This document shows, one piece after another, positions 1 to 33,884 of a DNA stretch of 33,884 nt (positions are counted from its first letter, which is position 1; each line of letters opens with the position of its first letter). Origin of the DNA: Rhodothermus sp. GTDB taxonomy: Bacteria; Bacteroidota; Rhodothermia; Rhodothermales; Rhodothermaceae. The DNA lies in assembly GCA_026989375.1 (NCBI GenBank), contig JALSJJ010000008.1:1-33884 (forward strand), in the 5' to 3' direction. The notes beneath the pieces were generated by a model, which saw only the letters and a list, made by a program, of their open reading frames with translations, ran no database searches and was not told the origin of the DNA. The position numbers and the translations under genes were made by a program.

Positions 1-321
1 GCTGCCACCCACGGGTGTGGATAACCTGTGGAAAACCAACCTTCAGAGGACCGTACGCCTCCAATCGTTTCCACACGGACCCTCAGCCCGCACACTCATG
101 TGCATTTTAACAAAACCACAACGTAATAAACCATTTGTAAACAAACATTTAAACAAAATGTCATATGTGGATAACTTGTGGAAAATCGGGGCCTTTGCTG
201 CATGAACCCGCTGTGATCAAGCGACGTGGAAGTTTGGGGTTGTGTATAACCTGTGCATAACTGTACGCTGAAGCCCGTAAAAGCCGCCCCAGAGGCGGCG
301 GTTGAAATTTTAGTCATCAAT
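1..321. promoter_or_regulatory. dnaA upstream region with three phased double DnaA boxes
   Basis: This non-coding stretch holds three copies of a 20-base double box. Positions 16-35 and 166-185 read TGTGGATAAC, one pyrimidine, then TGTGGAAAA. Positions 241-260 are a degenerate copy (TGTGTATAA then TGTGCATAA). TGTGGATAA is the reverse complement of the classic DnaA box TTATCCACA, so 16-24 and 166-174 are perfect boxes. The two half-boxes in each copy lie 11 bases apart, about one helical turn, and the copies are 150 and 75 bases apart. The interval at about 101-165 is AT-rich and could be an unwinding element. The array sits just before dnaA, so DnaA autoregulation, origin function or both are possible. 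Which one applies is inference. Confidence 0.75.
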
Positions 322-1830
322 ATGGAACGAACACCGGAGGCGGTCTGGGAAGCCTGTCTCGAAATTATTCGAGACAATGTAAATCGGCGGAGTTACAAGA
401 CCTGGTTTGAGCCAATCAAGCCAGTTAGCCTGAGTGAAGAGGGCGACCAGATCAAGCTGACGGTAGAACTGCCCAGCCGTTTCTACTACGAATGGCTGGA
501 GGAGCATTATTATAGCTTACTTCGGAAGACCATCACGAAAGTGCTGGGCCCCAAGGGCCGCCTGTTTTACAAGATTGTTATTGAAAAAGAAGATCCAGAA
601 AGTGGCTTCGAGGGCACCTCGGTCAATATGCCCGCTCATCCACCTGAAACGACGCCGCCCCCTCCTCGACGCCCTTCCCTGTCGCCACCACCCACAACCT
701 CATCCTCTTCGGGTACGCCGGTGGACCTCACTGAGCAGGCGCCATCCGTCCCTGCCAACCCTTTTGCCATTCCAGGAATTATTCGTAAGATTCAAGTTGA
801 TAGCCAGTTAGATCCCAGGTACACCTTTGAGCGCTTTATTGAAGGAGACTGCAACCGTCTGGCACGTAGTGCAGCCCTTGCTATTGCCCAGCAACCTGGA
901 ACAACCAGCTTTAATCCTTTTCTGGTCTATGGAGGCGTAGGACTGGGCAAAACACACTTGATTCAAGCTATTGGCAACTATGCCCGCCAGCATCGCACGG
1001 CCGAGACGATCCGCTACGTCTCAAGCGAACAGTTTACCAACGAATTCGTGCAGGCTATCCAGCACAACCGAATCAACGAGTTTTCCACGTTTTACCGCCA
1101 CATTGATCTATTAATCATTGATGATATTCAGTTCTTTGGTGGCAAAGAGAAAACGCAGGAAGTGTTTTTCCATATCTTCAATGCCCTGCATCAGGCCAAC
1201 AAACAGATTGTTCTGTCAGCCGATCGGCCGCCTAAGGACATTCCTGGGATTGAGGAGCGCCTGATGTCGCGGTTTCAGTGGGGCCTGATGGCCGATGTTC
1301 AACCACCGGACCTGGAAACGCGCATTGCCATCTTGCGTCGTAAGGCAGAAGATGAAGGCATCGCGCTGGACGACGACGTGGTCGAATTCATTGCCCAGCA
1401 TGTCAAGAGCAACTTCCGAGAGCTGGAAGGGGCCCTGCTTCGGCTGGTGGCACATGCCGCCTATCATCGCCGAGACATTGATCTTGAGTTAGCCCGTGAA
1501 GCGCTGCGTGACCTGATCAAAGAAAGCCGGGTAACCCTGACCATTGAACAGATTCAGCAACTTGTTTGCGAGTACTTTGGGATTGCGCCGGATCTGGTCC
1601 GTTCCAAGACGCGCAAGCGTGAGATCGTCCAGGCGCGCCAGGTGGCTATGTACTTCTGCAAGCAGTTTACGCAACACTCACTCAAATCCATCGGCCTGCA
1701 CTTTGGCGGGCGGGATCACTCAACGGTCATCCATGCCTGCCAGAGCGTAGAAAACCTGATGGAAACCGATCCGAGGTTTCGGGAGATTATAGAAGCGTTG
1801 CGCCACAAAATTTCGCTGCATAGCCGCTGA
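322..1830 (+). CDS. dnaA: Chromosomal replication initiator DnaA
   Basis: DnaA is the AAA+ protein that binds DnaA boxes, melts the origin and helps load DnaB. The 502-residue product shows all four domains. The N-terminal interaction domain starts with MERTPEAVWE. A Pro/Ser/Thr-rich linker follows at about residues 115-150. The ATPase has Walker A GGVGLGKT near residue 204 and Walker B LLIIDDIQF near 263. The C-terminal DNA-binding domain carries the signature GRDHSTVIHAC near 463. An in-frame GTG at 253 would add 23 residues, but it lies inside a DnaA-box copy and the extension does not resemble DnaA. The ATG at 322 is therefore chosen, although no good Shine-Dalgarno precedes it. dnaN follows after 55 bases. 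Confidence 0.97.
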   Translation: MERTPEAVWEACLEIIRDNVNRRSYKTWFEPIKPVSLSEEGDQIKLTVELPSRFYYEWLEEHYYSLLRKTITKVLGPKGRLFYKIVIEKEDPESGFEGTSVNMPAHPPETTPPPPRRPSLSPPPTTSSSSGTPVDLTEQAPSVPANPFAIPGIIRKIQVDSQLDPRYTFERFIEGDCNRLARSAALAIAQQPGTTSFNPFLVYGGVGLGKTHLIQAIGNYARQHRTAETIRYVSSEQFTNEFVQAIQHNRINEFSTFYRHIDLLIIDDIQFFGGKEKTQEVFFHIFNALHQANKQIVLSADRPPKDIPGIEERLMSRFQWGLMADVQPPDLETRIAILRRKAEDEGIALDDDVVEFIAQHVKSNFRELEGALLRLVAHAAYHRRDIDLELAREALRDLIKESRVTLTIEQIQQLVCEYFGIAPDLVRSKTRKREIVQARQVAMYFCKQFTQHSLKSIGLHFGGRDHSTVIHACQSVENLMETDPRFREIIEALRHKISLHSR

Positions 1831-1885
1831 GTCCTACGATATTTTGCTATATTCAGGCATTGTCCAAGCTTTCAAGGTTGAAGCT

Positions 1886-3025
1886 ATGCGTTTTACCGTA
1901 ACCAGTACGGAACTGCTAAAGGCCCTTACAGCGGTGGCAGGCGTAGTCCCCTCAAAGGCCACCATGCCCATTCTGGAGTGCATTCTGTTCGAGGCGGAAG
2001 AGGGCGCGCTTCGGCTGAGCGCAACCGACCTGGAGATCTCCATCGTTGAGCGACTTTCAATTCAGCCGGAGCTGCAGAACGGACAGGAGGGGGCCCGTCG
2101 GGTGGCCGTGCCAGCGCGGCGCTTACTGGAAACGCTCCGGGCACTGCCCGACCTACCGATTCAGTTCAACGCCGACGAGGCGTTTAATGTCACACTGACC
2201 ACCGATCAAGGGCATTACAAAATGGTGGGCTACGACGGCGCCGATTATCCGGCGCTGCCTGAGCTCACCGAAGCTCACAGTCTGACCGTCGAGGCAGCTC
2301 TGTTGCGCCGAGCCATTCAGAAGACGGCCTTTGCGGTCAGTAAAGACACGCTTCGCCCGGCCATGATGGGCATCTTCTTCCAGATACTGCCGGAAGAAGG
2401 GCGTGTGGTTTCTACCGACGGCCATCGGCTGGTTCGGCTCCGGCTACGCGAGCTGGTCAGCCCCACCCCCTTAGAATTCATCGTGCCGGAAAAAGCCACC
2501 TCGCTGGTTGCCAAACTGGCAGCTCAGCTCGACGGTACCTGCACAATCCGTGTAGATGAACGCTATGTAGCCTTCGAAATGGGGCCTGCCCGCATTATCA
2601 GCCGGCTGATCGACGAAGTCTACCCCAACTACGAGGCAGTGATTCCAGTCGAGAATGACCGCCGTCTGGTCGTCGACCGGGATGCTTTTCTGTCGGCGGT
2701 TAAGCGGGTAGGACTGTACGCCTCCAGCACGACAAACCAGGTACGGCTGACCCTTGAGCCAGATTACGTAGAAATTGCTGCCGAAGACATCGAACGGGCC
2801 AGCGAAGCCCACGAGCGTGTCCCCTGCGCCTACGATGGTGAGCCCATGGTTATCGGGTTCAATGCCGCATACCTGACCGAAGTGCTGGGGAATGTAGACG
2901 CCGATGAAGTCGTTCTGGAATTCAGCTCACCCAACCGTGCCGGCGTCGTGATGCCCCAGGAGCAGCGGGAAAATGAAGACCTGCTGATGCTTATCATGCC
3001 GGTCATGCTGAACACGTACGCCTGA
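1886..3025 (+). CDS. dnaN: DNA polymerase III beta sliding clamp
   Basis: DnaN forms the ring-shaped dimer that tethers the replicative polymerase to DNA. The 379-residue product has the usual length for three clamp folds. It starts MRFTVTSTELLKAL, typical of the family, and ends with the conserved LIMPVML near the C-terminus. A TTG-started extension from 1844 is possible by frame but has no homology feel, so the ATG at 1886 is used. The gene lies 55 bases after dnaA in the same direction, the common dnaA-dnaN order. That gap contains TATTTTG, loosely like a Bacteroidota -7 element. It ends 8 bases before a convergent gene, so transcription from the two sides meets here. Confidence 0.97.
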   Translation: MRFTVTSTELLKALTAVAGVVPSKATMPILECILFEAEEGALRLSATDLEISIVERLSIQPELQNGQEGARRVAVPARRLLETLRALPDLPIQFNADEAFNVTLTTDQGHYKMVGYDGADYPALPELTEAHSLTVEAALLRRAIQKTAFAVSKDTLRPAMMGIFFQILPEEGRVVSTDGHRLVRLRLRELVSPTPLEFIVPEKATSLVAKLAAQLDGTCTIRVDERYVAFEMGPARIISRLIDEVYPNYEAVIPVENDRRLVVDRDAFLSAVKRVGLYASSTTNQVRLTLEPDYVEIAAEDIERASEAHERVPCAYDGEPMVIGFNAAYLTEVLGNVDADEVVLEFSSPNRAGVVMPQEQRENEDLLMLIMPVMLNTYA

Positions 3026-3033
3026 GCACCGGG

Positions 3034-4044
3034 TCAGCAGGTTTCCGGCGTTTCCAAACATTGAAGTGCGCGAAGTAACCGTTGGGCTTCCTCCATATAG
3101 GGGCCTTCCTGCGCGGCCACCTGCTGTAGGACCTGGCGAGCGCCCGCTACATCGTGACGCAATAGTCGCACTTTGCCCAGAAGAAACAGAGCTTCCTGCC
3201 GGGGTAAAGCTGCCGCTGGTGCTCGCGTAACTGCCACCAACAGGGATTCTGCCCGGGCCAGCCGATCCATGTCATATCGCGGAAACAGGCCGAACCAGGA
3301 GGAGTGGGCGGTTGCAATCGTCTGAAGCGCCTCCTGATAAAGGGCTTCAGCAGTTTCAGCTGCCGGAGCCTCCCCGCGATAGCGATCGATCGTCAGCAGC
3401 GCTGGTGAAATAAACCCCAGCCGCTCCAGCTCCGACTGCATAGCTCGGCTCCAGAAGAAAAGGCCCCCGTAAACGACCGAAAGAGCTACCACAAGTACGG
3501 CAACCCGTTCGACCCATCGCCAACTGCTTCGACGTGCCCTCTGTCGGGCGGGCCGATCTGGAGCCTTCGAGACAGCCGTCAGTGACAAGTCCGCGCGCGC
3601 ACCAAGAGGTGATTCACAGACAACCGGCGCGGCTGCTTCTTTCCGAAGCGTTCGCCCCGTCAGTTGCTCAAAATGCGCCCGGGCATCGACTCCCTCCAGG
3701 AGTTCCTCCAGACGTCTGGCGAGCGCCTCACAGCGCCGGCGAAGCGCATCGTCTGTTTCAAGACGTGCCTCTAACTGGGAAAAATAAGCGGCCAGAGATG
3801 GCGGTAAGGGATACGGTGACAGATCCCGGGTAATCAGATAAAAGGCAAGCATCTCTTCAGACATGGGGTCCTCCGTGGTAAGATGCAGCGATTGCAAAAG
3901 AGGAGTAAGCTGCTGAACGCTTTCCAGCAATGCCTTCCATTCCGGCGCACGACGAACGGCTTCCTCCACCCGGCGTTGTTCCTCTTCAGCAAGCCAGGGA
4001 TATTGCAGAATTTTTTCGCCTAATTCAAGCTTATTCATAAGCAT
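3034..4044 (-). CDS. One-pass membrane protein, probable sigma-factor regulator
   Basis: This 336-residue protein is not recognised as a named family. The N-terminal part, about 1-175, is predicted cytoplasmic, charged and helical, with MLAFYL near residue 65. One membrane segment lies at about 178-198 after a basic run (RQRARRSSWRW). The C-terminal part, about 200-336, looks like helical repeats of TPR type and would sit in the periplasm. It lies 120 bases downstream of an ECF-like sigma gene on the same strand. That layout is typical of anti-sigma factors, but no HxxxCxxC zinc motif is seen, so the role is inferred from context. Starts at 4044 (MLMNK) and 4038 are both possible. Confidence 0.6.
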   Translation of the reverse strand: MLMNKLELGEKILQYPWLAEEEQRRVEEAVRRAPEWKALLESVQQLTPLLQSLHLTTEDPMSEEMLAFYLITRDLSPYPLPPSLAAYFSQLEARLETDDALRRRCEALARRLEELLEGVDARAHFEQLTGRTLRKEAAAPVVCESPLGARADLSLTAVSKAPDRPARQRARRSSWRWVERVAVLVVALSVVYGGLFFWSRAMQSELERLGFISPALLTIDRYRGEAPAAETAEALYQEALQTIATAHSSWFGLFPRYDMDRLARAESLLVAVTRAPAAALPRQEALFLLGKVRLLRHDVAGARQVLQQVAAQEGPYMEEAQRLLRALQCLETPETC

Positions 4045-4164
4045 GTATAACTGATTCTCTTTTATTAAGACTCCGGATTGCTGAATTCGTTACCTCTACT
4101 TTCATCAAAATACCTGAGATTACGTATTTACCTGGGTCAGGCACGGCCAACGCTGCTTGCCGAC

Positions 4165-4806
4165 TTACAATAGTCCCAGAAAGTCGGCGAGGCCTGGATC
4201 CTGTCGCAGGCGTTGAAACGCGCGGCTAAGGTACACGCGAATCGTGCCCGGTGGCTTATTGAGACGGCGGCTGATTTCCTGATAGGGTAATTGTTGCAAC
4301 AGCGCCATCCGTGTAACTTCCTGCAAAAACGGTGGTAACCGGTCGATGGCTGCACTGAGCTGCGGCACTAACCGACTCAGGTCGCTGTGCCACAGGTGCA
4401 GCTCTGCTTCAGGTGGCTCCAATAGGGGACTATCCGGTTCATAGCGGGGCCGACGACGCACACTGCGCAGATAGTTCCGAAACGCATTTCGGCAGGAAAT
4501 CCCCACCCAGCCGATTAGACGCTGCGTCTGGCGTATCGTGTCAAGTTGGCTACGTAGCCGAAGGAACGTGTCACCGACCAGCGCTTCCAGCTCGACGCGC
4601 GACAGGTCTGGATGGTTTGTCGCCTTGGTCAAGAAATAGCGCCAGACAAAGCAATAGAGCCAGATTTCCAGTTGCTCGAGTGCACCATCATCACCGGAGG
4701 TGCGCCAGCGTTCATAGAGACCCACCACCGCTTTCTGGTCATCCAGGTGAAACGATAGCTGCGCCGCCAGTGCGCGCAGTCCACTCCGGTCCAAAGGATC
4801 TGTCAT
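4165..4806 (-). CDS. ECF-type RNA polymerase sigma factor
   Basis: This 213-residue protein has the two-domain layout of an extracytoplasmic-function sigma factor, which directs RNA polymerase to alternative promoters. Region 2 spans roughly residues 70-118 (LVGDTFLRLRSQL, then IGWVGISCRNAFRNYLR). Region 4 spans roughly 150-205, with the helix-turn-helix YQEISRRLNKPPGTIRVYLSRA. The ATG at 4806 is preceded directly by GAAGG on the coding strand, an unusually tight spacing. The neighbouring membrane protein gene downstream is its likely partner. The target regulon cannot be told from the window. The pair is turned against the flanking dnaN and rplM genes and interrupts the replication/ribosomal block. 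Confidence 0.85.
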   Translation of the reverse strand: MTDPLDRSGLRALAAQLSFHLDDQKAVVGLYERWRTSGDDGALEQLEIWLYCFVWRYFLTKATNHPDLSRVELEALVGDTFLRLRSQLDTIRQTQRLIGWVGISCRNAFRNYLRSVRRRPRYEPDSPLLEPPEAELHLWHSDLSRLVPQLSAAIDRLPPFLQEVTRMALLQQLPYQEISRRLNKPPGTIRVYLSRAFQRLRQDPGLADFLGLL

Positions 4807-4937
4807 CCTTCTCTGTAAACCCGCTTTTCTGAAAAGCTAAACATTACTGCGTCAAGAATAAAGGAAGAATCAACTCCGAGAAAACCATTTGCGACGACAG
4901 GCGTGAGATGGCCTGCCTCGAAGCACCAGCGTGCAAC

Positions 4938-4966
4938 TTGACACGTGCGCACAGAAACCCTAAATT
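4938..4966 (+). promoter_or_regulatory. Sigma-70-type promoter of rplM-rpsI
   Basis: A perfect -35 box TTGACA (4938-4943) is followed after 17 bases by TAAATT (4961-4966). Transcription would start near 4973, giving a leader of about 70 bases before rplM. This is the best classical promoter I see in the window, fitting a highly expressed ribosomal operon. Confidence 0.7.
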
Positions 4967-4996
4967 AGGCGGCTACGTTTCCTGAGCATAGAAGTA

Positions 4997-5013
4997 GTCC
5001 GGCAACACCGGAC
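4997..5013 (+). promoter_or_regulatory. Hairpin in the rplM leader
   Basis: A perfect 6-bp stem, GTCCGG / CCGGAC, with the loop CAACA is followed by ATTTTTATT. It lies in the predicted 5' leader of rplM, between the promoter and the start codon. It could be a short attenuator or an autogenous r-protein binding site. The function is inferred. Confidence 0.45.
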
Positions 5014-5041
5014 ATTTTTATTGGCTTTCGCACGAAGCGCC

Positions 5042-5485
5042 ATGGATGTCAACAGCTACAAGACCTATAACGCCAAACCCGGAGACGTCAGGCGCACCTG
5101 GTACGTGATTGATGCCGAAGGACAGGTGCTGGGGCGACTGGCTTCGCGGATTGCAACGATCCTGCGGGGCAAGCATAAGCCAACCTATACGCCGCACGTG
5201 GATATGGGCGACTTTGTGATTGTCATCAACGCCGAAAAGGTGCGCCTGACGGGCAAGAAGGAACACCAGAAACAGTATTTCCATCACTCTGGCTATCCAG
5301 GAGGGGTACGGCTACGTACGCCTGCTGAGATGCGTCAGCGGCGTCCGGAATTCCTGATCGAGCATGCGGTCAAAGGGATGCTTCCCAAGGGACCGCTGGG
5401 GCGACGGATGCTGCGCAAGCTAAAAGTATACGCGGGACCCTCGCATCCGCATGGGGCCCAGAAACCTATTGAACTCACCTTGTAA
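5042..5485 (+). CDS. rplM: 50S ribosomal protein L13 (uL13)
   Basis: L13 is an early-assembling protein of the large ribosomal subunit. The 147-residue product matches the family length. It shows the N-terminal [15 protein letters not shown] strand-helix and the C-terminal [13 protein letters not shown] element with the following [11 protein letters not shown] tail. An upstream in-frame ATG-less extension from 5021 would add seven residues unlike L13, so ATG 5042 is chosen. It is the first gene of an operon with rpsI, which starts 17 bases after it. The operon has a clear promoter and a leader hairpin. Confidence 0.97.
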
Positions 5486-5502
5486 TCAAGGCCTGTGCGC
5501 GC

Positions 5503-5907
5503 ATGATGGCTACAGCGACTTTAACCCAGTGGATTGCGGTTGGCCGTCGAAAGACCGCTGTCGCTCGGGTTTACCTGCGTCCGGGCAATGGTCAGATCAC
5601 GGTTAACCGCCGCCCCTTCGAAGAATATTTCCCGCTGGAATGGCGCCGAAAGGTGATCCTGGCCCCCTTCGAGGTAACGGGCACCATGGGACAGTTTGAT
5701 GTGCTGGTTAACGTGAAGGGGGGTGGGTTAACCGGCCAGGCGGAAGCTATTCGTCATGGCATTGCGCGGGCGCTGGTGGCCTATAATCCGGACTTTCGTA
5801 AGCCCCTGCGTGATGCTGGTTATCTGACGCGTGACCCGCGCATGGTCGAACGCAAGAAGTACGGCCAGCCCAAGGCACGCAAACGATTCCAGTTCTCGAA
5901 GCGGTAA
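5503..5907 (+). CDS. rpsI: 30S ribosomal protein S9 (uS9)
   Basis: S9 binds the head of the small subunit, and its basic C-terminal tail reaches the P-site tRNA. The 134-residue product has the conserved start [14 protein letters not shown] and the terminal FQFSKR, whose final Lys-Arg is typical for tRNA contact. Two ATG codons in a row (5503 and 5506) could each start it. It follows rplM closely, the universal L13-S9 pairing. The 105 bases after it contain a folded element ahead of rpsB. Confidence 0.97.
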
Positions 5908-5926
5908 TCCTTCCTTCCATCACCCA

Positions 5927-5990
5927 TACCTCCCGATGCCCGGTCGGGTGGTCGCCCCCAGGCGGCTAAGCCGGGCAGAAGACGGAGGTA
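5927..5990 (+). promoter_or_regulatory. Folded RNA leader candidate upstream of rpsB
   Basis: Nested complementary arms are visible. TACCTCC (5927-5933) pairs with GGAGGTA (5984-5990). GCCCGG (5938-5943) pairs with CCGGGC (5971-5976). Inside, GTCGCC (5951-5956) pairs with GGCGGC (5961-5966), allowing one G-U. This three-level stem fills most of the rpsI-rpsB gap. It has no T-run after it, so it does not look like a terminator. An autogenous S2 leader is the natural inference. The GGAGG arm is 22 bases from the rpsB ATG, too far to be a normal ribosome-binding site. Confidence 0.5.
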
Positions 5991-6012
5991 GCGGCTTAAC
6001 CCGAATTCAGCC

Positions 6013-6897
6013 ATGAGTGAACACGAAACACAACCTGGTCCTGAAACCGAAGCTTCAACCGAAACAACTGAAGCTCAGGCAGCCCCCCCAGAGCCTGCTG
6101 AAACGCAACCCAAACACCGCGTCTCGATTGAGGAGCTGCTCAAAGCCGGGGCCCACTTTGGCCACCTGACAAGCCGGTGGAATCCCAAAATGCGCCCCTT
6201 CATCTTCATGGAGCGTAATGGGATCCACATCATCGACCTGGTACAGACGCAGCAGCTCCTTGATCGCGCAGCGGAAGCGGCTGCCCGTTTCGCTCGTCAG
6301 GGCAAAAAGATTCTGTTTGTCGGCACCAAAAAGCAGGCGCGCGATATCGTCCGTAAATATGCCGAAGCCTGCGGCCAACCCTACGTGGTCGAGCGCTGGC
6401 TGGGTGGCACACTGACCAACTTCCAGACCATCCGCCTGAGCATCCGTCGCATGGAGGAGCTGGCCCGGATGGACGAAGAAGGCATCCTGGACCAGCTCAA
6501 GAAAAAAGAGCGGCTGATGAAACGCCGCGAACGGGAAAAGCTGGAGCGGACGCTCGGCGGGATCGCCCAGATGGCCAAGCTTCCGGGCGCGCTCTTTATC
6601 GTCGACGTGGTGCGCGAGCACATTGCCGTCAGCGAAGCACGCAAGCTTGGCATCCCCATTATCGCCATCGTCGACACCAACGCTGACCCGGAGCTGATAG
6701 ACTATCCGATCCCGGCAAACGATGATGCCGTCCGCTCCATCGAGCTCATCACTTCGGTCATCGCCAACGCCGTGATCGAAGGTGCCAAACAGCGCGAGCA
6801 GGAGGAAGCAGCCCGCAAAGCCGAGCGCGAAAAGCGGGCGGCGGAAGCAGCACCGACGAAGGGAACGCGCAGCAAACGTCGAAAGAAAGGTTCCTGA
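6013..6897 (+). CDS. rpsB: 30S ribosomal protein S2 (uS2)
   Basis: S2 joins the small subunit late and is needed for bS1 binding in many bacteria. The core from about residue 36 ([16 protein letters not shown]) to about 262 is standard S2, including [18 protein letters not shown] and [20 protein letters not shown]. The 294-residue product is longer than common S2 proteins. It has an acidic Glu/Thr/Pro N-terminal tail of about 34 residues and a C-terminal Lys/Arg/Glu helix ending in KRRKKGS. The ATG at 6013 is the only reasonable start found. tsf follows after 29 bases, the usual rpsB-tsf pair. The folded leader upstream may control both. Confidence 0.96.
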
Positions 6898-6926
6898 TTT
6901 TTGAACCTCAAAGACAATCATAAACG

Positions 6927-7757
6927 ATGGCCATTTCTGCTCAGGAGGTAAAGCGACTCCGGGAAATGACCGGAGTCGGGATGATGGATTGTAAACGAGC
7001 GCTGGAAGAAGCCGGCGGCGACTTTGAGGCCGCCATCGAAATCCTGCGTAAAAAAGGCCAGAAAGTAGCGGCCAAACGAGCCCACCGGGAAGCCAAAGAA
7101 GGATTGATCGTTACCGCCGTTAGTGAAGACGGTCGGGCCGGCGCCATTGCCGAGGTCAACTGTGAAACCGACTTTGTAGCGCGCAATGAGGAGTTTGCTT
7201 CGTTTGCGCAGCAGATTGCTCGGCTGATTCTGGAGGCGCGTCCGGACAACCTGGAAACCCTGCTAAAACTCCAGCTACCCGACGGCCGCACGGTCGAAGA
7301 CGCGCTACTTGACCTGACCGGCAAGATCGGCGAAAAGATCGCCATCCGACGCTTTGAAGTGCTGACTACCGACCGTGGTCGAATCATCTCGTACGTCCAT
7401 CCCGGCTCCCGGCTGGCGGTGCTGGTCGAGGTGGTCGGCGATGGTCAGCTCGAAACGGCCGGGCGTGACGTGGCCATGCAGGTGGCTGCTATGAATCCGA
7501 TCGCGGTGCGTCGCGAAGAGGTGCCGGAAGACGTGCGTCAGAAGGAGCTGGAAATTGCCCGAGAAGCTGCTCGGAACGAAGGCAAGCCCGAGCATATTAT
7601 TGACCGCATCGCTCAGGGCAAGCTGGAGCGCTTCTATAAAGACCACGTACTGCTGGAGCAAGCGTTCATTAAGGATGCCTCCCTTACGGTGCAGGAGTAC
7701 CTGAAGCGGGCGAGTATTGAAGCGCGCCGCTTTGTCCGCTATGCTCTGGGCGAATAA
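6927..7757 (+). CDS. tsf: Translation elongation factor Ts
   Basis: EF-Ts is the guanine-nucleotide exchange factor for EF-Tu. The 276-residue product has the N-terminal UBA-like module with [16 protein letters not shown] (about 11-26) and the core signature [10 protein letters not shown] near residue 80. A second domain follows, and the C-terminal part carries [11 protein letters not shown]. The gene is paired with rpsB and ends just before a strong Rho-independent terminator at 7774, so it closes the operon. Confidence 0.97.
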
Positions 7758-7773
7758 CACGAAAAGCTGCTCC

Positions 7774-7804
7774 AAGCCCGAACCTAACGGTTCGGGCTTT
7801 TTTG
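7774..7804 (+). terminator. Rho-independent terminator after tsf
   Basis: An 11-bp perfect stem, AAGCCCGAACC (7774-7784) with GGTTCGGGCTT (7789-7799), has a four-base loop TAAC and runs into six or more T residues. It separates rpsB-tsf from pyrH. Confidence 0.9.
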
Positions 7805-7882
7805 TAAATGGCTCCTTCGATTCAGTCAGCGCGTTGAATTTTAAATAACAAGCGCATACTTTGCAGCAAAGCGCATCGAATC

Positions 7883-8668
7883 ATGAGCGGCGAATCGGAC
7901 ACATTGCACAGCAGGCTGCGGCCTCGCTATCGCCGCATCCTGCTTAAATTGAGCGGCGAAGCCCTGATGGGGCAGAAGCCCTACGGGATCGACTGGCACG
8001 TGGTGGAAACGTATGCCCGAGAAATTCGCCAGGTGGTCGAGCTGGGGGTTTCTGTAGGCATTGTAATCGGCGGTGGCAACATCTTTCGAGGGGTACAGAA
8101 TGCTTCGCGAGGTATGAAACGCGCCCATGCCGATTACATGGGCATGCTGGCCACGATGATCAACGCAATGGCCTTGCAGGATGCGCTCGAACAGGCAGGA
8201 CTCGACACACGCCTGCAGTCGAGCATCAAAATGGAGCAGATTGCCGAACCATTCATCCGTCGCCGGGCCATTCGTCATCTGGAAAAAGGACGGGTGGTGA
8301 TCTTTGGTGCAGGCACGGGCAACCCTTATTTTACTACCGACACCGCCGCTGCCCTGCGCGCACTGGAAATCGAAGCCGAGGTGTTGCTTAAAGGCACACG
8401 TGTAGATGGCGTCTATTCGGCCGACCCGGAGCGTGATCCTGATGCCCACCTGTTTACTTCCATCCATGGGCGGGAAGTAATCCGGCGAGACCTGCGCGTC
8501 ATGGATATGACCGCCTTTACCTTGTGCCAGGAAGCTAAGCTGCCTATCATCGTGTTTAACATGAACAAGCCTGGCAATCTGCTCCGCGTCGTTTGCGGCG
8601 AGCCAATCGGTACCCTGGTCTACTGGACCGAAACGCCGCCTTCATTTACCGAACCAGCTCAGGCCTGA
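7883..8668 (+). CDS. pyrH: Uridylate kinase (UMP kinase)
   Basis: PyrH converts UMP to UDP with ATP in pyrimidine nucleotide synthesis. It is the hexameric bacterial type of the amino-acid kinase fold. The 261-residue product shows [12 protein letters not shown] near residue 20, GGGNIFRG near 62 and [17 protein letters not shown] near 150. A further motif is [13 protein letters not shown], the family's nucleotide and UMP-binding region. The first 15 residues are an extra polar tail. It lies after the tsf terminator and therefore needs its own promoter. TACTTTG at 7857-7863 resembles a Bacteroidota -7 box but lacks one base of TAnnTTTG. frr follows after 27 bases, the common pyrH-frr pair. Confidence 0.97.
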
Positions 8669-8687
8669 CAGGAGGAACCCAACCTGT

Positions 8688-8729
8688 ATGGAACAATGGT
8701 GGCCATCCCCAACGAACACCTGCAACTGA
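8688..8729 (+). other. Possible 13-codon minicistron overlapping the frr start
   Basis: ATG at 8688 lies 11 bases after a strong GGAGGA (8671-8676) and would encode MEQWWPSPTNTCN before TGA at 8727. The frr ATG at 8696 is in another frame and 19 bases from the same GGAGGA, which is too far for normal use. The short frame may be translated and coupled to frr, or may be chance. Confidence 0.3.
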
Positions 8730-9274
8730 TTCTGGACGATGCCCGCGAGCACATGGAGAAATCGCTCGCGCATCTGCGCACCGAGCTGGCCGCCCTTCGG
8801 GCCGGACGGGCTACGCCGGCCATGCTTGAAGACATACGCGTCGAATACTATGGCACTATGACGCCACTGATGCAGCTGGCCAGTATCACCGCGCCGCAAC
8901 CAGACCTGCTTATCGTACAACCCTGGGATCGATCGGCCCTGGGCGCCATCGAGCGGGCCATCATTAATGCCAATCTGGGCCTGAATCCTTCCAACGACGG
9001 AAGCATCATCCGCATTCCGATTCCGCCGCTTTCGGAAGAACGGCGCAAAGAGCTTGTTCGGGCTGCCCGTGTCCGGGCTGAAGAGGCCCGTGTGGCCATC
9101 CGTAACATCCGGCGTCACGCCAAAGACCACATCAAAAAAGCCAAAGAAGAAGAACACCTGCCCGAAGACCTGTGTCATACCGCAGAAGAAGAACTACAGA
9201 AATTGACCGACACCTATATTGAAAAAGTCAATCAGCTACTTAAACGCAAAGAAGCAGAAATCATGGAAGTCTGA
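8696..9274 (+). CDS. frr: Ribosome recycling factor
   Basis: RRF works with EF-G to split the post-termination ribosome. The 192-residue product has the usual length. It shows LRAGRATPAMLEDIRVEYYG near residues 34-53, IQPWD-like IVQPWDRSAL, and IRIPIPPLSEERRKELVR, which mark the three-helix bundle and hinge. The start could be ATG 8696 or GTG 8699. The only strong ribosome-binding site, GGAGGA, is badly spaced for both and better placed for a short overlapping frame at 8688. It is co-directional with pyrH. Confidence 0.96.
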   Translation: MVAIPNEHLQLILDDAREHMEKSLAHLRTELAALRAGRATPAMLEDIRVEYYGTMTPLMQLASITAPQPDLLIVQPWDRSALGAIERAIINANLGLNPSNDGSIIRIPIPPLSEERRKELVRAARVRAEEARVAIRNIRRHAKDHIKKAKEEEHLPEDLCHTAEEELQKLTDTYIEKVNQLLKRKEAEIMEV

Positions 9275-9325
9275 CGGTAGGCTCGGAACTCCCGGCCGAC
9301 CGATGCCATAAAGTAAGGCGCTTGC

Positions 9326-9417
<92 letters not shown>

Positions 9418-9418
9418 G

Positions 9419-9455
9419 CCGGGTTGCCCTGCGGTGAGTGGCAACCCGGTTTTTT
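9419..9455 (+). terminator. Terminator after tRNA-Ser
   Basis: The 10-bp stem CCGGGTTGCC (9419-9428) with GGCAACCCGG (9440-9449) is followed by TTTTTT. It begins three bases after the tRNA CCA and ends 29 bases before yicC. Confidence 0.9.
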
Positions 9456-9483
9456 CATTTGCAAGCACCAACCCCTGCGGCTT

Positions 9484-10362
9484 ATGATCGCCAGCATGAC
9501 TGGCTTTGGGCGCGGCCAGGCGGCCCGTGACGGCTTCAGCGCTACCGTCGAGCTGCGCTCGGTCAACAACCGCTATCTGGACGTTTCCGTACGCCTTCCA
9601 CGCATCGCCGCTGCATACGAGCCGGAGATTCTGGCGGCCCTTCGGCAGGCTTTCAGCCGCGGCCGCATTACGGTGCAGGTCGATCTGAAGCTTCCACCCG
9701 AAGCAGGTCTGCTCCCCCGCCTCAATCTTGACGCAGCCCGCCAGTACCTGTCCCAACTGGAGCTGCTGCGCGCAGAAGCTGGCCTGCCCGACCCGATCCG
9801 GCTCGAACACCTGCTGGCGCTGCCCGACCTTTTTGAAAGGCCGGAGCTTCCCGAAGCAGACGACCGTATTCGACAGGTGCTGATGGAAGCACTCGCGCAG
9901 GCTATCGAAGCCCTGCAGGCCACACGCCGCCAGGAAGGTGCCCTGCTGCAGGACGACCTGGAAGCACGGCTGGAAGCCATCGCCCACCGGCTGGAGGCTA
10001 TCGAAGCACGTGCACCCCAACGACTGGCCGAAGCTCGTGAGAAACTGCGCGCCCGCGTGCAGGAACTGCTGCGCGAAGATCAGCTCGACCCAGATCGTCT
10101 TGAGCAGGAAATCGTGCTGCTGGCCGACCGGCTCGACATCACCGAAGAATGTGTTCGGTTGCGGGCACACCTGCAGCATTTTCGCGAGGCCCTTCAATCA
10201 GAGGAACCCAGCGGTCGCCGCCTGAACTTCCTCACCCAGGAGCTGCATCGGGAAGCCAATACGATCAACGCCAAGGCGAACGATGCCACAATCGCCCTGC
10301 TGGCCGTGGAAATCAAGGAGGAAATTGAAAAAATTCGCGAGCAGATTCAGAACATCGAATAG
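9484..10362 (+). CDS. yicC: YicC/YloC-family endoribonuclease
   Basis: Members of this family have been described as endoribonucleases acting on RNA. The 292-residue product opens with the family hallmark MIASMTGFGRG and VELRSVNNRYLDVSVRLP. Its C-terminal DUF1732 part contains GRRLNFLTQELHREANTI near residue 245. The middle is a long Glu/Arg-rich helical section. The ATG at 9484 is chosen because longer frames run into the tRNA gene. It begins the run yicC-gmk-coaBC-udg-dnaB. The 29-base gap to the terminator leaves no space for a full promoter, so transcription must start inside or before tRNA-Ser, or come from read-through. Confidence 0.92.
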   Translation: MIASMTGFGRGQAARDGFSATVELRSVNNRYLDVSVRLPRIAAAYEPEILAALRQAFSRGRITVQVDLKLPPEAGLLPRLNLDAARQYLSQLELLRAEAGLPDPIRLEHLLALPDLFERPELPEADDRIRQVLMEALAQAIEALQATRRQEGALLQDDLEARLEAIAHRLEAIEARAPQRLAEAREKLRARVQELLREDQLDPDRLEQEIVLLADRLDITEECVRLRAHLQHFREALQSEEPSGRRLNFLTQELHREANTINAKANDATIALLAVEIKEEIEKIREQIQNIE

Positions 10363-10365
10363 CCG

Positions 10366-10935
10366 ATGCCCGAACCTCGCATTGTCATCCTGACGGCCCC
10401 CAGTGGCGCCGGCAAGACCACGCTGGCCCGGCGCCTTCAGGAAGCCCTCCCACAGCTCCGATTTTCCGTATCGGCCACAACACGCCCCCCACGTCCCGGC
10501 GAGCAGCACGGCGTGGATTACTACTTCCTCTCTGAAGAGGAATTTCGCCACCTGCTCGAACAGGGCGAATTGATTGAATACGAAGAAGTATATCCCGGCC
10601 GCTTCTATGGCACGCTGCGCCGTGAAGTTGAAAAAGCCAGCCGGACCCAACCCGTACTGCTCGACATTGACGTCAAAGGCGCCCTGCGCGTCAAGGAACA
10701 GTTTGGGGATGAAGCCTTTGCCATTTTCGTTCGGCCACCCTCCCTGGAGACGCTGGCCGAACGACTACGCCACCGAGGCACCGAAGACGAAGCTTCCCTG
10801 CGCCAGCGGCTGGAACGCGCTCGCATGGAACTCTCGCTGGCCGACCGCTTCGATGCCGTGGTAATCAACGACGACCTGGAGCGAGCCGCCGCCGAAACCC
10901 TCCATCTGGTGCGCTCGTTTCTCAATCGGCCTTAA
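10366..10935 (+). CDS. gmk: Guanylate kinase
   Basis: Gmk phosphorylates GMP to GDP with ATP. The 189-residue product has the P-loop APSGAGKTTL at residues 11-20, the GMP-binding SATTRPPRPGE near 36-46, YFLSEEEF and the lid-region segment RLRHRGTEDEASLRQRL. It starts three bases after the yicC stop, so the two are probably translated together. The yicC-gmk order is common in bacteria. The rpoZ gene often seen next is absent here, and coaBC follows directly. Confidence 0.97.
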   Translation: MPEPRIVILTAPSGAGKTTLARRLQEALPQLRFSVSATTRPPRPGEQHGVDYYFLSEEEFRHLLEQGELIEYEEVYPGRFYGTLRREVEKASRTQPVLLDIDVKGALRVKEQFGDEAFAIFVRPPSLETLAERLRHRGTEDEASLRQRLERARMELSLADRFDAVVINDDLERAAAETLHLVRSFLNRP

Positions 10936-10947
10936 CCTCCGTTTCTC

Positions 10948-12183
10948 ATGGCCTCGCAACCCCGCGCTTCACTGGAAGGTCGTCGGCTGCTGCTGGGGGT
11001 CACCGGCAGTATTGCTGCCTACAAGGCGGCCGAATTGATCCGTCTCTTTAAAAAGGCTGGCGCCGAGGTACAGGTAATCATGACCCCCGATGCCACCCGC
11101 TTCATCACGCCCCTGACCCTCGGCACGCTTTCAGAACGGGAGGTGCTTGTCGAGCTCTTTCCAGAAAATGAACCGGGTTCCTGGACCAAACACGTTCACC
11201 TGGGCCGCTGGGCCGACCTGGCTGTCGTTGCTCCGGCCACGGCGCAGACCCTGGCGCGCCTGGCCCATGGCTTCTGCGATACCATGCTGGCCGCTACCCT
11301 GCTCTCAGCCCGCTGCCCGGTGCTGCTCTGCCCGGCCATGGACCACGACATGTACCATCATCCAGCCACGCAGCAGAACCTGGAACAACTGCGCCGGTAC
11401 GGCTACGAAATTCTGCCTCCCGAGTTTGGCGAACTGGCCAGCGGTCTGACGGGCGATGGGCGTCTCCCCGACCCCGAGCGTATCGTCGCCCATGTAGCTG
11501 CCTTGCTAGAACGTCAGGCTTCCTTGGCCGGCAAACATGTGCTGGTCACGGCTGGCCCCACCCGGGAAATGATCGATCCTGTGCGCTGTCTGACCAATCC
11601 GTCCACCGGCACCATGGGCTTTGCGCTGGCCCGCGCGGCTGCCCGACGCGGTGCCCACGTAACGCTCATCAGTGGTCCAACCCTGCTGCCTACTCCCTCT
11701 GGCGTCACCCGCATCAACGTCACCTCGGCGCAGGAAATGTATGAAGCAACCCTCCAGCATGCAGCAACGGCCGACTTCATCTTCATGGCCGCCGCTGTAG
11801 CCGACTATACCCCGGTGCAAACGGCTCCGTCCAAACTCAAAAAAAGTGCTGATGAACTAGTCCTACGCCTGCGCCGCACGCCCGACATCTTAGCCGAGCT
11901 GGGACGCCGCCGCCGTCCCGATCAGGTGCTCGTAGGCTTTGCCATGGAAACCGATCATGCTATAGCAAATGCCCGAGAAAAATTGCACCGCAAGAACCTC
12001 GACTGGATTGCTCTGAACCGCCTGAATGAGCCGGGCGCCGGATTCGGCACCGGTACCAACCGTCTGACGCTTCTTCATCGAAGTGGCCTCCAAGAAGAAC
12101 TGCCCCTCCTGCCCAAAGACGAAGCCGCCGAAGTCCTGCTGGATCGCATTCTGGCCTGGCAAGCCCAACCGGCCGAGCCATAG
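10948..12183 (+). CDS. coaBC: Bifunctional CoaC/CoaB (4'-phosphopantothenoylcysteine decarboxylase / synthetase)
   Basis: This enzyme makes 4'-phosphopantetheine in two steps of CoA synthesis. The N-terminal half (about 8-185) is the flavin decarboxylase, with LLGVTGSIAAYKAAELIR, a histidine in TKHVHLGRW and the substrate motif as PAMDHDMY. The reference motif is PxMNxxMW, so Asn is Asp here. The cysteine of the E. coli flap is not seen in ASGLTGDGRL. I recall similar changes in Bacteroidota homologues. The C-terminal half (about 195-405) is the synthetase, with VTAGPTREMIDPVR, AAAVADYTP and KLKKS. The length of 411 residues is normal. It lies 12 bases after gmk. Confidence 0.95.
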   Translation: MASQPRASLEGRRLLLGVTGSIAAYKAAELIRLFKKAGAEVQVIMTPDATRFITPLTLGTLSEREVLVELFPENEPGSWTKHVHLGRWADLAVVAPATAQTLARLAHGFCDTMLAATLLSARCPVLLCPAMDHDMYHHPATQQNLEQLRRYGYEILPPEFGELASGLTGDGRLPDPERIVAHVAALLERQASLAGKHVLVTAGPTREMIDPVRCLTNPSTGTMGFALARAAARRGAHVTLISGPTLLPTPSGVTRINVTSAQEMYEATLQHAATADFIFMAAAVADYTPVQTAPSKLKKSADELVLRLRRTPDILAELGRRRRPDQVLVGFAMETDHAIANAREKLHRKNLDWIALNRLNEPGAGFGTGTNRLTLLHRSGLQEELPLLPKDEAAEVLLDRILAWQAQPAEP

Positions 12184-12254
12184 TAATTCTTCGCTTGTCT
12201 CCCATCTCAAAACCCTGTAGCTTTAGGGGAAAGGTGCCAAACGTTCCGGAACCC

Positions 12255-13055
12255 ATGCGGGAGCTGGTGCATGCCATTCGGGAAGCCTTGCTTCAGGAAT
12301 ACGCGCTGCTGGGCCCGCTGGGCTTCTGGAAAACGCCAACCGCTATGTCCACCCCGGAAAACGCCTCGGCTCATCAGGACCTGTTCGGTAAGTCACAATC
12401 GTCAGCCGAACCACCCCCGCCCGATCCCTATGCCCGCATCGAAGCGCTGATCCCTTCCGATTCGCCGCTGCATTCCATGCATACCCTGGAGGAAGTGGCC
12501 CGCTATGTGGCCAACGCCACCCTGATTCCAATTGATGCCCGACGTACGCATCCCGTCTTTGGCGTGGGCAATCCGCAGGCAGACCTCATGGTAGTGGGTG
12601 AAGCACCCGGGGCCGAAGAGGATCGTCAAGGAGAACCGTTTGTAGGGCCAGCTGGCCAGCTGCTCAACAAGATGCTTAAAGCCATTGGTTTTGAACGTGA
12701 AGTGGTGTACATTACCAATGTGTTGAAAAGCCGTCCACCCTACAACCGAGATCCGCAGCCAGAGGAAATTGAAGCCCACCTGCCTATTCTGTATAAACAG
12801 ATAGCACTGGTACGTCCCCGGATCATCCTGTGTGTGGGCCGGATCGCTGGAAATGCGCTGCTGGGACGGAATGGCTCGCTGCGTGCCCTGCGGGGTAAAG
12901 TGCATGATTTTTATGGGCTGCCGGTTGTCGTAACCTACCATCCGGCTGCCCTGCTCCGTAACCCTCAGTGGAAACGACTGGCGTGGGAAGATCTGCAGTT
13001 GCTGCGGGCGCACTACGATCACCTGAAGGGCCCGGCACCCTCTGACAAGCGGTAA
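12255..13055 (+). CDS. Family-4-type uracil-DNA glycosylase lacking the Fe-S cysteines
   Basis: Uracil-DNA glycosylases remove uracil formed by cytosine deamination. The fold is clear: GEAPGAEED at residues 115-123, [28 protein letters not shown] and [12 protein letters not shown] are the family-4 motifs. Family-4 enzymes normally bind a 4Fe-4S cluster with four cysteines. Here the CxxC site reads A88-T-L-I91, the K-C-RPP cysteine is S159, and the next is H175. The only cysteine in the 266 residues is C193. The first about 70 residues are an extra Pro-rich N-terminal arm. Starts at GTG 12234 or TTG 12195 are also possible. It sits between coaBC and dnaB, 5 bases before dnaB, so it is probably co-expressed with replication genes. 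Confidence 0.85.
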
Positions 13056-13060
13056 CCACG

Positions 13061-14605
13061 ATGGCAGAATTTGAGGAGCGTCCCCGGCTGAGCATCGGCG
13101 AAGAAGAAACGCCTCCCTATCCGCTGGAAAAGCTGACAGGTGGACGGCGGCGTTCACGTGCCCAGATTCATGCGCTGCATCGTCAGGCCGGACGTGTGCC
13201 TCCGCAGGCCGTCGAGCTGGAACAGGCTGTACTGGGCGCCATGCTCATCGAGCCCGAAGCGATTCCTCGGGCCCTGGAGATCCTTACCCCTGAAGCCTTT
13301 TATGACGGTCGTCACCAGCGTATCTTTCGCGCCATCATTCGACTGTTCGAGCAGCACTGCGCTGTCGATCTGTTAACGGTTACCGAAGAACTACGGCGCA
13401 CCGGTGAACTGGAGCAAGCTGGTGATACGATCTACCTGAGCGAGCTGACCACCCGCGTCGCCTCGGCGGCTAATATCGAATACCACGCCCGCATCATCTC
13501 GGAGAAAGCGCTGCTGCGTCGCATGATTGAAACCATGACGCTGCTGATCGGCCGGGCCTACGATCCAGGTGCCGATGCTTTTGAGCTGCTGGATGAGGTA
13601 GAAGCCGAAATCTTTCGGTTATCGGATGTGCACCTGCGCAAGGCCGCCCGCTCTATGAATGAGGTGGTCAAAGAGACGCTGGAACAGCTGGAAGCGATCC
13701 ACGGGCGGCCCGGCGGTATCACAGGGGTGCCCAGTGGCTTTCATCAACTCGATGCGCTGACCGGCGGATGGCAACGCGGCGATCTGATCGTCATTGCGGC
13801 CCGCCCCTCCATGGGCAAAACCGCCTTCGCGCTGAGCTGTGCTCGCAATGCCGCATTGCACCCCCACTACGGTACAGGAGTAGCTATTTTCTCGCTGGAA
13901 ATGGGCGCCGAACAACTGGCTCAGCGCTTGCTTACCGCCGAAGCCCGCGTCGATGCCCAGGCCGCCCGCACCGGTCGACTGCGCGACGAAGACTGGCGGC
14001 AGCTGGCCCGCGCAGCCGGGCGCCTATCAGATGCCCCGATCTTTATCGACGATACCCCTTCGCTCAGTGTACTCGAACTCCGCGCCAAATGCCGCCGTCT
14101 GAAGGCCGAGCACAACATAGGGCTGGTGATTGTCGACTACCTGCAGCTTATGCAGGCCTCCCACATGCCCCGCAACGCCAACCGCGAGCAGGAAATCGCT
14201 CAGATCTCCCGCTCACTCAAAGCGCTGGCAAAAGAATTGAACGTGCCGGTGATCGCCCTTTCCCAGCTCAGCCGTGCCGTAGAAACGCGCGGCGGCGACA
14301 AACGCCCACAACTTTCTGATCTGCGCGAAAGCGGCTCTATCGAGCAAGACGCCGACGTGGTCCTCTTCATCTACCGGGCAGAACGCTATGGGATTACCGT
14401 AGATGAAAATGGCAACCCCACTGAGGGCATTGCCGAAATCATTGTCGGCAAACAACGCAACGGCCCTACCGGCACGGTGCGCCTGGCTTTTGTCCACCAG
14501 TATGCCCGCTTTGAAAACCTAACCACTTACTATGCGGAAGTCCCCGACACCCCGAAGCTCCCAGAATCCCCCGAAGGTGACCAAGCGGAAGCACCTCCTT
14601 TTTAA
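13061..14605 (+). CDS. dnaB: Replicative DNA helicase DnaB
   Basis: DnaB is the hexameric helicase that unwinds DNA at the fork. After a polar N-terminal tail of about 45 residues, the 514-residue product shows the primase-binding N domain (VPPQAVELEQAVLGAML onward). The RecA-like motor has Walker A ARPSMGKTAFAL near residue 248, Walker B LVIVDYLQL near 354 and DLRESGSIEQDADVV near 420. No intein interrupts it. An acidic, Pro-rich tail ends the protein. It is the last gene of the yicC-to-dnaB run. No convincing plus-strand terminator follows within the 228 bases before the tRNA-Cys terminator. Confidence 0.97.
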   Translation: MAEFEERPRLSIGEEETPPYPLEKLTGGRRRSRAQIHALHRQAGRVPPQAVELEQAVLGAMLIEPEAIPRALEILTPEAFYDGRHQRIFRAIIRLFEQHCAVDLLTVTEELRRTGELEQAGDTIYLSELTTRVASAANIEYHARIISEKALLRRMIETMTLLIGRAYDPGADAFELLDEVEAEIFRLSDVHLRKAARSMNEVVKETLEQLEAIHGRPGGITGVPSGFHQLDALTGGWQRGDLIVIAARPSMGKTAFALSCARNAALHPHYGTGVAIFSLEMGAEQLAQRLLTAEARVDAQAARTGRLRDEDWRQLARAAGRLSDAPIFIDDTPSLSVLELRAKCRRLKAEHNIGLVIVDYLQLMQASHMPRNANREQEIAQISRSLKALAKELNVPVIALSQLSRAVETRGGDKRPQLSDLRESGSIEQDADVVLFIYRAERYGITVDENGNPTEGIAEIIVGKQRNGPTGTVRLAFVHQYARFENLTTYYAEVPDTPKLPESPEGDQAEAPPF

Positions 14606-14833
14606 ATCTCTCTGCTATCTGACGGACGTGGCCCTCTTGGGCCTGACGAGAACGCTAAGTCCAGTTACCCCTATCTCCGTGGCCTTCCTCTCCGCAACCC
14701 GATGCATATAACAGGCACCCACGATGTGGGCAAGAGCTTTGTACCTCTCCCAGATCCGTAACGAAAGCATAACAACGGCATCCTTGTTCGCACCATGACG
14801 GCCGCTCTTACAAAAGCCGTACTGCGAAAAGCA
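14606..14833. other. Non-coding gap between dnaB and the tRNA-Cys terminator
   Basis: I see no supported gene. A short GGCCC-TCTT-GGGCC hairpin near 14629 has no T-run. A 76-codon minus-strand frame exists but begins inside the tRNA terminator and looks like no protein I know. Confidence 0.5.
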
Positions 14834-14868
14834 AAAGCCCCGCATTCCTCAAGGAAATGCGGGGCTTT
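14826..14868 (-). terminator. Terminator of tRNA-Cys
   Basis: The arms AAAGCCCCGCAT (14834-14845) and ATGCGGGGCTTT (14857-14868) pair over 12 bp, with an inner TCC/GGA. Read on the minus strand it follows tRNA-Cys by five bases and runs into TTTTGCTTTT. The symmetric T/A flanks may also stop dnaB transcripts from the other side. Confidence 0.85.
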
Positions 14869-14873
14869 CATCG

Positions 14874-14944
14874 AGGTGACGGGCGGATTCGAACCGCCGT
14901 ACGGGGCTTTGCAGGCCCCTGCCTAACCACTCGGCCACGTCACC
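14874..14944 (-). tRNA. tRNA-Cys(GCA)
   Basis: On the minus strand the acceptor arms GGTGACG and CGTCACC pair perfectly, with discriminator U as expected for cysteine. The anticodon loop CTGCAAA between GGGGC and GCCCC gives GCA (plus-strand 14910-14912). The T-loop GTTCGAATC is present. No CCA is encoded. It is transcribed against dnaB and has its own terminator. Confidence 0.95.
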
Positions 14945-15278
14945 CCTGCTGCGCTGTCTTACGACAAAATAGATCGACCGGATCCATCAGGCGCCCCCCT
15001 CACGAGGATTTCTCAAGCGGGTTCCGAATAACGCCTCATGCCTCAAGCAACCCCGATCCAAAACCAGCGCTACCAGATACCGAGCTCAGTGACGGACTCC
15101 TCTCTCCACGGATTGTCCTCCTGATTCGCCCCGTCAGTTCATTGCAACCTCCTTTCCGGTCATTTATCTCTAAAATCTACAGGACAGGAACTAATTGTTG
15201 AGTCTTTCAAAAGATTTTGAAAGGATCTGCTGTGTCTATCTCTCTGTTTTCATATTTTTTTAAAAATATATTTCCGCT
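14945..15278. other. 334-base intergenic region upstream of the NfeD gene
   Basis: No gene is supported. The left two thirds is ordinary GC-balanced sequence, and the right third (about 15160-15278) is AT-rich. It must hold the leftward tRNA-Cys promoter and the rightward promoter of the NfeD/SPFH operon. I could not fix either box pair with confidence. A 20-base palindrome lies at 15204-15223. Confidence 0.5.
15204..15223. promoter_or_regulatory. 20-base inverted repeat, possible operator
   Basis: CTTTCAAAA and TTTTGAAAG are perfect 9-base arms separated by GA. The site is 56 bases before the NfeD start in an AT-rich leader. The tight spacing suits a dimeric repressor or activator better than an RNA hairpin. 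The regulator is unknown. Confidence 0.4.
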
Positions 15279-16589
15279 ATGTGGTCTTTGCTGCTCTGGT
15301 TGTTCCTGGGAGGGCCGTCTCCGACAACCGGTCCGGTAGTTTATCGGCTGGTGTTGGAAGACGAGCCCATTACGCCGGCGACGGTCCGGTTCATTCGTCG
15401 CGGCCTGCGTGAGGCCACGGAAAATGGAGCGGTCTGTCTGACGATTGAAATGGACACGCCAGGTGGCCTTGTGGAGGCTACGCGAGACATTGTGCAGTTA
15501 TTTTTGCAGAGTCCGATTCCCGTGGTTGTCTATATTACGCCGCCGGGTGCGCGGGCGGCGTCGGCCGGTGTGTTCATCACGCTGGCTGCACATGTGGCAG
15601 CGATGGCGCCGGGCACGCATATCGGTGCCGCCCATCCCGTACAACTTGGAGGTGGACCGGCAACACCACCGGATACGGCCCAGGTTGATCCCATGTCTGA
15701 AAAGATTCTGAACGACGCGGTAGCCTGGGCACGGGCGCTGGCCCAGTATCGTGGACGTAATGCTGACTGGGCGGCGCGGGCGGTCTCGGAAAGCCAGACG
15801 CTGACCGCACGAGAAGCCGTTGCCCTGAATGTGGTTGATCTGGTGGCCCCCTCGCTGGACTCTTTGCTGGTGCTGCTGGATGGGCGAAACGTGGCACTGG
15901 ATGGAGAGACGATTCTGCTACAGACCGCCGACGCCACGGTACGCACCGTTGAGCGCTGGTGGGGTGAGCGTATCCTGGCCGCGCTTTCCAATCCGAACAT
16001 TGCTTTCCTGTTATTGATGCTGGGATTCTACGGCCTGCTGTTCGAGCTCTACACGCCAGGCTGGGGCATCCCTGGCACGCTGGGTGCCATTTTTCTGATG
16101 CTGGGCTTCTACGGCCTCTCCATCCTACCGGTCAATTATGTAGGACTTGGACTCCTGATTCTGGGCCTGGGTATGCTCGTGGCTGAAGCCTTCGTGCCCA
16201 GCTTTGGTCTGCTGACCGTAGGGGGTGTTGTATGCCTGATTCTGGGTGGCCTGATGCTTGTGGAAAGTCCGATGGGCTTTCCACAGGTCTCAGCCGCACT
16301 GGTAGTGCCTGTCGCCCTGGCTACCGCCCTGATTGCGCTGTTCTTGCTGAGTAACGCGCTGCGCATTCAGCGCCGACCGGCCCGTGTGGGAGATGAAACG
16401 CTGATCGGTCAGCTGGCCACGGCACGGGAAGATTTTATCCCCGAAGGCGATCACTTTGGAGGCTACGTGTTCGTCCATGGTGAGTGGTGGCGTGCGTGCA
16501 GCTCGGTGCCGATACAGGCCGGGCAGTCGGTTCGCATTGAGCGGCGCGAAGGGCTCTGCCTGTGGGTTTCGCCGGAATCGTCAACCTAA
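15279..16589 (+). CDS. NfeD-family membrane serine protease (ClpP-like)
   Basis: Long NfeD proteins join a ClpP-like serine protease to membrane segments and an OB-fold tail. They work beside SPFH proteins in membrane quality control. After a short hydrophobic N-terminus (about 1-12), the protease domain spans about 20-215. MDTPGGLVEATR is at 59-70, the probable nucleophile is S95 in ARAASAGVF, and the probable general-base lysine is K142 in EKILNDAVAW. A block of hydrophobic segments follows at about 235-365, then the small NfeD OB domain at about 375-436. The length of 436 residues is normal for the long form. The SPFH partner gene starts 21 bases downstream. Confidence 0.92.
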   Translation: MWSLLLWLFLGGPSPTTGPVVYRLVLEDEPITPATVRFIRRGLREATENGAVCLTIEMDTPGGLVEATRDIVQLFLQSPIPVVVYITPPGARAASAGVFITLAAHVAAMAPGTHIGAAHPVQLGGGPATPPDTAQVDPMSEKILNDAVAWARALAQYRGRNADWAARAVSESQTLTAREAVALNVVDLVAPSLDSLLVLLDGRNVALDGETILLQTADATVRTVERWWGERILAALSNPNIAFLLLMLGFYGLLFELYTPGWGIPGTLGAIFLMLGFYGLSILPVNYVGLGLLILGLGMLVAEAFVPSFGLLTVGGVVCLILGGLMLVESPMGFPQVSAALVVPVALATALIALFLLSNALRIQRRPARVGDETLIGQLATAREDFIPEGDHFGGYVFVHGEWWRACSSVPIQAGQSVRIERREGLCLWVSPESST

Positions 16590-16610
16590 TAACCAACCAG
16601 CGGAGTGGCC

Positions 16611-17372
16611 ATGCTTTCGTCAACAGGTATCGTGATCGGCATCATTGTCCTGTATTTCATTAGCTGTATTCGCATTCTCTATGAGTATCAGCGGGGCGTC
16701 ATTTTTCGAATGGGACGGGCCCTGCCCGAACCAAAAGGTCCAGGCATGGTGCTCGTCTTCTGGCCGATCGACCGTATGGTACGGGTCAGCCTGCGCACGT
16801 TTGTACACGACGTGCCCGAGCAGGACGTGATCACCCGCGACAATGTATCGGTGCGCGTCAACGCGGTGGTGTATTTCCGTGTGGTCGATCCTATGAAGGC
16901 CGTGCTGGAAGTAGAAGACTACCGCTACGCCACCACCCAACTCTCGCAGACTTCACTTCGAAGCATTGTGGGTCAGGTAGAGCTGGACGAACTGCTGGCG
17001 GAGCGCGAAAAAATCAACCGAAGACTCCAGGAAGTCATTGATCAGCAATCAGATCCCTGGGGCATTAAGGTTTCGCTGGTAGAGGTCAAGCATGTCGATC
17101 TGCCAGAACACATGAAGCGGGCCATGGCCAAGCAGGCCGAAAGCGAACGTGAACGACGGGCCAAGGTGATTCATGCCCAGGGTGAGCTGCAAGCTGCAAA
17201 ACAGCTGGCACAGGCAGCCGCTATGCTGGAGGCACATCCCATGGCCATGCAAATGCGCTTTCTACAAACACTGGTGGAAGTTGGCTCAGAAAACAACACA
17301 ACCATCGTTTTTCCAATTCCGCTGGAATTGATCCGGCCCCTACTGGCGGCTGAGGGACAAGCGACGCAGTGA
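16611..17372 (+). CDS. Slipin / stomatin-like SPFH protein
   Basis: SPFH proteins form oligomeric membrane scaffolds, and slipins are cleaved by NfeD proteases in the studied archaeal pair. The 253-residue product has an N-terminal membrane segment (about 5-22). The SPFH domain follows with [48 protein letters not shown] and [27 protein letters not shown] coiled helix and a short hydrophobic C-terminal segment ([12 protein letters not shown]) end the protein. GGAG at 16602-16605 favours ATG 16611 over GTG 16605. The gene is the second of the NfeD operon. Confidence 0.94.
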
Positions 17373-17384
17373 AGGCATAAGCCT

Positions 17385-17412
17385 AAAACAAAAGCCCGGA
17401 ACTATACCGGGC
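17385..17412 (-). terminator. Terminator after tRNA-Arg
   Basis: On the minus strand GCCCGG (17412-17407) and CCGGGC (17399-17394) form a hairpin followed by TTTTGTTTT. It lies four bases past tRNA-Arg and is the first T-tailed terminator after rpmB, so it probably ends the whole leftward run. Confidence 0.75.
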
Positions 17413-17415
17413 CCG

Positions 17416-17489
17416 CGCCCCGGGCAGGGCTCGAACCTGCAACCGGCGGCTTAGAAGGCCGCTGCTCTATCCGGTTGAGCTACCGGGGC
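17416..17489 (-). tRNA. tRNA-Arg(TCT)
   Basis: On the minus strand the acceptor arms GCCCCGG and CCGGGGC pair perfectly with discriminator G. The anticodon loop CTTCTAA between GCGGC and GCCGC gives TCT (plus-strand 17453-17455), reading AGA/AGG. The T-loop is GTTCGAGCC. No CCA is encoded. It lies 12 bases after tRNA-Pro on the same strand. Confidence 0.95.
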
Positions 17490-17501
17490 TTGCTCCTGCT
17501 G

Positions 17502-17576
17502 TCGGGGCGGCCGGATTTGAACCGGCGACCTTCTGCTCCCAAAGCAGACGCGCTAACCGGGCTGCGCTACGCCCCG
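17502..17576 (-). tRNA. tRNA-Pro(TGG)
   Basis: On the minus strand CGGGGCG and CGCCCCG form the acceptor, with discriminator A. The anticodon loop TTTGGGA between TCTGC and GCAGA gives TGG (plus-strand 17539-17541). The first acceptor base, C, is the usual proline identity mark. The T-loop is GTTCAAATC. No CCA is encoded. Confidence 0.95.
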
Positions 17577-17600
17577 AACCTCCCATTATGTAACATCGAC

Positions 17601-17627
17601 GCGCCCCGAGCGGATTCCCCGGGGCGC
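17601..17627 (-). other. GC hairpin between the DUF4295 gene and tRNA-Pro
   Basis: GCGCCCCG (17601-17608) and CGGGGCGC (17620-17627) form a very stable 8-bp stem without a following T-run. A second hairpin, GCACAGGCT / AGCCTGTGC at 17648-17670, overlaps the end of the upstream gene and also lacks T-runs. They may be RNA-processing or 3'-end stabilising elements between mRNA and tRNA parts of one transcript. Confidence 0.45.
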
Positions 17628-17655
17628 CTTCTCCACCGTATCTGCCCGCACAGGC

Positions 17656-17817
17656 TTAGCGAGCCTGTGCCACTCGTTTTACCTCATCAAGTGGGACCAT
17701 CTGCTCACGGAACCGATACTGACCGTTAGGCTTCTTCTCGGCCACCACTACCTTGGCCATCTTTACCTGCTGTCCCCTGCCACGGTCCGTCCGCTGGTTC
17801 TTACTAACTTTTGGCAT
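17656..17817 (-). CDS. Small basic DUF4295-like protein, probable ribosome-associated
   Basis: This 53-residue gene starts MPKVSKNQRTDRGRG and contains MAKVVVAEKKPNGQYRFREQ followed by MVPLDEVKRVAQAR. The second half matches the pattern I know for DUF4295 (tyrosine/phenylalanine-x-EEMVP followed by a short helix), a Bacteroidota family usually encoded right after rpmG. I recall this family being seen as an extra large-subunit protein (bL38) in a Flavobacterium ribosome; that is recollection, not shown here. It lies 9 bases after rpmG on the same strand. The first 19 residues extend beyond a possible internal start at MAKVV. Confidence 0.7.
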   Translation of the reverse strand: MPKVSKNQRTDRGRGQQVKMAKVVVAEKKPNGQYRFREQMVPLDEVKRVAQAR

Positions 17818-17826
17818 GGCTTCACG

Positions 17827-18000
17827 TTATTTCACTTCCCGATGGAGTGTGTGTCGACGAAGTACCGGATTGTACTTTCTCAACTCCAGGCGTCCCGGCG
17901 TGTTGCGTCGATTCTTGGTAGTCACATAGCGTGAGGTGCCCGGTGCTTCGGTGCACTCCAGAATAACCTGCACCCGAGCTTCTTTCCCCTTTTTAGCCAT
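17827..18000 (-). CDS. rpmG: 50S ribosomal protein L33 (bL33), zinc-free type
   Basis: L33 is a small protein near the E site of the large subunit. The 57-residue product starts [18 protein letters not shown] and has [16 protein letters not shown] followed by [17 protein letters not shown], a full L33. Only one cysteine (C16) remains of the four that bind zinc in C+ forms, so it is the zinc-independent form. AGGAG lies directly before the start with only two bases between, closer than usual. It sits 13 bases after rpmB in the same operon. Confidence 0.94.
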
Positions 18001-18013
18001 CGCTCCTTACGGT

Positions 18014-18250
18014 TTAAATTTTGATACCCTGGCGGCGCGCCTCATCCAACACCGCCTTAAGCCCCTTCTTATTGATGGTCTTCATGGTCTTGGCCGATAC
18101 GCGGAGCGTGATCCAGCGCTTTTCTTCTGGAATGTAAAAGCGTTTTTTCTGCAGATTGGGAAGAAAGCGCCGCTTCGTTTTGTTGTTGGCATGGGAGACG
18201 TTATGCCCCGATACCGGCCCTTTTCCTGTCAGCTGATCTCTGCGTGCCAT
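18014..18250 (-). CDS. rpmB: 50S ribosomal protein L28 (bL28)
   Basis: L28 is a small large-subunit protein. The 78-residue product shows [20 protein letters not shown], then [17 protein letters not shown] and [19 protein letters not shown], all typical. It leads the leftward run rpmB, rpmG, the DUF4295-like gene, tRNA-Pro and tRNA-Arg. The upstream 164 bases before the next gene must hold the promoter. An AT-rich CTAAATTAAAAT stretch on the coding strand, about 30-45 bases before the start, is the likeliest place, but I cannot fix the boxes. Confidence 0.96.
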
Positions 18251-18414
18251 GACTCCGCGCTTCTGAATCCTGAAGATTTTAATTTAGCAAAGGGGCGTTT
18301 GCCCATGCAATGCGCCCTGCTGAGGAAAGCGTTCCTTCTAAGCACAGGCTTCCGCAAAGGTTTCGCAAAAATGCACTCCAGACGGAAGATTGCGCCTCCT
18401 GCTATAGCCTCCGT

Positions 18415-19668
18415 CTACTCCAGATGAACGGCCTGCACCGGCTCAATGGCTGCTGCACGGGCGGCTGGATAGAGAGCGGCCAGTACGCAGAGCAACAGGG
18501 CAGCCAGTGTAATGCCTACCAGATCGACCATTTCGATGGCGACCGGATAGGCATGGATCAGAAATGCCTCAGCGCCTGGCAGAGGAACCAGCTGGAAATG
18601 TTGCTGCAACAGCGCCAATCCTACGCCCACCAGTAATCCCAATCCGGCACCTGCTGCGCCAATCAATAGCCCGGCCAGTAGAAATACCTGACGCACCCGC
18701 TTTCGAGAAAGCCCCATGGCCTGCAGAACACCAATGTCCCGGCGTTTTTCAATCACCACCATGGTAAGCGCCCCGACGATGCTGAAAGCTGCCACGACAA
18801 CAATCAGGGCCAGTATCAGAGAGGCCCCCCATTTTTCCAGCCGCATGACGTCGTAGAGCCCTCGCTGCAGATCGTACCAGGTCTGCACCCGATAGCGCGT
18901 AGTGTCGAGCTGCTGCTGCAGATGCATCTTAATAGCGGTAGCCTGTTCCACATCATCCAGGCGCAGCGCAATCCCATCAATCCGATCTCCCATGTGAAAC
19001 AGGCGCTGCGCTTCTTCAAGGGCTACGAACACATGGCTCTCATCGTAACCGGAGCGCAACTGGTACAGGCCACGTACCTCGAAACGAATCAGCGGCGGTG
19101 GGGCCAGCGGTTGCGTCAGTAGCTGTTCGAGCGCCGGTGCCGAAAGTAATCCTACCTGACTGGCCGGCTCGGTCCGACTCGCTGGCAACAGCCCCAGTCG
19201 CCGTGCCAGTGGCATCCCTACCAGAATACCTGGCCGGCCCTCATGCCGCTGCAGATCCATGCTCCCAAAAACCCGTGTCGCTTCCATTGCCTTCAGCGCT
19301 TCAGGCTCAACGCCCCGCACAATCACCACTTTGTTCACCTCTCCCTCCCCTTCGTAGAGCAGCAATGCCTTGCCTTCCACATAGGCCGTTACCTCGGTCA
19401 CATGGGGGAGTCGTCGCAGGTACTGTTCCAGAGAATCCTCAACTACCATCCCCCCGGGCGCTACGCTTACAATACGCACATGAGGATCCACCGAGAGCAG
19501 CAGATCGCGCACCACCCGGTAAAATCCGTTCATGACCGAAAGCACCACAATCAGCGCGGCTACCCCTATGGCTACTCCCAGCACCGAAATGCCGGTAATG
19601 ACAGCAATCAGCGTCACCTGATGCCGCGCCATCAGATAACGACGAGCCAGCAGCAGTCGAACATCCAT
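18415..19668 (-). CDS. LolC/LolE-type lipoprotein-release ABC permease
   Basis: LolCDE extracts lipoproteins from the inner membrane and hands them to LolA. This 417-residue protein has the LolC/E layout. The N-terminal RRYLMARHQVTLIAV leads to a membrane helix (about 18-46) and VLSVMNGFYRVVRDLLLSVDPHV. A large periplasmic domain (about 50-275) follows, then three C-terminal helices near 283-308, 330-352 and 378-402 with EKRRDIGVLQAMGLSRKRV (FtsX domain). No ATPase gene (lolD) is next to it. It starts 3 bases after a lipoprotein gene. A hairpin with arms AGACGGA (18380-18386) and TCCGTCT (18410-18416) overlaps the stop and may aid termination. Confidence 0.9.
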   Translation of the reverse strand: MDVRLLLARRYLMARHQVTLIAVITGISVLGVAIGVAALIVVLSVMNGFYRVVRDLLLSVDPHVRIVSVAPGGMVVEDSLEQYLRRLPHVTEVTAYVEGKALLLYEGEGEVNKVVIVRGVEPEALKAMEATRVFGSMDLQRHEGRPGILVGMPLARRLGLLPASRTEPASQVGLLSAPALEQLLTQPLAPPPLIRFEVRGLYQLRSGYDESHVFVALEEAQRLFHMGDRIDGIALRLDDVEQATAIKMHLQQQLDTTRYRVQTWYDLQRGLYDVMRLEKWGASLILALIVVVAAFSIVGALTMVVIEKRRDIGVLQAMGLSRKRVRQVFLLAGLLIGAAGAGLGLLVGVGLALLQQHFQLVPLPGAEAFLIHAYPVAIEMVDLVGITLAALLLCVLAALYPAARAAAIEPVQAVHLE

Positions 19669-19671
19669 GGA

Positions 19672-20508
19672 TCAGCGCACGGAAGCAACAGGCAACGGTT
19701 GACCCAGCCGGGGCAACGGATCCGTAAACAGAGCCTCCGGCAACACCTCTGGAAAAACCAGATTGTCGGTAAAAATGATCAACGGTGCATAGCGAAAAAC
19801 CTTGCGCGTTGCCAGACGCACCGGACCAAAGGGAGTTTCCCACGTCTGGTATCCTTCCCACCGATACCGAGCCGGTAGTGCTTCGGGATTGTCCCGGGCC
19901 GGATAGGCCAGTTGGGTAATCAATGCCTCCTGACGATCTACGTACAACCAGTAACGGAAGGCCGGCAACCCCTCGGCATGCGCCAGTTCCAGTCGGAGCA
20001 CTTCATAGATAGCTGTGGCCGAATCGGCCTCGTAAAAGCGCTGCACGCCTGGCTCGAAAAGTTGCACCGGTAGCAACAACCAGAACGTATCGTGGACAAA
20101 ACGCCGATATGCTTCTTCCAGCAGGCGCCGGTTGGTCGCTGCGGCCAACGGCCGACCATTACGATATACCTGTCCGCGTCGCGTGCGCACATTGAAAAGG
20201 GCCACATAGAGTGAATCATCCTGGCGTATCCACTCCAGCCGATACCGCCCGCTGGGCCGATGCCAGAGATGCTGCGCCAGCAGACGCCGAGGACCGTCGT
20301 GGGCCACGGCATAATCAAATCGCACATAGGGCAGCGCCTGCCATACTTCGGGACCGCCACTGGCCTGATAAACGCGGAGCGCCAGCGAGTCAGCGCGCGT
20401 GTGCACTGGAATTTCAACGTCGGCCGTCGAAATCTCGGCTGGCCGACGTCCCTGACATCCCATCAGACTGACCAGCAATCCCCAGATCAACGCCTGTTCG
20501 AATCGCAT
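19672..20508 (-). CDS. Lipoprotein of unknown function (DUF6503-like)
   Basis: The 278-residue product begins MRFEQALIWGLLVSLMGCQ, a lipoprotein signal with lipobox L-M-G-C, so it should be lipid-anchored. The rest is rich in beta strands with aromatic residues: ASGGPEVWQALPYVRFDY, HLWHRPSGRYRLEW, YRWEGYQTWETPFGPVRLAT. This pattern resembles LolA/LolB-like or DUF6503 outer-membrane proteins that bind lipid in a half-barrel, but I cannot assign it firmly. A GTG at 20517 would add three residues. It is co-transcribed with the LolC/E-type permease, so a role in lipoprotein or envelope lipid traffic is a reasonable inference. Confidence 0.7.
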   Translation of the reverse strand: MRFEQALIWGLLVSLMGCQGRRPAEISTADVEIPVHTRADSLALRVYQASGGPEVWQALPYVRFDYAVAHDGPRRLLAQHLWHRPSGRYRLEWIRQDDSLYVALFNVRTRRGQVYRNGRPLAAATNRRLLEEAYRRFVHDTFWLLLPVQLFEPGVQRFYEADSATAIYEVLRLELAHAEGLPAFRYWLYVDRQEALITQLAYPARDNPEALPARYRWEGYQTWETPFGPVRLATRKVFRYAPLIIFTDNLVFPEVLPEALFTDPLPRLGQPLPVASVR

Positions 20509-20710
20509 TGCGAGCACAGGTTTTCTATGAAAAGTAAGAATATATCTCTACGTATGTGCTCTCTCTCACGCTTTATTTTCGAATATCCTGAGCTTCTGCA
20601 CACTGGGGAACGTGTCCGTTGCCGAATGTTTACCATGGAACCAACCGCCTGCTGTATCTTATTCCGTAACCGTAGTACAGCGTTTCTGACTTTATAAAGG
20701 CAGACGCATC

Positions 20711-21415
20711 ATGCAGGTGGGGAAGGTATGCTGGCTGGTTCTGTTGCTTCCGGTCTGGACGGTCCGGGCGCAGCTTGCGGCCGATAGTAGCGGGATCGAC
20801 CCTTACGGAACAGGTGCAGGCTTTCAGATTCTGCTCACGAACAGTGGCTTTGGACTGGGCGGCTACTACCACCGACCTGCCGGCCGCTCCCTGAAGTTCC
20901 TTTTGGACTTCAGCCTGGGATCAGGGAAAGACGAACGGGAGCAAAAATTCTACAACGCGCTTACAGGCGCCAGCTACATTCAGAATAAAGCCAACTACCT
21001 GCTGCTTATCCCGGTCCAAATAGGCCTGCAACGACGACTCTGGCGTGAGCAGATCGCCGACAACTTTCGTCCTTACCTGCAGCTTTCGGTAGGTCCTACC
21101 TTTGGATGGCTTTATCCTTATTTTCAGGATCGCAATGGCAACCGGCGTTATGATCCGGAAATAGGCGAACGCATCTACGATGTGTTTCAGGCCTTTCCCA
21201 AAGGGCGCCTTCGTACAGGTATCGGCGGTATGATCGTTCTGGGTGCCTACTTTGGGGAGAGCATGCAAACGACGCAGGGGTTGCGCTTTGGCTACGCGCT
21301 CCACTATTTCCCGCATCCTATCCAACTACTGGAAGGCGATGCGCCGCCTCGACGCTTTCTCGGCACGCCGGTGATCAGCCTGACGTTCGGCCGCCTGTAC
21401 GGCGTCAGACGTTAA
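20711..21415 (+). CDS. Small outer-membrane beta-barrel protein
   Basis: The 234-residue product has a signal peptide ([21 protein letters not shown], cleavage likely after about residue 20). About eight amphipathic strands with Gly and aromatic residues follow, such as [21 protein letters not shown] and [19 protein letters not shown]. It ends in [24 protein letters not shown] near residue 138 looks like a calcium-binding surface loop (DxNGN). The family is not recognised. Its last 11 bases overlap the end of convergent ychF. The upstream 202-base gap is shared with the divergent lipoprotein gene and holds both promoters. Confidence 0.7.
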
Positions 21416-22505
21416 AGCGAAACAGGATCACGTCGCCGTCCTGCACAATGTAGTCGCGTCCTTCTGAACGCATGGCGCCAGCCTCACGTGCGGCTGCTTC
21501 CGAGCCATAGCGGATGTAGTCTTCGTAAGTAATCGTTTCGGCTCGGATAAAACCACGCTCAAAGTCACTGTGGACCAGCCCGGCGGCCTGCCGCGCTCGT
21601 GTTCCCCGTCGGATTGTCCAGGCACGTGCCTCCTTGGCGTTCACGGTGAAGAACGTGATCAGACCCAGTAGCTCGTAGGTCGCCCGGACCAGCCGCTCCA
21701 GCCCAGACCGTTCCAACCCGAGTTCTTTCAGAAACACCTGGCGTTCCTGCTCGTCCAGTTCCGCCAGTTGCGCTTCCAGTTCTGCACAGATCACCACTAC
21801 GGAAGCGCCTTCGCGAGCGGCAATCTCCCGTACCGTTGTCACGTGTGGGTTTCCTTCGCCTTCTGGTAGATCCGACTCCGCCACGTTAGCTATGTAGAGC
21901 ACAGGCTTCAGGGTAAGCAAAAAGAGCGAATGCAACCAGGGAGCCTCCTGACTACTCACGGCAAACAACCGTGCCCCTCTCCCGCTGCTCAGGTGATCCC
22001 GCAGACGTTCATAGAAAGCCAGCGCTTCGCGTAGCTTCTTGTCGCCACTTTTGGCGGCGCGAGCCGTTCGCTCAATTCGACGTTCGACGGTCTCCAGATC
22101 CTTCAGAAGCAATTCGGTCTGAATGATTTCGATGTCGCGTGCCGGATCGACCGATCCGCTCACATGTACGATGTTCGGATCTTCAAAGCACCGAACCACA
22201 TGCAGGATGGCATCTACTTCGCGTATGTGAGCCAGGAACTGGTTGCCCAGTCCTTCCCCTTTCGAAGCACCGGCTACCAGACCTGCAATATCCACAAACT
22301 CAATAGTTGTCGGCGTTACTTTGGCCGATCCAGCCAGTTCGGCCAGCCGCTTTAGCCGCTCATCCGGGACCGGCACCACTCCTACATTGGGCTCAATCGT
22401 GCAGAATGGATAGTTGGCCGATTCGGCCCCGGCCTGACTGAGTGCATTAAAAAGCGTCGATTTTCCGACGTTTGGAAGCCCGACAATCCCACAACGCAGC
22501 GGCAT
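21405..22505 (-). CDS. ychF: Ribosome-binding ATPase YchF (Obg-like)
   Basis: YchF is a universally conserved Obg-family nucleotidase that prefers ATP and binds ribosomes. The 366-residue product has the P-loop [14 protein letters not shown] at 8-21, [20 protein letters not shown], the G3 region [20 protein letters not shown] near 70-89 and [10 protein letters not shown] in the G4 position (NxxE instead of NKxD, as in YchF). The C-terminal TGS domain holds [17 protein letters not shown] and [16 protein letters not shown]. The length is normal. It is a single gene, with its start facing a divergent outer-membrane protein gene. Confidence 0.96.
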
Positions 22506-22617
22506 TGTATCCTTTTTGTTTCAAAGTGGTACAACTTTCGCAGCCTTCTTCAGGTAAAAGCCAGCCGGCCCAAATCAGGTAATGTCCGAATTGTTCCGTA
22601 GCTACTCGTTTGCGATC

Positions 22618-23118
22618 ATGTACCGTTTCACGCTGATTGCTTCCTTTCTGATCTGTTCGGTTTCGGTGAGGGCACAACCTGTTCCGCCTGATCGAGGTCG
22701 CGTGCTTCAGGCTGGCCTTGCCGCTGCGCCTGGGCTGGGCGTACAGCTTGGCTATATTTCACCGCGTAGCATCTATACGCTGGAAAGCCTCTTCTACCTA
22801 GACGCTGCCCCCTCTTTTGCGGGTGGCGAAGGCAACGTCCAGCTATCGGTAGCTTTCGGATCAGCCTTCCGCGCTACCGGCCTGATTCGCACCATAGGCA
22901 ACGCGCCGATTTCCTATGACCTTGATATAGGTTTACGCTTGGGGCCGGGACTCCTTTTCACAGAAGCTGAGACCCGGGCGCAGAAAAACCAGCAATTTGG
23001 CCTTTTTCTGGAACCTTTCTTTCGGTTCGTATCGGCCTTTGGCACCCGTTACTTTTTCTTTGGCGAAGCCGGACTGCACCGGCCCTTCTTCCGGATGGGG
23101 CTGTGGATTGCTTTCTGA
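22618..23118 (+). CDS. Small outer-membrane barrel protein, unknown family
   Basis: Starting at ATG 22618, the 166-residue product has a signal peptide (MYRFTLIASFLICSVSVRAQ). An upstream ATG at 22582 would add 12 residues before it. The mature part is made of short strands with alternating hydrophobic residues and many Gly, Phe and Tyr, for example VLQAGLAAAPGLGVQLGYI and RYFFFGEAGLHRPFF. It ends in FRMGLWIAF with a terminal Phe, the classic outer-membrane barrel insertion signal. No named family is recognised. It is divergent from ychF and ends 5 bases before the convergent phosphatase gene. Confidence 0.65.
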   Translation: MYRFTLIASFLICSVSVRAQPVPPDRGRVLQAGLAAAPGLGVQLGYISPRSIYTLESLFYLDAAPSFAGGEGNVQLSVAFGSAFRATGLIRTIGNAPISYDLDIGLRLGPGLLFTEAETRAQKNQQFGLFLEPFFRFVSAFGTRYFFFGEAGLHRPFFRMGLWIAF

Positions 23119-23123
23119 GCGAA

Positions 23124-23780
23124 TCAGATCAGATCCTGCCGGGGCACTGACACGAATGTGCGTTCCGGAAGCCGGACGGCCGTCAGGCGGCCCAGTCCGG
23201 GATGCGGGTAAACGCAACCGGTATCGATGGCAATAAGCTTTTCTCGATTGATCGGTTCAGGAACGGGGGTATGTCCACAGACAACAGGCTTTTCCCAAGC
23301 AAAGCGGGGTGCATTCAGATGCTCTCGTTCCCACAAAAACAGATCGGTATGGGCAAAGCGTCGCAGGTTTTCGGCAATCGTCAGCTCAGGCTTCAGTCCC
23401 CCATGGACGAAAAAGAAGTCCGGCGTGTCGTAGTAGAGCAGCGTCTCCCGGATGAAAGCTTCGTGTACTTCGGGAATATGAATTCCATCGCTTCGATAGC
23501 TGTTAAGCGTGGTCAGCCCTCCGTTAATGAACCAGAGATCGGCCTCGCCACGATCCAGGTAATTTAGCATCAGGGCTTCATGATTGCCCCGTAAGAAGAC
23601 ACAGGGAATTTCCTCTCGAAGCTGCAACAGCCGTTCGATAACGCTCCGTGTATCTGGCCCGCGATCGATATAATCACCAATAAAGACAAGCTGATCGTCG
23701 CGTGTGGGCGCCAGACGGTCAAGCAAAGCCTCCAGCGTACGCGCGCATCCGTGAATGTCACCAATGGCTATCAACGCCAT
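23124..23780 (-). CDS. Serine/threonine-type metallophosphatase
   Basis: The 218-residue product has the full metallophosphoesterase motif set: GDIHG at residues 7-11, GDYIDRGPDTRSV near 35, LRGNHEALML near 63, HGG near 124 and CGHTPVPEP near 167. This arrangement matches the lambda-phosphatase / PrpA-PrpB or symmetrical Ap4A hydrolase group, which acts on phosphoproteins or dinucleoside polyphosphates with two metal ions. The precise substrate cannot be told from sequence. It begins three bases after nusB on the same strand, so the two form an operon. Confidence 0.9.
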   Translation of the reverse strand: MALIAIGDIHGCARTLEALLDRLAPTRDDQLVFIGDYIDRGPDTRSVIERLLQLREEIPCVFLRGNHEALMLNYLDRGEADLWFINGGLTTLNSYRSDGIHIPEVHEAFIRETLLYYDTPDFFFVHGGLKPELTIAENLRRFAHTDLFLWEREHLNAPRFAWEKPVVCGHTPVPEPINREKLIAIDTGCVYPHPGLGRLTAVRLPERTFVSVPRQDLI

Positions 23781-23783
23781 AAC

Positions 23784-24281
23784 CTATGACTTCGACGATT
23801 GCTGCTCAGCCAGACGTTGCAGTAGTGTCTCCATGCCGATGAGCCCACGTCCTGATTTTTTCAGCCGCCCTTTTCGTTGCAGGTTCAGGACTATGGCATC
23901 AAGCACGCCGTTGATGAACTGCCCACTTTTTTCCGTGCTGTACTTTTTGGCAACCTCAATGGCTTCGTTGATCGACACCTTGGGAGGAATGTCTTCAAAG
24001 GCAAGCAGCTCGCAGATCGCCATGCGTAACAGCAGTCGGTCAATAAGCGCAATGCGGGTCAGATCCCAGTTCTTTACGTGTTCTGCGATCAGACGGTCCG
24101 TCTCTTCGCTGTAATCTAACGTTCGCAGAAAAAGCTGCATGGCAAATTGAAGCGCGGCCCTATCGTCTTTCAGGGCAGGCCGTAGTATGGTTTCGATTAC
24201 ATGCTCGGCCGTATCATGCCCCACCTCATAGGCGTAGAGTGCCTGCAATACCCGTTCGCGAACTTCTCTCCGGCTGTGCAT
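23784..24281 (-). CDS. nusB: Transcription antitermination factor NusB
   Basis: NusB with S10 binds boxA RNA and promotes rRNA antitermination. The 165-residue product starts MHSRREVRERVLQALYAYEV and has DLTRIALIDRLLLRMAICELL, then IPPKVSINEAIEVAKKYST and SGQFINGVLDAI, the family signatures. A TTG codon at 24296 would add five residues; ATG 24281 is preferred. The 156-base gap to comEC is divergent and should contain the promoters of both. Confidence 0.96.
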   Translation of the reverse strand: MHSRREVRERVLQALYAYEVGHDTAEHVIETILRPALKDDRAALQFAMQLFLRTLDYSEETDRLIAEHVKNWDLTRIALIDRLLLRMAICELLAFEDIPPKVSINEAIEVAKKYSTEKSGQFINGVLDAIVLNLQRKGRLKKSGRGLIGMETLLQRLAEQQSSKS

Positions 24282-24437
24282 TTTCCCGGGTGTCAAAGGA
24301 CTACTTCACATCAGCGTTGGTCCAATTCGCAAAACGTCGGAAGGTTCTGCCTCACACCTGGATTCACCGCCTGTTGGCTCCCAGGTTGCATTGCCGAGCT
24401 CGCTGGTGTCTTTCAAGTCAGACAGTCAGGGGCTCCC

Positions 24438-26822
24438 ATGCCGTTGTTGCGAACCGCACCGCTCTTCTGGATAGCCCTCGCCCTCATCGCTGGCATTCTG
24501 CTGGCCGATGCTTGGAAGATTCCGCCTATATGGTGGCTACTCGGTGCAATGCTCATGATGCTGCTGACGCTCGGAGCGCTGCTTATTGCTTCCAGACAAC
24601 CTGGTACGCTCTGGTTGATCCCTTTTTTGCTGGGCGTGGTGTTTAGCAGTGCCAGCCGCTATCAGCTCTACATCCCCTCACCCCGCTCCTTTCCTGTGGA
24701 TACGCTGGCCATCGTTCTGGTTGACGTACAGGAAACGCTACCGGCCGCTTACGGCCTGCGCTTCGTGGGCCGTGTACAAATGATGCTGATTGGAGCAGAT
24801 ACCCTGTACAACCGCTCCTTACTGGATGTGCATCTACGGATTGATAGCCTGCCTGCATTCCATTGTAACCCCCGCATGCTCTTAGGAGGCCGACTGCTTC
24901 CGCCGAAAACGCCCCGTAACCCTGGACTACCGGATCGCACGGCGCAGTGGCGTCGGCGAGGGATCGCTGCACGATTGCTGGTGGATAACCCTCAGTTGAT
25001 ACAGATACTGGTCTCCAAACCCTGCACTGGCTTCGTGGCCCTCCGGAACGCGATTACATCGCTGCTGAAAGCATACATTCCCCGTCCCCAGGCCCGACAT
25101 GTAGTGCAGGCTCTCCTACTGGGCGACCGATCAGGTCTTTCTCCGGAAGTGCGCGATCAACTGGGCCGGGCGGGACTGGCGCATTTACTGGCGATTTCAG
25201 GCCTGCATGTCCTGCTGGTAGGTCTGATCCTCTACAACCTGCTACGCCCGTTACTGCTGCGTCTGGGATTGAGCTGGTGGGCGATGGAGTGGTCACGTAC
25301 GCTACTGACCCTGTTTGTGCTGAGCGGCTACGTGCTGTTGGCCGGTGCACCGGCCTCAGCCGTTCGTGCTCTGGTCATGACCGGCCTGTTTCTGGGCGCC
25401 ACCCTTTTCCAGGTCCCTTTGCATTCCATCAATGCCTTGGGAGCTGCCGCCCTGTTGCTTCTTCTGATCGATCCTGTTCAGCTCTTTGAGCCGGGCTTTC
25501 AGCTCTCGTTCGCGGCAGTGAGTGGTCTGCTGCTGGGATGGATGCCTTTACAGCGCCACCTGCCTGCCCTGCTGGTACGCCGTGCTATGGTACGCTATCT
25601 GGTCGGTACGTTTCTGGTTACGCTCACAGCTACGCTGGCCACAGCACCATTTGTGCTTTATCACTTCGGATACGTATCGCTGGCCGGTCTGCTGCTGAAC
25701 CTTCCAGGCATCCCCCTGGCTGCCGGATCACTGGCGGCTGGCCTGCTTACCGTGCTGAGCCTTCCCGTCAGCGAGACGTTGGCAGCATTGTTCGGTCACG
25801 CAGCCACGCTATGCGCCTCTCTGCTGCTACAGCTCGGCGATCAAGGCGTTCACCTGTTTCGTCCCATCATATTCCATCTGCCTGATCCACCGTGGTGGTT
25901 GCTTTTCGTACCGCTGGCGTTGCTGGGTCTGTTAAGCCCTTTCTCTCGCGTCCGCTACTGGTCTGGCGTTGTATTGCTCGGTTGCCTGAGTGCCGGATTA
26001 TGGCTCCGTCCACCTGCTACATCGCACCTGGATGTGCTATTTTTTGATATCGGTCACGGTGATGCTACGCTAATTCGCACCCCTGAAGGTCGGACGATCC
26101 TCATTGACACAGGGGGACGTCAGGGGGAAAACGCGGCTGCCCGTTGGAGTGTGCTGCCTTTTCTTCGACGCTATGGAATCAATCGAATTGATGCCGTTTT
26201 GCTGACGCACCCCGACGCTGATCATGCCGGTGGGCTTCCGCTGCTCCTCCGGCAGCTCGACGTAGGACGTGTGCTCCACAACGGAACAGCAGATTCTTCC
26301 GCACTCTCGCTGGAAATCGCTCACCTGCTTGACAGCCTTCAGCTTCCACAACGTGCACTACAGGCTGGCGATACGATTTACCTGGCACCTTCGCTGGTGC
26401 TGCAGGTGCTGGCCCCTACACCTGATGCTGATGCGGATGAGGCTTCCGATAACGAACGTTCAGTGGTACTTCGAATGGTCTTTGGTCAAACGCGCTGGCT
26501 ATTCCTGGGCGATGCCGAGCGTCGCCTGGAACGTCGGCTCGTGCGGGCTTATGGACCGCTGCTCCAGAGCGACGTGGTCAAGGTGGCCCACCATGGATCA
26601 CGCACCAGTAGCATCCCTGAGCTTGTCCATCAGGTAATTCCGGACCGGACCCATCCTACCTGGGCTGTGATCAGCAGCGGATGGCGGGCTGTCAGCGACA
26701 CAGTTCGTGCCCGCTGGGAACGCCAGGGCGCCCGGCTATGGATCACAGCCGAATCCGGTGCTCTCTGGCTTCGGAGTGACGGCCACCATATCTGGTCGGT
26801 CGCCTGGCGCCCGACTCAGTGA
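24438..26822 (+). CDS. comEC: ComEC/Rec2 DNA-uptake channel protein
   Basis: ComEC is the inner-membrane channel that brings single-stranded DNA into naturally competent cells. The 794-residue product has hydrophobic helices and an N-terminal OB-like DUF4131 part (about 1-200). The competence domain (about 215-520) holds LLLGDRSGLSPEVRDQLGRA and GLAHLLAISGLHVLLVGL. The C-terminal metallo-beta-lactamase-like domain (about 530-790) has DIGHGDATLI, HPDADHAGG near 590 and VAHHGSRTSS. All three parts and their metal motifs are intact, suggesting function. ATG 24438, with CAGGGG before it, is chosen over a frame open from 24201 that overlaps nusB. Its last 7 bases overlap the convergent uspA gene. 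Confidence 0.94.
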   Translation: MPLLRTAPLFWIALALIAGILLADAWKIPPIWWLLGAMLMMLLTLGALLIASRQPGTLWLIPFLLGVVFSSASRYQLYIPSPRSFPVDTLAIVLVDVQETLPAAYGLRFVGRVQMMLIGADTLYNRSLLDVHLRIDSLPAFHCNPRMLLGGRLLPPKTPRNPGLPDRTAQWRRRGIAARLLVDNPQLIQILVSKPCTGFVALRNAITSLLKAYIPRPQARHVVQALLLGDRSGLSPEVRDQLGRAGLAHLLAISGLHVLLVGLILYNLLRPLLLRLGLSWWAMEWSRTLLTLFVLSGYVLLAGAPASAVRALVMTGLFLGATLFQVPLHSINALGAAALLLLLIDPVQLFEPGFQLSFAAVSGLLLGWMPLQRHLPALLVRRAMVRYLVGTFLVTLTATLATAPFVLYHFGYVSLAGLLLNLPGIPLAAGSLAAGLLTVLSLPVSETLAALFGHAATLCASLLLQLGDQGVHLFRPIIFHLPDPPWWLLFVPLALLGLLSPFSRVRYWSGVVLLGCLSAGLWLRPPATSHLDVLFFDIGHGDATLIRTPEGRTILIDTGGRQGENAAARWSVLPFLRRYGINRIDAVLLTHPDADHAGGLPLLLRQLDVGRVLHNGTADSSALSLEIAHLLDSLQLPQRALQAGDTIYLAPSLVLQVLAPTPDADADEASDNERSVVLRMVFGQTRWLFLGDAERRLERRLVRAYGPLLQSDVVKVAHHGSRTSSIPELVHQVIPDRTHPTWAVISSGWRAVSDTVRARWERQGARLWITAESGALWLRSDGHHIWSVAWRPTQ

Positions 26823-27655
26823 TACAGGAACAGAGGTACGTTTGTCTTTTCAATAAGGGCTGTAGTAGAAGATCCAAAGAGCAGCTTTTTCAGTCCAGTG
26901 GTTGCATAGGCGCCGGCAACAATTAGGTCTGCGTGAATCTCGTTGGCAAACTGTACGATTGCTTCTTCTGGATTATTCCCTCTTCGGGCTGTTGTTGTCA
27001 CACGAAAGCCATGTTCCTGCAGGTATTCCTGTACCAGTGAAAGCATGAGGCGAACTTCGGCCTCGTTGCCATCGTAAACGGTCAACACTTCGATGCTCAC
27101 GTTCGTGCCAAAGGGCTTGAGCTGAGCAAAACGCTGCATGGTGCGAGCAGCCGTATCGCTACCATCATAGGCAATCAGTATGCGAGAGATTGGGCGATAT
27201 TCGCTCTCCACAATGAAAGAGGGTCCTACGCTTTCTCGAACGACCCGCACAAGCGTTTTGGTCTTTTCTTCCGGATGGCTGTAGAAGAAATGTGGCTCCT
27301 TTCCTACAACAAGCAGATCATGCACTTTCATGTCTTCGAGAATGCGCTGGAAGGGAACACCTTCGGCTACGGTGTTGCGGTGTCGGAGTCCTTCTTTTTC
27401 GGCGATGTCGTCAAACGCTTCGATCAACCGGCGTGCTGTAGTCCGCGCTTCTTCTGTTAGTTGATCGCGTAGCTTCTCCGCATAGTACATGCTACCGATA
27501 CCGCCGCCACGAGCGCTGGCTTCAATCTGGCCAGTATCCACAACAGCCAACCCGGTAACGCTGGCGTTGTGCTGATGGGCCAGCTCAGCGGCATACCGAA
27601 CAGCAACGTGGGTATCCGTATCCGGATCAAGTGCTACAAGAATGCGCCGAATCAT
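26816..27655 (-). CDS. Tandem universal stress protein (UspA)
   Basis: UspA-fold proteins bind nucleotides and are made under stress. The 279-residue product has two domains in tandem. One is at about 1-148 (MIRRILVALDPDTDTHVAVRYAAELA). The other is at about 157-279 (ISRILIAYDGSDTAARTMQRFA). The second ends with GAYATTGLKKLLFGSSTTAL, close to the ATP-binding G-2x-G-9x-G-S pattern but with Ala for the second Gly. The first lacks that motif. So ATP binding, if any, is by the C-terminal domain and possibly weak. It is a single gene whose 5' side faces the DnaA-box gap. Confidence 0.93.
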   Translation of the reverse strand: MIRRILVALDPDTDTHVAVRYAAELAHQHNASVTGLAVVDTGQIEASARGGGIGSMYYAEKLRDQLTEEARTTARRLIEAFDDIAEKEGLRHRNTVAEGVPFQRILEDMKVHDLLVVGKEPHFFYSHPEEKTKTLVRVVRESVGPSFIVESEYRPISRILIAYDGSDTAARTMQRFAQLKPFGTNVSIEVLTVYDGNEAEVRLMLSLVQEYLQEHGFRVTTTARRGNNPEEAIVQFANEIHADLIVAGAYATTGLKKLLFGSSTTALIEKTNVPLFLYH

Positions 27656-28146
27656 GGGTGTCTGAACAGCTTGGGTTCTGGCTATGCGCTAAAAGTACGA
27701 GTTTTCTGGAGCCTGTACAAATCTAAGGCTACGAGTACCTGAACGGTTGATTGTAACAAAGTAAGTTTAAAAAGTTGTTGTACTGGATAGTAAGTCGATG
27801 TGGAAATGTGAATGGCGAAGTTATACACGTCGAGAAGAAGCGCTGTGGAAAAAAGGCAGGGGTATTCCACAGAGTTGCACACAGCCGCGAGGTAACAGAA
27901 GCGTCGCATCAGGATGCAAACGGGACGATTTTGAACTGTTTATCCACATTTCCACGATAATACACAGATAACGGATTGATTTCAGCGTCTCATTATCCAC
28001 CGTTGTCCACAATGTGGAAAGATGGGGATAAAGTGGGCAAAGCAAGGAAAGTTATCCACAGGGACGTCCGGGGTAGATTTTTTCCCCGAAATATCCCCGC
28101 GCTTATCCCCGGCTTTCCACAGGTAATCCACGGTATCGACAAAAAC
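27656..28146. other. DnaA-box-rich non-coding region, candidate replication origin
   Basis: This 491-base gap has no gene I can support. Perfect DnaA boxes TTATCCACA lie at 27940-27948 and 28052-28060. One-mismatch boxes are at 27821-27829 (TTATACACG, counting M at position 5), 27993-28001 (TTATCCACC) and 28003-28011 (TTGTCCACA). Weaker ones are TGTGGAAAA at 27844-27852, TGTGGAAAG at 28013-28021, TTATCCCCG at 28103-28111 and TAATCCACG at 28124-28132. An AT-rich stretch at about 27749-27800 could be the unwinding element. Most full boxes share one orientation. Together with the apparent change of base skew at this point, this suggests oriC. It is flanked by leftward uspA and by the 3' end of leftward pgi. 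Confidence 0.65.
27718..27725 (-). promoter_or_regulatory. TAnnTTTG element, possible promoter of the UspA gene
   Basis: Read on the minus strand this is TAGATTTG, an exact match to the Bacteroidota -7 consensus TAnnTTTG, 62 bases before the UspA start. No clear TTTG at the -33 position is seen, so the assignment is weak. Confidence 0.3.
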
Positions 28147-29442
28147 TCACGATTTACCCAATAGACGGTACATTTCGCGCTTGTAAGCCTCAACGCCGGG
28201 CTGGTCGAAGGGGTTGATGCCGAGGAGGTAGCCGCTGACGGCCACGGCATGCATGAAGAAGTAAAGACAGGCCCCCAGTGGGCCCGGAGCCAGGCGTTCG
28301 AGCCATACGGTGGAGACAGGGACGCCGCCATTGGCGTGGGCTTTGCGCGTGCCCTCATAAGCGTTACGGTTCACTTCCTGGAAGGTGCATCCGGCCAGGT
28401 AAGCAAGCCCATCAAGGTCGTCGCCCGTATCCGGGATCGTCAGCAGCTCGGGTTCGCGTTCCACCATAAGAAAGGTTTCGATCAGGTGGCGGCGCCCTTC
28501 CTGCACGTACTGTCCCAGGGAGTGCAGATCGGTGGTGTACTGGATGGCATCGGGGTAGAGTCCTTTGCCGGCCTTGCCTTCACTTTCGCCGAAGAGCTGT
28601 TGCCACCAGGCGCCGAGGCCACTCAGACGTGGCTCGAAGACAGCCAGCAGTTCGAGGGCATAGCCGCGTTCATGAAAGAGATAGCGCAGGGCAGCATAAT
28701 CAAGAGCTGGATTGTCCCGGGTGTCTTGCAGGCGCTCGCACATCTCGACGGCTCCGTAGAAGAGGGAGCGAATGTCGATACCGGCTACGGCAATGGGGAG
28801 CAATCCGACTGGCGTCAGTACGGAGAAGCGCCCGCCGACGCCGGGTGGGATAGCGTAGCGTCGGTAGCCCAAGGATCGGGCCATGTCGTGCAGCCGTCCA
28901 CGGGCTGGATCGGTGGTGACAATGATGCGGCGGGCGGCGTCCGGAAAGCGGGCTTCCAGCCAGGGACGCAGCACGCGAAAAGCCAGCATGGTTTCCAGCG
29001 TGGTGCCACTCTTGGAGATGACGTTGAGGTACACTGATTTGCCTTCCAAGTAGGTCAGCAACTCTTTCAGATAGCGGCCACTTAGATGATGGCCGGCAAA
29101 GAGAACTTCCGGCGTGAGAGGACGACCGGTTTCGGTATCAACAGGGGGACGAAATTGGGGACTCAACGCTTCAATGACAGCCCAGGCGCCGAGGTAGGAG
29201 CCGCCAATGCCGAGGCACAGGAAAACGTCGGCCTGCTCGCGGATTTCAGCAGCCGTGGCATCCAAGTCTTCCAGCAGGGCATCGTCCGGCTCCAGCAACA
29301 GGTCACGCCAACCCAGCATTTCATGGCCGGGGCCTGTACGTTCCAGTAGCATGCGATGGGCAGCTTCGGTCTGGGGACGGAGGGCGTCCAGGTCGTGCGC
29401 CTCCAGAAAAGACAGGGCTGTGCTGAAGTCGTAGCGTATCAT
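28147..29442 (-). CDS. pgi: Glucose-6-phosphate isomerase
   Basis: Pgi interconverts glucose-6-phosphate and fructose-6-phosphate in glycolysis and gluconeogenesis. The 431-residue product belongs to the short bacterial type (about 430-450 residues, as in Bacillus). It shows CLGIGGSYLGAWAVIEAL near 75-92, VISKSGTTLETMLAFR near 141, GGRFSVLTPVGLLPIA near 203 and the catalytic-region GESEGKAGKG. The C-terminal GINPFDQPGVEAYKREMY holds the active-site lysine. The start at 29442 is clear. It is divergent from moeA by 74 bases, and its 3' end borders the candidate origin. Confidence 0.96.
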   Translation of the reverse strand: MIRYDFSTALSFLEAHDLDALRPQTEAAHRMLLERTGPGHEMLGWRDLLLEPDDALLEDLDATAAEIREQADVFLCLGIGGSYLGAWAVIEALSPQFRPPVDTETGRPLTPEVLFAGHHLSGRYLKELLTYLEGKSVYLNVISKSGTTLETMLAFRVLRPWLEARFPDAARRIIVTTDPARGRLHDMARSLGYRRYAIPPGVGGRFSVLTPVGLLPIAVAGIDIRSLFYGAVEMCERLQDTRDNPALDYAALRYLFHERGYALELLAVFEPRLSGLGAWWQQLFGESEGKAGKGLYPDAIQYTTDLHSLGQYVQEGRRHLIETFLMVEREPELLTIPDTGDDLDGLAYLAGCTFQEVNRNAYEGTRKAHANGGVPVSTVWLERLAPGPLGACLYFFMHAVAVSGYLLGINPFDQPGVEAYKREMYRLLGKS

Positions 29443-29462
29443 GGTTATACAGGGATTGAAGA

Positions 29463-29468
29463 ATTATA
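29463..29468 (-). promoter_or_regulatory. TATAAT -10 box for pgi
   Basis: On the minus strand TATAAT lies 20 bases before the pgi ATG. The expected -35 position reads GTCCGA, a poor match, so only the -10 box is convincing. The divergent moeA promoter must share this short gap. Confidence 0.35.
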
Positions 29469-29516
29469 TTCTGTTAAGAGAAAGATCGGACTTTCTGGAT
29501 CGGTGTATCGAAAAGC

Positions 29517-30740
29517 ATGCGCGAATTTATTTCGGTTGAGGAGGCGCGTCGGATCATTCTGGAGCAGATCTCGACGCTATCAGTAGAGCGCATACCGCTG
29601 GCGGAGGCACAGGGGCGGCGGCTGGCCGAGGCGATCGTCAGCCGGGATAATATTCCGCCGTTTCCCAACGCAGCCATGGACGGTTATGCAGTGCGGCTGG
29701 CGGATGTGCAGCAGGTACCTGCCGCGCTTCGGGTAATTGCCGACGTGGGGGCAGGGCAGCTTCCGCCCGAAACGGTTCCGCCGGGTTCCTGCATTCGGAT
29801 TATGACAGGGGCGCCGGTGCCGGCCTGGGCCGAGGCGGTTGTGCCCGTCGAATGGACCGAGTTGGGTTCGGATGGCACAGTGCGCATTTTGCAAGTACCA
29901 ACCGCCAGCGCAAATATCCGACCGCCCGGACAGGACGTGCGGGCTGGCGAGCGCTTCTTTGAAGCGGGACAGCGCATTACGCCCCCGGCGGTAGCGATGC
30001 TGGCCACGCTGGGTGTGGCCGAAGTGCCGGTGTACCGGCAGCCCCGGGTAGCCATTGTGACCACCGGCGATGAACTGATTGATGCAAGCCAGCCGCTTAC
30101 GCCCGGACATATTCGGGATTCAGCCGGTCCTGGTCTGTCCGCTCAGGCGCGTTGGGTTGGAGCCGAGGTGATGCTGCAGCGACGGGTGCCGGACGATCGC
30201 GGCCTGATCGAACAGGCGCTCGAGCAGGCACTTGAGGCCGATGTGCTGGTGTTTTCCGGCGGCGTTTCGGTCGGGTTGTATGATCTGGTGCGCCAGGTGC
30301 TTGATGCGCGCGGCACGCAGTGGCTTTTCTGGAAAGTCCGGCAGCGACCGGGAAAGCCCATGGCCTTTGGACTGCTGGAGGGCAAACCCGTCTTTGGCCT
30401 GCCGGGCAATCCGGTCTCGTCGGCGATCTGCTTCGATCAGTATGTCGCCCCGGCTCTTCGGCGCATGCAGGGACAGCAGGAGGTACTACGGCCGCGATTT
30501 TCGGCTATCCTGGAAGCACCGACTCCCAAGAAAGCTGGTCTGCATTTCTTCACGCGCGGGGTGGCCCGACCAGGAGCCGACGGGCGGCTATATGTGCGCG
30601 ACACCGGTCCCCAGGGCTCCAACCTTTACCATTCGATGGTACGGGCCAACAGCCTGATTCACCTGCCGGAAGCCTTAGAAGAGGCGCCGGCGGGTCTTGA
30701 GGTGCAAATAGAATGGTTGCCCTGGACGATAGAACCCTGA
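29517..30740 (+). CDS. moeA: Molybdopterin molybdotransferase MoeA
   Basis: MoeA inserts molybdate into adenylylated molybdopterin to finish the molybdenum cofactor. The 407-residue product shows the four-domain pattern. NIPPFPNAAMDGYAVR is near 45, IRIMTGAPVPAWAEAVVPVEW near 98, and the MPT-binding core has VAIVTTGDELI near 180 and SGGVSVGLYDLVRQVL near 247. KPVFGLPGNPVSSAICF is near 290, and a C-terminal beta domain follows. The key acidic residues in TTGDEL and SVGLYD are present. No other cofactor genes are nearby, so the rest of the pathway must be elsewhere. Confidence 0.95.
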   Translation: MREFISVEEARRIILEQISTLSVERIPLAEAQGRRLAEAIVSRDNIPPFPNAAMDGYAVRLADVQQVPAALRVIADVGAGQLPPETVPPGSCIRIMTGAPVPAWAEAVVPVEWTELGSDGTVRILQVPTASANIRPPGQDVRAGERFFEAGQRITPPAVAMLATLGVAEVPVYRQPRVAIVTTGDELIDASQPLTPGHIRDSAGPGLSAQARWVGAEVMLQRRVPDDRGLIEQALEQALEADVLVFSGGVSVGLYDLVRQVLDARGTQWLFWKVRQRPGKPMAFGLLEGKPVFGLPGNPVSSAICFDQYVAPALRRMQGQQEVLRPRFSAILEAPTPKKAGLHFFTRGVARPGADGRLYVRDTGPQGSNLYHSMVRANSLIHLPEALEEAPAGLEVQIEWLPWTIEP

Positions 30741-30778
30741 GCCAGCGGGTTGCTATGTCGTACCCATAACCAAACCGA

Positions 30779-31411
30779 ATGCCTGCCATGAATCGGACAG
30801 TCGGCCTGTTTGCAGTCCTGGCCCTGTGGCTTTCCGGCTGCATTTCGCTGGGCGTATTTCAGGGACCTGATGTGCTTCCTGAAGGAAAAGCAGAGGTAGG
30901 CCTGGGCCTTGTCGGGGGAGGAAGCCTGGAAGAAGGCGGGGGTGGTTTAGGGATGTTCGAACTGTACGGTCGAGTGGGGGTTGCGTCCCGGTTAGAGCTG
31001 GGCGCGCGCACGACAGGATTTCTGGCAGTAGGAGGCGTGACCACGGGTGCGCTTATGGCAGAAGGGAAGTACCAGTTGGTTACCACGTGGCCGCTTGTGG
31101 CCGTCGGAATGGGGGTTTCCTATTATGCGCTGGAGTTCAATAATCAGACATTTTCTACCCTTGGGCTCTACCCTGCCGTCTGGGTTGGATCGTCCAGATT
31201 GTTTGCAGGGGCCCGGATGATTGTCGTAACGATCGGCGCCGAAAATTCGGACGAAGTAGGCACGGGATCGCTGGCGGGTTTTACCATTGGAGCCCGGTTG
31301 GGCGGCCGGGTAAGCCTCCGGCCGGAACTTACGCTCTATGCACCTCTGTATGAGGGCAGCGCCCCGCTTCTGGTGGGTGGGCTGGGACTCTCTTTCCGCC
31401 TGGGTAGATAA
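30779..31411 (+). CDS. Lipoprotein with beta-strand-rich body, unknown family
   Basis: The 210-residue product has a lipoprotein signal: from the second ATG at 30788 it reads MNRTVGLFAVLALWLSGC, with C18 as the lipidated residue. The first ATG at 30779 adds three residues. The mature part is Gly-rich and made of repeated strands (VGLGLVGGGSLEEGGGGLGM, then LYGRVGVASRLELGARTTGF, LLVGGLGLSFRLGR), as in small outer-membrane barrels. The combination of lipid anchor and barrel-like strands is known in outer-membrane proteins, but no family is recognised. The Nudix gene starts three bases after its stop, so the two are probably co-transcribed. Confidence 0.65.
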   Translation: MPAMNRTVGLFAVLALWLSGCISLGVFQGPDVLPEGKAEVGLGLVGGGSLEEGGGGLGMFELYGRVGVASRLELGARTTGFLAVGGVTTGALMAEGKYQLVTTWPLVAVGMGVSYYALEFNNQTFSTLGLYPAVWVGSSRLFAGARMIVVTIGAENSDEVGTGSLAGFTIGARLGGRVSLRPELTLYAPLYEGSAPLLVGGLGLSFRLGR

Positions 31412-31414
31412 ACC

Positions 31415-32092
31415 GTGGAAGTTGTAAGTCCTCTGCTTTTACCCGACGCGGCTCCACAGGTATTTGTGGTCTGTCTGTCGTCGGCTGACCTGCCTGACCA
31501 ATTACCTCAGGGCATTCGACTCTGGGAGACGCCAGCGCAGGCGAGGGCAGCGTGTGGAGCTGGTCGGTTGTGGGTGATTGCGGTGCCTCCTGGTGGGGTT
31601 TTGTTTGATGGGGAAAGCTGGCGGCTCCAGCATTCTATACCAACCACCGCCATTTTAAACGGAAACCCTTACCGCCTGCCAATCACGGTCCCGGCCGCTG
31701 GGGGCGTGGTCGTGCGTGGCGGAGAAACGCCTGAAGTGCTGCTCATTCACCGGCGGGGCCACTGGGATCTTCCTAAGGGCAAGTGTGATCCGGGCGAGGC
31801 GCCCGAAGCCTGCGCGCTTCGGGAGGTGAGCGAGGAGCTGGGCGTTCCCCCCGAGGCGCTGCAGCTTCGGGCGCCGCTGGGACGCACGGTGCACGCCTAC
31901 CCCCTCGACCATCGCTATGCTGTCAAGCCCACCTGGTGGTTTCTCATGGAGACCACCGCCCCAACGTTCGCGCCACAGGAAGCGGAAGCCATTCAGGAGG
32001 TCCGCTGGTTTCCCCTGGAGGAAGCCCTCCGTCGGGTAACCTATCCTACCCTCCAGGCGTTGCTGCAGCGTCTGCGCACCCGTTGCTGTTAG
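31415..32092 (+). CDS. Nudix hydrolase with an N-terminal extension
   Basis: Nudix enzymes cleave nucleoside diphosphates linked to another group. The 225-residue product carries a complete Nudix box at 122-144 (GKCDPGEAPEACALREVSEE followed by LGV) within a domain at about 92-222. WDLPKGK just before it is typical of the Ap4A/diphosphoinositol-like subgroup. Residues 1-90 are an added part with no match I recognise (VFVVCLSSADLPDQLPQGIR, RLWVIAVPPGGVLFDG). The start is GTG 31415. It is three bases after the lipoprotein gene and ends 8 bases before the convergent amidohydrolase gene. Confidence 0.88.
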   Translation: MEVVSPLLLPDAAPQVFVVCLSSADLPDQLPQGIRLWETPAQARAACGAGRLWVIAVPPGGVLFDGESWRLQHSIPTTAILNGNPYRLPITVPAAGGVVVRGGETPEVLLIHRRGHWDLPKGKCDPGEAPEACALREVSEELGVPPEALQLRAPLGRTVHAYPLDHRYAVKPTWWFLMETTAPTFAPQEAEAIQEVRWFPLEEALRRVTYPTLQALLQRLRTRCC

Positions 32093-32100
32093 GGGCGGGC

Positions 32101-33684
32101 TCAGGGCTTCTGGGAAGCGGCTGCTTCCTGCTGTTTGGCTTCTTCCACCATGCGGGCCACATCGGCCAGCAGTTGTTTGGCATCGTAGATGATGCCGTCC
32201 TTGATTGTGTAGAGAATGCCCCGGGTGCGCTCGACCTCGTTTTGTTCGTTAACCCGGATCCAGCCGGTACCGTAGAGCACCTTGAAGTTTTCCAGCGGAT
32301 TCTCGGCCACGATGATCAGGTCGGCCAGCTTGCCGGGCGCCACCTGTCCAATTTCTGGATTGCCCAGGGCTTCGGCGCCGTAGAGCGTGGCCGAGCGGAT
32401 GACTTCCAGGGGATGAAAGCCGGCTTCCTGCAGCAGCTCCAGCTCCCGGATGTACCCGAAGCCATAAAGTTTGAAGATGAAGCCCGAATCCGATCCCGTA
32501 ACGATGCGTCCGCCGCGGTTTTTGTATTCGTTGAGCCACTGCATCCACCGCTGATAGTTGCGTTTCCAGGCGATTTCGTCGGCGGTCGTCCAGTAGAACC
32601 AGTAGGATCCGTGCGCCTTGCGATTGGGTTGGAAGAATTTCCAGAGGGAGGGGAGCGTGTAGCGGTCGTGCCATTCAGCGCGCATGGCCCGCATCAGATC
32701 GCGGCTGGCTTCATAGATGGTGAGCGTGGGGCTAAAGGTGAAATCCAGCCGCAGAAACTCCTCCATGACTTCTTCCCATTTCGGGCTGCCCGGCGGGGCC
32801 GCCTGAAGCCAGAGCCGGCCGGCCTGCCCGAAGCGGTGCTGTTCGTTCTGATAGTTGTAATCTACGGGAAAGTCCTGCACGGTGCGGTCGACAAACAGTG
32901 CTTCCGGGAGGCCGTACCAGTGTTCCAGCGTAGTGAGGCCCAGCCGGGCGGCATCCAGCGCGTTCATGCGGGCCACGCCCATCTGGTCGAGGTGGGCGGC
33001 CGTACCCAGACCCAGCTTGCGGGCTTCATCGATGGTGGCCGCCATGATGTCCGGAGGCAGAGCCGGCAGTTTGAGGCCGTCCGCTCCCTGCTGGGCCACC
33101 TGGCGCACCCAGGCTCGGGCCGCTTCAGGGGTGATCAGGGGTTCCTTGGCGCCCTGTCCAAAGCGGACGTAGGCATAGATCCGAGGGGCCACAATGCGGT
33201 TTTCGGCGCTACGCCGCTTGTGCGCCAGCGTCCATTCCAGCCCATTGCCGGAGCCCGGATCGCGAATCGTCGTGATGCCATGGGCCATCCAGAGCTTGAA
33301 GACGTACTCGGCCGGGGTACCCTGGGCAACGCCTCCGATGTGCGCATGCATATCGATGAAGCCGGGAAGCACATACATGCCGTGGGCGTCCAGCTCATAG
33401 GTAGCGTCTTTGGGGCGCCGCGCTTCTTCGATAGGGACGCCCGGATAGCCCACGCGCACGATTTCTTTGATTCGGTTCTTTTCGATGACAATGTCTACCG
33501 GACCAATCGGCGGAGCACCGGTGCCGTCGATCAGGGTAGCTCCCCGGATAATCAGCCGATCAAAAGGGCCGATGCCTTCATCCGGCCGACGGTCCGGAGC
33601 CGGGGGAATGGAGCGGGGTTGCGCCAGCAAAAGTCCGGGGCTGGTTCCCAGTAGGATCAGCAGACCAATCCATAGGGATCTCAT
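32101..33684 (-). CDS. Secreted amidohydrolase (metal-dependent hydrolase)
   Basis: The 527-residue product starts with a signal peptide (MRSLWIGLLILLGTSPGLLLAQ), so it acts outside the cytoplasm. The mature enzyme is a TIM-barrel amidohydrolase. The metal ligands H113 and H115 lie in FIDMHAHIGG. K205 in GLKLP, H231 in AAHLDQ, H255 in LEHWYG and D399 in TGSDSG fit the remaining active-site positions. The start and end form the beta-sandwich (LIIRGATLIDGTG; GKLADLIIVAENPLENF). Subgroup members act on peptides such as Xaa-Pro dipeptides, or on cyclic amides and carbamates. The substrate here is unknown. The tail is Glu/Ala/Gln-rich. Confidence 0.9.
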   Translation of the reverse strand: MRSLWIGLLILLGTSPGLLLAQPRSIPPAPDRRPDEGIGPFDRLIIRGATLIDGTGAPPIGPVDIVIEKNRIKEIVRVGYPGVPIEEARRPKDATYELDAHGMYVLPGFIDMHAHIGGVAQGTPAEYVFKLWMAHGITTIRDPGSGNGLEWTLAHKRRSAENRIVAPRIYAYVRFGQGAKEPLITPEAARAWVRQVAQQGADGLKLPALPPDIMAATIDEARKLGLGTAAHLDQMGVARMNALDAARLGLTTLEHWYGLPEALFVDRTVQDFPVDYNYQNEQHRFGQAGRLWLQAAPPGSPKWEEVMEEFLRLDFTFSPTLTIYEASRDLMRAMRAEWHDRYTLPSLWKFFQPNRKAHGSYWFYWTTADEIAWKRNYQRWMQWLNEYKNRGGRIVTGSDSGFIFKLYGFGYIRELELLQEAGFHPLEVIRSATLYGAEALGNPEIGQVAPGKLADLIIVAENPLENFKVLYGTGWIRVNEQNEVERTRGILYTIKDGIIYDAKQLLADVARMVEEAKQQEAAASQKP

Positions 33685-33773
33685 GGTGCATCGCTTGAAA
33701 GTTTAACCAAGGATTTTTCCTACATGCGCTCTTATGTTAGATCTTTCAGCGGTTTCATGCAAACGAGAGGACT

Positions 33774-33884
33774 ATGCATTTACCTGAGACGCTGCTGGGC
33801 ACGCTTTCCCCGGAGCAATTTCTGGCAGCCTACTGGCAACGGCGGCCCCTTTTGATCCGGCAGGCGCTGCCGGGCTTTCGGTCG
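33774..33884 (+). CDS. JmjC/cupin ribosomal-oxygenase-like protein, 5' end only
   Basis: Only 37 codons are inside the window. The product starts MHLPETLLGTLSPEQFLAAY, followed by WQRRPLLIRQALPGF. The pattern Leu-Ser-x-Glu-x-Phe, Tyr-Trp, then RPLLIRxALPGF is the typical opening of bacterial JmjC-domain 2-oxoglutarate oxygenases such as YcfD/RoxA, which hydroxylate ribosomal protein L16. The catalytic HxD motif lies beyond the window, so the call depends on the N-terminus alone. GAGAGG lies just before the ATG. The 89-base gap to the divergent amidohydrolase gene holds both promoters. Confidence 0.6.
   Translation, partial: MHLPETLLGTLSPEQFLAAYWQRRPLLIRQALPGFRS

Follow-up and report, generated by a model that had tools for sequence, protein, structure and literature searches.

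In many bacteria the replication origin lies upstream of dnaA. The described systems closest to the locus reported here are B. subtilis incC and C. difficile oriC2 (basal unwinding system, BUS), in which an array of strong and weak DnaA boxes is combined with tandem boxes, a short GC-rich spacer, DnaA-trios and an AT-rich element; the published BUS search asks for a DnaA box with no more than 2 mismatches, a spacer of at most 16 bp and at least 3 DnaA-trios. Origins away from dnaA are also on record: DoriC 10 lists the oriC of Synechococcus lividus as distant from dnaA/dnaN, with its box cluster at a skew extreme (PMC6323995). Box arrays also occur in dnaA promoters, where they serve autoregulation, in E. 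coli, in B. subtilis and in P. putida, which has 12 boxes (PMC8203912).

The locus described here shares with incC and oriC2 both the mixed array of boxes and the candidate unwinding elements, in the published order and orientation. It differs from them in its place between uspA and pgi, some 28 kb away from dnaA, and in showing two clear trios where many of its relatives have at least three. Like the origin of S. lividus, it combines a cluster of boxes with an extreme of the skew at a distance from dnaA; unlike that origin, it holds a position that is conserved throughout the Rhodothermales together with comEC, uspA and pgi.

The window, i.e. the whole stretch of DNA analysed (33,884 nucleotides), is the entire contig 8 of a 3.07 Mb draft in 257 contigs from the genus Rhodothermus. 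Its left end is occupied by dnaA, followed by dnaN. The initial annotation had pointed to a gene-free gap between a UspA-family gene and pgi as a likely origin about 28 kb from dnaA. The flanking genes and the distance were confirmed, and the gap is indeed free of genes: the overlapping ORFs of at least 30 aa resemble chance frames, and the longest of them (121 aa) enters pgi in a different frame. The proposal itself was supported by the skew minimum, by the conservation of the boxes and by the recurrence of the cluster, and we regard the gap as almost certainly the DnaA-dependent oriC of this chromosome, of a common type though unusually placed, and probably working by the usual mechanism.

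26816 to 27655, minus strand: UspA-family gene, left of the gap.
27656 to 28146, no strand: candidate oriC, the gene-free uspA-pgi gap (box cluster, skew turn, conservation).
28147 to 29442, minus strand: pgi, glucose-6-phosphate isomerase, right of the gap.

The sites of the gap, its stability, its conservation and its skew turn were observed as follows. Within the gap there are 15 DnaA boxes at up to two mismatches (2 perfect, 4 with one mismatch and 9 with two), compared with 0.85 per 491 bases in the remaining window. At up to one mismatch the whole window contains 16 boxes, against 4.2 +/- 2.2 in shuffled sequences, and 0 of 100 shuffles reached 16. Perfect boxes number 14 in the whole genome: four are on the contig of the window, two in the gap and two upstream of dnaA, and the remaining 10 occur as a single box on each of 10 contigs.

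27821 to 27829, plus strand: weak DnaA box TTATACACG, 2 mismatches.
27844 to 27852, minus strand: DnaA box TTTTCCACA, 1 mismatch; several congeners have TTATCCACA.
27863 to 27871, plus strand: weak DnaA box TATTCCACA, 2 mismatches; TATTCCAC is genus-invariant.
27940 to 27948, plus strand: perfect DnaA box.
27993 to 28011, plus strand: DnaA box pair TTATCCACC / TTGTCCACA, spaced 10 bp, one mismatch each (27993, 28003).
28013 to 28031, minus strand: DnaA boxes CTTTCCACA (2 mismatches) and TTATCCCCA (1 mismatch, 28023-28031).
28052 to 28060, plus strand: perfect DnaA box.
28103 to 28141, plus strand: four weak boxes in a run, TTATCCCCG, CTTTCCACA, TAATCCACG and GTATCGACA.

Both perfect boxes were found where the initial annotation had placed them. 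Two of its three near-perfect boxes, at 27993 and 28003, have a single mismatch; for the third, at 27821, the label was generous, and this box is one of the nine two-mismatch boxes. The minus-strand one-mismatch boxes at 27844-27852 and 28023-28031 were absent from its list. The AT-rich stretch that it had seen at 27749-27800 is real, with 31% GC against 58% in the window. Alignment of the genus showed that invariant columns make up 66% of positions in boxes and 34% outside them (P = 3e-10); box positions are kept in the Rhodothermus genomes and, in the run of weak boxes, TTATCCCC..TCCACAGG.AATCCAC is kept across the genus.

To the left of these boxes, nearest-neighbour stability calculations placed the segment 27747-27796 among the least stable 0.13% of 50-mers of the window. 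It adjoins a trio-spacer-box module that the initial annotation had not noticed, reading TAGTAA - GTCGA - TGTGGAAAT - GTGAATGGC on the plus strand (27788-27816).

27747 to 27796, no strand: probable DNA unwinding element, 28% GC, with a genus-conserved core TTTAAAAA at 27766 (nearest-neighbour stability, alignment).
27788 to 27793, plus strand: two DnaA-trio triplets, TAG TAA (3'-GAT-AAT-5' read from the boxes).
27794 to 27798, plus strand: spacer GTCGA, from the trios to the tandem boxes.
27799 to 27816, minus strand: tandem DnaA boxes, on the plus strand TGTGGAAAT then GTGAATGGC; congeners have TGTGGAAATGTGGAT.

A strict pattern for this module (at least 2 TAR triplets, 0-6 bases, TGTGGR) has its sole match in the whole window at 27788. 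Taken alone, the module of the window is not significant (two clear trios, P = 0.115), so that it is the relatives that carry the argument. Many of them have 3 or 4 TAG triplets at the matching trio position, and relatives show there the box, spacer and trios for which the published BUS search asks. They display the module more clearly than the window does: TAGTAGTAGTAG-GATC-TGTGGAAATGTGGACAAC in G016, TAGTAGTAG-GGCC-TGTGGAAATGTGGATAGC in G012, TAGTAGTAG-GGGC-TGTGGATATGTGAACAAG in G038 and TAATAATAA-GGC-TGTGGATAAGTGGATAAC in G069. The strict pattern matched the gap in 7 of 11 relatives as well as in the window, with no second match within those spans, and gave 0 matches in 1.94 Mb of other sequence from the same genomes. 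In family f4 (loci L031, L033, L036, L039 and L167 of genomes G053, G091, G033, G086 and G058) the module is kept and canonical boxes number 1-2, which suggests a diverged box sequence in that family.

Upstream of dnaA there is a second cluster, missed by the initial annotation, with six boxes at up to one mismatch in 245 bases.

16 to 260, minus strand: second DnaA-box cluster upstream of dnaA, three pairs spaced 11 bp.

This cluster could be the true origin, in which case the uspA-pgi cluster would titrate DnaA or have a regulatory role, like datA or DARS. In favour of this alternative, the cluster at dnaA contains an AT-rich stretch (124-173, 22% GC) whose stability is one of the lowest in the window, and the boxes, mostly on the minus strand, are conserved in the genus (5-6) and also precede dnaA in a sister order (2-6). 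The GC skew was found to decide between the two clusters. In the window, (G-C) is negative until about 27 kb and positive beyond, with the best single break at 27.5 kb.

Because the assembly is a draft in 257 contigs, its own skew covers one contig, and the whole-chromosome skew was taken from a congener with a complete chromosome of 3,261,604 bases (G005), sampled as 40 stretches of 20 kb and a 200 kb contiguous span around zero. There, negative skew extends from 1.57 Mb to the chromosome end and on through dnaA (position 99), and the cumulative minimum, after which the skew is positive, lies at base 32,002, about 30 kb from dnaA. As pgi starts at 32,637, 0.6 kb away, the minimum adjoins the orthologous gap. 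The opposite turn is found at 1.49-1.57 Mb, roughly half a chromosome off. A two-level fit placed the break at 32.0 kb, with a bootstrap interval of 27.5-41 kb for the span from -40 to +80 kb and of 25-56 kb for the span from -80 to +120 kb; dnaA is outside both intervals. The stretch at 170-190 kb of this chromosome (L109) has 46% GC compared with about 65% elsewhere and may have been acquired; a check of this low-GC sample revealed no CRISPR-like array.

In the Salinibacter-like genome G018 (3,551,823 bases), the skew minimum of the first 80 kb falls at about 16 kb, not at dnaA, and a nine-box cluster adjoins comEC at about 13 kb. In 40 kb spans from 11 relatives, the cumulative minimum was no more than 1 kb from the pgi stop in seven and 1.6-9.6 kb away in four; these spans were centred on the gap, so that the result is support and not independent proof. 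The whole-chromosome skew of G016 is noisy, with a sign change at about 2.39-2.6 Mb that is compatible with its pgi gap at 2.394 Mb without being sharp.

The dnaA-upstream cluster was rejected as the main origin on the skew, and that it should be the true origin is very unlikely. It also has no match to the strict trio-spacer-box pattern. Moreover, in G136, a genome of the sister order, the skew becomes positive only in the interval from about 300 to 500 kb, and dnaA is located at 3.62 of 3.75 Mb, so that dnaA and its boxes sit several hundred kb from the skew minimum. The dnaA boxes thus appear to persist wherever the origin lies, which fits autocontrol of dnaA or titration. The most probable role of the cluster at 16-260 is to control dnaA or to titrate DnaA, and not to serve as an origin. 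It resembles the known dnaA promoter arrays (PMC8203912) in being directly upstream of dnaA and differs from them in that its boxes are paired at 11 bp and the main origin is elsewhere; a regulatory role here is putative. The genus retains the paired 11 bp geometry, and a sister order of the class retains it in part.

The dnaA ORF was listed from a GTG at 253, and the relatives align from residue 23-24 on (window 253-330). Translation therefore probably starts at the ATG at 322, and the last pair of boxes would then precede the gene. Several Rhodothermales (loci L091, L094, L095, L096 and L097 of genomes G058, G018, G049, G060 and G033) have, far from the main dnaA, a second and diverged paralogue of DnaA with 48-56% identity to the query; Rhodothermus genomes have a single DnaA.

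The conservation of both clusters within the genus is also what would be expected of a two-part origin, in which both are needed, with DnaA looping over 28 kb, or in which the dnaA cluster controls the origin from a distance. There are precedents for this around dnaA, e.g. in H. pylori and C. difficile, but the known cases barely exceed the dnaA gene, whereas the distance from dnaA to the locus is 28 kb in the window and about 13 to >200 kb in relatives. The dnaA-upstream cluster is, in addition, thinner in other families (1-5 boxes). We consider such an origin highly improbable. A division of tasks between the two conserved regions, with the origin beside comEC/uspA/pgi and the paired-box array at dnaA as a remote DnaA-titrating or nucleotide-switching control, is a tentative and rather unlikely reading; were it true, the timing of initiation would depend on the copy number of the second locus.

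The cluster was also followed among relatives. Downstream of pgi, at least 4 boxes (up to one mismatch) per 800 bases were found in 20 of 30 Rhodothermales loci, and upstream of pgi there were zero boxes in 29 of the 30; G033 and G058 have few canonical boxes at the locus. The cluster reappears at this locus throughout the order, as do the module and the local turn of the skew, and most related genera have the candidate origin in the corresponding place. The same holds for members without pgi there: the cluster still adjoins uspA in G069, G088 and G011 and comEC in G018, G028, G037 and G068, and in G022 and G032, where pgi is elsewhere, comEC is followed by 13-14 boxes. The uspA gene is retained next to the cluster in several families.

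With the gap located upstream of uspA, and DnaA able to act as a transcription factor (PMC8203912), the boxes might instead control uspA, and perhaps pgi, with no origin involved. This explanation is scarcely credible: the cluster persists at loci where no adjacent uspA was found and the neighbour is comEC or pgi, and the skew turn falls at the gap.

In 20 genomes from sister orders of the class, merely 0-2 boxes were found within 1500 bases downstream of pgi. A class-wide linkage of pgi and oriC is ruled out by these genomes, and the linkage belongs to the order.

The gap therefore carries the marks by which an oriC is recognized: an intergenic DnaA-box cluster, an adjoining AT-rich unwinding element (27747-27796), a skew minimum at the site (window 27.5 kb; congener 32,002) and a position and sites conserved among relatives, though absent beside pgi in sister orders. 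Adjacency to dnaA or dnaN, a usual but optional trait, is lacking; this does not disqualify the locus, as adjacency is non-defining and exceptions are documented.

By analogy with B. subtilis and C. difficile, DnaA binding, melting and helicase loading would all take place at the gap. DnaA would fill the array of strong and weak boxes (27799-28141), and an ATP-DnaA oligomer, starting at the tandem boxes (27799-27816), would grow leftwards onto the strand with the trios (27788-27793). The oligomer would melt the AT-rich segment at 27747-27796, onto which the helicase may then be loaded, and two forks would depart in opposing directions. In that event dnaA, on the plus strand left of the gap, would be transcribed towards the oncoming leftward fork, and likewise pgi, on the minus strand right of the gap, towards the rightward one.

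An origin of this kind is well known; what was not found in the literature searched is its position and its conservation throughout the order with comEC, uspA and pgi. No placement of the Rhodothermus or Salinibacter origin was found in that literature, which included little subscription literature, and DoriC may hold a prediction; the R. marinus genome paper mentions neither oriC nor dnaA. The numbering of complete Rhodothermus and Salinibacter chromosomes starts at dnaA, where the origin is readily presumed to lie.

The Rhodothermales are a deep-branching order, rich in extremophiles. Knowing exactly where the origin lies, with its unwinding module, gives those who build plasmids or map replication a candidate that can be tested. 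The order further contains a set of genomes whose oriC has the same neighbours at different distances from dnaA, useful material for understanding how origins and dnaA separate.
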